NCBI GenBank assembly: GCA_021813805.1
Contig: JAKAJL010000019.1
Location: forward strand, 1-64,000
From: Pseudomonadota bacterium
Lineage (GTDB): Bacteria; Pseudomonadota; Alphaproteobacteria; Rhizobiales; Beijerinckiaceae
Length of the DNA: 64,000 nt
Direction of reading: 5' to 3'
The notes beneath the pieces were generated by a model. It worked only from the letters and a program-made list of their open reading frames with translations, searched no databases and was not told the DNA's origin. Positions within the stretch are counted from its first letter, which is position 1; every line of letters starts with the position of its first letter. Of this stretch, positions 1 through 64,000 are shown in pieces. Position numbers and translations under genes: made by a program.

Positions 1-229
1 ACCCTTGGTCGTGAAACGGCCAATTCGTTGGGATAGACAGCACAAGCTGCGCCGATGACAGGCGCCAGCCGGCCGATCGCGGATGTCCGAGTAGCCTTCC
101 GGGGTTGGATCGGCTAAAATAAAATTTAATGACGCGATTCAGGCCGCGCCAAAGGGCGGGTGGGCGTCAGGCTTGGCGCCGAGGCGTTTGGCATGGCGTC
201 GCACGCAAAATTGACCAAGAAAGCATCAG

Positions 230-1063
230 ATGACGCATTGGAACGATTGGCCGAAATGGACTGGGGATGAAGTTTTTCGCACCCCTCGATTCCAGTTTAC
301 GTGCTCGGTGAAAGATTATTCGCTCAAGACGAATCAAAATGAAATCGCGCTGCTGAAGAACAGGGAGTTCCTTGAGCTTTATCGTGATCGTGTTTTCACC
401 GATCCGGTCAGAAAGATTTTCGAGCTCGGGTTTTTCCAGGGCGGCATGCCGCTTTTCCTTGCCGACATGGTCGCACCCGAAAAGATTGTCGCGATCGACT
501 GGTACGCTCCATCCCAGGAGCTTCTCGATCTGATCAAGGCGAACGAACTGGAGTCCTCCGTCAAATTGTTCGGCAATATCGATCAGGGCGACACGAAAAA
601 GATTCGTTCGATCCTCGACGAGAGTTTCGGCGACGAGCCCGTCGATTTGATGATCGACGATTGTTCGCATTTCTATGCGCAGACCAAAGCGTCCTTTCAG
701 GCGGCTTTCGGTTATCTGAAGCCGGGCGGAAAATATATCATCGAAGACTGGGGATGGACGCACTGGCCTGGGCATCCCTGGCAATCGCCCGAAAGCCCGT
801 TCGGCGAGAGCAGCTCGATGTCCAATCTGATTTTCGAACTGATCATGGCTTTGGCCAGCGCTTCAGGCGTCGTCGCCGGCGTCGATGTCGTGAATCCCGC
901 TTGCGTGATCGTGACGCGTGGCGCCGGTCTCGCGCACAAGGAGCCGCTGGATCTGGCGAGGATCACCAATGTGGCGGGCAACCGGCGCGCGAGATTGATC
1001 GAAGCCGCCGAGGCGCCGCCGCCGCCGGGCTTGTTGTCCCGGCTCCGGGCGAAGCTGGGCTGA
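230..1063 (+). CDS. Class I SAM-dependent methyltransferase (Methyltransf_24-like)
   Basis: A 277-residue protein that I read as a small-molecule or glycan O-methyltransferase. Residues about 60-75 (IFELGFFQGGMPLFLAD) match the SAM-binding motif I region, with the usual acidic residue after the next strand (VAIDWYAP). Around residue 140 a strand ending in LMIDDCSHFY, followed by LKPGGKYIIEDWGW, is typical of the Methyltransf_24/CmcI-like group, in which the Asp and Glu residues can bind a metal. The C-terminus is Pro/Arg-rich. The ribosome site is weak, so the start is tentative. It sits beside a sulfotransferase and a CmcI-like gene, which suggests decoration of a sugar or secondary metabolite. 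The substrate cannot be told from the sequence. Confidence 0.7.
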   Translation: MTHWNDWPKWTGDEVFRTPRFQFTCSVKDYSLKTNQNEIALLKNREFLELYRDRVFTDPVRKIFELGFFQGGMPLFLADMVAPEKIVAIDWYAPSQELLDLIKANELESSVKLFGNIDQGDTKKIRSILDESFGDEPVDLMIDDCSHFYAQTKASFQAAFGYLKPGGKYIIEDWGWTHWPGHPWQSPESPFGESSSMSNLIFELIMALASASGVVAGVDVVNPACVIVTRGAGLAHKEPLDLARITNVAGNRRARLIEAAEAPPPPGLLSRLRAKLG

Positions 1064-1212
1064 ACGGGGCCGGTTCGGTTCACGGTTTTCTTGCTCTGTC
1101 AGCGGGAAGTTGACGCGCTGTTCAAGGAAGAATTCGCATCCGCTTCGCTGCCCTTTGGGCGCCCAAGCGGGTGTGGAGCCGCGCGGGAGCCCAGTCGGAG
1201 CCAGTCTCGGGA

Positions 1213-2031
1213 TTATAAGGACCAGTCGAGCTTGCGCCCCACGAGGCGGTCCGTCCGCTGTGTCACGCCGTCCAAGGCGGCATTCAGGATTTTTTCCGCC
1301 GCCGCCGGACGGGGATCGGCAGCCTCGTCAGCGTTGAATTTCCACGACTTGATTGAACGAAACGGGGCGTAACGGATATCAAGGAATTTCGCGATGTCCT
1401 TTATCGCTGACAAGGGATCGCGCGATAGTTCGGCAAGGCTGAGGAAATGGAATTGACTTCTGTTGAACAGAGATAGATATCTCTCGATCTGTTCGTCGTA
1501 TTTCGATGAGCGGCAGTACATGTAATTCCAAAAATACTGCCGGCAATTTTCAAGGAACGACTCGGACAGGAAGCGCTCGTCTTCCTTTTCGAGCGCGGTT
1601 ACGAAGTCAGGAATATCTTCATAGGGCAATCCATCTTCGCATGTGAACCGTCGCATGTGCCTGAAGAGGGAATAGGCGCGATTTTTCGGGTCGCGAAGGA
1701 TGACAATGAACCGTGCTTTCGGGAACAGGGCTCTTATAACAGGCGGCGTTTCAGGGTTTGAAAGATAGACGTGCGAAGCATCGACCCTATACCGCGCAGG
1801 GCTATCGAAAAGGTTGAAATAATCAATCGGATTCTTTACGACCTGGAAATAGGAGCAGAAAAACGACGGCTCCTTGACGGCGTTAAGATGAATGTCCGGA
1901 TGGCGCATGAGCGCGACAGACAAGGTCGTCGTTCCCGACTTTCCAGCTCCGAGGATGAACAGGTTTGGTGTCAGACCCCTCGCGGGTTCACGGCGACTGA
2001 ATAAGCTACGCAGCATGGAAAAATTTATCAT
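1213..2031 (-). CDS. Sulfotransferase
   Basis: A 272-residue PAPS-dependent sulfotransferase, which transfers a sulfuryl group to a hydroxyl or amine. Near residue 28 it has the 5'-phosphosulfate-binding loop (LGAGKSGTTTL). Around residue 110 it has the 3'-phosphate-binding segment (FIVILRDPKNRAYS), with the expected Arg and Ser. Length and motif order fit the Sulfotransfer_1/3 families. The ATG at 2031 is preceded by GGAG at good spacing. It is transcribed away from the CmcI-like gene and toward the first methyltransferase. No PAPS synthesis genes are in view. A sulfated surface polysaccharide, Nod-factor-like molecule or lipid is plausible, but the acceptor is unknown. Confidence 0.85.
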   Translation of the reverse strand: MINFSMLRSLFSRREPARGLTPNLFILGAGKSGTTTLSVALMRHPDIHLNAVKEPSFFCSYFQVVKNPIDYFNLFDSPARYRVDASHVYLSNPETPPVIRALFPKARFIVILRDPKNRAYSLFRHMRRFTCEDGLPYEDIPDFVTALEKEDERFLSESFLENCRQYFWNYMYCRSSKYDEQIERYLSLFNRSQFHFLSLAELSRDPLSAIKDIAKFLDIRYAPFRSIKSWKFNADEAADPRPAAAEKILNAALDGVTQRTDRLVGRKLDWSL

Positions 2032-2283
2032 TTTTCGCTCCGGCCATGCAACTTTTTATTGGCGATTGTTGAAATGGCGTCGAAATTCAATATTCAACGG
2101 GCGATAGGCGGGGGAGACCCCACCGTTCAGGCTGCCGAGCAGCACCCCGGGATTTCCTTCGCAGCCGTTGAAAAATCGGCAGGCTATTTCCATCGAAATC
2201 TGCACAGACGCAGGACAACGGAGAGCGGCGCGCGAGCCTTCCTCCGGCGCGGGGCCTTTGCGCGCGGATTGAATGAGGACTTC

Positions 2284-2909
2284 ATGGCTGACGGGTCGGA
2301 CTTCGCCCAGGCGATCCAGCGCGGGGCGACGGACTGTCGCTACGAGGGCGTCCCGACCCTGAAATGCCCGTTCGATCTCGAGATTTACCGGAAGCTGATC
2401 TGGGATCTGACGCCCGCGACCATTCTGGAATTCGGCTCTTACAAAGGCTGCGGCGCCCTCTGGCTTGCGGATCGCCTGCGCGCCTATGGGCTCCAGTCGA
2501 CGCGGTTGGTCACCCTGGACATCCAAAAAATGCACGAGTTCCGCGATCCCCGCGTCGAATTCGTCCCATGCGACGTGAACAACATCGCGGCGAGCCTGAG
2601 CGACGAGATGATCAGTCAGTTCGCTCATCCGTTCCTGGTCATAGAAGAATCAAGCCATCAGGCGCCTCATGTGCGCAATGTGATGGATTTCTTCCATAAA
2701 CATGCCCGCCCCGGGGAATATCTGATCGTCGAGGACGGCATTCTGTCGCTGATCATGGACGAAACGGAATTCCAAGGGGGGCTCTCGCGGCCATCCACGC
2801 CTTCCTGGGCGGTCACCCCGACGCTTACGAGATCGATCGCAAGCGATGCGACCGTTACGGCAGGAATGCGACGTGGACTCTCGACGGCTATATTCGCCGG
2901 ATCAAGTGA
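2284..2909 (+). pseudogene. CmcI/rhamnosyl O-methyltransferase-like gene, frameshifted
   Basis: The reading frame opens at an ATG with GAGGA six bases upstream. It runs through motifs of the cephalosporin hydroxylase/CmcI family: ILEFGSYKGCGALWLAD, LVTLDIQ, and a LVIEESSHQAPHV then LIVEDGIL segment. At the six-G run 2776-2781 the frame is lost. The following 42 codons of the family's C-terminus (GALAAIHAFL through GYIRRIK, stop at 2907-2909) are in the -1 frame. One extra G would restore a protein of about 208 residues. As written, translation continues into unrelated low-complexity sequence. Either a real inactivating deletion or a base-calling error in the G-run explains this. The family does SAM-dependent O-methylation or related chemistry on sugars and antibiotics. 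Confidence 0.8.
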
Positions 2910-2962
2910 TCCTGGCGCGAGACCGCGCGGGGGCGTCGTTCCCGCCGCGGCGGGAGCGCGCC

Positions 2963-3526
2963 TCAGTTCATCCTCCGCGCGAAATCCGCGAAAGCGGCCA
3001 GCTGCTTGCGTAGAAAGTCCTTCGTCCCCTCGTCGGTCAGGTCGCCGGTGGCGTTGTCGAACTTGCCGCCCGCGCCGCCGATCATCGCCTCCGGCGTGTT
3101 GAAAACGCTGGCGTCGAGAAAGACAAAAGTCTGGCGCAGGTGATATTGCATCCGCGCGCCGCCGAGCGCGCCGGGCGAGGCGCTCTGCAGCAGGATCGGC
3201 TTGTGCTTGAAAGGCGCCGAAGGTAGGCGCGACAGCCAGTCGATCGCGTTTTTCAGCGCGCCGGGGACGGAATAATTATATTCCGGCGACACGACGATCA
3301 CGCCGTCCGCGGCCTTGACCGCCGCGCCCATGGCCTCGACCGCCGCCGGAAATCCCTCGGCCTGAATGTCGGCGTTATAGAGCGGGAAATCGACGATCGA
3401 GCCGAGGGGCGAAATCGTCACGCCCTCGGGCGCCAGGGCGGGCAAGGCCCGGGCGACGCCGCCATTGAACGAAGCCTTGCGCAGGCTTCCCAGCAAAGTG
3501 ACGAAATGCGGATTTTTCGAGCTCAT
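2963..3526 (-). CDS. NAD(P)H-dependent FMN reductase
   Basis: A 187-residue flavodoxin-fold reductase of the FMN_red family (ChrR/YieF/SsuE-like). The N-terminus has the flavin-phosphate loop (LLGSLRKASFNGGVAR). The middle has the signature SPEYNYSVPGALKNAIDWLSR, which holds the isoalloxazine ring. The family reduces FMN, quinones or metal ions in the cytoplasm and often guards against oxidative stress. I chose the ATG at 3526 over one 18 codons upstream because AAAGGA lies at proper distance before it and the flavin loop then starts near residue 10, as in homologues. It is transcribed convergently toward the broken CmcI-like gene. Confidence 0.88.
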   Translation of the reverse strand: MSSKNPHFVTLLGSLRKASFNGGVARALPALAPEGVTISPLGSIVDFPLYNADIQAEGFPAAVEAMGAAVKAADGVIVVSPEYNYSVPGALKNAIDWLSRLPSAPFKHKPILLQSASPGALGGARMQYHLRQTFVFLDASVFNTPEAMIGGAGGKFDNATGDLTDEGTKDFLRKQLAAFADFARRMN

Positions 3527-3697
3527 GTCGCTGTCCTTTCGAGCGTCAGGATCGAGCATTAACCTGTGGAAGGCAACCACGCCGGCGATTATTCTTTTTT
3601 GTGTTAACCTGCGTAAGGGTTAATCTGATCTTAACGAATCGTTATCGTTTTTGGTTCAGTATGCGTTGAGTCGTCGGTTCAATCGCGGAGTTTCCGC

Positions 3698-4417
3698 ATG
3701 GCGCCGCACTTTATCATCGCATTGCTGTTCGGGGCTCTGACGAGCTTCTCCCGTCCGCTTTCGGGCAGGGCTCGCGCGCTTGCGCCGGACCTCATGGCGG
3801 CGGCCGCCGGTTTTGCCGCCGCGCTGGTTCTCGGGCGTTTCGCGTCCGCGGCTTCCGCGCCCCAGATCTGGGCGATCGACACAAGATGGGTCGAGATTTC
3901 GGCGGCTCTGTGCGTCTTCGCCTTGGGTCTGAGCGGCGGGCCGCTGTCGCCCTGGGAGGAGCTTTTGCCCGAGGAGGCGGCGCCCGAGGCCGAAGACTCT
4001 CGCTTTGCCGAATTGTTTCATTCTTTTGCGCTCGGCGCCGCCGCATTTTGCGCCGCTTGGACCTTCGCCGCGGCGCTTCTGATGCTGAAGGCGGCGGGCA
4101 ATCTCGTTTTGGCGGCGCAGGAGAAAACCGAAACGGCGCCCGAGCGCGATCCGCGGCTCGACTGGCTGGCGGGCGGCGAAATGCCGCGCTCCTTCATCGC
4201 GGCGCTCAATGCGGGGCAGGCTCGGCATCCGGATCGCGGCTCCGGGTCTCGCTCCACGTCTCCAGCGCCTCGCCAAATAAGGGCTGTGCATAACGGGGCA
4301 AAGCCTTTGGATGCGCGATTCGCCGCCAATAGGCGATCCACTGCGCCGGGGCATGATAGAGCGGAACCACGTAAAAGCCTGACAGCAGCACGCGATCGAG
4401 CGCCCGGGCGGCGGTGA
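3698..4417 (+). CDS. Hypothetical multi-span membrane protein with uncertain 3' end
   Basis: I do not recognise the family. The first 165 residues or so look genuinely coding: they form about four hydrophobic segments (roughly 1-20, 32-55, 68-84 and 105-142) separated by an acidic loop with PEEAAPEAED. From about base 4206 onward the reading overlaps the 3' end of the convergent solute-binding gene by some 210 bases. Its composition there becomes Arg/Ser/Pro-rich, like an antisense reading. The real protein may therefore end earlier than shown, perhaps through a frameshift near 4200. No function is assigned. Confidence 0.45.
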   Translation: MAPHFIIALLFGALTSFSRPLSGRARALAPDLMAAAAGFAAALVLGRFASAASAPQIWAIDTRWVEISAALCVFALGLSGGPLSPWEELLPEEAAPEAEDSRFAELFHSFALGAAAFCAAWTFAAALLMLKAAGNLVLAAQEKTETAPERDPRLDWLAGGEMPRSFIAALNAGQARHPDRGSGSRSTSPAPRQIRAVHNGAKPLDARFAANRRSTAPGHDRAEPRKSLTAARDRAPGRR

Positions 4418-6062
4418 CGAATTCCTCCCTGCCGCGCGCCGCCTGCAAGGCCGCGATCATGGCGTCGATGGCCGGGTTTCTGGCGCCGGCGAGATTATAA
4501 GACGCCTCCTGATCGGCGCTGTCGCCACCCCAGCGCATGCGTTGCTCGTTGCCTGGCGAGGCCGAGGCCTGCCACACGCCGACCATCATGTCGAAATCGA
4601 ATCTCTGGCGCCGGCCCTGGAACTGGGCTTCGTCGACCAGCCGCACCCGCGCCTCGACCCCGATCCGGCGCAGAAGACCGGAATAATAAAGCGCGAGACG
4701 CTCCTGCTCGCGGTCCTCGACCAGGATTTCGAATTCGAGTGGGCGGCCGCCCCGCGTGAGCCGGCCGTTTTCGAGCGTCCAGCCGGCCTGATGCGCCAGC
4801 GAAAGGGCTTTTCGCGCCATTTCGCGGTCGCGGCCGGTTCCGTCCGAGCGCGGCGGCGCCCAGGTTCCGTTCATGACGTCCTCGCGCACGGCTCCGGGGA
4901 AAGGCGCGAGCAGCTTGCGCTCCGCAGCGCTTGCGGGGCGCGAATAAGCGGACAATTCGGATTCGTCGAAAAAGCTCTTGTCGCGGGCGTAGAGTCTGGA
5001 AAAAAGATTGGCGTCGAGCCATTCGAAGTCGAACATCATCGCCAGGGCTTCGCGCAGGCGCGGGTCGCGGAAGAGCGCGCGGCGGGTGTTGAAGGCGAAG
5101 CCGCGCAGGCCCTTGGGGCCGCCGAGCGGCAGGGATTCGACGGCGACCCTCCCATCGCGCCGGGCGGGGAAATCATAACCGCCCACCCAGCGGCGCGGGT
5201 CGGTCTCCTGGCGATAGTCGATCAGGCCGGCCTTGAACGCCTCGAACAGGCTGTTGTCGTCGCGGCCATATTCGAAAACCACCTCGTCGAAATTATTGCG
5301 GCCGCAGTTGACGGCCAGGTCGCGGCCCCAATAGTCCGGATCGCGGCGCAGAATGAGCTTTTCGCCCGGCTTGACCTCGGCGACCTTGTAAGGCCCGGAG
5401 CCGAGCGGAATCGCCAGTCCGTCGTCGGTGAACTTTTTCACGCTCATCGCATGGGCCGGCAGCACCGGCATCAGCGCCAGGATCAGCGGCAGTTCGCGGT
5501 CATTCGCGCCGGCGAGGTCGTAGCGGACCGTATGGCCGTCCAGGGCCTGGACCGAGCGCACGAGCCCATAGGCGGCGCGCTGCTGCGGGCGGCCCTTGGC
5601 CTTCAGCAGGTTGAAGGAAAAAATCAGGTCGCGCGCGGTGATCGGGACGCCGTCGGAGAAATGGGCTTTCGGGTCGAGACGGAAGGTAACGTAATCGCGG
5701 GCCTCGTCGGTTTCGATGGTTCGCGCGATGAGGCCATAGAGCGTGAAGGGCTCGTCGAAGGAGCGCGCCATCAGGCTTTCATAGACCGGCCCGGCGAGCC
5801 CCGCCGCCGAATCGCCGGCGTTGACGCCGTAAGGGTTGAGGTTTTCGAACGTCCCGAATTCGCCCAGCCGCAAGGTTCCGCCCTTGCGGGCGTGGGGGTC
5901 GGCGTAGGGCAGGCAGGTGAAATCGGCAGGAAGGGCCGGATCGCCCTGCATGGCGATGGCCGGAGCGATCCGTCCCGGCGCGGGGGCCGCGCGCAAGCCG
6001 CCGCAAGCGAAGGCGGCGAGCGAAACGGCGAGCAGCAGAGGGGGGGCGAGCGGCGGGCGCAT
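4206..6062 (-). CDS. ABC transporter solute-binding protein, peptide/SBP_bac_5 family (YejA-like)
   Basis: A 618-residue periplasmic binding protein with an N-terminal signal peptide (hydrophobic core, then GGLRAAPA). It carries family-5 landmarks: GTLRLGEFGTFENLNPYGV near residue 60, YESLMARS, then a region with FRLDPKAHFSDGVPITARDLIFS. A LGSGPYKVAEVKPGEKLILRRDPDYWG segment follows. Length and the extended N-terminal part resemble the YejA group, which feeds oligopeptides or microcin-type peptides to an ABC permease. No permease or ATPase gene lies next to it, so it is either an orphan receptor or works with a remote transporter. Ligand unknown. Confidence 0.85.
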   Translation of the reverse strand: MRPPLAPPLLLAVSLAAFACGGLRAAPAPGRIAPAIAMQGDPALPADFTCLPYADPHARKGGTLRLGEFGTFENLNPYGVNAGDSAAGLAGPVYESLMARSFDEPFTLYGLIARTIETDEARDYVTFRLDPKAHFSDGVPITARDLIFSFNLLKAKGRPQQRAAYGLVRSVQALDGHTVRYDLAGANDRELPLILALMPVLPAHAMSVKKFTDDGLAIPLGSGPYKVAEVKPGEKLILRRDPDYWGRDLAVNCGRNNFDEVVFEYGRDDNSLFEAFKAGLIDYRQETDPRRWVGGYDFPARRDGRVAVESLPLGGPKGLRGFAFNTRRALFRDPRLREALAMMFDFEWLDANLFSRLYARDKSFFDESELSAYSRPASAAERKLLAPFPGAVREDVMNGTWAPPRSDGTGRDREMARKALSLAHQAGWTLENGRLTRGGRPLEFEILVEDREQERLALYYSGLLRRIGVEARVRLVDEAQFQGRRQRFDFDMMVGVWQASASPGNEQRMRWGGDSADQEASYNLAGARNPAIDAMIAALQAARGREEFVTAARALDRVLLSGFYVVPLYHAPAQWIAYWRRIAHPKALPRYAQPLFGEALETWSETRSRDPDAEPAPH

Positions 6063-6288
6063 GGCCTCATGCTAGAACAAAATCGCCGATGGCGCGCCCA
6101 TTGCTCGATAAATTCGTCCTCCCGCCGGATTTCTCGGCTGGAAAATCGCGGGCAAAGAGGATATGTAGTCGCCGCTCCGCTTTGCCCCGATTGGCGGCGA
6201 AGCACGCATCCCTTCGTCCGAAGGGGCGCAAAAGATTTCTCGATCGTCGCGGGTCGAGCCTGTGGATGGCCCGCTGAAAGGATTTCGC

Positions 6289-6978
6289 ATGTCGATGTCT
6301 TCGTCCCGCTTCGGCGCCGCTCTGGTTGCGAGCGCGCTCCTCCTCGGCTCCGCGCCGGCCTTCGCCCAGCAGCTCGGCGCCGGGACGCCGGCGGGCGCGC
6401 CGCAGGGGCCGCTGAAGGTCGATCTCATCCCCACCCAGGCGACCTGGACGAAGGTCTGCGGTCATGACAACGCCGCCAACAAGGACATCTGCTACACCAC
6501 CCGCGATTTCAGCGCCCAGAAGGATCAGGCCCCGGTGCTCGCGCTCGCGGTCTATGACGTCAAGGGCGACGACACCCGCATCGTCCGTCTTCTGATGCCG
6601 GTCGGCCTGATGCTGCGCCCCGGCTTCCGCTTTTCGATCGACAAGGGCCCGGTGACGGAAGGCGCTTTCGAGATCTGCTTCCCCAACGGCTGTTTCGCCG
6701 AAGCCAAGGTGAAGTCGAACGTCATCGACGCCGCCAAGAAGGGCCATACCATGACGGTCGTGGTCAAGAACCAGGCCAATGCCGAAGTCATCTTCAACGT
6801 GCCGCTCGAAGGGTTCGGCAAGGCCTTCGACGGCCCGGCCATCGACCCCAAGGTTCTCGCGGACCAGCAGAAGAAGCTGCAGGAAGAACTGCAAAAGCGC
6901 GCGATGGAAGAACGCCAGAAGCTTCAGCAGCAGCAGGGCGGCGCCCCCGCGGCCCCGGCGGCGCCGGCCGGGAAATAA
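6289..6978 (+). CDS. Invasion-associated locus B (IalB) family exported protein
   Basis: A 229-residue exported protein of the IalB family, named after a Bartonella erythrocyte-invasion factor but common in free-living Rhizobiales. It has an N-terminal signal peptide ending around AFAQQ. The core has four conserved cysteines (TKVCGHDN, DICYTT, FEICFPNGC), probably forming two disulfides in the periplasm. The C-terminal 40 residues are Lys/Gln/Glu-rich and likely helical, ending in an Ala/Pro tail. The ATG at 6289 has GAAAGG upstream, and a strong terminator follows at 7003-7035. The physiological role outside pathogens is unclear. Confidence 0.85.
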   Translation: MSMSSSRFGAALVASALLLGSAPAFAQQLGAGTPAGAPQGPLKVDLIPTQATWTKVCGHDNAANKDICYTTRDFSAQKDQAPVLALAVYDVKGDDTRIVRLLMPVGLMLRPGFRFSIDKGPVTEGAFEICFPNGCFAEAKVKSNVIDAAKKGHTMTVVVKNQANAEVIFNVPLEGFGKAFDGPAIDPKVLADQQKKLQEELQKRAMEERQKLQQQQGGAPAAPAAPAGK

Positions 6979-7002
6979 TCTTCGGATCAGAGCCGAAAAG
7001 CG

Positions 7003-7035
7003 AACGCGCGGCTGCGAAGCCGCGCGTTTCTTTTT
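7003..7035 (+). terminator. Rho-independent terminator after the ialB-like gene
   Basis: An 11-base-pair perfect stem (AACGCGCGGCT with AGCCGCGCGTT) closed by a GCGA tetraloop and followed by TTCTTTTT. It lies 24 bases after the stop codon of the IalB-like gene and before the convergent hspQ. Confidence 0.85.
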
Positions 7036-7071
7036 GCTGCGGGCGGACAGCGAGCGACGAAGCGGGTCAGT

Positions 7072-7401
7072 TCAGTTCAAAAGGTTGAGCCGGCGAATAT
7101 AACGGCCGGAATCCGAGCGCGTGAAAGTCTCATCGATCTGCGGATTGCGGAAGGGCGCGCCCGAGTCGTCGGGTTCGAGATTCTGCTCGGACACATAGGC
7201 GGTATATTCGGTGTCCGAATTTTCGGCATAGAGGTGGTAGAACGGCTGGTCCTTGGACGGCCGCACTTCTTCCGGTATCGACAGCCACCATTCCTCGGTG
7301 TTGGCGAAAACCGGATCAATGTCGAAAATCACGCCGCGAAACGGATATTTGCGGTGCTTGACGATATCGCCGATGCCGAATTTCGCCGCGCGCGGTTTCA
7401 T
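7072..7401 (-). CDS. hspQ: Heat shock protein HspQ
   Basis: A 109-residue HspQ/YccV homologue. The diagnostic segments are present: AKFGIGDIVKHRKYPFRGVIFDIDP at the start, EEWWLSIPEE, then QPFYHLYAEN and YVSEQNLEPD. In enterobacteria HspQ binds hemimethylated oriC DNA in vitro and acts as a specificity-enhancing factor and substrate of Lon. Here lon lies about 10 kb away. The upstream gap holds an FNR/FixK-like palindrome at 7445-7458, centred about 50 bases from the start, which suggests oxygen-linked control rather than a visible heat-shock promoter. Confidence 0.92.
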   Translation of the reverse strand: MKPRAAKFGIGDIVKHRKYPFRGVIFDIDPVFANTEEWWLSIPEEVRPSKDQPFYHLYAENSDTEYTAYVSEQNLEPDDSGAPFRNPQIDETFTRSDSGRYIRRLNLLN

Positions 7402-7444
7402 TTCTTGTTCCCGTCATGCCGACGAAAACAAAATTTCATATGAC

Positions 7445-7458
7445 CTGATCCAAGTCAA
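7445..7458. promoter_or_regulatory. Possible FNR/FixK-type operator upstream of hspQ
   Basis: The 14-base element CTGATCCAAGTCAA matches the FNR/FixK/Anr consensus TTGAT-N4-ATCAA at eight of ten defined positions. It lies alone between the stop of the CoA-ester lyase gene and the start of hspQ, both on the minus strand, so hspQ is the likely target. No experiment supports it. Confidence 0.45.
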
Positions 7459-7499
7459 TCCGGACCCGTCGAGCGGCGCCGGCGCGCCGGCAGACAGAC

Positions 7500-8549
7500 T
7501 CAGAACCCGTAAAGCGCGGCGTATTCGGGGTCCTTGGCCGCGACCTGGCGGGCGAGGTCGACCATGACCTTGGCCTGTTTCCAGGTCGCGTCGTCTTGCA
7601 TCTTGCCGTCGATCATGGCGACGCCGGAGCCGTCCGGCATGGCTTCGAGAATCTTTCTGGCGAAGTCCACTTCCTTCGGGTCGGGCGAAAAGACTTTCTT
7701 GGCCAGCGCGATCTGGTTGGGGTGCAGCGACCAGGCGCCGGCGCAGCCCATCAGAAAAGCGTTGCGGAACTGGACCTCGCAGGCCGCGAGGTCGGCGATG
7801 TCGCCGAACGGGCCATAGAAGGCCTTGACGCCTGCGGCGGCGCAGGCGTCCACCATTTTGGCGATGGTGTAATGCCACAGATCCTGCTGATAGGCCACGC
7901 GCGGCGCGGCTGGGTCGGCGCCCGGATCCGCCAGGACCTTGTATTCCGGATGGCCGCCGCCGACGCGGGTGGTTTTCATGGCGCGCGAGGCGGCGAGGTC
8001 GGCTGGGCCAAGGCTCATGCCGTGCATGCGCGGCGAGGCCAGGGCGATCTGTTCGACATTCTTCACGCCCTCTGCGGTTTCCAGAATGGCGTGGATCAGG
8101 ATCGGCTTTCTGACCTCATGCTTCGCTTCGAGCTGGGCGAGCAGCTGGTCGAAGTAATGAATGTCCCAGGGGCCCTCGACCTTGGGCAGCATGATCACGT
8201 CGAGCTTGTTCCCGATGGCGGCGACGATCTCGGTCACGTCGTCGAGCATCCACGGCGAATTGAGGCAGTTCACCCGCGTCCACAGGCCGGTCGAGCCGAA
8301 ATCATTGGCAAGGCCCATTTCGATGAAACCTTTCCGCGCGGCTTCCTTGGCGTCGGCGGGAATGGCGTCTTCGAGATTTCCGAGAATGACATCGGCGGAG
8401 CCGATCAACGCCGGCGTCTTGGCGCGCGCCTTTTCGAGATGCGGCGGCACGAAATGGATCATGCGCTCGACGCGCACCGGCAATTCGCGAAACGGCGCCG
8501 GTGCGCCAATCGCCAAAGGTTCGTAAAACTTGCGGGGGCTCTTGCTCAT
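7500..8549 (-). CDS. HpcH/HpaI aldolase family CoA-ester lyase (malyl-CoA/beta-methylmalyl-CoA lyase-like)
   Basis: A 349-residue member of the HpcH/HpaI/citrate-lyase beta superfamily. The TIM-barrel signatures are clear: [21 protein letters not shown] (the acidic metal and CoA region), [24 protein letters not shown] with the metal-binding Glu, and [10 protein letters not shown]. The C-terminal [21 protein letters not shown] is the usual dimer-completing segment. Relatives cleave malyl-CoA to glyoxylate and acetyl-CoA, or beta-methylmalyl-CoA to glyoxylate and propionyl-CoA, in the serine cycle or ethylmalonyl-CoA pathway. Epimerase and mutase genes for the same pathway are elsewhere in this window. 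The start at 8549 has GGAG upstream. It is divergent from the NAD(P)HX repair gene. Confidence 0.82.
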
Positions 8550-8638
8550 CACGGGGCTCCGTTGTGCTGGCCCGGCTGTAAGACAAATCCCGCGTTGCAA
8601 CAATTGAACTATCGCCGGTCAGGGTCCAAACTCCGCCC

Positions 8639-10225
8639 ATGCGCGCCAACGGCCCCGACCGAATCGAACTGCTCACCCCCGTCGAAATGGGCCGCGCGGA
8701 CGCCCTGACGATTGAAGGCGGCGTTCCCGGCTACAATCTCATGCTGCGCGCGGGAAAAAATGTCGCGGAGGCTGCCGCCGGCATGTTGCGGGAGTGCGAG
8801 GGCCGCCGCGTCGCGGTCTTTTGCGGGCCGGGCAATAATGGCGGCGACGGCTATGTCGCGGCGCGTTTCTTGCGCGAACGGGGTTTCGAGGTCGCCGTCG
8901 GCGCGCTCGGCGACCCGCGCGGCCTGCGCGGGGATGCGGCGCGGGCCTTTTCCGAATGGGGTGAAAGCGTAGTCCCCGCGGAAAAACTGGACCCGCGCGC
9001 TTACGATCTGATCATTGACGCCCTGTTCGGCGCCGGCCTGTCGCGCCCGCTCGACGGGACGGCGCTGGCGCTGGTCCAGCGCATCGACGCCTCCGGAACG
9101 CCGGTTCTGGCGGTGGATGTGCCCTCCGGCATCGACGGCGCAACCGGAGCCATTGGATCTTCTGGCGTTCGGGCGCAAAAAACCGTGACGTTCTTCCGGC
9201 TCAAGCCCGGCCATGTCCTGCTGCCCGGACGGCGCGCCTGCGGCTTGGTTCATCTCACCCAGATCGGCATCGAGGACAACGTCTTGCACGACATTGCGCC
9301 GAAAACTTTTTTGAACGCGCCGGAGCTTTGGCGTGACAATTTCCCTTGGCCTGAGGACGACGGGCATAAATATAAACGCGGCCATCTGGTCGTCGCGTCC
9401 GGTCCGGCGATTCGCACCGGCGCCGCCCGCCTTTGCGCGCGCGCCGGCTTGAGGATCGGCGCGGGTCTGGTGACGGTCGCCAGCCCAGCCGAGGCCTTGG
9501 CTGTGAACGCGGCCCATCTTACGGCGATCATGCTGCGCTCCGTCGAAGGGCCGGCGCAATGGCGCGAGCTTATGACGGACAAGCGGTTTTCGGCGGTTGT
9601 GCTTGGCCCGGCCTTCGGCGTTGGGGCGGCGACTTGCGAGGTGGTGGAAACCATTCTGGCGAGCGTGGACAAGGGCGCGGGCAGACCGCTCGGCCTCGTG
9701 CTCGACGCCGACGCCCTGACCTCGTTCGCGGGACAGGCGGCCAGGCTGGCGGAACGGATCGGCCAAAGCGGCGCCCAGGTTGTTCTCACGCCACATGAAG
9801 GTGAGTTTTCAAGATTGTTCAACGACTTAGATAATGTATCTCATTGTTCTAGAGAGGAGAATGCGCCTTTCCCGACTCATCCGCCCCCGAACCGCTCGCC
9901 GAGCAAGGCGGACCGGGCGCGGGCGGCGGCGCGTCTGACTGGCGCCGTGGTGGTGCTGAAAGGCCCGGATACAGTCGTGGCCAGTCCCGACGGCCGCGCG
10001 GCGATCGCCGGCAACGCGCCGCCAACTCTGGCGACCGCCGGCTCCGGCGACGCGCTGGCCGGCCTGATCGGCGGGCTGCTGGCGCAGGGCATGAAAAGTT
10101 TTGACGCGGCGGCCTGCGCCGTCTGGCTGCATGGCGAGGCGGCCGGTCTGTTCGGTCCGGGGCTGATCGCCGAGGACCTGCCCGAACTGCTGCCCCGCGC
10201 GCTGGCCAATCTCGCTTCCCGATGA
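8639..10225 (+). CDS. nnr: Bifunctional NAD(P)HX epimerase / ADP-dependent NAD(P)HX dehydratase
   Basis: A 528-residue fusion that repairs hydrated, damaged NADH and NADPH. The N-terminal YjeF_N epimerase domain has VFCGPGNNGGDGYVAARFL (residues 60-78) and the AVDVPSGIDGATG motif. The C-terminal ribokinase-like dehydratase domain has HKYKRGHLVVASG, LVLDADAL, VVLTPHEGEFSRLF and the catalytic ATAGSGDALAGLIGG. Between HEGEFSRLF and SKADRARAA there is an extra stretch of about 25 residues whose DNA (roughly 9806-9865) is much more AT-rich than its surroundings. It keeps the frame. It is divergent from the CoA-ester lyase, with an 89-base gap. Confidence 0.92.
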   Translation: MRANGPDRIELLTPVEMGRADALTIEGGVPGYNLMLRAGKNVAEAAAGMLRECEGRRVAVFCGPGNNGGDGYVAARFLRERGFEVAVGALGDPRGLRGDAARAFSEWGESVVPAEKLDPRAYDLIIDALFGAGLSRPLDGTALALVQRIDASGTPVLAVDVPSGIDGATGAIGSSGVRAQKTVTFFRLKPGHVLLPGRRACGLVHLTQIGIEDNVLHDIAPKTFLNAPELWRDNFPWPEDDGHKYKRGHLVVASGPAIRTGAARLCARAGLRIGAGLVTVASPAEALAVNAAHLTAIMLRSVEGPAQWRELMTDKRFSAVVLGPAFGVGAATCEVVETILASVDKGAGRPLGLVLDADALTSFAGQAARLAERIGQSGAQVVLTPHEGEFSRLFNDLDNVSHCSREENAPFPTHPPPNRSPSKADRARAAARLTGAVVVLKGPDTVVASPDGRAAIAGNAPPTLATAGSGDALAGLIGGLLAQGMKSFDAAACAVWLHGEAAGLFGPGLIAEDLPELLPRALANLASR

Positions 10226-10294
10226 AAGGCTTGCCTTGAGCAGGGCGGGCATGGGAAAAGATATGGGAACAAGCCCTTGATTGGAGACGCAGCC

Positions 10295-10534
10295 ATGTCC
10301 GAACCCGTCGTCGCTCAAAAAGCGCCCTTCCCCGTCGAGGTCGAGGCCGGCAAGACCTATTACTGGTGCGCCTGCGGAAAGTCCGCCAAGCAGCCGTTCT
10401 GCGACGGCTCGCACAAGGGCGGCGAATTCGCTCCCATCGCCTACAAGGCGGAACAGGACGGCAAAGTCTGGTTCTGCGGCTGCAAGCACAGCGCGAAAAA
10501 GCCGCTCTGCGACGGCGCCCACAAGAAGCTCTGA
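10295..10534 (+). CDS. Double CDGSH-type iron-sulfur protein
   Basis: A 79-residue protein made of two tandem CDGSH (mitoNEET-like) cluster sites: CACGKSAKQPFCDGSH and CGCKHSAKKPLCDGAH. Each has the Cys-x-Cys...Cys...His ligand set for one redox-active, pH-labile 2Fe-2S cluster. Bacterial twin-CDGSH proteins of this size are soluble and of uncertain role; iron or redox homeostasis is the common proposal. The ATG at 10295 follows GGAGA at good distance, and an upstream in-frame ATG six codons earlier is less likely. It lies 69 bases after nnr on the same strand. Confidence 0.92.
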   Translation: MSEPVVAQKAPFPVEVEAGKTYYWCACGKSAKQPFCDGSHKGGEFAPIAYKAEQDGKVWFCGCKHSAKKPLCDGAHKKL

Positions 10535-10578
10535 GCCGCCGGACTGTCAGGGATCGCCGCGCCGACCGCGCCCTGCGC

Positions 10579-10812
10579 TCAGAGGCCGATCAGCTGAGCG
10601 TGCAGACCGTTCGTCGCGAACGGCGCCAGCAGATTTGCGGAACCGATCGTTCCGCAATCATAGGCGACCACCATCAAATGATTCCGGCCCGGCTTGTGCG
10701 TGGCCGACATGACGCCGTCATGAGCGCAAAGCTCTTGTTCGAGGCGGCGCATGGCCGAGTCGCCTACATCTTCCTTCAGATGGATGACGACGTCTACAAG
10801 TGTTCGCGCCAT
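10579..10812 (-). CDS. Small conserved-looking protein, possible ferredoxin-like/HMA-like fold
   Basis: A 77-residue protein that I cannot assign to a named family. It begins MARTLVDVVIHLKEDVGDSAMRRLE, which reads as a strand followed by a helix. DGVMSATHKPGRNHLMVVAYD then gives two strands, a pattern like heavy-metal-associated or ACT-like ferredoxin folds, but there is no CxxC metal site. The start has an excellent AGGAGG ribosome site. It follows the methyltransferase gene by 26 bases on the same strand, so the two probably form an operon facing an AraC regulator. Confidence 0.7.
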   Translation of the reverse strand: MARTLVDVVIHLKEDVGDSAMRRLEQELCAHDGVMSATHKPGRNHLMVVAYDCGTIGSANLLAPFATNGLHAQLIGL

Positions 10813-10838
10813 TTAACCCTCCTGCTGTCGCAAGCGCG

Positions 10839-11693
10839 TCAAGCCCTGACGATGACCGCTTCGATATATTCGCCCGGAACCACCAGGGAGTCGTCCTGTG
10901 ATCTGTTGAATTTTTCCGCCAGCGCCATCAGGTCCTGTCGGAGCAATTTCCGCCGGTCGGGGTCGAGCGCGGCGAAGGCTTTCAGCATTGGCCCGTAACA
11001 GGTCGCGAAGAAATCGACGAAATGCTCGGCCGAGCGGTAACGGAAGACATAGTTGCGCAGCGTTATGTCGACAGATGCGGCGCTGGCGCCGAACAATCGG
11101 GCCAGCCGCTCCTTCGTTCCCCACAGGACGGGCGATTCCACGCCGGCCGGCGGCGGCCGGTGTCGGCCGAGGGTCTTGAGCATCTGGCCGATAAAACCTT
11201 CCGGCGTCCAACAGGCGAGGCCGATCTTGCCGCCCCTTCTGCAAACTCGCGCAAGCTCGGCCGCCGCCTTCTCCTGATCTGGCGTGAACATGACGCCGAA
11301 GGTCGAAAGAACCACGTCGAACGACTGGTCGGCGAATGGCAGCGCCTCGGCGTCCGCCTCCCGGAAGTCGATGGAGAAGCCGTCGGCGGCGGCGCGCAGT
11401 CGCCCGCGTTCGAGCAATTGCGGCACAAAATCGGTCGAGGTCACCTCGCACCAGCGACGCGCGGCGGCCAGACTGGCGTTGCCGTTTCCGGCGGCGACAT
11501 CGAGCACGAACTGGCCGGCGCGCAAGTCGACGCTCTCGCATAATTGTTCGCCGACGATCTGGATGGTCGCGCCGATCACGCCGTAATCGCCAGACGACCA
11601 CGCGTCCCGCTGGCGCGCCTTGACCTCCTGCAAGGCGGGCGGCGCGAGCGACGGTTGCTGATCTTCGCGGGGGGCTTCAGTGGCTGTGAACAT
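10839..11693 (-). CDS. Class I SAM-dependent methyltransferase (Methyltransf_11/25 type)
   Basis: A 284-residue methyltransferase. Motif I is at about residue 64 (VLDVAAGNGNASLAAA). Motif II follows (VTSTDFVPQLLERGR), then FREADAEALPFADQSFDVVLSTFGVMF, which is the standard Methyltransf_11 motif II/III run. The RRGGKIGLACWTPEG segment matches motif IV. Substrate unknown; UbiE- or arsenite-type methylases share these motifs, but no specific Cys set is seen. The ATG at 11693 has GGGAG upstream. It is divergent from an AraC-type gene, sharing a 111-base control region, and heads a two-gene operon with the small 77-residue protein. Confidence 0.82.
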   Translation of the reverse strand: MFTATEAPREDQQPSLAPPALQEVKARQRDAWSSGDYGVIGATIQIVGEQLCESVDLRAGQFVLDVAAGNGNASLAAARRWCEVTSTDFVPQLLERGRLRAAADGFSIDFREADAEALPFADQSFDVVLSTFGVMFTPDQEKAAAELARVCRRGGKIGLACWTPEGFIGQMLKTLGRHRPPPAGVESPVLWGTKERLARLFGASAASVDITLRNYVFRYRSAEHFVDFFATCYGPMLKAFAALDPDRRKLLRQDLMALAEKFNRSQDDSLVVPGEYIEAVIVRA

Positions 11694-11804
11694 CGCAGGT
11701 CTCCCGAGTTCGTTCGATGCGAGCGGACGCCTTGACTCGCTGGTCGCCGGCGTCGATCCTTCAAGCAACTGGAAATGATTATAGTTCCACGGCGAGGCGA
11801 CGCC

Positions 11805-12812
11805 ATGTCCGAGACGCCGGCAATGTTGTCCGAAACGCCGCCGGAAGGGCGCGACCTGCTTTCCGACATGCTGAGCGGCATGCGTCTCGCCGGAATGGTC
11901 CTGTTCCGCGCGGAATTCCGGGAGCCCTGGTCGATCGTCGCGCCGGCGGCCTGCGATCTCGTCAGGTTGCTGGCGATCCGGGCGGAACACATCATGCCCT
12001 TTCATATCGTCGCCGACGGCAGTTGCTGGCTCAACATGAAGAACGAGCCGCCGCGGCCGCTTGCGGCCGGCGACGCCGTTTTGTTGCCCCATGGCGATGG
12101 CCATGGACTCAGCGGGCGCGAAACCGCCGCCGCCGTCGAGGTGGGCTGTCTGCTGCCGCCGCCGCCATGGTCCGACATATTGGTGGTCGAACATGGCGGC
12201 GCGGGCGCCTCTGCTTCGCTCGTCTGCGGCTTCCTGCAATGCGACGAGCTTCTGTTTCACCCCTTGCTGCGCTCCTTGCCGCGCGTTCTGCGGGTCGCTC
12301 CCGGCGAAAGCGCGGACGACAGCTGGCTGGGCGAGGTCATTCGCCATACCGCGACGGAGGCGCGCCGGCCCACACCCGGCTCACGGAGCATGCTGCCGCG
12401 CCTGACCGAACTGATGTTCGTCGAAATCATGCGCAAGCATATGCGCGACCTGTCCGCCGAGGACGCCGGCTGGTTCGCCGCCCTCAGGGATCCCATCGCC
12501 GGCGCGGCGCTCAGATGGCTTCATGCGGAACCGCTGATGGATTGGAGCGTCAAGGAGCTGGCTAATCGGGTCGGCGCCTCGCGCAGCGTCCTGAACGAAC
12601 GTTTCCGGCGCTATCTCGACCAGCCGCCGATCCACTATCTGGCCAGATGGCGGCTGCAGCTTGCGGCCCAGGAGATGAAGGCCGGCCAGCTTCCGATGAA
12701 GGCGATCGCCGATCTTTACGGCTATGAAACGGAGGCCGCCTTCAGCCGCGCGTTCAAGCGCTGCTTCGGGGCGCCGCCGGGCGACTGGCGCAAGCGCCAG
12801 GATCGACATTGA
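11805..12812 (+). CDS. AraC-family transcriptional regulator with N-terminal cupin domain
   Basis: A 335-residue regulator. The N-terminal half is a cupin_6-type sensor (IMPFHIVADGSCWLNM, PLAAGDAVLLPHGDGHGLSG). The C-terminal 100 residues carry two helix-turn-helix units typical of AraC: WSVKELANRVGASRSVLNERFRRY and PMKAIADLYGYETEAAFSRAFKR, followed by the GAPPGDWR end motif. I chose the ATG at 11805 (GCGAGG upstream) over one ten codons earlier. It probably controls the divergent methyltransferase operon and itself from the gap 11694-11804. Effector unknown. A terminator-like hairpin follows at 12819. Confidence 0.88.
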   Translation: MSETPAMLSETPPEGRDLLSDMLSGMRLAGMVLFRAEFREPWSIVAPAACDLVRLLAIRAEHIMPFHIVADGSCWLNMKNEPPRPLAAGDAVLLPHGDGHGLSGRETAAAVEVGCLLPPPPWSDILVVEHGGAGASASLVCGFLQCDELLFHPLLRSLPRVLRVAPGESADDSWLGEVIRHTATEARRPTPGSRSMLPRLTELMFVEIMRKHMRDLSAEDAGWFAALRDPIAGAALRWLHAEPLMDWSVKELANRVGASRSVLNERFRRYLDQPPIHYLARWRLQLAAQEMKAGQLPMKAIADLYGYETEAAFSRAFKRCFGAPPGDWRKRQDRH

Positions 12813-12818
12813 GAGAAT

Positions 12819-12851
12819 GGCGCCCGGCGCGCCCGGCGCCGATATTTTTTT
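12819..12851 (+). terminator. Probable terminator after the AraC-type gene
   Basis: Two GGCGCC blocks (12819-12824 and 12835-12840) can pair around a ten-base GC-rich loop. GATA and then seven Ts follow. It starts six bases past the stop codon and precedes the tRNA-Leu gene. Confidence 0.6.
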
Positions 12852-12925
12852 GCTGCTTTCCTCTCGCGCCATTGCTATAGAGCGCAACCTGTGTCGGCGC
12901 CCGCGCATTCGCGGAGCGCGGGCGC

Positions 12926-13010
12926 GCGGGCGTGGCGGAACTGGTAGACGCGCCGGATTTAGGTTCCGGTGGTGAAAATCGTGGGGGTTCGAGTCCCTCC
13001 GCCCGCACCA
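12926..13010 (+). tRNA. tRNA-Leu (anticodon UAG)
   Basis: An 85-base class II tRNA with a long variable arm. The acceptor stem GCGGGCG pairs with CGCCCGC, the discriminator is A13007, and CCA is encoded at 13008-13010. The anticodon stem 12953-12957 and a seven-base loop place TAG at 12960-12962. The T-arm GGGGGTTCGAGTCCCTC is canonical. It reads CUN leucine codons, chiefly CUA. Confidence 0.95.
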
Positions 13011-13100
13011 GCGCCGCGCACAACGCAGGATTTGACAGGTTTCATCCCGCTCCCGGCGCTCGGCCAAGGCGGCGGAAAGGTTTTGAGAAGGTTTGTGAAG

Positions 13101-14456
13101 ATGCAGACGACGGAAACGCTTAGCGACGGGCTGAAGCGCGAATATCAGGTGGTCCTCGCGGCGGCGGAGCTTGCCCAGAAGCTCGACGCCCAGCTCGCCG
13201 AGATCAAGGACAAGGTGCGCATCAACGGCTTCCGTCCCGGCAAGGTCCCGGTCGGCCATCTCAAGCGCCTCTATGGAAAGTCGATCATGGGCGATGTCGT
13301 CCAGCAGGCGATCGGCGAAGCCCAGGACAAGATTCTCTCCGAGAACAAGCTGCGCCTCGCCGGCCAGCCCAGGCTCGACTTCCCGGAAGATCAGGCCGAG
13401 ATGGAAAAGGTGCTGGAGGCGACCGGCGACCTGGCCTTCAAGCTCGCCTTCGAGGTCTTGCCCAATTTCGAGGTCGGCTCTTTCGAAGACGTCGAACTGG
13501 AGCGCCTCGTCGCCGAGATCCCGGAAGAGGACGTCGAGAAGCAGCTCAAGGACCTTGCCGAGCGCAGCCGGTCCTACACCGCGCGCGAGGAAGGCGCCGC
13601 GGCCTCGAGCGGCGACAAGCTGAAGATCGATTTCGTCGGCCGCATAGGCGACGAGGCTTTCGAGGGCGGAACCGCCGAGGGAGTCGATCTGGTTCTGGGC
13701 TCGGGCTCTTTCATTCCCGGCTTCGAGGCCCAGCTCGAGGGCGCCAAGGCCGGCGACGAGCGCAAGGTGACGGTGACCTTCCCCGAAAATTATCAGGCCG
13801 CGCATCTGGCCGGCAAGGAAGCGACCTTCGACGTCAAGGTCCAGTCGGTCTCCGCGCCGGACGAACTGGCGCTCGACGACGATTTCGCGAAAAAATACGC
13901 GTTCGAGAATCTCGAAAAGCTGCGCGAGGCGGTCAAGGCCCGCATCCAGGCTGATTACGACCGCGCCTCGGGCGAAAAGCTGAAGCGCGCTTTGCTCGAC
14001 GCCCTCGACAAGCGTTACAGCTTCGAACTGCCGCCGGACATGGTCGAACGCGAGTTCAGCGCCATCTGGGAGCAGGCGCTCGGCGAGCAGGCGGCCTCCG
14101 GCAAGACGTTCGAGGACGAAGGCACGACCGAGGAAGCCCAGCGCGCCGAATATCGCCGCATCGCCGAACGCCGCGTGCGCCTCGGTCTGGTGGTGGCGGA
14201 AGTCGGCGAGAAGGCGGGCGTCAAGGTCGCCGACGACGAGGTGACCCGCGCCATCGTCGAGCGCGCCCGCCAGTTCCCCGGCCAGGAAAAGGTTTTGTGG
14301 GACTACTACCAGAAGAACCCGCAGGCTCTGGCGGAGATTCGCGCCCCGATTTACGAACAGAAGGTCGTCGATCACATCGTGTCTCAGGCCAAGGTCGCCG
14401 ACAAGGCCGTGTCCAAGGACGAATTGTTCAAGGTCGAAGAGGAAAAAACCGCGTAA
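13101..14456 (+). CDS. tig: Trigger factor (ribosome-associated chaperone and prolyl isomerase)
   Basis: A 451-residue trigger factor. The N-terminal ribosome-binding domain ends with the signature [17 protein letters not shown] near residue 50, which docks at the ribosomal exit tunnel. The FKBP-like PPIase domain spans about residues 165-250 ([36 protein letters not shown]). The long helical C-terminal chaperone arms follow. The protein acts on nascent chains in the cytoplasm. The start at 13101 fits family alignments; upstream sequence in the same frame runs back into the tRNA. tig-clpP-clpX-lon is a classic neighbourhood. A terminator follows, so clpP is probably transcribed separately. 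Confidence 0.96.
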
Positions 14457-14482
14457 CGCGCGCAAAGCCGGACCCGATTGCA

Positions 14483-14508
14483 ACGCCCGCGCTCCGCGCG
14501 GGCGTTTT
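14483..14508 (+). terminator. Rho-independent terminator after tig
   Basis: A ten-base-pair stem (ACGCCCGCGC with GCGCGGGCGT) around a TCC loop, followed by a short T run. It lies 26 bases after the tig stop codon. Confidence 0.8.
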
Positions 14509-14752
14509 GATTCGCGGCGCGATCATTAGAGCTTTGTTCACGCGGCGTCCCTTAATCCTTGCGGCTCGATCCCGTGAAGCGGAGAGACGCCGCGCCGTGT
14601 GGAGCCCCTATTTCCGGGCAAGACCCGGTCGTCCGCCATCGGCCTCGTTCTTGCGCTTTTACGACAAGGCGCGGCGCCCATTGCCTCGGCTGGCGAGCGC
14701 ATTATGTTGTGATGAGGCAAACAGCGGCTTCCGCCGCCCAGGGAAATGGTCC

Positions 14753-15385
14753 ATGCGCGATCCGATTGACGTCTACAACCAGTATCTCATCCCGCAAGTC
14801 ATCGAGAACACGCCACGCGGCGAGCGGGGCTTCGACATTTATTCGCGCCTGCTGCGCGAGCGCATCGTCTTTCTCACCGGCGCGGTCGAGGACGGCATGG
14901 CCTCGGTCATCATCGCGCAGCTGTTGTTCCTGGAAGCCGAGAATCCCAAGAAGGAAATCTCGATGTACATCAACTCGCCGGGCGGCGTGGTGACGGCGGG
15001 CATGGCGATCTACGACACGATGCAGTTCATCAAGCCCAAGGTTTCGACGCTTTGCGTCGGGCAGGCGGCCTCGATGGGCTCGCTGCTGCTCGCCGGCGGC
15101 GAGGCGGGCATGCGCTTCGCCCTTCCCAATGCGCGGATCATGGTGCACCAGCCGTCCGGCGGCTTCCAGGGCCAGGCCTCGGACATATTGCGCCACGCCG
15201 AAGACATCATGAAGGTTAAGAAACGCCTCAACGAAGTCTATGTGCGGCACACCGGCAAGGATTACGACACGATCGAGGCCACGCTCGACCGCGACCATTT
15301 CATGTCGGCCGAGGAGGCGCAGGACTTCGGACTTATCGATCAGGTGCTGAGCAAGCGCCCCGAAGAGCCCGAAGAGAAAAAATGA
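14753..15385 (+). CDS. clpP: ATP-dependent Clp protease proteolytic subunit
   Basis: A 210-residue serine peptidase that forms the barrel-shaped ClpP tetradecamer and degrades substrates unfolded by ClpX or ClpA. The catalytic triad is visible: Ser107 in [11 protein letters not shown], His132 in IMVHQPSGG and Asp181 in the [12 protein letters not shown] segment. The oxyanion-hole [16 protein letters not shown] is present. The start follows AGGGAA at good spacing. clpX begins 235 bases downstream, and the gap shows no terminator. I looked for a heat-shock promoter in the 240 bases upstream and did not find a convincing one. Confidence 0.97.
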
Positions 15386-15620
15386 TGTGGACGGCGCCCG
15401 TCGCGCGCGGAGCGCATTTAAATAGTGAAGCTTGCCATTGGCGGCCAGGGGCATAAATTAGACCTTTGACGCCGATGTTCGATCCGGGGCGCGCGAGCGC
15501 GAATACGCCGAACCGGCGGCGAATATACCAGCGGCCTTCGGCGAATTTTCTCGCCGCGGGCGGCCCAAGGCGGTCGAGCGGAACTCTTGGGGTCCGACGG
15601 TCCGCCGCAAGGAGAAACTG

Positions 15621-16886
<1,266 letters not shown>

Positions 16887-16940
16887 GCCGCCGCGAATGA
16901 CGGCAAGGCGACGCTTTCGTCCGCGCAATCGAGGGGCGAG

Positions 16941-16968
16941 CTTGAAAGCGCCGTGGGAAACCCCATCT
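16941..16968 (+). promoter_or_regulatory. RpoH (sigma-32) heat-shock promoter for lon
   Basis: CTTGAAA at 16941-16947 and CCCCATCT at 16961-16968, separated by 13 bases, match the enterobacterial sigma-32 consensus (CTTGAAA, 11-16 bases, CCCCATNT) at every defined position. Transcription would start near 16975, giving a leader of about 250 bases before the lon ATG at 17227. The rest of the 340-base gap 16887-17226 holds short open frames with no ribosome sites that I would call genes. Confidence 0.75.
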
Positions 16969-17226
16969 GCGTGATATGTAAACCAATCGCCGCGGATGCT
17001 TGAACAGGTCTCGCGGCGCATGGAGCGGAAGCCGCCGGCGCCGCAGCCTGTCCGGGACCGCCAAGCGAACCGGGATGAGGCAAGCAAGTTTTGCGGCCCT
17101 CGAAGATCCTTCGCGGATCGGCGGGGCGCAAGGGTCGGCGACCAAGCCCGTGGGCGGGTGGAAATCCTTTGGGCGAACGAGCGCCCGACGGGACCGAGAC
17201 ACGCCAAGACAGACAGGATTTGAGCC

Positions 17227-19653
17227 ATGACCAGCCCCAAGCGCGTGCTTCCGCCCCCCGGCGTGATCGACAGATATCCGGTCCTGCCGCTGCGCGACAT
17301 CGTCGTGTTTCCCCACATGATCGTGCCGCTCTTCGTCGGCCGCGAGAAGAGCATCCGCGCGCTTGAAGAGGTGATGAAGGCCGACAAGTTCATCATGCTC
17401 GCGACCCAGAAGAACGCGGCGGAAGACGATCCCAAGCCGGAAGCCGTCTATTCCGCCGGCGTGCTGGCCAGCGTGCTGCAATTGCTGAAACTGCCCGACG
17501 GCACGGTGAAAGTGCTGGTTGAGGGCGTCGCGCGCGCCAAAGTCGCGCAGTATGTCCGCACCGATGAATATTACGAGGCCGAGGTCGAGGCCACGCCCGA
17601 GGACGCCGCTGACGCGGTTGAGGCGGAGGCCCTGGCGCGTTCCGTCGCCTCCGAATTCGAAGGCTATGTGAAGCTCAACAAGAAGGTCTCGCCCGAGGTT
17701 GTCTCGGCGGTGGCCCAGATCGACGACCCCAGCAAGCTCGCCGACACCGTCGCCTCGCATCTGTCGGTGAAGATCACCGACCGCCAGGCGGTGCTGGAAA
17801 TGACCTCTGTGACCAAGCGTCTGGAGAAGTGCCTGGCGCTGATGGAAAGCGAGATTTCGGTCCTGCAGGTCGAGAAACGGATCCGCACGCGCGTCAAACG
17901 GCAGATGGAGAAGACCCAGCGCGAATATTATCTGAATGAGCAAATGAAGGCCATTCAGAAGGAGCTGGGCGACGAGGACGGCAAGGACGATCTGTCCGAA
18001 CTCGAGGACAAGATCAAGCGCACGAGGCTGTCGCGGGAGGCGCATGACAAGGCCATGGCCGAGCTGAAGAAGCTGCGGCAGATGTCGCCCATGTCGGCGG
18101 AAGCGACCGTCGTGCGCAATTATCTCGACTGGCTGGTCTCGATCCCGTGGAACAAGCGCTCCAAGATCAAGAAGGACTTGGCCTCGGCGCAGGAGATTCT
18201 CGACGCGGAGCACTATGGCCTCGACAAGGTCAAGGAGCGGATTATCGAATATCTTGCGGTGCAGAGTCGCTCGAACAAGCTGACGGGACCGATTCTGTGC
18301 CTCGTCGGCCCGCCCGGCGTCGGCAAGACCTCGCTCGGCAAGTCGATCGCCAAGGCGACCGGACGCGAGTTCGTCCGCATGTCGCTCGGCGGGGTGCGCG
18401 ACGAGGCCGAGATTCGCGGCCACCGGCGGACCTATATCGGCTCCATGCCCGGCAAGCTGATCCAGTCGATGCGCAAGGCCAAGACGTCCAATCCGCTCTT
18501 CCTGCTCGATGAGATCGACAAGATGGGCATGGATTTCCGCGGCGACCCGTCCTCGGCGCTGCTGGAGGTGCTTGACCCCGAGCAGAACTCGACCTTCAAC
18601 GACCACTATCTCGAGGTCGACTATGACCTGTCGAACGTGATGTTCGTGACGACCGCCAATACGCTGAACATTCCGGCGCCGTTGATGGACCGCATGGAGA
18701 TCATCCGCATCGCCGGCTACACCGAAGAGGAAAAGACGGTCATCGCGCGGAAACACCTGATTCCCGCCGCGACCCGGAAGCATGGGCTGTCGCCCAGCGA
18801 ATGGATGATCGAGGACGCGGCGCTGACGAAGATCATCCGTCGCTACACTCGCGAGGCGGGCGTGCGCAACCTGGACCGCGAGATCGCCAATCTCGCCCGC
18901 AAGGCGGTGAAGGAGATCCTGCTGTCCAAGCCGAAGATCGACAAGGTCATCATCAACGAGGACAATGTCGAAACCTATCTCGGCGTCCCGCGCTTCCGTT
19001 ACGGCGAGGCGGAGCTTGAGGATCAGGTGGGCGTGGTCACCGGTCTCGCCTGGACCGAGGTCGGCGGCGAATTGCTGACGATCGAGGGCGTCATGATGCC
19101 CGGCAAGGGCCGAATGACGGTCACAGGCAATCTGCGCGAGGTGATGAAGGAATCGATCTCGGCCGCCGCCTCCTACGTCCGCTCCCGGGCGCTGGATTTC
19201 GGCGTCGAGCCGCCTTTGTTCGAGAAGCGCGATATTCACGTTCATGTGCCGGAAGGCGCGACGCCCAAGGACGGCCCCTCTGCGGGCGTGGCCATGGCCA
19301 CGGCCATCGTCTCGGTCATGACCGGCATTCCGGTGCGCCGCGACATCGCCATGACCGGCGAGGTCACCTTGCGCGGCCGGGTCCTGCCGATTGGCGGGTT
19401 GAAGGAAAAACTGCTCGCGGCCTTGCGCGGCGGGCTGAAGAAGGTCCTGATCCCGGAAGACAACGCCAAGGACCTGGTGGACATTCCGGACTCGGTGAAG
19501 AACAACCTCGAAATCGTGCCGGTGTCCCGGATGGAGGAGGTTCTGCGCCATGCGCTGCTGCGCATGCCGGAGCCGATCACCTGGGAAGAGGGCGCGGTGA
19601 AGCCGGAAACGGCGGAAATCGACGAGGATGCGGTCGGCGTCGTCGCTCATTGA
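17227..19653 (+). CDS. lon: ATP-dependent Lon protease (LonA type)
   Basis: An 808-residue AAA+ protease. The N-terminal substrate-binding domain starts [24 protein letters not shown]. It is followed by a helical/coiled region, Walker [10 protein letters not shown] (Lys367), Walker [11 protein letters not shown], and the S16 peptidase domain with the Ser685/Lys728 dyad ([14 protein letters not shown] and [10 protein letters not shown]). It degrades misfolded and regulatory proteins in the cytoplasm, and HspQ is a known Lon partner in enterobacteria. A consensus heat-shock promoter lies 286 bases upstream and a strong terminator 37 bases downstream, so it is probably monocistronic. Confidence 0.98.
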
Positions 19654-19689
19654 GGCAAGGCGGACAGGCCGAAAGATATCCAAATACGT

Positions 19690-19719
19690 GGCCGGGACGG
19701 TTGTCGTCCCGGCCTTTTT
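19690..19719 (+). terminator. Rho-independent terminator after lon
   Basis: A ten-base-pair perfect stem GGCCGGGACG/CGTCCCGGCC with a GTTGT loop and five Ts, 37 bases past the lon stop. Confidence 0.9.
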
Positions 19720-19977
19720 GTGTCGCGCGTCCCAAATTAAGCGCAAATGCGGAATTTTTTGCGGTGTTTTCGCTTCTCGGCCTACGAATCCCTTGCCACG
19801 CCGAGGATTCGAAGGGAAAGTGGCGGCGTCGAAATCGCACGATTCGAGTTGCGATCTTTGGCGCGGCGCCTTATTCGTCCGCGCCTCGACGAAAATTGTT
19901 GCCGCGGCGTGGGGCGCGTCGCGGGTGTCACCTTGGTGCTGTTCATCCGGGCGGCGCCTTAATCAAGGAAAAGGCAA
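19720..19977. other. Upstream region of hupB, no gene seen
   Basis: Together with the lon terminator this makes a gap of about 320 bases. The first part is relatively AT-rich (CCAAATTAAGCGCAAATG, then GGAATTTTTTGCGG) and could hold the hupB promoter, but I cannot place -35 and -10 boxes with confidence. The short open frames here lack ribosome sites. Confidence 0.4.
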
Positions 19978-20256
19978 ATGACGAACAAGGCCGAATTGAT
20001 CGATGCGGTGGCGGAAGCGACGGAAAGCTCGAAAGCGCATGCAGGCGCCGCGCTCGACGCGGTGATCGCCGCGATCAGCGACGCGCTTCAGAAGGGCGAC
20101 GAGGTTCGCCTGGTTGGTTTCGGCACATTCTCGGTCAAGACCCGCGCCGCCGGCAAGGGCCGCAACCCGGCGACCGGAAAGGAAATCAATATTCCGGCGT
20201 CCAAGAGCGTCCGTTTCAAACCCGGCGCCCAGCTTAAGGATATGGTCAACAAGTAA
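19978..20256 (+). CDS. hupB: DNA-binding protein HU
   Basis: A 92-residue HU/IHF-family nucleoid protein. It has the N-terminal helices (MTNKAELIDAVAEATESSKA), the conserved GDEVRLVGFGTFSVKTRAA core and the beta-arm RNPATGKEINIPASKSVRFKPG, which inserts into the DNA minor groove. The arm has the usual GRNPxTG and Pro residue for DNA bending. Placement directly after lon is common in proteobacteria. The start has AAGGAAAAGG upstream. It has its own transcription unit, because a terminator separates it from lon. Confidence 0.96.
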   Translation: MTNKAELIDAVAEATESSKAHAGAALDAVIAAISDALQKGDEVRLVGFGTFSVKTRAAGKGRNPATGKEINIPASKSVRFKPGAQLKDMVNK

Positions 20257-20391
20257 AGGCGGGCGGCGCCTCGGACGCGGCTTCGGCCGCGCCTCGGCCG
20301 CGCGGCTCTCCCTTGTCGGAGTTTGCTCTTGTCGGAGATGGCCCCGCGACCTGTCACAGGGGACGGCCAGTCGGTCGGGCTGTCGCGGTTC

Positions 20392-20467
20392 GGGCGGTTA
20401 GCTCAGTTGGTAGAGCATCTCGTTTACACCGAGAGGGTCGGCGGTTCGAGCCCGTCACCGCCCACCA
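20392..20467 (+). tRNA. tRNA-Val (anticodon UAC)
   Basis: A 76-base tRNA. The acceptor GGGCGGT pairs with ACCGCCC, with discriminator A20464 and encoded CCA. The anticodon stem TCTCG/CGAGA encloses TTTACAC, placing TAC at 20425-20427. The D-loop AGCTCAGTTGGTAGAGC and T-arm are canonical. The downstream gene starts only 18 bases later. Confidence 0.96.
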
Positions 20468-20484
20468 CGGCCGAAGGCAGGTCG

Positions 20485-21132
20485 ATGGCGTCACGTAATT
20501 TTCGCGGTCTTTGGTTCATCGCCCAAATCTGCGCGCCGCTGGTTCTCGCGGCTTTCGTCTTGCTGGCGTGGCCGCCCATAGGCGCGCGGGCGATGGACTT
20601 CCATCTGGAAAGCGTCGCCGACGGTCATTGCCGCGCCCACTGTCCGCGGGTGATCGTCGCCGAGGGCCAGATCTCCAATTCGACGCCCAACGAATTCGTC
20701 GATTTTCTTCGCCAGAACGTCGGCGACCGCGACCTGCGGACGATCGTCATGCTCGATTCGCAAGGCGGCTATGTCGTCGCCTCGATGGAGCTGGGGCGGA
20801 TCTTCCGCCGCATGGGGGCGGCGACCATCGTCTCCAACCAGTGCCTTTCGGCTTGTGTTTACGCCTTCATGGGCGGAATCAAACGTATCGCGCCGCGCGG
20901 CGCGGTCCTGGGCATCCACCGGATGTTCGCCGATACGTCGCAAGGCATGTTCGAGCCCACGCATCGTGTTTACGACGACGGTTCGATGGCGGCCATGCTG
21001 ATGCGATACAGCGCGCGGATGGGCGTCAGCCGCGACCTGATCCGCTATGCGGAGCGCATTTCCTCGGGAACGATTCATTTCGTGACGTCCACGGAAATGA
21101 CGCGCTGGCGGCTGGCGAGCCGAAATTTCTAG
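20485..21132 (+). CDS. Periplasmic ClpP/crotonase-fold protein (COG3904-like)
   Basis: A 215-residue protein with an N-terminal membrane segment or signal (residues about 8-38). The body resembles the ClpP-like fold of COG3904 predicted periplasmic proteins: IVMLDSQGGYVVASMELGRIFRRMG aligns with the INSPGG region of Clp proteases. SNQCLSACVYAFMGG holds the candidate nucleophile Ser, and VLGIHRMFAD supplies a His. It may be a membrane-associated serine peptidase or a catalytically inactive relative; no substrate is known. It starts 18 bases after tRNA-Val, so it is probably co-transcribed with it. The start has GAAGGCAGG upstream. Confidence 0.65.
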   Translation: MASRNFRGLWFIAQICAPLVLAAFVLLAWPPIGARAMDFHLESVADGHCRAHCPRVIVAEGQISNSTPNEFVDFLRQNVGDRDLRTIVMLDSQGGYVVASMELGRIFRRMGAATIVSNQCLSACVYAFMGGIKRIAPRGAVLGIHRMFADTSQGMFEPTHRVYDDGSMAAMLMRYSARMGVSRDLIRYAERISSGTIHFVTSTEMTRWRLASRNF

Positions 21133-21247
21133 CCTGGCGCATGGCGCCGCCGGAGTTTCAACAATTCGCGTTCTCCGCGCTTGACTTGGCCGCGCGGCTG
21201 TCCTAATTCGCAGGCCTCCGATCGACGCGATCGCGTCGCGGTCGAGC

Positions 21248-21324
<77 letters not shown>

Positions 21325-21664
21325 TATTTTCATGCTAGAATTCAAAATCTTGGCGACGGTCAGGATTGCAGTGCAACCCGCGGCAGTCGTCGTTGGCGCG
21401 CGTCCCCCGATGATCGGCTACGAGACAAAAGAGCTCCTACTTTCGCCTCAGGCGACGGCGCCGATCGGGAGTCGCCGGGTCGCGGGCGTCGCCGCGAAAA
21501 GCCGCGATTACCGCGATTCCCGAAGCAATGGGGGCCGGACGGCGCGTCCCGGCGCTCCGAGGCGCGGCGCGCTGGGGGCCTTGCGCCTCGCGCCGCCCTG
21601 CGATACGGAACCCAAAGGTTCTGACGGCGGCGCCAGGACAAGTGAGAGCAAGGACATCCACACC
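21325..21664. other. Leader region of the nuo operon
   Basis: A 340-base gap between tRNA-Asp and nuoA. No frame in it has a credible ribosome site; one continuous frame reads across the tRNA and is not a gene. The promoter of the complex I operon must be here or upstream of the tRNA, but I cannot point to clear boxes. No known riboswitch is recognised. Confidence 0.4.
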
Positions 21665-22030
21665 ATGCCGGTCCTCCTGAACGATTATCTGCCGCTGGTG
21701 ATCTTCATCGCTCTGGCGGCGGTCATTTCGGGGGCGCTGCTGGTCGCGCCCTTCCTGCTGGCCTTCAAGGCCCCCGACCCGGAAAAGCTCTCGGCTTATG
21801 AATGCGGCTTCAACGCCTTCGACGACGCGCGCATGAAATTCGACGTCCGGTTCTATCTGGTGTCGCTGCTGTTCATCATCTTCGACCTCGAAGTGGCCTT
21901 CCTGTTTCCCTGGGCGGTGGCCTTCCGCAAGATCGGCGCCTTCGGCTTCTGGTCGATGATGGTTTTCCTCGCCGTGCTGACCGTCGGCTTCGTCTATGAA
22001 TGGAAGAAGGGAGCGCTGGAATGGGATTGA
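21665..22030 (+). CDS. nuoA: NADH-quinone oxidoreductase subunit A
   Basis: A 121-residue membrane subunit (ND3 homologue) of complex I, with three transmembrane helices. The conserved loop [21 protein letters not shown] contains the Cys that becomes exposed in the active/deactive transition of the mitochondrial enzyme. This is followed by [15 protein letters not shown]. It is the first gene of a complete 14-subunit operon. It overlaps nuoB by ten bases, implying translational coupling. Confidence 0.97.
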
Positions 22031-22605
22031 CCTCGGAAAAGGGCCAGACCCTTATCGCCCCCAGCCCCCGCGGCGTGATCGATCCGCGCACCGGCAGGCC
22101 GGTCGGCGCGGACGACCCGACCTTCCTGGCGATCAACGACCAGCTGGCGGACAAGGGATTTCTCGTCACCGCGACCGACGAGCTGATCAACTGGGCGCGC
22201 ACCGGCTCGCTGATGTGGATGACCTTCGGTCTCGCCTGCTGCGCGGTCGAAATGATGCAGGCGGCCATGCCGCGCTACGACATCGAGCGCTGGGGCTTCG
22301 CCCCGCGCGCCTCGCCCCGCCAGTCTGACGTGATGATCGTCGCGGGCACCCTGACCAACAAGATGGCCCCGGCGCTGCGCAAGGTTTACGACCAGATGCC
22401 CGAACCGCGCTACGTCATCTCCATGGGCTCCTGCGCCAATGGCGGCGGCTATTATCACTATTCCTATTCGGTGGTTCGTGGCTGCGACCGAATCGTCCCG
22501 GTGGACGTCTATGTCCCCGGCTGTCCGCCTTCCGCTGAGGCCCTGCTTTACGGAATCATGCTGCTGCAGCGGAAAATCCGCCGCACCGGCACCATCGAAC
22601 GCTGA
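22021..22605 (+). CDS. nuoB: NADH-quinone oxidoreductase subunit B
   Basis: A 194-residue peripheral-arm subunit that holds cluster N2, the last 4Fe-4S centre before quinone. The adjacent cysteines are in [16 protein letters not shown], with further ligands in [12 protein letters not shown] and [18 protein letters not shown]. The start at 22021 lies inside the end of nuoA. The final 87 bases before nuoC contain a palindromic repeat element. Confidence 0.97.
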
Positions 22606-22609
22606 TTTT

Positions 22610-22654
22610 CGCATATTCCCGAAAAGTTGCAGACTTTTCAGAGCAGAATATGCG
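22610..22654. repeat. Nested palindromic intergenic element between nuoB and nuoC
   Basis: The outer arms CGCATATTC and GAATATGCG flank inner arms GAAAAGT and ACTTTTC around a TGCAG loop. The layout resembles the short imperfect palindromes scattered through rhizobial genomes (RIME-like elements), although I recall that resemblance and did not search for it. It lies within the operon, so its transcript can fold into a long hairpin. Confidence 0.6.
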
Positions 22655-22692
22655 CAGATAACTTCCGGCGCCGCCGGCTCAGAGGCTGAACC

Positions 22693-23331
22693 ATGGCCAA
22701 GGATCAGAACGCCCCAACCGACCATTCCGCGGCACTGAGGGGAAAATTGCAGGCTTTGTCGGAACGGATTTCGCTGTCGTTGAGCGCCGCCGTTCTGTCG
22801 TCCGAAATCGCCTTCGACGAATTGACTGTCGTTTTCGACGCGGCGAAATGGATCGAATCGTTGACCTTCCTGCGCGACAGCGGCTTCATCTGTTTCATCG
22901 ACCTGACGGCGGTGGACTGGCCGGCGCGGGAAAAAAGATTCGACGTGGTCGCGCATCTTCTCGATCCCAAAGCCAATCTGCGCATCCGCGCCAAATGCAT
23001 GACCGACGAGGAGACGCCGGTCGAGAGCTGTGTCGGCGTGTGGCCGGCGGCCAACTGGTTCGAGCGCGAAGCCTATGACATGTACGGCGTGCTCTTCTCC
23101 AATCATCCCGACCTGCGCCGGATGCTGACGGATTATGGCTTCGACGGTCATCCCTTGCGGAAGGACTTCCCGATGTCCGGCTATGTCGAAGTGCGCTACG
23201 ACGACGCCCAGAAGCGCGTGGTTTACGAGCCGACGCGGCTGACGCAGGAATTTCGGTCCTTCGATTTCCTTTCGCCCTGGGAAAACGCTTCCTATGAACT
23301 TCCTGGCGACGAGAAGGCGACCAGGAGCTGA
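22693..23331 (+). CDS. nuoC: NADH-quinone oxidoreductase subunit C
   Basis: A 212-residue 30-kDa subunit of the peripheral arm, which packs against NuoD near the quinone site. It has the diagnostic [22 protein letters not shown] and [15 protein letters not shown]. It is separate from nuoD, as in alphaproteobacteria and unlike the fused NuoCD of E. coli. The Met at 22693 follows GCTGAACC with a modest ribosome site. Confidence 0.97.
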
Positions 23332-23380
23332 GGCCGGAAGAACAAAGCGGCGAATCGACAATCCGATGGGCGAGCAGACA

Positions 23381-24571
23381 ATGTCCGAACAGAACCCGCG
23401 CACTTTCTCGATCAATTTCGGCCCGCAGCATCCGGCCGCGCACGGGGTCCTGCGGCTGGTGCTGGAGCTTGACGGCGAAGTGGTTGAGCGCGTCGACCCG
23501 CATGTCGGCCTGCTGCATCGCGGCACCGAAAAGCTGATGGAATCCCGCACCTATATGCAGAACACGCCCTATTTCGATCGGCTCGACTATTGCGCGCCGA
23601 TGAATCAGGAGCACGCCTTCTGTCTCGCTATCGAAAAGATGCTGGGCGTCGAGGTTCCCCGTCGCGGCCAGCTCATTCGCGTCCTTTACTGCGAAATCGG
23701 CCGCATCCTCTCGCATCTCCTGAATGTCACCACCCAGGCGATGGACGTCGGCGCGCTCACGCCGCCGGTCTGGGGTTTTGAAGAGCGGGAGAAGCTGATG
23801 GTGTTCTATGAGCGCGCTTCGGGCGCGCGCATGCACGCCAATTATTTCCGCCCCGGCGGCGTCGCCAAGGACCTGCCGGTCAAGCTGATCGAGGATATCG
23901 GCGCCTGGCTCGATCCTTTCATAAAGCTCTGTGACGACCTCGAAGAGCTTTTCGTCGAAAATCGCATTTTCAAGCAGCGCAATGTCGATATCGGCGTGGT
24001 GTCTTTGGAAGAATGCTGGAAATGGGGCTTCTCCGGTCCGGTCCTGCGCGGCTCCGGCGCCGCCTGGGATTTACGACGCGCCCAACCATACGAATGCTAC
24101 GAAGAGATGGAATTCGACATTCCCGTTGGCAAGCATGGCGATTGCTACGACCGGCAGGTGGTGCGGCTGGAGGAAATGCGCCAGTCGGTGCGAATCATGC
24201 GCCAATGCGTGAACAAGCTGCTGGAGCGCGCCAACGAAGGCCCGGTTCTGGCGCCGAATCAAAAGATCACGCCGCCGCGTCGCACGGAAATGAAGCAGTC
24301 GATGGAAGCGCTCATCCATCATTTCAAACTGTTCACCGAGGGTTTCCGCACGCCGGAAGGCGAAGTCTATGCGGCGGTCGAGGCCCCCAAGGGCGAGTTC
24401 GGCGTCTATCTGGTCTCGGATGGCACGGACAAGCCCTACAAGTGCAAGATTCGCGCGCCTGGCTTCGCCCACCTCCAGGCCATGGACATGCTGAGCCGCG
24501 GCCATATGCTCGCCGACGTCTCCGCCATCCTGGGCGCGCAGGACATCGTGTTCGGGGAGGTGGACCGGTGA
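23381..24571 (+). CDS. nuoD: NADH-quinone oxidoreductase subunit D
   Basis: A 396-residue 49-kDa subunit that forms the quinone-binding cavity with NuoB. It opens with [24 protein letters not shown], where the His lines the quinone site, then [15 protein letters not shown]. It closes with [37 protein letters not shown] prefer the ATG at 23381 to the one at 23366 because homologues start close to the [10 protein letters not shown] motif. The stop overlaps the GTG of a small membrane protein gene. Confidence 0.97.
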
Positions 24572-24780
24572 CCGTCGGCGAATCCCTGCGCAAGAACGCG
24601 CAATTCCTCCTGACCGGCTTCTGTTCGGCGATCGTCGTCCTCGTCATCATGCGCTGGTCGGACGGCGCGCCCTTGGTACAGCCGCAATCCGATTTCGGAA
24701 TCGTCATCGGGGCCATTCTGGTCGCAGGTTACTTGGTTTATCGCGATCTGCGCGACACAAGCGGAAAACAGTCATCATGA
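24568..24780 (+). CDS. Small two-helix membrane protein coupled between nuoD and nuoE
   Basis: A 70-residue protein starting at GTG, with GGGGAGG seven bases upstream. The start overlaps the nuoD stop (GTGA), and its own stop overlaps the nuoE start (ATGA). Two hydrophobic segments are visible, at about residues 11-29 and 43-58, joined by a short polar loop; the C-terminus is charged ([13 protein letters not shown]). This tight coupling on both sides argues strongly that it is real and made in step with complex I. I do not recognise the family. It could be an accessory or assembly factor, by analogy with unassigned small frames in other alphaproteobacterial nuo operons. Confidence 0.75.
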
Positions 24781-25445
24781 GCACGCGCCGTCTCGCTGAG
24801 AATCAGCCTGAAAGCTTCGAGTTCACGCCGGAAAACCGGGCCTGGCTCGACGCCCAGATCGCCAAATATCCGCCCGGGCGCCAGCAGTCGGCGGTGATCC
24901 CGGCCCTGTGGAAGGCGCAGAAGCAGCATGACTACTGGCTGCCGCAAAAGGCGATCGAGAAGGTCGCCGACATTCTCGGCATGCCTTACATCCGCGTGCT
25001 CGAAGTTGCGACCTTCTACTCGATGTTCAATCTGGAGCCGGTGGGGAAATATTTTGTCCAGCTCTGCGGCACCACGCCCTGCCTGCTGCGCGGCGCCGAC
25101 GCGATCATCCGGGTCTGCCAGGAGCGAATCGGGCCTCAGCGACAGGTGACGGGCGATGGAATGTTCTCCTGGGCTGAGGTCGAGTGCCTCGGCGCCTGCT
25201 GCAACGCGCCCATGGTTCAGATCAACGACGATTATTACGAGGATCTCGACGCCGCGAGCTTTTCGAAGCTGCTCGACGATCTCGCCGCCGGCCGCCCGAC
25301 TCATATTGGGCCGCAAAACGGACGCCTGCGCTCGGAGCCTTTCGGCGGCCTGACCTCGCTGACCGAATTCTACGGCGCCGATGGCAAGAGCGGCCCCTTG
25401 AGCGACATGAACGCCGCCCATCAGCCCGCCTGCCCGGAAAAGTGA
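24777..25445 (+). CDS. nuoE: NADH-quinone oxidoreductase subunit E
   Basis: A 222-residue 24-kDa subunit carrying 2Fe-2S cluster N1a. The ligands are in [12 protein letters not shown] and [16 protein letters not shown]. The N-terminal helical part has [14 protein letters not shown], typical of the family. The last 50 residues are a low-conservation extension (Gly/Pro-rich, ending QPACPEK), common in alphaproteobacteria. It works with NuoF and NuoG in NADH oxidation. The start overlaps the small membrane gene by four bases. Confidence 0.97.
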
Positions 25446-25455
25446 GGAGTCGAGG

Positions 25456-26757
25456 ATGCTTCAGGACAGGGACCGCATCTTCCAGAACCTCTACGGCTAT
25501 GGCGACTGGGGCCTGGCGGGCGCGAAAAAGCGCGGCGCCTGGGACAACACCAAGGGTCTGCTGGAAAAGGGCGGGGAATGGATCATCCATGAGATGAAGG
25601 CGTCGGGCCTGCGCGGGCGCGGCGGCGCCGGCTTCCCGACCGGCCTCAAATGGTCCTTCATGCCCAAGCCCGATCCTGCGCGGCCGTCCTATCTCGTGGT
25701 CAACGCCGATGAATCGGAGCCCGGCACCTGCAAGGACCGCGAGATCATGCGCAACGACCCGCATCTGCTGGTTGAAGGCTGTCTCGTCGCCGGTTTCGCC
25801 ATGGGCGCCTCGGCGGCTTACATTTACGTGCGCGGCGAATTCATCTGGGAGCGCGAGCGGCTCCAGGCGGCGGTCGATCAGGCTTATGCCGCCAATCTGA
25901 TCGGCAAGAACAACATCCACGACTATCCCTTCGAGGTCATCGTCCATCACGGCGCCGGCGCCTATATCTGCGGCGAGGAAACAGCGCTGCTCGAATCGCT
26001 CGAAGGCAAGAAGGGCATGCCCCGGCTGAAGCCGCCGTTCCCGGCCAATATGGGCCTCTATGGCTGCCCGACGACGGTCAACAACGTCGAATCGATCGCC
26101 GTCGCGCCGACCATCTTGCGCCGCGGCGCGGCGTGGTTCGCCGGCTTCGGCGCGAAAAACAACGCGGGAACCAAGCTCTTTTCGATTTCCGGCCATGTGA
26201 ACAAGCCGTGCAACGTCGAAGAGGCGATGTCGATCCCCTTCCGTGAACTGATCGAGAAACATGCCGGCGGCGTGCGCGGCGGCTGGGACAATCTTCTGGC
26301 GGTCATGCCCGGCGGCTCCTCGGTGCGCTGCGTGCCGGCGGAGCAGATCATCGACTGCCCGATGGATTTCGACAGCCTGTCCAAGCTGCAATCCGGCCTC
26401 GGCACGGCGGCGGTCATCGTGATGGACAAGTCCACCGACATCATCCGGGCCATCGCCCGCCTGTCGCATTTCTACAAGCACGAAAGCTGCGGCCAATGCA
26501 CGCCCTGCCGCGAAGGCACGGGCTGGATGTACCGGGTGATGGAGCGGATGGTTGAAGGCCGCGCCCAGAAACGGGAAATCGACATACTGTTCGACGTGTC
26601 GAAACAGATCGAGGGTCACACCATCTGCGCCCTCGGCGACGCGGCGGCCTGGCCGGTTCAGGGCCTGATCAATCATTTCCGCCCGGTGATCGAGGCGCGG
26701 ATCGATTCCTACACGGCCCGCGCCGACAAGGACGCCGCGAAAATCGCGGCGGAGTAG
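25456..26757 (+). CDS. nuoF: NADH-quinone oxidoreductase subunit F
   Basis: A 433-residue 51-kDa subunit that binds NADH, FMN and cluster N3. The FMN/NADH glycine-rich segment [18 protein letters not shown] lies near residue 60. [19 protein letters not shown] is the second nucleotide-contact signature, and [15 protein letters not shown] provides three 4Fe-4S ligands, with the fourth Cys in [12 protein letters not shown]. It starts ten bases after nuoE with GGAG upstream. A structured repeat region separates it from nuoG. Confidence 0.98.
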
Positions 26758-26806
26758 GAGGTTTCGCTTCGCTCGCGCAGGCGGGCGTGGCCAAAGGGTC
26801 AGTTTC

Positions 26807-26873
26807 GCATCGGCGAAGCCGATGCTAGGAGCGAATGCCAAAGAGCGTCGCAAGACGCCCGTCGGAGGACGGG
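26807..26873. repeat. Triple-hairpin intergenic element between nuoF and nuoG
   Basis: Three stems lie in a row: GCATCGGC/GCCGATGC around GAA (26807-26825), GCGTC/GACGC around a GCAA tetraloop (26845-26858), and CCCGTC/GACGGG around GGAG (26858-26873). The element interrupts an otherwise tight operon by 181 bases and looks like a REP-type palindromic repeat. It could slow ribosomes or stabilise or process the mRNA between NuoF and NuoG. Confidence 0.65.
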
Positions 26874-26938
26874 CTAAGGCCGAGCTGATCCGAGGGGCGC
26901 CTCGACCGCCCGGCGGGCGAGGCAAAAGGGAAAGAGTG

Positions 26939-29014
26939 ATGACCAAGATCATCGTCGATGGCGCCGAGTTGGACGTGCCGCCGGAATATACCGTGCTCCA
27001 GGCCTGCGAAGCCGCGGGCAAGGAGATTCCGCGCTTCTGCTATCACGAGCGCCTGTCGATCGCCGGCAATTGCCGCATGTGTCTGGTCGAAGTGAAGGGC
27101 GGTCCGCCGAAGCCCATGGCCTCCTGCGCCAATTCGGTGCGCGACCTGCGCCCCGGCCCCAATGGCGAACCGCCGGTGGTGCTGACCAATTCGCCAATGG
27201 TGAAGAAGGCGCGCGAAGGTGTGATGGAGTTCCTGCTGATCAACCATCCGCTCGACTGCCCGATCTGTGACCAGGGCGGCGAATGCGACCTCCAGGACCA
27301 GGCGCTCGCCTATGGCCGCGACCGCTCGCGCTATGCGGAAAGCAAGCATGCCGTCGACAACAAATATATCGGACCGCTGGTCAAGACGGAGATGACGCGC
27401 TGCATCCATTGCACGCGCTGCGTCCGCTTCACCGCCGAAATCTGCGGCACCTCCGACATGGGCATGATCGGACGCGGCGAGGATTCGGAAATCACCACCT
27501 ATCTCCAGCAGGCGATGACTTCGGAATTACAGGGCAATGTCGCGGACCTCTGCCCGGTCGGCGCGCTCCTGCCCAAGCCGCAGAATTTCCGCGCCCGTCC
27601 GTGGGAATATAACAAGATTCCGGGCGTCGATGTGATGGACGCGCTCGGGTCCGCGATCCGCATCGACACGCGCGGCCGCGAGGTCATGCGCATCCTGCCG
27701 CGCGTCAATGAGGCGGTGAACGAGGAGTGGATCTCCGACAAGACCCGCCAGGTCGTGGACGGGCTCAAGACCCAGCGGCTCGACCGGCCTTTCGTGCGCG
27801 AGAACGGTAAGCTGCGCCCGGCGACATGGCAGCAGGCTTTCGCCGCCGTCGCCGCCAAGGTCAAGGCCGCCGCAGCGAACAAAATTGGCTTCATCGGCGG
27901 CGACCTTTGCGCGGTCGAAGACCTGTTCGCCGCCAAATCGTTGGCTGAAGCGCTCGGAACCAGGAATATCGACGCGCGCCAGGACGGCGCCAGGCTCGAT
28001 CCGGCGCTTGGCCGGGCGAGCTATATTTTCAACCCGACGGTGGAAGGCATCGACCGCGCGGACGCTCTGCTGATCGTCGGTTCGAACCCGCGCTGGGAAT
28101 CCCCGGTTCTCAACGCGCGCATCCGCCGGCGCTGGCGCGCGGGGAATTTCCCGATTGCGCTGATCGGCGAGCCCTTCGACCTGACTTATTCGTACGACTA
28201 TCTCGGCGCGGGGCCGGAGGTGCTGGCGAAAATCGCCAATTATCAAGAGTCTGGCGAAGGCTTTGGCGAAACTCTCGCCAAGGCCGAGCGGCCGTTGATT
28301 CTGGTCGGGCAGGGGGCGCTGGCGCGCGACGACGGCTCGGCCATCCTGGCGCTTGCCGCCAAGCTTGGCGCTCCAAAGGGGGATTGGACCGGCCTCGCCG
28401 TGCTGCACACGGCGGCTTCGCGGGTCGGCGCGCTGGACATCGGCTTCGTTCCCGGTGCGGGCGGCCTCGACGCCCAGGCGATGGCGAAGGCCGGCGCGCA
28501 GGATGTGGTGTTCCTCGTCGGCGCCGACGAGATCGCGGTCGAGCCGGGCGCCTTCGTCGTCTATATCGGCTCGCATGGCGATCGCGGCGCCCATCGCGCC
28601 GACGTCATCCTGCCAGGGGCGGCCTATACCGAGAAATCCGGAACCTATGTGAACACCGAAGGCCGGGTGCAGATGTCCGACCGCGCCGCGTTCCCGCCCG
28701 GCGAGGCTCGCGAGGACTGGGCGATTTTCCGCGCCCTGTCGGCGTCGCTCGGCAAGCCGCTGCCCTTCGACTCGCTGGCGCAACTGCGCGGAAAACTTTA
28801 TGCGTCTTGCCCCTGGCTCGGCGCGATCGACGCCATCCCGGCGACCGACGCCGCGGGTCTCGCCTCGCTGCCCGGCGGCGAACTGGGGCAGGGGGCGCTG
28901 GTTTCGGCGATTTCGGATTTCTACCTGACCAATCCGATCGCCCGCGCCTCGCGCGTCATGGGCGAATGTTCGGCCCTCGCCAAGGCGCGACGGACCGCGC
29001 AAGCGGCGGAATGA
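26939..29014 (+). CDS. nuoG: NADH-quinone oxidoreductase subunit G
   Basis: A 691-residue 75-kDa subunit with the N-terminal 2Fe-2S domain ([10 protein letters not shown]) and the [19 protein letters not shown] region with His/Cys ligands of cluster N5. A ferredoxin-type [18 protein letters not shown] follows. A large molybdopterin-oxidoreductase-like C-terminal domain completes the protein, without a molybdenum site. It passes electrons from NuoF toward NuoI. The ATG at 26939 has GGGAAAGAG upstream; an earlier in-frame Met lies within the repeat element and is unlikely. Confidence 0.97.
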
Positions 29015-29027
29015 GGAGAAGAGAAAG

Positions 29028-30038
29028 ATGGACCTCCTGATCGCCCTTCTCCTGATCGTGGTCAAAAGCCTGGCGCTGCTGGTCGTTGGTCTGGTGCTGA
29101 TCGCCTATTACATCCTGCTCGACCGAAAGGTCTGGGCGGCGGTGCAGCTGCGGCGCGGGCCGAATGTCGTCGGACCCTGGGGCGTTCTGCAAAGTTTTGC
29201 GGACATGTTCAAGTTCCTGTTCAAGGAGCCGATCATTCCCGACGGCGCCAACAAGGGCGTATTCCTGATCGCGCCCTTCCTCACGGCGACCCTCGCGCTT
29301 GCCGCCTGGGCGGTGATCCCGGTCAATGACGGCTGGGCGGTGGCCAATCTTAACGTCGGCATTCTCTATATCTTCGCCATTTCGTCGCTCGGCGTTTACG
29401 GCATCATCATGGGCGGCTGGGCGTCCAATTCCAAATATCCCTTCCTTGCGGCGCTGCGCTCCGCCGCGCAAATGGTGTCCTATGAAGTTTCGATCGGCTT
29501 CGTCATCATCACCGTGCTGCTTTGCGCCGGCTCGCTGAACCTCAACGACATCGTCCGCGCCCAGGACACCAGATGGGGCCTGCTCGGCTGGTACTGGCTG
29601 CCGCTGTTCCCGATGTTCGTGATCTTCTTTGTTTCGGCTCTGGCCGAGACCAACCGCCCGCCCTTCGACCTCGTGGAGGCGGAATCGGAACTGGTCGCCG
29701 GCTTCATGGTCGAATATTCGGCCAGCCAATATCTGCTGTTCATGCTCGGCGAATATGTCGCGATCGTCACCATGTGCTCGCTGATAACGGTGCTGTTCTT
29801 CGGCGGCTGGCTGCCGCCCGTGAATGTCGCGCCCTTCACGCTGGTTCCCGGCGTGGTCTGGTTCGTGCTCAAAGTGACCTGGTTCTTCTTCCTTTTCGCC
29901 ATGGTGAAAGCCTTCGTTCCGCGCTACCGCTACGACCAGCTGATGCGTCTGGGCTGGAAGGTCTTTTTGCCGCTTTCGCTGACCGCCGTGGTCGTCGTCG
30001 CCGGCGTCCTGGAATTTTTGGGCAAAGTCGCCCAGTGA
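29028..30038 (+). CDS. nuoH: NADH-quinone oxidoreductase subunit H
   Basis: A 336-residue ND1 homologue with eight or nine membrane helices that joins the peripheral and membrane arms at the quinone channel. Motifs: [22 protein letters not shown] near residue 30, [26 protein letters not shown], and [25 protein letters not shown], whose acidic residues are part of the E-channel. It starts 13 bases after nuoG with GAGGAGAAGAG upstream. Confidence 0.98.
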
Positions 30039-30048
30039 GGATCTCGAA

Positions 30049-30537
30049 ATGCAGCTGGTTTCCTCCGCCAAGGCCCTGCTTCTCAAGGAATTCGTCGACG
30101 CCTTCTTCCTGTCCTTCCGCTATCTGCTGAAGCCCAAGGCGACGCTGAACTATCCGCATGAGAAAAATCCGCAATCGCCCCGCTATCGTGGCGAACACGC
30201 GCTCCGCCGCTATCCCAATGGCGAAGAGCGCTGCATCGCCTGCAAGCTGTGCGAGGCGATCTGCCCGGCCCAGGCCATCACCATCGAGGCGGCGCCGCGT
30301 GGCAATGACGGCACACGGCGCACCACCCGCTACGACATCGACATGACCAAATGCATCTATTGCGGCTTCTGCCAGGAAGCCTGCCCGGTTGACGCCATCG
30401 TCGAGGGCCCCAATTCCGAATTCGCGACGGAGACGCGCGAAGAACTGTTCTTCGACAAACAGCGCCTGCTCGACAATGGCGCGGTATGGGAGCGGGAAAT
30501 CGCCCGCAACCTTGCCGCCGACGCCCCCTATCGATGA
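30049..30537 (+). CDS. nuoI: NADH-quinone oxidoreductase subunit I
   Basis: A 162-residue TYKY-type subunit with two 4Fe-4S clusters (N6a and N6b). The ligand motifs are [16 protein letters not shown] and [16 protein letters not shown]. The N-terminal amphipathic segment ([21 protein letters not shown]) anchors it at the membrane. It lies ten bases after nuoH. The 103 bases before nuoJ contain no gene. Confidence 0.98.
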
Positions 30538-30640
30538 AGGCGAACCCTTCTTAAGCCGACTTTACCGCATGCCGACTCTTGCTTAAGCACGCTCGGCGAG
30601 AAAACGATCAAGGCCCTCGGAACGGGCGCACAGGTGGACC

Positions 30641-31243
30641 ATGACGCTTGCGACGTTTTTCTTCTATCTGTTCTCGATCGCGATGATCGCCTCCGCCGTC
30701 ATGGTGATCTCGGCGCGCAATCCGGTTCACTCGGTCCTGTTCCTGATCCTCGCCTTTTTCAACGCGGCCGGGCTTTTCCTGCTGACCGGCGCGGAATTCC
30801 TGGCGATGATCCTGGTCGTCGTCTATGTCGGCGCGGTGGCGGTGCTGTTCCTCTTCGTCGTCATGATGCTCGATGTCGATTTCACGCAGCTGAAACAGGG
30901 CTTTCTGCAATATCTGCCGGTCGGCGCGCTGGTCGGCCTGATCGTGCTGGTGGAACTGGTCGCGGTGGTCGGCGCCTGGACAGTGGCGCCCGAGGCCGCG
31001 CTCGCCACGCCGACGCCCGGCCATCTGTCCAATACGGCGGCGCTCGGCATGGTGCTCTATACCCAATATGTCTATCTGTTCGAGGCCGCCGGTTTCGTCC
31101 TTCTGGTCGCGATGATCGGGGCCATCGTCCTCACGCTGCATCACCGGCCGAATGTCCGCCGCCAGAATATCGCGGCGCAGAACGCGCGCACCCGCGCCTC
31201 GGCTATCGAAAACAAGAAAGTCCCGTCGCGGGCGGGCGTGTGA
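30641..31243 (+). CDS. nuoJ: NADH-quinone oxidoreductase subunit J
   Basis: A 200-residue ND6 homologue with five membrane helices. The conserved helix 3 is present ([22 protein letters not shown]), including the pi-bulge Gly and Tyr region tied to the water wire. The protein ends with a basic cytoplasmic tail ([11 protein letters not shown]). The ATG at 30641 follows AGGTGG. Confidence 0.97.
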
Positions 31244-31253
31244 GGAGCGGCTC

Positions 31254-31562
31254 ATGGCCATTGGTCTCGAACATTACCTGATCGTCGCCGCGATCCTGTT
31301 CACTCTAGGCGTCGCCGGCATCATCCTCAACCGCAAGAATGTCATCGTCATCCTGATGTCGATCGAGCTGATCCTGCTCTCGGTCAATCTCAACCTTGTC
31401 GCCTTTTCGGCCAAGCTCCACGACCTTACCGGCCAGGTCTTCGCTCTGTTCATCCTCACCGTCGCGGCGGCGGAGGCGGCGATCGGCCTCGCCATCCTCG
31501 TCACCTATTTCCGCAACCGCGGCACGATCGCGGTTGAAGACATCAATATGATGAAGGGCTGA
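31254..31562 (+). CDS. nuoK: NADH-quinone oxidoreductase subunit K
   Basis: A 102-residue ND4L homologue with three membrane helices. The buried acidic residues important for proton transfer are in [18 protein letters not shown] and [16 protein letters not shown]. The start follows GAGGAGCGG and lies ten bases past nuoJ. nuoL begins four bases after its stop. Confidence 0.97.
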
Positions 31563-31566
31563 AAGC

Positions 31567-33612
31567 ATGTATTCGGCAATCGTCTTTCTTCCCCTTCTCG
31601 GCTTCCTGATCGCTGGCCTTCTCGGCCGGAAGATCGGCGACCGCGCCAGCGAAATCGTCACCACAACATTTCTGTTCATCTCCTGCGCCCTGTCCTGGAT
31701 CACCTTCATCCGTGTCGGCCTGAACGGCGGGTCGTTCTCGGCGCCGGTCCTCGCCAATTGGATGACGTCGGGCGCGCTCCAGGTCGATTGGGCCTTGCGG
31801 GTGGATACGCTCACCGCCGTCATGCTGGTGGTGGTGACCACGGTCTCGGCGCTCGTCCACCTCTATTCGGTGGGCTACATGCACGAGGACCCGTCGCGGT
31901 CCCGGTTCTTCGCTTTTCTGTCGCTGTTCACCTTCGCCATGCTGATGCTGGTGACCGCGGACAATCTCGCCCAGATGTTCTTCGGCTGGGAAGGCGTCGG
32001 CCTCGCCTCCTATCTGCTGATCGGCTTCTGGTATGAGAAGCCCTCGGCCAACGCGGCGGCAATCAAGGCCTTCGTCGTCAACCGCATCGGCGACTTCGGC
32101 TTCGCGCTCGGCATTTTCCTGGTGTTCATGCTGACCAAATCGATCAGCTTCGACACCATTTTCGCCGCCGCGCCCGGCCTCGCCAACAAAACCGTCCATG
32201 TCTTCGGCGGCGACTGGGACGCGATGACCTTGGCCTGCCTGCTGCTGTTCATGGGCGCCATGGGCAAGTCGGCGCAGTTCCTGCTCCACACCTGGCTGCC
32301 GGACGCGATGGAAGGCCCGACCCCGGTCTCGGCCCTCATCCATGCCGCGACCATGGTCACCGCCGGCGTGTTCATGGTGGCCCGCCTGTCGCCTTTGTTC
32401 GAACAGTCCGAGACCGCTCTCGCCGTGGTCACCGTCGTCGGCGCCACCACCGCCTTTTTCGCCGCGACGGTCGGCCTGGTGCAGAACGACATCAAGCGCG
32501 TCATCGCCTATTCGACCTGCTCGCAGCTGGGCTATATGTTCGTCGGCCTCGGGGTGGGGGGCTATTCGCTCGGCATTTTCCACCTCTTCACCCACGCCTT
32601 CTTCAAGGCCCTGCTGTTCCTCGGCGCCGGATCGGTGATCCACGCCATGCACCACGAGCAGGACATGCGGCACATGGGCGGGCTGTGGAAGAAGATCCCG
32701 CTCACCTTCGCCACCATGACCGTCGGCACCCTGGCGCTGACCGGCTTCCCGCTGACGGCAGGCTATTTCTCGAAGGACGCGATCATCGAGGCGGCCTATG
32801 CCGCTGGCCTGCACAGCCAGGCGGGCTTTTACGGCTATGTCCTCACGGTGGTCGCGGCAGGCCTGACCTCGTTCTATTCCTGGCGCCTGGTGTTCATGAC
32901 CTTCTTCGGCAAGGCGCGCTGGGAGGAGGTCGATCATTCCAGCGCCGCCGCCATGGCGGCTGTCCACGCCCACGATCACGAATCGCCGGCGGAGGAAGTG
33001 GCGGCCGACGAGGCGCACGGCGATGGCCATGGCCATCATGCGCTCGACCCGCACGAATCGCCCAATACGATGATGATCCCGCTCTATGTCCTCTCGCTCG
33101 GCGCGCTTTTTGCCGGCCTGATTTTCAAGGGCGCCTTCATCGGCGAAGGCCTGACCGAGTTCTGGCGCGGCTCGCTATATTTCGGCGCGGACAATCACAT
33201 CATGCATGAGATGGAGGAAATCCCGCGACTGGCCGGCCTGCTGCCGACGCTGATGATGGTCTTCGGCTTCGTCGTCTCGTTCTGGTTCTACATCGTCTCG
33301 CCCCGGACCCCGGTCCGGCTCGCCGAGCGCTTCCCTGGCCTGTACCAGTTCCTGCTCAACAAATGGTACTTCGACGAGCTCTATGACGCGATGTTCGTCC
33401 AGCCGGCGTTCAAGCTCGGCCGGCTGTTCTGGAAGGGCGGCGACGGCGCGATCATCGACCGGCTGGGACCCGACGGCATCGCCGCGCGGGTTCAGGACGG
33501 CGCCGGCTGGATGGCCCGGCTTCAGACCGGCTACATCTATAACTACGCTTTCGCCATGCTGATCGGCCTCGCGGCGATCATTACTTACTTTCTGGTCCCG
33601 TGGGTGCGCTGA
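31567..33612 (+). CDS. nuoL: NADH-quinone oxidoreductase subunit L
   Basis: A 681-residue ND5 homologue, the distal antiporter-like proton channel with the long lateral helix at its C-terminus. Conserved segments: [46 protein letters not shown] with the channel Lys/Glu set, and [24 protein letters not shown]. Between about residues 465 and 500 there is a His/Asp/Glu-rich soluble loop ([15 protein letters not shown]), which looks able to bind metal. The stop overlaps the nuoM start by one base (TGATG). Confidence 0.97.
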
Positions 33613-35123
33613 TGTTCGGTTTTGGCCTTCTCTCCTGGCTGACCTTCCTGCCTCTGGTCGGCGCCGCGCTTATCCTGGCTGTCCCCGGCGACAGCAAGGC
33701 GGGCAAGAACAATATCCGCTGGATCGCTTTGTGGACGACCCTCGTCGTCTTCGCCCTCTCGCTTTACGCCTGGAGCCAATTCGTCCCCGGCGTCGCCGAC
33801 TTCCAGTTCGTCGAGCAGAAGAGCTGGTTCGGCTCCGGGCTTGCCTACAAGATGGGCGTGGACGGCGTCAGCTTTCCCTTTGTGGTGCTGACCGCCTTCC
33901 TGATGCCGCTCTGCATCGCCGCGTCCTGGGCCCCGATCCAGAACCGGGTCAAGGAATATATGATCGCCTTCCTCGTGCTGGAAACGCTGATGATCGGCGT
34001 CTTCACCGCGCTCGATCTGGTGCTGTTCTATCTGTTCTTCGAGGGCGGCCTCATTCCGATGTTCCTGATCATCGGCGTCTGGGGCGGCAAGCGCCGCATC
34101 TATGCGAGCTTCAAGTTCTTCCTCTATACGCTCGCCGGCTCGCTGCTGATGCTGATCGCGATCCTGGCGATGTATGCGCAGACCCACACCACCGACATCA
34201 CGGCGCTGCTCCACGCCAGGTTCGATCCGGGCCTCCAGAAATATCTCTGGCTCGCCTTCTTCGCCTCCTTCGCGGTGAAGATGCCGATGTGGCCGGTCCA
34301 TACTTGGCTGCCCGACGCCCACGTCGAGGCGCCGACGGCGGGCTCGGTGATCCTGGCGGGCATCCTGCTGAAAATGGGCGGTTACGGCTTCATCCGCTTC
34401 TCGCTGCCGATGTTCCCCGACGCCTCGCATTATTTCGCGCCGCTGGTCTTCGCCCTCTCGATCATCGCCATCGTCTATACTTCGCTGGTGGCTTTGGTGC
34501 AGGAGGACATGAAGAAGCTGATCGCCTATTCCTCGGTGGCGCATATGGGCTTCGTCACAATGGGCCTGTTCGCCATGAACCAGCAGGCGGTGCAGGGCGC
34601 GGTGTTCCAGATGGTGTCGCACGGCCTCGTCTCCGGCGCGCTCTTCCTTTGCGTCGGCGTGGTCTATGACCGGCTGCACACCCGCGAGATCGCCGCCTAT
34701 GGCGGCATTGTCGCCAGAATGCCGGTCTATGCGACGGTCTTCATGATCTTCACCATGGCCAATGTCGGCCTGCCCGGCACCTCGGGCTTCATCGGCGAAT
34801 TCCTGTCGCTAATCGGCACGTTCCGGGCCAACAGCTGGGTGGCCTTCTTCGCCACCACCGGCGTCATCCTCTCGGCGGCCTATGCGCTTTACCTTTACTG
34901 GCGGGTGGTGTTCGGCAAGCTGGAGAAGCCGAGCCTGTCGAGCCTTCAGGATCTGAACCCGCGCGAATGGGCGGTGCTGGTCCCGCTCGTCTTGCTGACG
35001 ATCTATTACGGCGTCCATCCCGGCCCGATTCTCGACGCCTGTTCCGGTTCGGTCGCCGCGTTGATCGGCGATTACAACTCCGCTCTGGCGCTGACCAAGA
35101 CCGCCGCCCTCACGCTGCCTTGA
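33612..35123 (+). CDS. nuoM: NADH-quinone oxidoreductase subunit M
   Basis: A 503-residue ND4 homologue and proton-pumping subunit of the membrane arm. It has [18 protein letters not shown] with the key Glu, the [33 protein letters not shown] channel region, and [15 protein letters not shown] chose the ATG at 33612, which overlaps the nuoL stop, rather than a GTG four codons earlier. Confidence 0.97.
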
Positions 35124-35133
35124 GAGAAGTTCC

Positions 35134-36570
35134 ATGAATTCGATCAGTCTTGAACTCGCTCATGCGCTCCCTGAAGCGATTCTCGCCGTCGGCGCCATTG
35201 TCCTGCTGCTGATCGGCGCCTGGCGTGGCCGCGACGACGACGGTCCGATGAGCGAATTTGCCGTGGCGGTGCTCGGCGCCGCATTGGTCGCGGTCGTGCT
35301 TGGGCGCCACAGGGCGGGCGGCGTGGTGTTCGGCGACGCTTTCATCGACGACTCCTTCGGCGATTTCATGAAGGCCCTTTCGCTCATCGGCTCGATCGTT
35401 GTCCTGTTGATGTCGGGTGATTTTTTCCGGCGGGCGGGATTGAACAGGTTCGAGTTCCCGATCCTGATCGTGCTGGCGACCCTCGGCATGCTGATGCTGA
35501 TTTCGGCCAATGGCCTGATCGCGCTTTATCTCGGCCTGGAACTGATGTCGCTGTCGCTTTATGTCGTCGCCGCGATCAGCCGCGACGACGCCCGCGCCTC
35601 GGAAGCCGGCCTCAAATATTTCGTGCTCGGCGCCTTGTCCTCGGGCATGCTGCTCTATGGCGCCTCGCTGCTCTATGGCTTCGCGGGCACGGTGTCCTTC
35701 CCCGGCATCGCGGCGGCGATCGGCGAACATCCGAACATGGGCGTGATCTTCGGCCTGGCGTTCCTGTTTGTCGGTCTCGCCTTCAAAATGTCAGTCGTCC
35801 CCTTCCACATGTGGACGCCGGATGTCTATGAGGGCGCGCCGACGCCGGTCACCACCTTTTTTGCCTCGGCCCCGAAAATAGCCGCGATGGCCGTCACGGT
35901 CCGAGTCATTATGACCGCCTTCCCCGGCGCGACCAGCCAGTGGCAGCAAATCATCGTCTTCCTGGCTTTGGCCTCGATGGCGCTGGGCGCCTTCGCCGCC
36001 ATCGCCCAGACGAATATCAAGCGACTGATGGCCTATTCGTCGATCGGCCACATGGGCTTCGCCCTGGTCGGTCTTGCCGCCGGCACCGAAGCCGGCGCCA
36101 GGGGCGTCGCGCTCTATATGGCGATCTATCTCGTCATGACGCTCGGCGCCTTCGCCGCCATCCTGTCGATGCGGGTCGACGGCAAGCCGGTCGAACGGAT
36201 CGCCGACCTCTCGGGCCTCGCGCGCACCCGTCCGGCCATGGCCTTTTTCTTCGCCATGCTGATGTTCTCGCTGGCCGGCGTGCCGCCGCTCGCCGGCTTC
36301 TTCGCCAAATTCTATGTCTTCATGGCGGCGGTCGAAGCGAAGCTTTACTGGCTGGCGGTGATCGGTATCCTGACCAGCGCGGTTTCGGCCTTTTATTACC
36401 TGCGGATCGTCAAGGTCATGTATTTCGACGAGCCGGCGCCGGCGTTCGACCGCGCGGACAGGACCCAGTGCGCGGTTCTAGCGCTTTCCGCTCTGGCCAT
36501 GCTGCTGTTCTGGGTTTACCCGGCGCCCTTGGTCAACGCCGCCGCCGCCGCCGCGCATTCCCTGTTCTGA
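35134..36570 (+). CDS. nuoN: NADH-quinone oxidoreductase subunit N
   Basis: A 478-residue ND2 homologue and the last complex I gene. It has LYLGLELMSLSLYVVAA with the channel Glu, FKMSVVPFHMWTPDVYEGAPTPVTTFFASAPK, and LMAYSSIGHMGFALVG. It has about 14 hydrophobic helices, as usual for bacterial NuoN. birA follows 18 bases later on the same strand, a linkage that is common in alphaproteobacteria. Confidence 0.97.
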   Translation: MNSISLELAHALPEAILAVGAIVLLLIGAWRGRDDDGPMSEFAVAVLGAALVAVVLGRHRAGGVVFGDAFIDDSFGDFMKALSLIGSIVVLLMSGDFFRRAGLNRFEFPILIVLATLGMLMLISANGLIALYLGLELMSLSLYVVAAISRDDARASEAGLKYFVLGALSSGMLLYGASLLYGFAGTVSFPGIAAAIGEHPNMGVIFGLAFLFVGLAFKMSVVPFHMWTPDVYEGAPTPVTTFFASAPKIAAMAVTVRVIMTAFPGATSQWQQIIVFLALASMALGAFAAIAQTNIKRLMAYSSIGHMGFALVGLAAGTEAGARGVALYMAIYLVMTLGAFAAILSMRVDGKPVERIADLSGLARTRPAMAFFFAMLMFSLAGVPPLAGFFAKFYVFMAAVEAKLYWLAVIGILTSAVSAFYYLRIVKVMYFDEPAPAFDRADRTQCAVLALSALAMLLFWVYPAPLVNAAAAAAHSLF

Positions 36571-36588
36571 GAAAGCGGCGCGGACGGA

Positions 36589-37392
36589 ATGAGTCGCACC
36601 GGCGCGGTGAAGGACTTTTACTGCGCTCTGGGCGCGAAATCCTCTAGCGCGGGCTACCGGCTCGAAGTCTTCACCTCGCTGGCCTCGACCAATGACGAGG
36701 CGATGAGCCGGGTCTCCGCCGGCGATCCCGGACATTTATGGATCGTCGCCGCGACCCAGACCAAGGGCAGGGGCCGCATGGGCCGGTCCTGGGTGTCGCC
36801 GCCGGGCAACCTTTACGCCAGCCTTCTGCTGATCGATCCGGCGCCGCCGGCGCGGCTCGCCGAGATCGGCTTCGTCGCCGGCGTGGCGCTGATCGACGCC
36901 TTGCGCGCCCTCGCCGGGCCGGGGCCGTCGATCCGGCTCAAATGGCCGAACGACGCCCTCGGCGACGGCGCGAAAATGTCGGGCCTGCTGCTGGAGGGCG
37001 CGCGGCTGCGCGACGGCCATTTCGCCTGCGTGGTCGGCGTCGGCGTCAATTGCGCCTCCTCGCCGAGCGACGCGCCCTATCCGACGGCGAGCCTGAAAAG
37101 CATCGGCGCGGCCTCATGGGATCGCGGCGCGCTCTTCGCCGCCTTGTCCGACCGCTTCGCTGATTGGCTGGAGGTCTGGGCGCGCGGCGACAATTTTGCC
37201 GCCATACGCGCCGCCTGGATGGAGCGCGCGGGCGGGATCGGCGAAAGGGCGCGCGTCGATCGCAAGGGCGAAAGACTCGAAGGATCGTTCAGGGGCATTG
37301 ACGCGCAGGGGCGCATGCTGTTGGAAAGACTTGATGGATTTGTGGAAACGATAGAAGCGGGCGACGTGGCCTTCGATCCGCGGAAAGCGTAA
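36589..37392 (+). CDS. birA: Biotin--[acetyl-CoA-carboxylase] ligase
   Basis: A 267-residue class I biotin protein ligase with no N-terminal helix-turn-helix, so it is an enzyme and not a repressor. It attaches biotin to acetyl-CoA, propionyl-CoA or pyruvate carboxylase. The catalytic loop is QTKGRGRMGRSWVSPPGNLYASLLL. RLKWPNDALGDGAKMSGLLLEG contains the active-site Lys, and CVVGVGVNC completes the core. A propionyl-CoA carboxylase substrate would connect it with the downstream mce and the methylmalonyl-CoA mutase. RNase J follows ten bases later. Confidence 0.94.
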   Translation: MSRTGAVKDFYCALGAKSSSAGYRLEVFTSLASTNDEAMSRVSAGDPGHLWIVAATQTKGRGRMGRSWVSPPGNLYASLLLIDPAPPARLAEIGFVAGVALIDALRALAGPGPSIRLKWPNDALGDGAKMSGLLLEGARLRDGHFACVVGVGVNCASSPSDAPYPTASLKSIGAASWDRGALFAALSDRFADWLEVWARGDNFAAIRAAWMERAGGIGERARVDRKGERLEGSFRGIDAQGRMLLERLDGFVETIEAGDVAFDPRKA

Positions 37393-37401
37393 AGGCGGAC
37401 G

Positions 37402-39069
37402 ATGGCGTCGGACAAGGAAGAACTCGTATTCGCGCCGCTCGGGGGCCTGGGCGAAATCGGCATGAACGCCGCGCTCTATGGCTTCGGCGCGGCGAAGAAG
37501 CGCAAATGGATCCTGGTCGATTGCGGTGTCGCCTTCGCCCATTCGGACATGCCCGGCGTCGATCTCATCCTGCCCGATCTGTCCTTCATCGAGAAGAACC
37601 GCGCCGATCTGCTCGGTTTGGTCGTCACCCACGCCCATGAGGATCATGTCGGCGCCATAGCCGCGCTATGGCCGCGCCTCGGCTGCCCGGTCTATGCGAC
37701 CCGATTCGCCGCCGGCCTTCTGGCCACGCGCCGCCTCGCCGAGCCCGGCGCGCCGAAGGTGCCGATCCATGAAGTCGAGCAGGGCGGAAGGCTGAACCTC
37801 GGCCCGTTCGAGATCGAATTCGTGCCGATGTCGCATTCGATCCCGGAATCGAACCTGCTGGCGATCCGCACCAAGGCCGGCGTCGTGGTCCACAGCGGCG
37901 ACTGGAAGCTCGATCCGACGCCCGGTCTGGGCAAGCCGACCGACGTGGCGCGGCTGAAACAGATCGGCGACGAGGGCGTGCGCGCCCTGATCAGCGACTC
38001 GACCAATATTCTGCGCGAGGGCGAAAGCCCCTCGGAAGCGCAGGTCGCCGAGGTCTTGCGCGAGAAAATCCTCGCCGCGCGCGGCCGGGTGCTGGTGACG
38101 ACCTTCGCGTCCAATGTGGCGCGGCTGCGCGCGATCTGTCTCGCGGCGGAAGCCGCCGGCCGGCGCGTGGTTCTGGCCGGCCGCGCCATGGAGCGGGCGC
38201 TGGCGGTGGCGCGCGAATGCGGCTACCTCGACGACGTGCCGGAACTTTTGTCGCTGGAGAGTTTTTCCCGGCTTCCGGCCCAAAAGGTCCTGGTGCTGGC
38301 GACCGGCAGCCAGGGTGAGGCGCGGGCGGCCATGTCGCGCATCATTCGCGGCGATCACCCGATCAAGCTCTCGCCCAACGATCTTGTCATCTTTTCCTCG
38401 CGCACCATTCCCGGCAACGAGCGCGAGGTCAACGCCATCGTCAATGGCCTGATCCTGCAGGGCGTTGACGTTCTCACCGACCGCGACGCGCTGGTCCACT
38501 GCTCAGGCCATCCGCGCCGGGGCGAGGTCGCGCAGCTCTATCAATGGCTGCGGCCGCAAGTCGCCGTGCCGGCCCATGGCGAGGCGCTGCATCTCCAGGT
38601 CCATGCCGAATTCGCGCGCAACGCCGGGGTGGCGCATGTCTTGGTCGCCCATAACGGCGACATGGTCGCATTGGGTCCCGACGCGCCCGCGCATCTCGAC
38701 CAGATCGCGCATGGCAAGCTCTATCACGACGGCGAATTGATCCTCAGCGAGACGGACGAATGTTTCCGCGAGCGCCACCGGCTGGCGGCGGCGGGGATCA
38801 TTTCCATCGCCTTCGCCTTGACCGCGAAGGGCGATGTGGCGGGCGTGCCCGATGTCACCATGTTCGGCTTGCCGCGCAAGACCCGCGACAATCGTCCAAT
38901 GGACGAGGTGGTGGACCGCGCTCTATTCGACACTCTCGAGTCGCTGCCCCGCGCCCGGAAGCGCGACGTGGACGCCGCCTGCACCGCCGTCGAGCGCGCC
39001 GTGCGCGCGGCGGTGGCTGGCGTCTGGGGCAAGAAGCCGCATGTCCATGTGCTGGCTATAGAGGTCTGA
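37402..39069 (+). CDS. rnj: Ribonuclease J
   Basis: A 555-residue metallo-beta-lactamase/beta-CASP RNase. The zinc motif is VVTHAHEDHVGA (His77, His79, Asp81, His82). Further ligands lie in the MSHSIPESN and VVHSGDWKLDP segments. The beta-CASP part has VTTFASNVARLRAI, DLVIFSSRTIPGNE and CSGHPRRGEVAQL. RNase J has 5'-3' exonuclease and endonuclease activity and matures rRNA and mRNAs in alphaproteobacteria. It starts ten bases after birA, and mce follows 15 bases later, so the three form the tail of the nuo region. Confidence 0.96.
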   Translation: MASDKEELVFAPLGGLGEIGMNAALYGFGAAKKRKWILVDCGVAFAHSDMPGVDLILPDLSFIEKNRADLLGLVVTHAHEDHVGAIAALWPRLGCPVYATRFAAGLLATRRLAEPGAPKVPIHEVEQGGRLNLGPFEIEFVPMSHSIPESNLLAIRTKAGVVVHSGDWKLDPTPGLGKPTDVARLKQIGDEGVRALISDSTNILREGESPSEAQVAEVLREKILAARGRVLVTTFASNVARLRAICLAAEAAGRRVVLAGRAMERALAVARECGYLDDVPELLSLESFSRLPAQKVLVLATGSQGEARAAMSRIIRGDHPIKLSPNDLVIFSSRTIPGNEREVNAIVNGLILQGVDVLTDRDALVHCSGHPRRGEVAQLYQWLRPQVAVPAHGEALHLQVHAEFARNAGVAHVLVAHNGDMVALGPDAPAHLDQIAHGKLYHDGELILSETDECFRERHRLAAAGIISIAFALTAKGDVAGVPDVTMFGLPRKTRDNRPMDEVVDRALFDTLESLPRARKRDVDAACTAVERAVRAAVAGVWGKKPHVHVLAIEV

Positions 39070-39084
39070 CGAAGGAGTGCGCGA

Positions 39085-39489
39085 ATGATCGGCCGCCTGA
39101 ACCATGTCGCCATTGCGGTGAAGGATATCGCCGCGGCCGCCGCGACCTATCGCGACGTCCTCGGCGCCACGGTTTCGCAACCGCTGGCGCAGCCTGACCA
39201 TGGCGTGACGGTCGTCTTCATCGAGCTGCCCAACACCAAGATCGAGTTGCTGGAGCCGCTCGGCGCGGCCTCGCCCATCGCCAAGTTCCTGGAAAAGAAC
39301 CCCGACGGCGGCATGCATCACGTCTGCTATGAGGTCGAGAACATTCTTTCCGCGCGCGATCGTCTGAAAGCGGCCGGCGCGCGGGTGATCGGCGACGGCG
39401 AGCCGAAGATCGGCGCCCACGGCAAGCCGGTCCTGTTCCTGCATCCCAAGGACTTCAACGGCGTGCTGGTCGAGATCGAGCAGGTCTAG
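39085..39489 (+). CDS. mce: Methylmalonyl-CoA epimerase
   Basis: A 134-residue vicinal-oxygen-chelate enzyme that interconverts (R)- and (S)-methylmalonyl-CoA (in some hosts also ethylmalonyl-CoA). The N-terminal GRLNHVAIAVKDIAAAAATYRDVLG has the first metal His. GGMHHVCYEVENI provides the second, and LHPKDFNGVLVEIEQV ends with the metal Glu. It supplies methylmalonyl-CoA mutase, encoded nine kilobases downstream. AAGGAG precedes the start. Confidence 0.95.
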   Translation: MIGRLNHVAIAVKDIAAAAATYRDVLGATVSQPLAQPDHGVTVVFIELPNTKIELLEPLGAASPIAKFLEKNPDGGMHHVCYEVENILSARDRLKAAGARVIGDGEPKIGAHGKPVLFLHPKDFNGVLVEIEQV

Positions 39490-39501
39490 GCCAAGGCGCT
39501 G

Positions 39502-40905
39502 TCAGGGCGATTGCGGCGGGCTGGTTTCCGGACTTCCGCCCTCGGCGCCCGCCGCAGCCGACAAGACGGCCCTGCGCTGTTCGAAGCGCCGCATGGCGTG
39601 TTGGACCGCGAGCGCGGTTTTCCACTGGTCGCCGGCGCCTTTGGCGCCGACGCTGGCCGCGACCGCTTGATGCAGTTCCTGCTCCAGGCTTTCGAGCCGC
39701 GCGCGGTCGGCGGATGATGCGTCACTGGCGAGATCGACCAGACGCCGCAGGGCGTCGCGGTCCTTTTTGGCGCCGCGCGCGCTCCAGGTCGAGACCAGCA
39801 GGGTGAGCAGCGAGGCGCCGACGCTCAAGGGAATGCCGACGATATACAGATAGCGCTGGGCCTGATCGAAGAAGCTCTGGTCGCCGTTGTTGAGATAATC
39901 GGCGAAGCCCGGATGGATCGGCAGCAGCGGATTCTGATCGCTGACGTCGGGCGCCTCGATCTGGCCGGCGAGCGGCGACAGATTCATGAATTGCCCCTTG
40001 GCGGCGAGGATCGAGCGGCCGATGGCGTTGGCGACGATGTCCGGCATGGTGATCGGCACGGCAAAGCGATAATTGACCCCGATCGTGGTCACATCGTCGC
40101 CCGGCACGTCCGGTCCGGCGTGGAACCCGCCCTGCGGCACGTCGGCGGATTCGAAGATGGGAAAGCGTTTGACGATGGCGTCGGCGTCGTCGAAAGCGAG
40201 AATTTTCGGCGCCCCCTTGGTGGCATGGGCGATCGAGGCGACCGTCGCCACCACGTCGCCGGGGCCGACCGGGCCGACGGCCAGCGCCGCCGCGGCTTTT
40301 TTATTCGCGATCGCGTCGCCGATTTGGCCAGCGTCCAGGAACAGGCGCTTCACCTTTTCGGGCGTGATATCGTAATAGCTGAGCAGGATGTCGAGGGCGT
40401 GGGAATTATCGTCCTGCGCCGGCCCGGTCGGGATGGCGACGGTCTGGCCGAAAAGGTCGGCGAGGCCGGAAATGTCCGAATGATGTGGCGTGATGAAGGC
40501 CATGGCGTCGTGGCGCAGGATCACCAGGGTTTCGCCATTGGCAGGCAGATGGACGTCGCTGCGGATCACCGCCAGATCGACCTTGCCCTGCTCCAGCGCC
40601 TCCGCGCTGGCGCGCAGACTGTCGACCGTGACAGGCTTGATCCGGATGCGCGGATGCCGCGCCTCGGCGACCTTGATGAAGGCCCCGATGAAGCGATGCG
40701 CCTGGCCGCCTTCGGGCCCGGTGGTTATGCGCAGCACCGCATGGGGCGAAAAGAAGTAGATCGCAGCCAGCGCCCCCGCCGCCAGCAGGAAGGCGAACGC
40801 CATGGCGACGGCCAGCGCACGCGATTTGGCGAAAGGTCCGAACAAGCTTCCGTCTCCTGCGGACCGAAGTTGAATTATAGGACGGCGGCGGGCGCAGGGG
40901 AACAT
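39502..40905 (-). CDS. TAXI-family TRAP solute-binding-like protein, membrane-anchored at both ends
   Basis: A 467-residue protein related to the TAXI group of TRAP periplasmic receptors (GPEGGQAHRFIGAFIKVAEAR, GKVDLAVIRSDV, TVAIPTGPAQDDNSHALDILLSY). An N-terminal transmembrane segment (about residues 30-52) is followed by the receptor domain. A second transmembrane helix (YLYIVGIPLSVGASLLTLLVS) leads into a cytoplasmic, probably coiled-coil tail of about 100 residues. This topology differs from free periplasmic receptors and suggests signalling or scaffolding rather than simple transport. No TRAP permease gene is adjacent. I used the ATG at 40905; a TTG four codons earlier is possible. Confidence 0.75.
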   Translation of the reverse strand: MFPCARRRPIIQLRSAGDGSLFGPFAKSRALAVAMAFAFLLAAGALAAIYFFSPHAVLRITTGPEGGQAHRFIGAFIKVAEARHPRIRIKPVTVDSLRASAEALEQGKVDLAVIRSDVHLPANGETLVILRHDAMAFITPHHSDISGLADLFGQTVAIPTGPAQDDNSHALDILLSYYDITPEKVKRLFLDAGQIGDAIANKKAAAALAVGPVGPGDVVATVASIAHATKGAPKILAFDDADAIVKRFPIFESADVPQGGFHAGPDVPGDDVTTIGVNYRFAVPITMPDIVANAIGRSILAAKGQFMNLSPLAGQIEAPDVSDQNPLLPIHPGFADYLNNGDQSFFDQAQRYLYIVGIPLSVGASLLTLLVSTWSARGAKKDRDALRRLVDLASDASSADRARLESLEQELHQAVAASVGAKGAGDQWKTALAVQHAMRRFEQRRAVLSAAAGAEGGSPETSPPQSP

Positions 40906-41016
40906 CGAATCGCGCAACGCTTGTGACGTGGCGCGCCAGACGGCAAAATAAGCGCGCAGGCGCCTGCGTGAAATCGATTCGCGGCGCTATCCATATGCGC
41001 CGGAAGGGGCTCTTTC

Positions 41017-41496
41017 ATGCGTTGTCCCTATTGCGGCAGTCTCGACACGCAGGTCAAGGATTCGCGGCCGACCGACGATTCGTCGTCGATCCGTCGCCGC
41101 CGCGTCTGCCCCGATTGCGGCGGGCGTTTCACCACATTCGAGCGCGTGCAGTTGCGCGAACTGACGGTGGTCAAGAAATCCGGCCGGCGCGCGCCCTTCG
41201 ACCGCGACAAGCTGGCGCGTTCGGTGCAGATCGCCCTGCGCAAGCGTCCGGTGGACCCGGAACGCGTCGACCGCATGATCAACGGCCTCGTGCGCCAGCT
41301 CGAAAATCAGGGCGAGGCGGAGATTCCTTCCGAAACCATCGGCGAACTGGTGATGCAGGGGCTGAAAACGCTCGACGAAGTCGCCTATGTGCGTTTTGCT
41401 TCGGTCTATCGGAACTTCCGCGAGGCCCGCGATTTCGGCACGCTGCTCGACGAATTCGCCGACGAGGGAGCGCGGCGCAAGGAGGAGGACGCCTGA
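41017..41496 (+). CDS. nrdR: Transcriptional repressor NrdR
   Basis: A 159-residue nucleotide-sensing repressor of ribonucleotide reductase genes. The zinc ribbon is [18 protein letters not shown] with [14 protein letters not shown]. The ATP-cone domain starts [22 protein letters not shown] and ends with [22 protein letters not shown] precedes the start. It is followed immediately by ribD, as in many bacteria, with the GGAGGAGG ribosome site of ribD inside its last codons. Confidence 0.97.
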
Positions 41497-41497
41497 C

Positions 41498-42601
41498 ATG
41501 GCTTTCCTGGCCGAAGACGCGCGCTTTTTCCGCGCGGCGCTGGCGCTTGGGCGGCGCCATCTCGGCGCGACTGCGCCCAATCCGGCTGTCGGCGCTCTGG
41601 TCGTGCGCGACGGCGTCGTGGTCGGGCGCGGCGCGACGGCGCGGGGCGGGCGGCCCCATGCCGAAACCCAGGCTCTCGCGCAAGCGGGCAGCCTCGCCGC
41701 CGGCGCGACGCTTTATGTGACGCTCGAACCTTGCTCCCACCACGGCAAGACGCCGCCATGCGCCGAAGCCGTGGCGGCGGCGGGGATCGCGCGGGTGGTC
41801 GGCGGGCCAGCCGATCCGGACGACCGTGTGGCGGGGGAAGGCTATTCCTTGCTGCGGGGGGCGGGGATCGCGGTCGAGGCCGACCTCCTGCCGGAAGAGG
41901 GCAGGCGGGCCCATCGCGGCCATATCCTGCGCGTCACCGAAGGCCGGCCGATGGTGACGCTGAAAATCGCCCAGACGGCGGACGGCTATGCGGCGGGCGG
42001 GCAGCACGATCCGCGCCTCGTCATCACCGGCCCGGCGGCCAATCTGCGCACCCACGTCCTGCGCGCCCTGCATGACGCGATCATGGTCGGGATCGGCACG
42101 GCGCTCGGCGACGATCCGCTGATGACTGTGCGCCTGCCGGGTTGCGACCGAAAACCCCTGCGCGTGGTGCTCGACGCCCGGCTCGACCTGCCCCTTCGCT
42201 CTCGGCTGGTGGTCGGGGCGCGGGATTTTCCCACGCTGGTTTTCTGTGGTTCAAACGCCGACCCGGCGCGGCGCGCGGCGCTGGAAGAACAGGGGGTCGA
42301 GGTCGCGGATTGCGCTCTGGCCGGCGGGCGGATCGATCTCCACGCCGCCTTGCAAGCGCTTGGCGCGCGAGGCGTCACTAGGGTTTTCTCGGAGGGCGGC
42401 CCGCGCGTCGGCGCCGAACTGATCGCGCGGGGTCTGGCCGACGAGATGATCCTGTTCACCGCGCCCAAGCCCTTCGGACGCGCGGGCGTCGAGGCCCTGC
42501 CGGCCTGGGCGCGCGACATATTGGCCGGCTCGGGCCTCTATCGCGTCGTGGAAGAGGGCTGGTTCGGGGCGGACCGCTACATTCATTATGAGAGGAAATA
42601 G
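41498..42601 (+). CDS. ribD: Bifunctional riboflavin biosynthesis deaminase/reductase RibD
   Basis: A 367-residue enzyme for steps two and three of riboflavin synthesis from GTP. The deaminase domain has GGRPHAETQAL and TLEPCSHHGKTPPCAEA with the zinc His/Cys ligands. The reductase domain has LKIAQTADGYAAG, AIMVGIGTALGDDPLMTVR and VFSEGGPRVGAELI. The start is one base after the nrdR stop, with GGAGGAGG at 41481-41488. ribE follows with no gap, so the two are one unit. Confidence 0.96.
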   Translation: MAFLAEDARFFRAALALGRRHLGATAPNPAVGALVVRDGVVVGRGATARGGRPHAETQALAQAGSLAAGATLYVTLEPCSHHGKTPPCAEAVAAAGIARVVGGPADPDDRVAGEGYSLLRGAGIAVEADLLPEEGRRAHRGHILRVTEGRPMVTLKIAQTADGYAAGGQHDPRLVITGPAANLRTHVLRALHDAIMVGIGTALGDDPLMTVRLPGCDRKPLRVVLDARLDLPLRSRLVVGARDFPTLVFCGSNADPARRAALEEQGVEVADCALAGGRIDLHAALQALGARGVTRVFSEGGPRVGAELIARGLADEMILFTAPKPFGRAGVEALPAWARDILAGSGLYRVVEEGWFGADRYIHYERK

Positions 42602-43222
42602 ATGTTCACCGGCCTGATCAGCGATGTCGGAATGCTTCTTTCGGTCACGCCGCGCGGCGACCTCAAGCGGCTGAAGATCGCCTCGCATTATCCGCATGAC
42701 ACTCTGGAGATGGGCGCTTCCGTCGCGCATAATGGGGTCTGCATGACGCTTGTCGGCTTCGGGCCGCGCGCGGAAAACGACGGTTTCGTCAGCTGGCACG
42801 AGGTGGACGCCGCCGCTGAAACCTTGGCCGTGACCACGGCGGGCGCCTGGGCGCCGGGCGAGCGGATCAATCTGGAGCGGGCGCTGCGCCTCGGCGACGA
42901 ACTCGGCGGGCACATGGTGTCCGGCCATGTCGATGGCGTCGCGACTGTTTTGTCGCGGCGCGATTTCGACGGCATGGCCCATTTCGAGATCGAGGCCCCG
43001 GGAAATCTCGCGCGATTCATCGCCGAAAAGGGCTCGGTGGCGCTGAACGGAACCTCGCTGACGGTGAACAAGGTCGAGAGAAACGTCTTCACTATCCTGC
43101 TGATTCCGCACACGCTGGAAGCGACCAACTGGGGCGCCCGCAAGGCGGGCGACCGGATCAATATCGAAGTGGACACCATGGCGCGCTATGCGGCGCGGCT
43201 GGCCGAAGCGCGGGACGAGTGA
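42602..43222 (+). CDS. ribE: Riboflavin synthase alpha chain
   Basis: A 206-residue enzyme that dismutates 6,7-dimethyl-8-ribityllumazine to riboflavin. Its two homologous lumazine-binding halves start MFTGLISDVGMLLSV and GGHMVSGHVDGVATVLSR. The second carries the active-site region GTSLTVNKVERNVFTILLIPHTLEATNW. The start codon is adjacent to the ribD stop. No FMN riboswitch is visible upstream of ribD or here. The next 171 bases carry no gene that I can support. Confidence 0.96.
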   Translation: MFTGLISDVGMLLSVTPRGDLKRLKIASHYPHDTLEMGASVAHNGVCMTLVGFGPRAENDGFVSWHEVDAAAETLAVTTAGAWAPGERINLERALRLGDELGGHMVSGHVDGVATVLSRRDFDGMAHFEIEAPGNLARFIAEKGSVALNGTSLTVNKVERNVFTILLIPHTLEATNWGARKAGDRINIEVDTMARYAARLAEARDE

Positions 43223-43393
43223 GCAGGGAGCGAGCGAGGCGGAGTCCGCCTGCGATTTGCACGCGCTCCGCGCCAGGACACGCGTCGGATTTCCTCCCCT
43301 TCACGGGGATCGTCGTGAAACTGGAAATTTCCGCCGCGAGGCGGGGATTTGAGCCGCTGGAGAGGGTTGGATGCGGCCGGGGGCTGGAGCGGG

Positions 43394-44830
43394 ATGAGGC
43401 GCGCGGAGCGGCGGCGGGGCTGGCGGAGATTCTTGGGCTTGTGGCGGCTCACCCGCACCACCGCCTTCAAGCTGGCGATCGCCTATTTCGTCATCGTCGG
43501 ACTCGGCTTCACCCTGGTGATGGAGCGGGTCGGCGAGAACATCCGCGACCTGATCAACGAGCAGACGCGCCAGACCATCGACGCCGAAATTAAGGGCCTC
43601 GCCGATCAATATGAGGTCGGAGGCCTGACCCAGCTCGTCGCGGTGGTGGAGCGCCGCGCGCGCGCGCCGGGCGCTTCGATCTATCTGGTCGCCGCGCCCA
43701 ACGGCGTCGTGGTCGCCGGCAATGTGCTGGAGCTGCCGGCGGGCGTACTCAACCAGAAGACGGCGGTCGAAATCGATTATGAGCGGCTTGGCGAGCCCAA
43801 TGTCGAACGCCGCGCGCTCGCCCGGGTTTTTACGTTGCCGGGGAATTTCCATCTGCTGATCGGACACGATCTCGAAGACCGCGAAAGGCTGCGACACATT
43901 CTCGGATCAGCCCTGTTCACTTCCTTGTTGTGGCTGTTGACCATCGCGACTTTCGGCGGCCTGTTCGTCGCGCGGCGCCTGTTGCAGCGGGTGGACGCGA
44001 TGAGCGCCAAGGCCGCGACCCTGCTGCGCGGCGATCTGTCGGGCCGCCTGCCGCTCTCCGGCGCCGACGACGAACTCGACCGGCTGGCCCGCAATCTCAA
44101 CGCCATGCTCGACCGCATCGCCCGGCTGATGGAAGGAATCCGGCAGGTTTCCGACAACATCGCCCATGACCTGCGCACGCCTTTGACGCGGCTGCGCAAC
44201 AACGCCGAACAGGCCTTGCAGCTCGAAGCCGGCGAGGAGGGCGCTCGCGCCGCTCTGGAGCAGGTAATCGAGGAGGCCGACGGGCTGATCCGCATCTTCA
44301 ACGCCCTGCTGATGATCGCGCGGGCGGAATCTCGGGCCTCGCGCGAAAATTTCTCCGATCTCGACGCCGCCGAACTCGCGCGCGACATGGCCGAGCTCTA
44401 CGAGCCCGCCGCGGAGGAGGCGGGGGTCGTGCTGCGGGCCGTGGCTCCGCGGCCCGCGCCGATTCGCGGCCAGCGCGAACTGATCGGCCAGGCCCTGGCC
44501 AATTTGATCGACAATGCGCTTAAATATGGCGCGCCCGAGGTTCCGGGCGAGCCGGCGGAGGTTTTCGTCAGGGCCGAGCTGGTCGGCGAAAGGGTCGAAA
44601 TCTCGGTTGGCGATCGCGGGCCGGGCATACCCGCGCCGGAGCGCGAGCGGGTGCTGGAGCGTTTCGTGCGGCTGGAGGCCTCGCGCAGCCGTCCCGGTTC
44701 GGGCCTTGGCCTGTCGCTGGCCGCCGCCGTCGCCCGGCTGCATGACGGCGCCTTGCGCATCGAGGACAATGCGCCGGGCCTGCGCGTCGTCCTGTCGCTG
44801 CCGCGCCGAAAGGAGACGAAAGCGTCATGA
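43394..44830 (+). CDS. Two-component sensor histidine kinase (orphan, HAMP type)
   Basis: A 478-residue membrane kinase. Transmembrane helices at about residues 25-44 and 165-190 enclose a small periplasmic sensor, followed by a HAMP linker. The dimerisation domain has the phosphoacceptor His258 ([16 protein letters not shown]), and the catalytic domain has ALANLIDNALKYG, VGDRGPGIP and RPGSGLGLSLAAAVARLHDG. The layout is like the PhoQ/QseC/TctE class. No response regulator gene is next to it: ribE lies upstream and glnE starts inside its stop codon. The ATG at 43394 has GGAG upstream. Stimulus unknown. Confidence 0.9.
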   Translation: MRRAERRRGWRRFLGLWRLTRTTAFKLAIAYFVIVGLGFTLVMERVGENIRDLINEQTRQTIDAEIKGLADQYEVGGLTQLVAVVERRARAPGASIYLVAAPNGVVVAGNVLELPAGVLNQKTAVEIDYERLGEPNVERRALARVFTLPGNFHLLIGHDLEDRERLRHILGSALFTSLLWLLTIATFGGLFVARRLLQRVDAMSAKAATLLRGDLSGRLPLSGADDELDRLARNLNAMLDRIARLMEGIRQVSDNIAHDLRTPLTRLRNNAEQALQLEAGEEGARAALEQVIEEADGLIRIFNALLMIARAESRASRENFSDLDAAELARDMAELYEPAAEEAGVVLRAVAPRPAPIRGQRELIGQALANLIDNALKYGAPEVPGEPAEVFVRAELVGERVEISVGDRGPGIPAPERERVLERFVRLEASRSRPGSGLGLSLAAAVARLHDGALRIEDNAPGLRVVLSLPRRKETKAS

Positions 44831-47736
44831 CAACCAGCGCCTTGTCGCTTCCACGCCCGGCCAAGCTCGGCGCCGCCCGCGCGCGGGTCGCCGAATTTCT
44901 AGGGGCCGTGGACGAGGAAACAGCCGCCGCCTTGCGCGCCCTTCCGGATTGGCCGAAGCTCGAACAGGTGCTGGCTGGGATCGCCGACCAGTCGCCCTTT
45001 TTATGGGGTCTGGCGCGGCGCGACGCGGCCCGGCTGCTGCGCATCCGCGAGAAAAATCCCGACGAGGCGCTCGACGCCGCCTTGCGCCGCCTTTCGGCCT
45101 GCCACGCGCCCGACTGCGCCGAGGCGCGCGCCATGAGCCTGTTGCGCAAGGCGAAACAGGATGTCGCGCTGATCGTGGGCCTGGCCGATCTTTCCGGGGA
45201 CTATGACGTGGTCGCGGCGACCAGGGCCTTGTCGCGGGCGGCGGATCATTTCGTCGCCACGGCCCTGCGCGTCGCCTTGCGCCTTTCCGGCGAAAAGCTC
45301 GCGCTCGTCGATCCGCGCGACCCTGAGCGCGGTTGCGGGCTGGTCATTCTCGCACTGGGCAAGCATGGCGCTTGGGAGCTGAATTATTCCTCCGATGTCG
45401 ATCTCGTCGTATTCTATGATCTGGACTCGCCCGTCCTTGCCGCGGGGCAGGGCCCGCGCGCCAATTCCCTGCGTCTGACCCAGCATGTGGTGAAGCTGCT
45501 GCAGGAGCGCACCGGCGACGGCTATGTCCTGCGCGTCGATCTGCGCCTGCGTCCGGACCCCGGCTCGACCGCGCCCGCCGTTTCGCTCGACGCCGCGCGG
45601 CATTATTACGAAACGCTGGGCCAGAACTGGGAGCGCGCCGCCATGATCAAGGCGCGCGCGGTCGCGGGCGATCTCGCGCTCGGCGCCGATTTCCTCGATG
45701 AGATGACCGCCTTCATCTGGCGCAAATATTTCGATTACGCGACCATCGCCGACATCCATGCGATGAAGCGCCAGATCCACGCCGCCAAGGGCCATGCCGA
45801 GATCACGGTCGCCGGCCATGACATAAAGCTCGGACGCGGCGGCATCCGCGAGATCGAGTTTTTTGTCCAGACCCAGCAGCTCATTTTCGGCGGGCGTCGG
45901 ACGCAGTTGCGCGGGTCCCGCACGCTCGACATGCTGGGCCAGCTTGCCGCCGACGACTGGATCACGCCCCGCGCCGCCGAAGACATGGGCGCCGCCTATC
46001 GTTTCCTGCGCGCGGTCGAGCACCGGCTGCAAATGCTGGACGACCAGCAGACCCAGCGCCTGCCTGAGGACGAGGAGGCGCTAAGAAATTTCGCGCGTTT
46101 CTGCGGCTACGCCGGGACCGGCGGATTCTCCCGCGATCTGCTGCGGCATTTCCATGCGGTGGAAACGCATTATGCGCGGCTGTTCGAACATGCGCCCGGG
46201 CTGGACTCGCGCGCCGGAAATCTGGTCTTTACCGGCGCGGCGGACGACCCGGAAACGCTACAAACCTTGCGCGACATGGGCTTCCGCGATCCGGCGCTTG
46301 CGGCGGAGACAGTGCGCGGCTGGCATTTCGGGCGCCGCCCCGCGGTGCGCAGCGCTCGCGCCCGTGAGGCGCTGACCGAACTGGTCCCGGCGCTGCTCGA
46401 AGCCTTTTCCAAGTCGGGGGACGCCGATTCCGGCCTCGCCGCGCTCGACGCCGCCCTGGCGCGCATGCCGGCGGCGACGGAACTGTTTGCGCTGCTCAAA
46501 TCGAACGCCGCCATGCTCGAGCTTTTCGCCGACATTCTCGGCGGCGCGCCACGCCTCGCACAGGTGATCGCGCAATCGCCCCATGTGCTCGACGCGGCCA
46601 TCGACCGCGGCGTCGCCGCCGCGCCGATGGAGGTCGCGGATTTTTCCGCGCGGCTTGCGCATTTCCGCGACGCGGAGTCGGACTTCGAGGCCTTCCTCGA
46701 CGCCGCGCGCATTTTCGGCAGCGAGGAGAATTTCATGATCGGCCTGCGGCTCTTCGCCGGGCTGATCGAGCCGGATCAGGCGGCGCGCGCATTTTCGGCC
46801 CTGGCCGAAGCGATCGTGCGCGCCTGCCTGGCGCGGGTGGAAAAGCACTTCGCCGGCGAGCACGGCGTCGTCGTCGGCGGGCGCTGCGTCGTGCTGGGCC
46901 TCGGCAAGCTCGGGTCGCGGGAGATGACGGCGACCTCCGATCTCGACCTGGTGCTGCTCTATGATTTCGACGACGCCCGCCCCGACTCCGAGGGCGGCCG
47001 GCCGCTGCCCGCCACGCTCTATTACACGCGGCTCACCCAGCGCCTGATCGCGGCGTTGACGGCGCCGACGCGGCGCGGCAAGCTCTTTGACGTGGACATG
47101 CGGCTGCGGCCCTCCGGCCGGCAGGGGCCGCTGGCGACGCAATTTGCCTCCTTCCGGGCCTATCAGGCCGATGAAGCCGAAATCTGGGAACATATGGCGC
47201 TGACCCGCGCCCGCCCCATCGCCGGCGCCGAAAGCCTCGCCGCCGAAGCCATGCTGACCATCGAGGACAATCTGTTCCGTCCGCGCGACCGGGAGGAACT
47301 GGCGCGGGCGGCGCGCGACATGCGCGTCCTGATCGCCAGGGAAAAGGGCGAGGACGATCCCTGGAATCTGAAGCTCGCCTCGGGCGGCCTGCTCGACGTG
47401 GAATTCATCGCGCAATTTGTCGCGCTGGGCTTCGGCGGCGAGTTTCTGGGCCTGCGCCAGACCGCGACGGCGGATATTCTCGTCGCCGCGGGCAAGGCGG
47501 GCATTCTCGATGGCGAAACCACGGAATTCCTGCTCGACGCCCTGGCGCTCTATACAAAAGTGACGCAATGGCTGCGCCTCGCCCTGGGCGAGGACTCCGC
47601 CCCGCGTCAGGCGGCGCAGGGCGTCAAACGCCGCATCGCCGCTGCCGCCGGCCTGCCGGATCTCGGTTTCCTCGAACGCGAACTGGCCGAGACGCGGAAA
47701 GGGGTGCGGCGAGTCTTCGGTCGCATCCTCGCGTAG
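44827..47736 (+). CDS. glnE: Bifunctional glutamine synthetase adenylyltransferase/adenylyl-removing enzyme
   Basis: A 969-residue regulator that adds AMP to glutamine synthetase or removes it, in response to PII and glutamine. It has two nucleotidyltransferase domains. The N-terminal one has LALGKHGAWELNYSSDVDLVVFYD and GRGGIREIEFFVQTQQL. The C-terminal one has GLGKLGSREMTATSDLDLVLLYD, with the same G-[GSAD]-x-DxD pattern, and LLDVEFIAQFVALG. The start overlaps the upstream kinase gene stop (ATGA), suggesting co-translation and a shared promoter. It is convergent with a small gene two bases past its stop. Confidence 0.97.
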   Translation: MTTSALSLPRPAKLGAARARVAEFLGAVDEETAAALRALPDWPKLEQVLAGIADQSPFLWGLARRDAARLLRIREKNPDEALDAALRRLSACHAPDCAEARAMSLLRKAKQDVALIVGLADLSGDYDVVAATRALSRAADHFVATALRVALRLSGEKLALVDPRDPERGCGLVILALGKHGAWELNYSSDVDLVVFYDLDSPVLAAGQGPRANSLRLTQHVVKLLQERTGDGYVLRVDLRLRPDPGSTAPAVSLDAARHYYETLGQNWERAAMIKARAVAGDLALGADFLDEMTAFIWRKYFDYATIADIHAMKRQIHAAKGHAEITVAGHDIKLGRGGIREIEFFVQTQQLIFGGRRTQLRGSRTLDMLGQLAADDWITPRAAEDMGAAYRFLRAVEHRLQMLDDQQTQRLPEDEEALRNFARFCGYAGTGGFSRDLLRHFHAVETHYARLFEHAPGLDSRAGNLVFTGAADDPETLQTLRDMGFRDPALAAETVRGWHFGRRPAVRSARAREALTELVPALLEAFSKSGDADSGLAALDAALARMPAATELFALLKSNAAMLELFADILGGAPRLAQVIAQSPHVLDAAIDRGVAAAPMEVADFSARLAHFRDAESDFEAFLDAARIFGSEENFMIGLRLFAGLIEPDQAARAFSALAEAIVRACLARVEKHFAGEHGVVVGGRCVVLGLGKLGSREMTATSDLDLVLLYDFDDARPDSEGGRPLPATLYYTRLTQRLIAALTAPTRRGKLFDVDMRLRPSGRQGPLATQFASFRAYQADEAEIWEHMALTRARPIAGAESLAAEAMLTIEDNLFRPRDREELARAARDMRVLIAREKGEDDPWNLKLASGGLLDVEFIAQFVALGFGGEFLGLRQTATADILVAAGKAGILDGETTEFLLDALALYTKVTQWLRLALGEDSAPRQAAQGVKRRIAAAAGLPDLGFLERELAETRKGVRRVFGRILA

Positions 47737-47738
47737 AT

Positions 47739-48023
47739 CTACGCCGTCGAGAACCCATCGATCCAGAGAGGCATGACGTTCAGGAGCGACGTGAGGCTTC
47801 TCGGCAGTTCCAGATAGCGAAATCTGGAAAGATCGAAGCAATTCGCCTCGTCATGTTCGACGAGGAAGACTCCGATGCCGGTGACGCCGGTGTTCCATTG
47901 GACGCCGAGGCCGATTCTGGCGACCGTATAAACGGCGTCTTTATCGATATGTGCATTGGGGCCGACGCCCGAGGCGTTGACGCAGACGATTTTCGTGCCT
48001 GATTTCGTGTATGGCGAGATCAT
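47739..48023 (-). CDS. Small hypothetical protein (94 residues)
   Basis: I do not recognise a named family. The sequence reads MISPYTKSGTKIVCVNAS, then KDAVYTVARIG and GIGVFLVEHDE, then CFDLSRFRYLELPRSL. This looks like a small SH3-like or beta-barrel domain of the kind often annotated as hypothetical in Rhizobiales. The C-terminus is less conserved in appearance. Its stop lies two bases from the glnE stop in convergent arrangement. Codon use fits the surrounding genes, and the start at 48023 has a plausible GGAGAAG ribosome site. Confidence 0.6.
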   Translation of the reverse strand: MISPYTKSGTKIVCVNASGVGPNAHIDKDAVYTVARIGLGVQWNTGVTGIGVFLVEHDEANCFDLSRFRYLELPRSLTSLLNVMPLWIDGFSTA

Positions 48024-48355
48024 CGACTTCTCCCACCTTCCGATAACAAGTATCCGCTGCCCGGTTGTCGGCGATCGACCTCCGTGGCGGCGCGGCCTCA
48101 GGCGATGTTCTCTCCCGTCTGGCTTTGTTTTCCCCGTAGGGCGGAATGATTACACGCTAGAGGTTAACCCATATTGATGAAAACGCAAAATCGAGGATTT
48201 AGGTTCACCCGTCTAAGGCGAAATTTAGACGCGCCACCCGCCCGCTAAAGGCCCTCCGTCTCTGACGGATGGCGAATGGCGCCGCATTTTCGCGCGGCGT
48301 ATAAATGCGCGACGAAGCCGCGCCTCGCGCAAGATTTTCGACGCTGGAAACCCGC
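48024..48355. other. Divergent control region upstream of methylmalonyl-CoA mutase
   Basis: A 332-base gap between divergent genes, more AT-rich than its flanks at 48140-48230. It contains a seven-base inverted repeat, CGTCTAA and TTAGACG, spaced by eight bases (48210-48231), about 125 bases before the mutase start. It also has a small hairpin TCCGTC/GACGGA (48255-48269). These could be an operator and a leader hairpin. No known cobalamin riboswitch features were recognised. Confidence 0.4.
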
Positions 48356-50515
48356 ATGAGCCGTATCCCCGATTTCGCGACTCTTCGTTTGCCGACGCAG
48401 CAGAGCGCCGCCGCGCCGGTCTTTTCCGCCGGGTCCTGGCTGACGCCCGAAGGCATCGCGGTCAAAAGCGTCTATGGGCCCGAAGATGTCGAAGGCTTGC
48501 CGGCGGTCGATTCGTTTCCCGGCGTCGCGCCCTTCCTGCGAGGGCCTTATCCGACCATGTATGTCAACCAGCCCTGGACAGTGCGGCAATATGCCGGATT
48601 TTCCACGGCGGAGGATTCCAACGCCTTCTACCGGCGCAATCTGGCGGCGGGGCAGAAGGGCCTGTCGGTCGCCTTCGACCTCGCCACCCATCGCGGCTAT
48701 GATTCCGATCATCCCCGCGTCGCCGGCGACGTCGGCATGGCGGGCGTCGCCATCGATTCCATTTATGACATGCGGACTTTGTTTTCCGGCATTCCGCTCG
48801 ATCAGATGTCGGTGTCGATGACCATGAACGGCGCGGTTCTGCCGGTGCTCGCGCTTTATATCGTGGCGGCGGAAGAGCAGGGCGTGTCCGCTGAAAAGCT
48901 TTCCGGCACGATACAGAACGACATCTTGAAAGAATTCATGGTGCGGAACACCTATATCTATCCGCCCAAACATTCGATGCGAATCATTTCCGACATTTTC
49001 GCCTTTACCTCGCAGCATATGCCGAAGTTCAACTCGATCTCGATCTCCGGCTATCACATGCAGGAGGCGGGGGCGACGCAGGATCTCGAACTCGCTTATA
49101 CGCTGGCGGATGGGGTCGAATATATCCGCGCCGGAATCGGGGCGGGCTTGAGCGTCGACCAGTTCGCGCCGCGACTGTCCTTCTTCTGGGCGATCGGCAT
49201 GAATTTCTTCATGGAGGTGGCCAAGCTGCGCGCGGCGCGGCTGCTGTGGGCCAATCTCGTCAAGCAGTTCAATCCGAAATCCGAAAAGAGCCTGCCCCTG
49301 CGCACCCATTGCCAGACCTCCGGTTGGTCACTGACCGCGCAGGACGTGTTCAACAATGTCATCCGCACCCAAATCGAGGCCATGGCGGCCACTCAAGGCC
49401 ATACCCAGTCGCTGCACACCAACGCGCTCGACGAAGCGCTCGCCTTGCCGACCGACTTTTCCGCGCGCATCGCCCGCAACACCCAGTTGTTCCTGCAACA
49501 GGAATCCGGCACGACCCGGATCATCGACCCCTGGGGCGGCTCCTATTACGTCGAAAAACTCACTGCCGAACTGACGCAGAAGGCCTGGGCTCATATCCAG
49601 GAGGTCGAGGCGCTCGGCGGCATGGCCAAGGCCATCGACGCCGGAATCCCCAAGCTTCGGATCGAGGAGGCGGCGGCCAAGACTCAGGCGCGCATCGATT
49701 CCGGCAAGCAGGCGGTGATCGGCGTCAACAAGTTCCGGCCAGTAAACGAAAAGCCGATCGACGTGTTGAAAGTGGAAAATGCGGCGGTGCGCGCCCAGCA
49801 GATCGAGAAGCTGAAGCGCCTGCGCGCCGAACGCAACGAGGCCGAGACACAGGCGGCGCTCGACGCCTTGACCGAAGGCGCCCGGAACGGGGCCAATCTG
49901 CTGGCTCTCTCCATCGAGGCGGCGCGGAAAAAGGCGACGGTCGGCGAGATTTCCTTTGCGCTGGAAAAGGTTTTCGGGCGTCATCGCGCCGAGATCAAGA
50001 GCATTTCCGGCGTTTACAAGCGGGAGGCCGGCGTGAATTCCGCGACAATCGCTTCAGTGCAGCGCCAGGTCGAGGCCTTTATCGAGAACGACGGCCGGAG
50101 GCCGCGCATTCTGGTCGCCAAGGTTGGGCAGGACGGCCACGACCGGGGCCAGAAGGTCATCGCCTCGGCCTTCGCCGACCTCGGCTTCGACGTGGACATC
50201 GGGCCGCTGTTCGCCACGCCCGAGGAAGCGGCGCGCCAGGCGGTCGAGAATGACGTCCATATCGTCGGAATTTCGTCGCTCGCCGCCGGCCATCTGACGC
50301 TCGTGCCTCAACTGAAGGCGGCGCTGGAAAAGGAGGGCCGGCCGGACATCATGATCGTGGTCGGCGGCGTGATCCCGCCGCAGGATTTCGACGCGGTCCG
50401 CCAAGCCGGAGCCTCGGCCATTTTCCCGCCCGGCACGGTGATCGCGGAGGCGGCGGGAAAACTGATCGACGAATTGAACCAGCGCCTCGGCTATTCGAAG
50501 GCCGCCGCCGAATGA
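48356..50515 (+). CDS. scpA: Methylmalonyl-CoA mutase
   Basis: A 719-residue adenosylcobalamin enzyme converting (R)-methylmalonyl-CoA to succinyl-CoA. The substrate barrel has [21 protein letters not shown] with the catalytic Tyr and [20 protein letters not shown]. The cobalamin domain near the C-terminus has the DxHxxG motif (Asp593 to Gly598, His595 as cobalt ligand). It is a single polypeptide with the alpha-type active site and no small subunit gene nearby. With mce, it ends the propionyl-CoA and ethylmalonyl-CoA routes. I used the ATG at 48356. The stop overlaps the next start by four bases. Confidence 0.97.
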
Positions 50516-50973
50516 GCGCGCCGGCAAGAGCGCCGGCCGAGCAAACCTTCGTCGTCGCGCCGGAAGATCCGCCGGACGCGGCGACGCAGATCATTCTGCT
50601 GAGCGGCCTCGCTTCCTTCAATGAAGCTCAGGCCGGGCCCGACCCGGTTCGCCAGCCCGAAAACCATGTCTGCGTCGTCGCGCGCGACGCGGCGGGCCGC
50701 GTGCGCGGCGGCGTTCAGGGCATAGCGGTCGGGGCCTGGCTGGCGCTCGATCTGGTCTGGGTGGAAGGCGATTTTCGCCGCCGGGGCCTCGGCGCCCGCC
50801 TGCTGGACGAAGCGGAGGCCGAAGGCCGCCGGCGTGGCTGCGAGTGGGCGATCCTGGCGAGTTACGATTATCAGGCGCCAGATTTCTACGCGCGGCGCGG
50901 CTATGTCGAATATGCCCGGATGGAGGATTTTCCGCGCGGGCATACGCGATTCCAGTTCAGAAAGAAGCTGTGA
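50512..50973 (+). CDS. GNAT-family N-acetyltransferase
   Basis: A 153-residue acetyltransferase. The acetyl-CoA-binding segment is [33 protein letters not shown] (motif A with the RRGLG loop). The C-terminal [33 protein letters not shown] is motif B and resembles the group acting on small amines or peptides. ATGA overlap with the mutase stop implies translational coupling. The mutase pairing is probably positional; a role in cobalamin or acyl-CoA metabolism is speculation. Confidence 0.88.
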
Positions 50974-51006
50974 ACCGCAGAAACCCTCGCGCTGCGAACC
51001 GCGCCT

Positions 51007-51753
51007 TCATCTCCCAGGGTCGAGCGATGGGCGGACATAGATGTTCCTGAAAGCCTCGTCGTAGCCGGCGTGGACGCCGGTCCAATCCGTCGCCGCGCTG
51101 TTGTCCATGGACATGCCGATGACGTCGGGGTGCTTGACGGTCTTCACGCCGACATCGGAAAAGGCGATCTGCAGGATCGAAAAGTCGACGTTCCTGTTCA
51201 CGTTGCGAATCGCGCGCGCGAGATCCTCGACGGTATCGGCCGAAATCTGGGAAGAGTCCGTCAGGGCGAGAAGGATTCTGCGGTCGCCTCGCAGGATGTT
51301 GATGAATTTGTCGCCAAGGTATCGATATTTCCTCAAGGCGTTGGGCGCCTGCTTTTTCATCTCGATTCGGCACTGTTCCTTGTCGTCGGTCGAGAATTTG
51401 AAGTCATGGATGAAATACATGCCGAGCCGGGGCACATAGGCGCGCCAGCGGTCCAGATCGTCTTTCTTGAGGTCGAAATCTTCCGCGTTCAGCGCGAAAT
51501 TCGAGGCCACCAGATCGACCATGCATTGGTGGCCCTTGTCGCGCGCCAGCGAATCGAAAAAGCTGGAAACCGGGCGGTAGCGATGGAAATGCCGCTCGCG
51601 CTGGATGCGGTCGATCTGAAAACGCGTGACGCAGGCCTGGCCCAGCGACAGGGCGAGGTCGAAACGCAGGTCCGGGGCGAAAGCCTCGGCGCGGCAGGCC
51701 GGGGCCTTGGACGCCAGGCTTCTGAAAAACAATGAAATCCGCGATTTCGACAT
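51007..51753 (-). CDS. DUF1796-like protein (putative papain-like fold)
   Basis: A 248-residue protein. The segment DLALSLGQACVTRFQIDR resembles the start of DUF1796 proteins, in which a Cys follows SLG. A Phe/Asp region (SSFFDSLARDKGHQCMVDLV) and YVPRLGMYFIHDF with a His/Asp pair complete a possible Cys-His-Asp set. DUF1796 has been predicted to be a cysteine-peptidase-like fold and is often found near surface polysaccharide genes. The match is from memory and moderate. It lies upstream of a strong hairpin that separates it from sodB. Confidence 0.5.
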   Translation of the reverse strand: MSKSRISLFFRSLASKAPACRAEAFAPDLRFDLALSLGQACVTRFQIDRIQRERHFHRYRPVSSFFDSLARDKGHQCMVDLVASNFALNAEDFDLKKDDLDRWRAYVPRLGMYFIHDFKFSTDDKEQCRIEMKKQAPNALRKYRYLGDKFINILRGDRRILLALTDSSQISADTVEDLARAIRNVNRNVDFSILQIAFSDVGVKTVKHPDVIGMSMDNSAATDWTGVHAGYDEAFRNIYVRPSLDPGR

Positions 51754-51790
51754 TCGGCTTGAGGGGTGGCGGTCGCGCTTCGGGTTTTTG

Positions 51791-51833
51791 GGGCCGCCCC
51801 ATAGCCTGTGTTCAGACGGCTATCGGGCGGCCC
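51791..51833. terminator. Long hairpin between sodB and the DUF1796-like gene
   Basis: A stem of nine base pairs (GGGCCGCCC with GGGCGGCCC), one C/C mismatch, then six more pairs (ATAGCC with GGCTAT), closing an 11-base loop. It lies 14 bases beyond the sodB stop. There is no T-run after it on either strand, so it may stabilise the sodB mRNA 3' end or act with Rho rather than as a simple intrinsic terminator. Confidence 0.6.
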
Positions 51834-51846
51834 GGCGAGCGTTGGA

Positions 51847-52446
51847 TCAGCCCATCGCCTTTTCAAACTGGGCTTCGACATATTCCCAGTTGATCAGGCT
51901 GTCGATGACGGTCTTGATGAACTTGGGACGCAGGTTGCGGTAATCGATGTAATAGGCGTGCTCCCACACGTCGATCGTCATGATCGGCGAGGCGCCGTGG
52001 ATCAGCGGGTTTTCGGCATTGGGGGTCTTAGAGACGGAAACCTTGCCGTCCTTGACCTGAAGCCAGGCCCAGCCGGAGCCGAACTGGGTGACGCCGGCGT
52101 TGGCGAGCTCTTCCAGGGCCTTGTCGACCGAGCCGAAGGTTTCGATCAGCGCCTTTTCGACCTTGCCGGGAACCTTGCCGCCGCCATTCGGCTTCAGATA
52201 TTTCCAGAATTCGGCGTGGTTGTAGATCTGGGCGACATTGTTGAAGACGGCGGGGTTCTTGCCGTGGGAGCCCTTGATGACCTGGTCCATCGACAGGCCT
52301 TCCCATTCGGTTCCCTTGATTAGATTGTTGGCGTTATTGACATAGGCCGCATGATGCTTGTCATGATGGAACTCAAGCGTTTCCGCGGACATATGAGGCG
52401 CCAGCGCGTCATAGGCGTAGGGAAGGGGATCGAGTACGAACGACAT
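51847..52446 (-). CDS. sodB: Superoxide dismutase [Fe] (Fe/Mn family)
   Basis: A 199-residue cytoplasmic enzyme removing superoxide. The metal ligands are His27 (LEFHHDKHH), a His in the IYNHAEFW motif, and Asp/His in the DVWEHAYYIDYRN motif. AQIYNHAEFWKYLKPNGGG and FGSGWAWLQV are typical of the iron type, although iron versus manganese choice is not certain from sequence. The start follows CCAGGAGAAAC. A long hairpin lies just downstream. Confidence 0.96.
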   Translation of the reverse strand: MSFVLDPLPYAYDALAPHMSAETLEFHHDKHHAAYVNNANNLIKGTEWEGLSMDQVIKGSHGKNPAVFNNVAQIYNHAEFWKYLKPNGGGKVPGKVEKALIETFGSVDKALEELANAGVTQFGSGWAWLQVKDGKVSVSKTPNAENPLIHGASPIMTIDVWEHAYYIDYRNLRPKFIKTVIDSLINWEYVEAQFEKAMG

Positions 52447-52647
52447 TAGTTTCTCCTGGAAGTGTCATGCGCCGGCGAGAGACGGCGCGGCGGCAGGGTA
52501 GAAAGATCGTTTCCGGGGCGCAAGGACTTAAAAATCGGGCAATCCGACGCAAAGGGTAGAATCAATTTTAAGCAAATTTCCGCTATGCTCTTGATTCGGG
52601 GCCGTCTGGGCTCTGACGATCTCTCGCGGAGAAAGGTTTTCGCCAGC

Positions 52648-53649
52648 GTGAAAGCAGATCGCACTGTCATCGTCTTCGGCGTCTTCATCTTCCTGCTTGG
52701 CCTTGCCGTCGCCGGGAACAGCTATGGCTATATCCAGGTCGAGCGCGGTTGGTCGATGGTGATCTCCGGCACGATCGCCTTCAGCGCCGGGCTGACCCTG
52801 ATCGCCCTGGGCCTGATCCTGCGGCAACTGAAGATCCTGTCCGCCTCCGCCGCGCAGGTGGCGCTGTTCCTCGCCAAGGCCGGCCAAAGCGCCGCCGCCC
52901 AGCAGGTCGCGCCGGTCGCGCGGGCGCCGGAGGCGGAGACCGTGGCGGAGCAGGCCCCGGCCGTGGAGGAAGCCGCCTCCGTCGAGCAGGCTCCCGCGCC
53001 GGCCGCGGAAGACTTCGCCGCGCCGTCGGCGGCTTGGACGATGCGCGCGACGACCTATGCAACCGCCTTTGGCGCAGCCCGCGTGGTGGAGCCGGAACCC
53101 GCGCCCGAAGAAGAATTTGCGGACGAGAACAGGGACTGGCTGGCAAAGGCGGTCGCCGAAGAAGTCGCCGCTCAGGAAGATCTGTTCCAGGAGCGCCCGG
53201 TTCACGAGGCCGCGGACGAAGAGGCCGCGGCGACCGCCGCCGCCCATGACACGCCCGCGCGCGAAGTTCCGGCTGAAGAAGAGCGCGAGGAGACCGTCGT
53301 CGAACCGGCTCCGGACGAAGGTTATGGTTGGGAAAAGGCCGTCGAGGAATTGATCGAGGAGCCAGAGGAAATCAGGGCGCTTGCGCATGAGGCGGCCGAG
53401 CCTTTGAGGCGGCAGGGGCCCGACGAAGTTCCGCGGCCTGCGCCAGAGCCTCAGGGCGAAGCCCTTCACGAGGAGCCGGAAGAAGAGGCCGCCCAGCCGC
53501 CCACCCCGGCGATCCTCGGTCAATATGAAGCCAATGGCGCCCGCTATATCCTGTATGTCGACGGCACGATCGACGCCGAAACCGCGCATGGCGTCTATCG
53601 CTTCGCCTCGATGGACGAGTTGAAACGGTTCCTCGAACGCAGCGCCTGA
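52648..53649 (+). CDS. Acidic Ala/Pro/Glu-rich membrane protein of unknown function
   Basis: A 333-residue protein starting at GTG (GAGAAAGG upstream). Two N-terminal membrane helices (about residues 7-28 and 40-62) are followed by roughly 210 residues of low-complexity Ala/Pro/Glu sequence. A compact C-terminal domain follows (YEANGARYILYVDGTIDAETAHGVYRFASMDELKRFLERSA region). This design is typical of a Rhizobiales family annotated only as hypothetical. The C-terminal piece is likely the functional cytoplasmic domain. An ATG at 52585 would give a longer N-terminus without a better ribosome site. It is convergent with oligopeptidase B, and the two stops abut. Confidence 0.7.
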   Translation: MKADRTVIVFGVFIFLLGLAVAGNSYGYIQVERGWSMVISGTIAFSAGLTLIALGLILRQLKILSASAAQVALFLAKAGQSAAAQQVAPVARAPEAETVAEQAPAVEEAASVEQAPAPAAEDFAAPSAAWTMRATTYATAFGAARVVEPEPAPEEEFADENRDWLAKAVAEEVAAQEDLFQERPVHEAADEEAAATAAAHDTPAREVPAEEEREETVVEPAPDEGYGWEKAVEELIEEPEEIRALAHEAAEPLRRQGPDEVPRPAPEPQGEALHEEPEEEAAQPPTPAILGQYEANGARYILYVDGTIDAETAHGVYRFASMDELKRFLERSA

Positions 53650-55758
53650 TCAGGCTTTAATCTCCCCGCCGGTGGCGGCGATCGCGAAGGCCTGACGCAG
53701 GGAGGCTTCCTCAAGCTCGTCGAAGCGGCCCGCCGCGCCGCCATGGCCGGCTTCCATATTGGTCTTGAGCAGGATCGGCCCGCCGCCGGTCATGCGTTCG
53801 CGCAGAAGCTGCGCCCATTTCGCCGGCTCCCAATAGGTCACGCGCGGGTCGGTGAGCCCGGCCTCGATGAGCATCGGCGGATAGTCGTGGGCGGCGACAT
53901 TGTCATAGGGCGAATAGGACAGGAGTCTTCGGAAGACTTCGGCGTCCTCGATGGGATTGCCCCATTCGTTCCATTCGGGCGGCGTCAGCGGCAGGCTGGC
54001 GTCCATGATCGTATTGACGACATCGACAAATGGAACTTCGGCGAGGATTCCGCCGAAAAGCTCGGGGGCCATATTGGCGACGGCGCCCATCAACATGCCG
54101 CCGGCGCTGCCGCCCTCGGCGACGATCCTTTGCGGCTCAGTGAGGCCGAGGGCGCACAGAGCGCGAGCGCAGGCGATGAAATCAGAAAAGCTGTTGGCCT
54201 TGCGCTCCAGCTTGCCCGCTTCGTACCAGCGCGAGCCTTTTTCGGTCCCTCCGCGCACATGGGCGATGGCGTAGACGAAACCCCTGTCGATCAGGCTGAA
54301 GCGCGATTCGTCGAAAGAGTCCGGCAAGGCGACGCCGTAGGCGCCGTAGCCATAAAGCAGGAGCGGGCCGGGGCCTCGCTTGCGGTCGCGCCGCCACACC
54401 AGCGAAATCGGAACTTCCTCGCCATCCGGCGCCGGCGCGAAAACCATCCGGGTTTCGTAGTCGGCGGCCTTGTGGCCGCTCGGCACGTTCTGGCGCTTGA
54501 CGAGGGTTTTTTCGCGCGTGGCGAGGTCATAGTCGTAAATCTCCTCCGGCTCGGCGAGCGACGAATAGGAAAAGCGCAGGATCGGCCGCTCGAATTCGAA
54601 ATTGGGCTGAAGGCGCAGATGATGACAGGGCGTGGCGAAATCGAGCCGATGCTCGCCACCGTCGCCGAGATCTTTGATGGCGAGACGCGGCGCGCAATCC
54701 TCGCGCTCCAGCCACACAAGGTAATCCGCGAAAACCGAGGCGTTGAAGATCATCCGGCCGGGCCGATGGGGAGCTTCCTCGCGCCATTCGCCGGAAGCAA
54801 ATGCGTCGAGCGGCGCGCTGACCAGTTTGTAGTCGAAGGCGTCGTCGGCGTTGGTGCGCATGAACAGGCGGTCGCGGCCGGGCTCGACCTCGTAGCGCAG
54901 CCCAGCGCGGCGCGGCAGGACGATTTTCGCCGGCGCGTCGGGCCGGTCGAGATCGACAAGCCAGTTTTCCGCGCAATCGTGGTCGCTGACCTTGACGACC
55001 GCCATCTTTCGCGAGCGCGCGGCGCGCAGATGCACGAACCAGGCAGGATCCTTTTCGGCAAAGACGAGCCGGTCGGTCGAAGGATCGGCGCCCAGCCGGT
55101 GCAGAAAAACTTCCGACGAGCGGAAGTCCTCGTCCATTCGCGTATAGAAAAAGCCGGAAGAATCCGTCGTCCAGACGATGGTTCCGTCGCTGTTTTCGAC
55201 CACGTCGGCGCCCGTTGCGCCGGTGGCGAGGTCGCGCCAGGCGATTCGATGCAGTTCATTGCCGCGCTGGTCGCAGGCGAAGGCGAGCAGGCGATGGTCC
55301 GGCGAATGGACGGCGTCGCCGAGGCTGAAAAAGTCCTTGCCCTCCGCGAGCGCGTCGCCGTCGAGCAGGATCTGCTCCGGGCCGCCGGCGACCGCCTTGC
55401 GGCAGAACAGTTCATGCTGGCCCTCGGCGCGAAAGCGGCTGTAATAAAGCCAGTCGCCGTCCCGCGCGGGCGGGGCCGAATCGGTTTCATCGACGCGCGC
55501 GGTCATTTCCTCGTAGATTTTGTCGGCGAGCGGCTCCAGTTCGCGCAGCGCCGCCGCGCAATAGGCGTTTTCGGCCTCGATCAGCGCGCGGATGTCCGGC
55601 GGCAGCGCCGCGGGGTCGCGAATCGCCTCGCGCCAGTTTTCCGCACGAATCCATGCGTAGTCGTCGATCCGCTCGACGCCATGCGCGACAAGCCGCAGCG
55701 GGCGTTTTTCCGCGCGGGGCGCTTGGGTTTTCAGGGCCTTCGAGAAGAAAGCGGGCAT
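53650..55758 (-). CDS. ptrB: Oligopeptidase B (S9 prolyl oligopeptidase family)
   Basis: A 702-residue serine peptidase that cleaves short peptides after basic residues. The N-terminal seven-bladed propeller starts RPLRLVAHGVERIDDYAWIR. The alpha/beta-hydrolase domain has the nucleophile Ser551 (EGGSAGGMLMGAVANM). The Asp is in the PMLIEAGLTDPRVTYWEP region and the His in NMEAGHGGAAGR. S9A-type sequences such as YGAYG and RGGTEKGSRWYEAG (substrate-specificity loop) support OpdB rather than prolyl endopeptidase. It is probably cytoplasmic; no signal peptide is seen. Confidence 0.93.
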   Translation of the reverse strand: MPAFFSKALKTQAPRAEKRPLRLVAHGVERIDDYAWIRAENWREAIRDPAALPPDIRALIEAENAYCAAALRELEPLADKIYEEMTARVDETDSAPPARDGDWLYYSRFRAEGQHELFCRKAVAGGPEQILLDGDALAEGKDFFSLGDAVHSPDHRLLAFACDQRGNELHRIAWRDLATGATGADVVENSDGTIVWTTDSSGFFYTRMDEDFRSSEVFLHRLGADPSTDRLVFAEKDPAWFVHLRAARSRKMAVVKVSDHDCAENWLVDLDRPDAPAKIVLPRRAGLRYEVEPGRDRLFMRTNADDAFDYKLVSAPLDAFASGEWREEAPHRPGRMIFNASVFADYLVWLEREDCAPRLAIKDLGDGGEHRLDFATPCHHLRLQPNFEFERPILRFSYSSLAEPEEIYDYDLATREKTLVKRQNVPSGHKAADYETRMVFAPAPDGEEVPISLVWRRDRKRGPGPLLLYGYGAYGVALPDSFDESRFSLIDRGFVYAIAHVRGGTEKGSRWYEAGKLERKANSFSDFIACARALCALGLTEPQRIVAEGGSAGGMLMGAVANMAPELFGGILAEVPFVDVVNTIMDASLPLTPPEWNEWGNPIEDAEVFRRLLSYSPYDNVAAHDYPPMLIEAGLTDPRVTYWEPAKWAQLLRERMTGGGPILLKTNMEAGHGGAAGRFDELEEASLRQAFAIAATGGEIKA

Positions 55759-56230
55759 GGCGTCGATCGTCGCTCCAAAAAATGGCGAACCAATATTTCC
55801 CGGCCCGGGCCTTTCGCCAAGTGACTTTACCAGATGATTTTCTCGGACGTTATCCCGCTCGGTTTCTTGCCGCGGAGCGTGCTTTTGCTTGCGGCGTTCC
55901 GAAAGGCCAAAATCGCTGGCGTTTCACTATTTTCATGCCGCGTGGGAGGTGAATAATGGCGACTCGCTGACGGGTCGCGGCGCCGGCCCGAAGGGAATTC
56001 TATTTTGGCCTTTCGTCCAATTCGCGAGTTGAGCGTCGGCGCAAAAACATATTTGTGAATAAATTTGACGCTAACCATTCAGGAGATATTGCAAAATGCG
56101 AAGCCGTGCCCTATTGAAAAGATTAAGGAACGATTCAATAGCTCAAGGCTGACTATTCGAGGCGACGCGGCCGATTGTCCCGTGGTCCTAGGAAAAAATA
56201 TGAAAACCGCGCAAGGAGATTCAAAAAACG
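55759..56230. other. Upstream region of mucR with candidate promoter
   Basis: A 472-base gap with no supported gene. The part at 56040-56230 is markedly AT-rich for this genome. A sigma-70-like pair, TTGACG (56065-56070) and TATTGC (56087-56092), spaced by 16 bases, lies about 140 bases upstream of the mucR start. AT-rich tracts with T-A steps nearby (AACATATTTGTGAATAAA) are the kind of sequence MucR proteins bind, which fits autoregulation. Confidence 0.45.
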
Positions 56231-56647
56231 ATGAGCGACTCAGGCATGCAAAACTACATTGAGTTGGCGGCTGACATCGTCTCCGCCTATGTCAGCAATA
56301 ATTCTGTCCCGGCCTCTGACCTTCCGGGGCTGATCAATGACGTCCACGCAGCGCTTTTGCGTGTGACGAGCGGGTCCGCGCCGACCGTAACCGAGGCGCC
56401 CAAGCCGGCGGTTCCGATCAAGAAATCCATCACCAACGATTACATCATCTGCCTTGAGGATGGAAAGCAGTTCAAATCCTTGAAGCGGCACTTACGGACT
56501 CAGTACAATATGTCGCCGGAAGATTATCGCGAGAAATGGGGTCTTGGCCCCGATTATCCGATGGTGGCGCCCAATTACGCCAAGGCGCGCTCTCATCTGG
56601 CCAAACAAATGGGTCTTGGCCAGCAGCGCCGCCGCGGTCGCAAGTAA
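56231..56647 (+). CDS. mucR: MucR/Ros-family transcriptional regulator
   Basis: A 138-residue regulator of exopolysaccharide, motility and cell-cycle genes. The N-terminal part ([20 protein letters not shown]) mediates oligomerisation. The DNA-binding part is [18 protein letters not shown], then [30 protein letters not shown]. In the Ros zinc finger the ligands are Cys, Cys, His, His. Here Cys74 and His87 are kept, but Asp77 replaces the second Cys and the second His position is Tyr92, so zinc binding may be altered or absent. The start follows AAGGAG. Confidence 0.94.
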
Positions 56648-56701
56648 TCGAGGGGTCGCGCGGATCAAAGCCTGTCGGTTCGCGGCAACGAAAGCCTTCT
56701 C

Positions 56702-56733
56702 AACCCGGAGCGATCCGTCGCTCCGGGTTTTTT
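56702..56733. terminator. Bidirectional terminator between mucR and the DUF5330-like gene
   Basis: A 12-base-pair perfect stem (AACCCGGAGCGA with TCGCTCCGGGTT), TCCG loop and six Ts, ending at the stop of the convergent gene. It can stop transcripts from both sides. Confidence 0.88.
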
Positions 56734-57019
56734 ATTCGCTTTCGCGCCAGACGGATTTGCGGTCGCGGCGCGACAGAGTGTCGCGGCTGGGCGCCGAGGC
56801 GTCGATTTTCGCGAATTTGGCGGCCGTGGCGGCGAGCGCGACGCAGGCGCCGGGTCGAGTCTGGCATTGGCGCGCCACAGCTTTCGCCGCCATCTGGTCG
56901 AAGCCCGCGCTTTGACGTGTGGCGGCGGGATATAGAACGGCCGATGGATTGGCGCCCTCGCGCTGGGCGATCTGGAAAAACACCAGTCCAAGCCAAAACA
57001 GGCAGCGCAGCAGAAACAT
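56732..57019 (-). CDS. Small exported/membrane protein, DUF5330-like
   Basis: A 95-residue protein that starts MFLLRCLFWLGLVFFQIAQ, a hydrophobic segment or signal. It contains a short Cys-containing motif (VARQCQTRPGACVALAATAAKF) that matches what I recall of DUF5330 proteins, small Rhizobiales-specific proteins in which two Cys surround a Pro-x-x-C pattern. I chose the Met at 57019 over one 18 codons upstream because the hydrophobic segment begins there. Function unknown. The C-terminus is basic. Confidence 0.65.
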   Translation of the reverse strand: MFLLRCLFWLGLVFFQIAQREGANPSAVLYPAATRQSAGFDQMAAKAVARQCQTRPGACVALAATAAKFAKIDASAPSRDTLSRRDRKSVWRESE

Positions 57020-57392
57020 TTCAATCCGCCTTCGACCTCTGGTCTTTCGACCGCCCGCCATCGCGCAATTCATGAATGGATGGCGTCATCGGCCGTGCAG
57101 TCTAAGGCGAACGCGTCGAGATTAATTCAAATTCTCCGCTCAAATGTCCGCGCGCGAAGTCGCAGAATTTTAACCAAGGCGAAAAAGGCGCGTAGGAACG
57201 GGCGCAATTTCGAGCGCCGAGGCTGCGCGCGACCCCGACCTGAAGCCAAAGGGCAGGAAAGGAAGATGAAACCATAAGGGAACAATGAGGTCCGGCGCGG
57301 GGCGCGGCGGCGCTGCGGTTTTAGAGGCTGCTTAACGCGGTGGGCGCATTGTGGGGGCCGATCCGAGTTTTTCACGCGTCGAGTAGCCATCC
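57020..57392. other. Intergenic region, no gene seen
   Basis: A 373-base gap between divergent genes. It has mixed composition, with an AT-rich patch around 57115-57180 (GATTAATTCAAATTC, then AATTTTAACC) that could hold promoters for either gene. No open frame here has a good ribosome site. No recognised regulatory motif was found. Confidence 0.4.
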
Positions 57393-59207
57393 ATGCCGCG
57401 CCTCTCCGGGCAAAAGTCAGCCAAGGCCGAACACGGCGCGCGGCCGGTCGATTTCGAACGCTGGCGGCGCGATCGTTACATCGCGCTTCGCCTCGCCTTG
57501 AGCCTTCCCTTCATGGCGCTCGCGCCGGTCTATCTTCTCGCGCGCGGCGCGCCGAGCCCCTGGGACGCCGCGGCCTTCGGCTTGCTGCTGACGCCGCTCG
57601 CCGGTGTCTATGTCCTGCACCGCTGGGATCGTTTCGATCTGGCGCAGGCAATCAGCGCCGCCGCCGTTCCGCTGTTCGGGATCGCGCTAACCCTCGCTCA
57701 TGGCGGGGTGACAGTCGGCGCGCTCGCCTGCTTCCTGCTCGGCCCGCTGGAGGCGACGCTGGGCGGCGAGCCGCGGCTCGCCTATGGCGGCGCTGCCGCG
57801 TCGATCGTCGCCATGGCCGTCCTCGTCGCCGCCACCGCGCTGGGCTGGCTGTATCCGATTTCCGGAGTCGGCCTGACCGATTATGCGACGGCGACCGCGG
57901 CCATGATCTATGGCGCCTTGCTGGCGGCCTGGAGCGCCCGCGTCGCCGAGATGCGGGGCCGCTGCGCGATGGCCGCCGCGGCCGCCTATCGCGAATTGAC
58001 CGCGACCGTCGGCGATCTGGTGATTGAGTTCGATCGCGGCGGCTTGGTTCTCGAACTGGTCACCGACCCGGCCAACGCCTTCCGCCACCCGCGCCGCGAA
58101 CTCATGGGGCGCGGCCTGTTCGAGCGGATTCAGGTCGCCGATCGTCCGGCCTTTCTCAAGACCCTGGCCGAGGCGGCGGCAAGCGAGAATGTCGTTGAGG
58201 CCGAATTCCGGCTGCGCGCAGGGGCGGGGGACGAGGAAGAGGATTTGTCCGCCGTTCCGCGCTTCATCTGGGTGGATATGCGGGCCCATCGCTCGCGCGC
58301 GGCCGAAGGGATCGTCATGGCGATCCTGCGCGACGTGACGCCGATGAAGGAGGCGCGCGAGGCCACGGAGCGGGCGCGCTCGGAAAGCGAACAGGCCATC
58401 GCCTGGAAGGACCGCTTTCTGGCCAATATCAGTCATGAATTGCGCACGCCGCTCAATGCGATCATCGGCTTCTCCGAAATGCTCGCCAATCCGTCGATGG
58501 CGCCGAAGGACCCCACGCGGGCGCGCGAATACGCCGGCATCATCAACCAGTCCGGCCAGCATCTGCTCAGCCTGGTGAACACGATTCTCGACATGTCGAA
58601 AATCGAGACCGGCAATTTCGAGATCGCGCCCGAGCGCTTCGGCCTTGGCGGTCTGATCGATTTCTGCGGCGACGTCATGCGGCTGAAGGTCGAGGAAAAG
58701 ATGATCGGGCTGTCGCGCGCCTGCCCGCCGGAGGTCGGCGAGATTGTTGCCGACCGGCGCGCCTGCAAGCAGATCCTGCTCAATCTTCTGTCCAACGCGA
58801 TCAAATTCACCCCCGAGGGCGGCAGCGTGGCGATCAACGCCCGCCCCGACGGCGCCTTCGTCGAGATCGCCGTCATCGACACCGGAATCGGCGTGAGCCC
58901 GGCGGACCTGCCGCGTCTTGGCGATCCCTTTTTCCAGGCGCGCGCCACCTATGACCGGCCCTACGAGGGCGCGGGCCTCGGCCTGTCCATCGTGCGCGGC
59001 CTGGTCGCCTTGCATGGCGGGATTCTCTCCTTCGAAAGCGCCCCCGGCCAGGGCGCTCGGGTCACCGTTCGCCTGCCGCGCGACTGCCGCCTGCGCCCCG
59101 CGCCCATCGCGAAGAATGTGAACATCGAAACCCTGGCCCGCCGCGGCCCGCCGCCGGCGTCGTCAGACCTTCCCCGCTCCAACGACCAGGTGAAGAAAAT
59201 TGCGTGA
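57393..59207 (+). CDS. PAS-domain sensor histidine kinase, DivJ/PleC-like
   Basis: A 604-residue kinase. The N-terminal 190 residues hold about six membrane helices. A PAS domain follows (residues about 200-320, DLVIEFDRGGLVLELVTDPANAF). The DHp domain has His348 (NISHELRTPLNAIIGFSEML), and the catalytic domain has LLNLLSNAIKFTPEGG, VIDTGIGV and YEGAGLGLSIVRGLVALHGG. The DHp sequence with the ARE-YAGIIN and LLSLVNTILDMSKIE run is of the DivJ/PleC type, which controls DivK and CtrA in asymmetric division. The location next to a peptidoglycan-binding protein gene fits a cell-cycle or envelope role. The phosphorylation partner is not in the window. Confidence 0.88.
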   Translation: MPRLSGQKSAKAEHGARPVDFERWRRDRYIALRLALSLPFMALAPVYLLARGAPSPWDAAAFGLLLTPLAGVYVLHRWDRFDLAQAISAAAVPLFGIALTLAHGGVTVGALACFLLGPLEATLGGEPRLAYGGAAASIVAMAVLVAATALGWLYPISGVGLTDYATATAAMIYGALLAAWSARVAEMRGRCAMAAAAAYRELTATVGDLVIEFDRGGLVLELVTDPANAFRHPRRELMGRGLFERIQVADRPAFLKTLAEAAASENVVEAEFRLRAGAGDEEEDLSAVPRFIWVDMRAHRSRAAEGIVMAILRDVTPMKEAREATERARSESEQAIAWKDRFLANISHELRTPLNAIIGFSEMLANPSMAPKDPTRAREYAGIINQSGQHLLSLVNTILDMSKIETGNFEIAPERFGLGGLIDFCGDVMRLKVEEKMIGLSRACPPEVGEIVADRRACKQILLNLLSNAIKFTPEGGSVAINARPDGAFVEIAVIDTGIGVSPADLPRLGDPFFQARATYDRPYEGAGLGLSIVRGLVALHGGILSFESAPGQGARVTVRLPRDCRLRPAPIAKNVNIETLARRGPPPASSDLPRSNDQVKKIA

Positions 59208-59922
59208 GATCGCCGCCGCTTCCGATTTCGATTTCGTCGCCCTGGAGCCGCGCCGCCCGGAAAAGGGCGCCGCGCGCAAGGGCGCCGGAGCCCGGGCCGA
59301 ACGCTCGAAAAAGGCCGCGCCGCTGCGCTTCGCCGCGCTCTGGCGCTATCGCACCCCCGCATTCGGCGTCCTTCTGCTCGGTGGGCTGCTGGCGGCGGTG
59401 GCGATCAACGCCTTGTTCCTCCAGCATGGCCGCCATCCGGCGCCCTTGTTCGGCGCGACGTTCAAGATCGCCCCGCCGGCCCCGCCGCCCCGCCCGAACG
59501 CTTTGGATGGGCTCCTGAACGAGGAAATCCCGCAAGGCGCGCTCAAACCCGTCGATCCGGCGCAGGAGGCCGCCTTCGCCGCGCCGGCCGCGCCCGAAAC
59601 GCCCGCCGCCGAGGCGCCGCAACCGGCGCCGGCGCCCGCCGCGCCGCCGCACGGGCGAGGCGACATGCTCGGCGCGCTGATCGCCGACGACGGCGTCGTC
59701 ACGCCCGAAATGCGCGCGGCCAGCGCCGCGCGCGCCGTGCTGGGAGCGCAAAAGGCGCTGGCGAGGCTCGGCCTGCCGGTCAAGGCCGACGGCGATTACG
59801 GCGCGGCGACCCGGCGCGCGGTTGAGGCCTTCCAGCGCGCAAACCATCTGCCGGTCACCGGCGAACTGAACCCGAGGACGCGCCGCCTCTTGTCGGCGCG
59901 CTCCGGCCTGCGGGTGGAATAG
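59200..59922 (+). CDS. Membrane-anchored peptidoglycan-binding protein
   Basis: A 240-residue protein that starts at TTG, overlapping the kinase gene by eight bases. A short cytoplasmic basic region and one membrane helix (about residues 54-72) are followed by a Pro/Ala-rich linker and a C-terminal PG_binding_1 domain (residues about 180-235: LGAQKALARLGLPVKADGDYGAATRRAVEAFQRANHLPVTG). It probably anchors in the inner membrane and binds peptidoglycan in the periplasm. No other in-frame start lies nearby, so the TTG start is likely. The operon with the kinase and DUF1491 is common in Rhizobiales. Confidence 0.88.
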   Translation: MREIAAASDFDFVALEPRRPEKGAARKGAGARAERSKKAAPLRFAALWRYRTPAFGVLLLGGLLAAVAINALFLQHGRHPAPLFGATFKIAPPAPPPRPNALDGLLNEEIPQGALKPVDPAQEAAFAAPAAPETPAAEAPQPAPAPAAPPHGRGDMLGALIADDGVVTPEMRAASAARAVLGAQKALARLGLPVKADGDYGAATRRAVEAFQRANHLPVTGELNPRTRRLLSARSGLRVE

Positions 59923-59941
59923 GGGCGGGAGCCCGCGAACC

Positions 59942-60277
59942 ATGCGCCTGCGCTCCGACATCTGGGTCGCGGCTTATCTGCGCCGCTGCGCCAGCGCCGA
60001 TGTCGCCGCTTATCTGCGGCGGCGCGGCGCCGCCGAGGCGGGTGCGATTTTCGTCAAGATCGACCGGCTCGACGGCAGCGCCGCCCTCTTCGCGCCGGCG
60101 CCGCAGAGCGAGGCGCGAGAGGACGTCGCGCGGCTCTTTTCGCGCGCCCATGATGACGAATGGATTGAGGCGGCGGCGGTCGAAGCGCGACTGGGCAGGG
60201 AAATAAATTTCGATCCGGATCTCTGGATCATCGAGGTCGAGGACCGCGCCGGGCGGAATTTTCTCGACCTCGCTTGA
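59942..60277 (+). CDS. DUF1491 family protein
   Basis: A 111-residue protein with DUF1491 features: MRLRSDIWVAAYLRRC, GAAEAGAIFVKIDRLDG, LFAPAP, DEWIEAAAVEARLGREINFDPDLWIIEVEDR and FL. It is an alphaproteobacterial protein of unknown function, commonly encoded next to the peptidoglycan-binding protein, as here (20-base gap). It has no signal peptide and probably acts in the cytoplasm. Confidence 0.9.
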   Translation: MRLRSDIWVAAYLRRCASADVAAYLRRRGAAEAGAIFVKIDRLDGSAALFAPAPQSEAREDVARLFSRAHDDEWIEAAAVEARLGREINFDPDLWIIEVEDRAGRNFLDLA

Positions 60278-60382
60278 AGCGCCGTCCCCAAGCCAACCGC
60301 AAGGGTAACGGTCTGTTTACTTGCACATATTTTTGGGTCACGTTGCCCTGGCGCGACGAAATGTCGCAGCCGTGTGGCGGTC

Positions 60383-62212
60383 ATGAACGAAACGTCGGTA
60401 TCGGCGGAATCTTCGGCGTCAGGCGACGGCGCCTCCAAACACGACGCGCTCGCGCGGTTACGCGATTTCAGCGAGGCGCGGCGACGCGCAAGGCGCCCTT
60501 GAGGCGGCGCGCGACGCCTGCCTCGCCGAACCCGACAGGCCGGAGGCCCATTACGCCTTCGGCCAAGCCTGGATCGCCGCCGGCAATCCGGCGCGGGCCG
60601 AACAGTCCTTTGCCGTCGCCGTAAAACTTCGCCCTGGTTTCGCCGACGCCTGGGTCAATTTCGGCCTCGCCCGCTAACATCAGAGCGCGGTCGATGACGC
60701 CAAGGCCGCCTTTGTCCCGGCGCTCCAGGCGCAGCCCGGCCATGCGGCGGCGACCTCCAATCTTGCGGCTTTGCTGCGGCTCACCGGCTATTACAAGGCG
60801 GCGGAGAAGCTGCTGCGCGAGGCGCTGGCCCGCAACCCGCACGACGCCGGCGCGCGGCTCAATCTCGTCGCCGAAGCCCTGTCCGAGGAGCGGCCCGCCG
60901 ATGCTTTGTCGCTGCTCAATGAAGTCGATCCGCCCGCCGACGACATCGCCGCCGCCGCGCGCCATTGGCGTTTGCAGCGCGCGCTGACGCAGATCGCCCT
61001 TGGCCGGCCCGATAAGGCGCGGACCGCGCTCGGCGAATATTTCGCGCTCGGCGCCGAGCCGCGGGCGTTGAAGCCGATGCGGCTGTGGCGCGAGGCCTTG
61101 CTTGCGCTGGCCGAAGGGCGGCGCGACGACGCGCGTGAAGCAGCCGAGGCGATGGAAGCCGCGCTCGACCTCATGGGGCCGGGCGGCGTGCTCGAACACA
61201 AGATCATGGCGCGCTACGACCTGGCCAAATTCTGGTCGCGCCAAGGCGATGGCGCCAAGGCTTTCGCGCAATGGCGCGCCGGCCACGCGCAACTGAAGGT
61301 TCCGCAGCCTTTTTCGCGCGAGAGCGCACGATCTTACGACGACGCGGCGATCGTGACCTTCACGCCGGAGCGATTCGCCCAGGGCCCCCGCGCGCAAAAC
61401 GACGATCCCGCGCCGGTCTTCATCGTCGGCATGCCGCGCTCCACCACGCTCGCCGAGCGGATACTCGGCGCCCATCCGCTCGCCCATGGCGCCGAAGAGC
61501 GTTCGGCGCTGGGGCGGCTGGCCTGGCGGCTTGGCGCCGGCGAAACGCCCGAGTCCATCGCCCGCATCGCCGCGCTCGACCGGGCGGCGCTGGACGCGGA
61601 AGCCGAGGCTTATCTCAACGAACTGCGAGCTCTGGCGCCCGGAAAGTGCGAATCGTGGACAAGATGCCGGGCAATTACCTCTATGTCTGGCTGATTGTGC
61701 TGCTGTTTCCCAAGGCGAAAATCATCGATTGCGTCCGCGACCCGCGGGACATCGGCTTTTCGATCTTCACCTTCCGTTTTTATGGCGAGCACGGCTACGC
61801 CCACGATCTTTCCGACCTCGGCTGGATGATCGGCGGGCAGCGCCGGCTGATGGAGCATTGGAAGACGGTCTGGCCTGTTCCGATCCTCACCCTTCGCCTC
61901 GACGACTGGGTCAAGGACTTCGACGCGACTCTCTCGCGCGTGCTGGATTTCGTTGATCTGCCGCCCGACCCGGCCTGCGCGCGCTTCTATGAAGGCGACG
62001 GCCCAGTGCGCACGGTGAGCCGCTCGCAGGTGCGACAACCGATCAACGCGCGCGGCTTGGGCCGCTGGCGCCCCTATGCCCGGGAGCTGGCGCCGCTGAT
62101 CGAGGAACTCGAGCGCGCCGGCGCGCTGGAGGGCTGGGAGGCCGGCGCGCCGGCGCCCAGGGAATTTGAATCGCGAAATCCTGACGCCAGTAAAATCCGT
62201 TCTCTTTTCTGA
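60383..62212 (+). pseudogene. TPR-containing sulfotransferase, multiply disrupted
   Basis: A single former gene is readable across three reading changes. It starts at 60383 (MNETSVSAESSAS). The frame shifts +1 near 60476-60482 into TPR repeats (GALEAARDACLAEPDRPEAH, NPARAEQSFAVAVKL). An in-frame TAA at 60675-60677 replaces an expected Tyr codon. TPRs continue (TGYYKAAEKLLREALARNP), then the sulfotransferase domain. Near 61646 a -1 shift leads into VDKMPGNYLYVWLIVLLFPKA and CVRDPRDIGFSIF, ending at 62212. The phosphosulfate loop at 61431 reads MPRSTTLAERIL, lacking the Gly of the usual PRSGTTL. The number and kind of lesions indicate a decayed gene more than sequencing error. Confidence 0.88.
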
Positions 62213-62224
62213 AAGGTTGACGCC

Positions 62225-63832
62225 ATGACGACGACGAATGAAGACGCGCTGCCGACGACGAAGACCACCGACGGCTCTTCCGGCGTCAGCGAGACCTTCA
62301 CGGCGGGGACGGCCGGCTACGACGATATCAGCGCGAACGGCGCGGAGGGGAGCCATGGCTTTTCCTTCGGCGTGGCCGGCGGCTTCGCCGCGATGGCGAG
62401 CGGCGAGATTTATCTCGCAGCCGGCCCGCCGTTCGAGTTGCGCGGCGGCGGGGCGCATTCGGCCGCCGTCCCGACGACGACCGCGCCGTCGGCGTCGACG
62501 GGCGCCGCCCCTCTTTCCTCGTCCTCCAGCGCCGTCGTCGCATCGCCGACGACAGCCACGGCGTTTCCCAGCGCCACCGCGCCGGGCGCTACGACGACCT
62601 TCTCCTACTCCGGCGGAATCCAGACCTACGCGGTGACGACCGCCGGCTATTACGACATCACCGCCGACGGCGGGCAGGGCGGCGACACCAACGTCACCGG
62701 TGGCATCGGCGGTCAGGGCGCGACGGCGAGCGGCGAGGTTTACCTGGCCGCCAACGCGCAGCTCGAAATCGTCGTCGGTAGCGCGGGCGGAAACGGCGGC
62801 GCCGGCGCCTACGGCGGCCTCGGCGACTTCGGCGGCACCCAGCTGACCGGCGGCGGCGGGTCCTTCGTCAATGCGAGCGCGACCCATGTGTCGCTACTCG
62901 CCGGGAACAACAGCGGCATGGGCCTTGTCACCATCGTTTACGAGGGATCGGCCTGCTATTGCGCCGGGACGCCGATCGCGACCGAGCGAGGCGAAATCGC
63001 GGTCGAGGAATTGCGGATCGGCGATCTTGTCCACACCATGTCGGGCGCGCCGCGGCCGCTGAAATGGATCGGGCAACGCGCCCATTCGGCCCGCTTCGCC
63101 GGCAACAATCCTGATCTTCTCCCCATCCGCTTCAAGGCGGGATCGCTCGATGAAAACGTCCCGGCGAGCGATCTGCTGGTGTCGCCCAAACACGCCATGT
63201 TCCTCGACGGCGTGCTGATTCCGGCCGAACATCTGGTCAGTGGCGTGACCATCATCCAGGAAGCGCCGAGCGAGGACATCCATTATTTCCATCTCGAGCT
63301 CGAAACTCATGACGTTCTGATCGCCGAAGGCGCTTTTTCGGAAAGCTTTGTCGATGACGACAGCCGCGGCATGTTCCAGAACGACCACGAGTTCCAAAAG
63401 CTTTATCCGGAGGAGCGGGCGAAGGAGGCGATCTATTGCGCCCCTCGCGTGGAAGATGGCTATGCCCTCGATCATGTGCGGCGCCGCCTTGCCGAACGGG
63501 CCGGGCTTGCCTACCCCGCCGAGACGGATTTCGGCGCGCTGCTCGGCGAAGTCGAAACCTGCGGCCATGACGGCGTGTCGGGCTGGGCGCTCAACAAGGC
63601 CTATCCCGACGACCCGGTCTGTCTCGACGTGATCGTCGACGGCGTTTTGGCCGGCTATGCCTATGCCGAGGCCGAAAGGCCGGACGGACTTCTTGGCTTC
63701 GACCTGCTGTTCGACACGCCGCTCGATCCTTCGCGCGAACACGAGGTCGAACTGCGGCGCTCGGCGGATGGCGCGAGGCTGGATAAAATCGTGGTTCCCG
63801 ACGGTCGCGAAGGCGTCGTCGCCGCGGCCTGA
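62225..63832 (+). CDS. Hint-domain (hedgehog/intein fold) protein with duplicated Gly-rich N-terminal module
   Basis: A 535-residue protein. Two homologous modules at residues 29-72 and 139-182 align without gaps, with about half of the positions identical (TAGY-D-I-A-G...ASGEIYLAA). Both are followed by Gly/Ser/Thr-rich linkers. The Hint_2-type domain begins at Cys244 (CYCAGTPIATERGEIAVEELRIGDLV) and includes LLVSPKHAMFLDGVLIPAEHL with the conserved His. A C-terminal region of about 130 residues follows. Hint domains can cleave themselves at the Cys; related alphaproteobacterial proteins are thought to be secreted. No signal peptide is seen. It lies 13 bases after the broken sulfotransferase gene. 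Confidence 0.85.
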   Translation: MTTTNEDALPTTKTTDGSSGVSETFTAGTAGYDDISANGAEGSHGFSFGVAGGFAAMASGEIYLAAGPPFELRGGGAHSAAVPTTTAPSASTGAAPLSSSSSAVVASPTTATAFPSATAPGATTTFSYSGGIQTYAVTTAGYYDITADGGQGGDTNVTGGIGGQGATASGEVYLAANAQLEIVVGSAGGNGGAGAYGGLGDFGGTQLTGGGGSFVNASATHVSLLAGNNSGMGLVTIVYEGSACYCAGTPIATERGEIAVEELRIGDLVHTMSGAPRPLKWIGQRAHSARFAGNNPDLLPIRFKAGSLDENVPASDLLVSPKHAMFLDGVLIPAEHLVSGVTIIQEAPSEDIHYFHLELETHDVLIAEGAFSESFVDDDSRGMFQNDHEFQKLYPEERAKEAIYCAPRVEDGYALDHVRRRLAERAGLAYPAETDFGALLGEVETCGHDGVSGWALNKAYPDDPVCLDVIVDGVLAGYAYAEAERPDGLLGFDLLFDTPLDPSREHEVELRRSADGARLDKIVVPDGREGVVAAA

Positions 63833-63957
63833 GATGGGGCCCGGTGGACGCGGAGCGGTATTCGGCCGATCTGGGCGAACCGCGGCGCGGTTCGCGCATG
63901 GGTCGGCGGCCAGCCGGCCCCCTGGTCTTTTTCCCATAACAGATGGAGCCTGCGTCA

Positions 63958-64000
63958 TGCGTTTGCGCCTGTTCCTGCCGGATGTTCATTGGCCGACTTT
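63958..64000 (+). CDS. Possible start of a further gene (cut by the window edge)
   Basis: An ATG at 63958 with GGAGCC nine bases upstream opens a frame (MRLRLFLPDVHWPT) that stays open to the last base. It lies 125 bases past the Hint-domain gene on the same strand. Too short to identify. Confidence 0.35.

Follow-up and report, generated by a model that had tools for sequence, protein, structure and literature searches.

A lineage-restricted gene for a predicted small membrane protein between nuoD and nuoE in Rhodoblastus and two related genera, and its possible tie to complex I

A small open reading frame between nuoD and nuoE is, judged from its conservation, a functional, lineage-restricted gene for a predicted membrane protein. 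We tentatively read its product as an accessory or assembly protein of complex I, which is the best of the explanations considered; the main rival, a real membrane protein whose function is unrelated to complex I, is a serious contender that we rank second. The tight fit of the gene between its neighbours looks like a property of the junction and does not, alone, make the small protein a complex I subunit.

The small gene, its conservation and its predicted product

In the window (the whole stretch of DNA analysed, 64,000 nucleotides), the small gene, referred to here as family RB, occupies positions 24568..24780 of the forward strand, with a GTG start, 70 codons and a TGA stop. The surrounding operon runs in order from nuoA to nuoL according to Pfam, with nuoM and nuoN next on a reading of the ORFs. 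The longest open form of nuoD (23294..24571, forward strand) ends in FGEVDR-stop, and its stop shares four nucleotides with the start of the small gene, as GTGA (24568..24571, +). A Shine-Dalgarno (SD)-like GGGGAGG (24554..24560, +) lies within the nuoD codons for G-E-V, 7 nt 5' of the GTG. At the other end, the start of nuoE (24777..25445, +) overlaps the stop of the small gene, as ATGA (24777..24780, +). The coordinates, GTG start, length of 70 residues and both overlaps described in the sequence-only reading were all confirmed. The longest gap noticed among the nuo genes is one of about 180 nt from nuoF to the presumed start of nuoG (window 26758-26938), a start that is assumed and could truly lie further upstream.

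An open frame by itself is weak evidence for a gene: when these 213 nt were shuffled 5,000 times with dinucleotides preserved, 32% of the shuffles had no in-frame stop, and the start and SD come free from nuoD, which would suit a chance ORF without a product. The searches for homologues speak against such an ORF. Using the single sequence, a homologue was found in 11 of 11 Rhodoblastus genomes and in 0 of 30 other relatives. A profile built from 15 sequences and run on 397 genomes of the family (43 genera), among them MAGs that may be incomplete or chimeric, retrieved 20 confident matches (E < 1e-25) in three genera (11, 5 and 4 genomes), the 11-genome genus being Rhodoblastus and the other nine carriers belonging to two other genera of the family. 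In this profile search each carrier genome had one confident match and no second confident copy, one of them (G538) also having a second, weak match at E 0.007. Only weak matches were found in 13 further family genomes, and the 14 family matches at E 0.007-0.05 were set aside as weak. In an order-wide search of 397 genomes, the only convincing matches were two members of the family; two others (E 7e-4 and 5e-3), short and partial and one of them with a stop, were set aside. A pattern scan of a collection of 84,980 species gave 14 loci, assigned to Rhodoblastus (7), uncultured Methylocystaceae (2), Hyphomicrobiales bacterium (2) and Proteobacteria bacterium (3). Conservation at this position in Hyphomicrobiales, which the sequence-only reading had proposed to check, is therefore found in 3 of 43 genera of the family but does not extend across the order.

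All 20 homologues lie between nuoD and nuoE, 19 of them starting at the nuoD stop. Exact overlaps at both ends are present in 10 of the 11 Rhodoblastus copies, and in the four carriers of genus g44 the small ORF stops 41-49 nt before nuoE. Fourteen residues are invariant across the 20 proteins. In five non-overlapping pairs of Rhodoblastus copies, pN/pS was 0.30 in frame (Fisher p 4e-12), compared with 0.83 (p 0.37) in one of the other frames and 3.08 in the remaining one. What settles the status of the gene, and makes a chance ORF extremely improbable, is that 20 homologues share its frame and place and that purifying selection is seen in the stated frame only. Within the genus, median dN/dS was 0.31 for the small gene, 0.11 for the end of nuoD and 0.06 for the start of nuoE; the small gene is under selection, but a looser one than that on nuoD and nuoE. 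These results and the predictions below bear out the earlier description of a small two-helix, membrane-like protein encoded within the operon of complex I, and add that it is conserved.

The same data bear on a further alternative, in which the ORF would only pass ribosomes from nuoD to nuoE, or tune the dosage of nuoE, while the peptide is idle. The exact overlaps at both ends of the Rhodoblastus copies suit such a relay. We nevertheless consider it very improbable, given the purifying selection at the amino-acid level, the invariant residues and the gap before nuoE in the g44 carriers; moreover, a direct nuoD-nuoE overlap already does this job in relatives.

The most hydrophobic 17-residue stretches of the protein are residues 12-28 and 41-57, with two and three K/R at the ends and one in the loop. 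In all 20 members hydropathy picks out two membrane-like segments; the best two stretches are 12-15 residues apart, and 0-2 of the intervening residues are basic. AlphaFold2, supplied with the 20 sequences, modelled a helix hairpin with helices at 11-32 and 39-66 (mean pLDDT 84.5; 64.4 to 84.5 across the five models). On these predictions, the protein is probably a two-helix membrane hairpin with both ends inside. Its short loop is the best conserved part, with the motif QPQSDxG; R29, G33, Q38, P39, D42 and G44 are invariant.

The small protein had nothing above the cut-off in Pfam or NCBIfam, a PDB profile search gave 0 matches at E up to 10, and Foldseek with the hairpin model returned 13 rows, the best at E 5.5. 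Two of these noise-level rows were mitochondrial complex I entries and were given no weight. Homology to a known complex I accessory subunit was not found in Pfam, NCBIfam, the PDB profile search or Foldseek. Titles and abstract starts of the literature matches listed did not report the small protein, and none of these matches offered proteomic data or a structure for Rhodoblastus complex I.

Start signals and inserts at the nuoD-nuoE junction

Besides the loci of the genus, junctions were cut from 70 stretches of the family (142 family genomes had a NuoE match), a non-random sample chosen by genus with extra junctions near carriers. NuoE was matched in 189 genomes of the class, and 40 of these, drawn from the higher-ranking part of the match list and likewise not a random sample, made up a class set. 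With the nuoE start extrapolated from the alignment, nuoE lay no more than 10 nt from the nuoD stop, or overlapped it, in 31 of these 40; the remainder had a short gap (4) or an insert of at least 120 nt (5). Among the 80 rows of the family tree set, fewer than 120 nt separated nuoD and nuoE in 42, the RB gene was present in 17 and other inserts in 21.

In all 126 distinct loci nuoD ends in D-R-stop. When the R codon has A, G or T as its last letter, the TGA after it completes ATGA, GTGA or TTGA, and the SD core is spelled by the nuoD codons for G-E-V. SD-like 4-mers were present at the nuoD end in 38 of 45 insert-free loci, in 24 of 32 short-gap loci and in 45 of 49 loci carrying an insert, counts that stand without a shuffled control; 18 of the 20 RB loci have one, and none was found in the other two carriers. 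A start codon at -4 occurred in 33/45, 19/32 and 39/49 of these classes, respectively, and in the insert-free loci it is often nuoE's own start. The GTG and ribosome site of the small gene are part of the conserved end of nuoD, FGEVDR-stop. They are not independent signals because they consist of nuoD codons, common also in insert-free loci. Both the GTG and the 'strong ribosome site' that the sequence-only reading had credited to the small gene are thus present, but they belong to the nuoD C-terminus and are frequent without an insert.

Other genes use this place as well. Among 29 loci with non-RB inserts, an ORF of at least 60 aa starts at -4, -1 or 0 from the nuoD stop in 22; 18 of the 29 have one that, in addition, ends -12 to +30 nt from the nuoE start, and no ORF of this length starts at the nuoD stop in the other seven. 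Leaving out the eight loci of a second two-helix family (A2), 17 of 21 start at the junction and 13 of 21 also adjoin nuoE. Pfam identified Uma2, DUF559 and SnoaL-like ORFs among the inserts, the SnoaL-like one from the class set; these have no evident tie to complex I. DUF559 and the SnoaL-like ORF adjoin nuoE, and Uma2 does not. Further inserts encode Cys-rich proteins that were sorted by eye and are labelled CDRFE-type here. Also by eye, EGYDIK-type proteins, which begin much as signal peptides do and have a core resembling EGYDIKAAF, were seen in other genera (L025, L037, L038, L047 and L058).

The A2 family was found in genus g45, in 8 of 248 genomes searched (L052-L055, L077, L100-L107). 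Its proteins resemble RB in having two hydrophobic segments within 71-77 aa and in their place at the junction, but differ in their conserved residues, with an FW loop in A2. Aligned with hhalign, the two families scored 16.6 (shuffled mean 10.7) over 38 columns, with a probability of 27%, or 3% with larger sets. A common origin of the two hairpins is not established, as 4 of 200 block shuffles reached the same score.

In R. sphagnicola (L086:2769-3014, also L007), an extra ORF of 81 aa with two hydrophobic stretches and no Pfam match was observed between nuoD and the small gene. It has an ATGA overlap with nuoD and a 14-nt overlap with the small gene, which retains an ATG and an SD-like GGGGAGG, the latter within the end of the 81-aa ORF.

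These observations change the meaning of the double coupling. The sequence-only reading had found this coupling difficult to account for other than by production of the protein in proportion to complex I. This argument fails, with nuoE directly at the nuoD stop in most of the class set and unlike inserts using the same overlaps. The double coupling is probably a legacy of the nuoD-nuoE arrangement and is a poor guide to stoichiometry. Since the two genes adjoin in 31 of 40 class genomes, any ORF entering the space would be expected to preserve the relay to nuoE, and the need to do so would suffice to explain the double coupling.

The rival that we rank second can be read against this background. 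A passenger, here a small membrane protein that works independently of complex I, could well account for the locus; it would sit at the nuoD end for the ready start site and steady expression offered there, and its overlap would be kept so that nuoE is translated. The diverse ORFs with the same overlaps (Uma2, DUF559 and SnoaL-like), SD-like 4-mers at the nuoD end with or without an insert, and the patchy presence of the gene all favour this explanation. Against it, the 20 homologues occupy one place in three genera with no second confident copy, whereas a free passenger might move. We also entertain, as an unlikely possibility, that FGEVDR-stop is a built-in launch site that repeatedly captures small genes, some of whose hairpins, including RB, are now partners of complex I. 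Under this doubtful account, capture would be repeated in the family and occasional across the class, and the junction would be a nursery for accessory subunits.

Distribution and history in the family

The 20 carriers are not monophyletic when 29 genomes are placed on a NuoD/NuoE tree (AU p 8e-76). Genus g44 is mixed, with the gene in four genomes and no insert in at least three. Between genera, the small proteins are 50, 45 and 54% identical and the NuoD proteins 75, 72 and 74%, respectively; g33-g44 is the closest genus pair for the small protein (54%) but not for NuoD. The small-gene tree (71 columns) splits g44, whose genomes form a group in the NuoD/NuoE tree. An old presence with repeated loss would fit these data and is favoured because the divergence of the small gene is roughly in step with that of NuoD. 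A recent transfer into g44 may be proposed instead and is less favoured. Given the g33-g44 pair, the split of g44 in the gene tree and carriers that do not form one clade, transfer may nonetheless have occurred and gain is not separable from loss.

In the neighbouring genera g34 and g58, nuoD and nuoE overlap or abut in 9 of 10 loci, and the tenth (L069) has a CDRFE-type insert. Particulate methane monooxygenase-type genes are present in 9 of 10 tested genomes of these two genera. A link to methane oxidation was considered and rejected: PF02461 was matched in 0 of 20 carriers and 9 of 34 non-carriers, all nine in two neighbouring genera, a pattern that reflects at most one historical event. 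A link to photosynthesis was likewise dropped, as reaction-centre genes (PF00124) were matched in 9 of 20 carriers and 9 of 34 chosen non-carriers and the source genome had no match, so there is no strict tie. Rhodoblastus is known for phototrophs, and we observed no reaction-centre match in 6 of its 11 genomes (G000, G002, G003, G006, G007 and G010), the source genome included.

A candidate role in complex I and its parallels

In the reading that we prefer, still tentatively, the small protein would be dispensable and specific to its lineage, and would serve complex I either as an accessory component or in assembly. Ribosomes finishing nuoD would restart on the small gene and then on nuoE, the insert having taken over what may have been an older nuoD-to-nuoE relay. 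The protein would be kept at the junction through serving complex I, a conjectural and unproved step, and could lie as an accessory or assembly helper against the membrane arm.

The fixed place of all 20 homologues, with one confident match per genome and 19 starts at the nuoD stop, counts in favour of this role, as does the R. sphagnicola gene, which keeps its SD-like sequence and ATG despite the 81-aa ORF in between. The selection in frame, the 14 invariant residues, the modelled hairpin, a divergence roughly in step with that of NuoD and the precedent of the PIMT subunit of Paracoccus (PMC11522691) also count for it. Counting against it are a coupling common to other inserts, the restriction to three genera, the mixed state of g44, an evolution faster than that of nuoD and nuoE, the lack of a fold match and the two carriers without an SD-like 4-mer. 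Linkage to nuoD-nuoE is constant among the homologues, and other ORFs share the same place; as a tie to complex I, it is suggestive only. Place alone is weak evidence because unlike ORFs occur there, selection is looser, presence is patchy and the known accessory types are encoded elsewhere.

Should the protein prove to bind complex I, Rhodoblastus, of which collections hold named strains, would be a simple system in which to see how a core respiratory enzyme acquires a new membrane subunit. Even if it does not, the locus illustrates that double translational coupling is no proof of membership in a complex. The start signals at this junction are those of nuoD, and other genes of dissimilar kinds make use of them.

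Cyanobacterial NdhL is a small NDH-1 protein with a few membrane helices. Its likeness to the small protein is of a general kind; no PDB chain matched the small-protein profile at E up to 10. In the source genome, Pfam matches to NDUS4, NDUFA12 and the zf-CHCC domain of NDUFS6 lie on other contigs, outside the operon. NDUFS4, NDUFS6 and NDUFA12 are described as supernumerary complex I proteins in alphaproteobacteria (PMC11522691); these differ from the small protein in belonging to other Pfam families, which it does not match, and in being encoded elsewhere in the source genome. PIMT is described as a lineage-specific complex I subunit in Paracoccus, where CI-PIMT of Paracoccus denitrificans was identified from unassigned density and mass-spectrometry candidates (PMC11522691). 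CI-PIMT, a protein of the L-isoaspartyl methyltransferase type that is bound to the hydrophilic domain of the complex, is unlike a 70-residue hairpin in kind of protein. The Paracoccus example shows that complex I can gain subunits confined to one lineage (PMC11522691).
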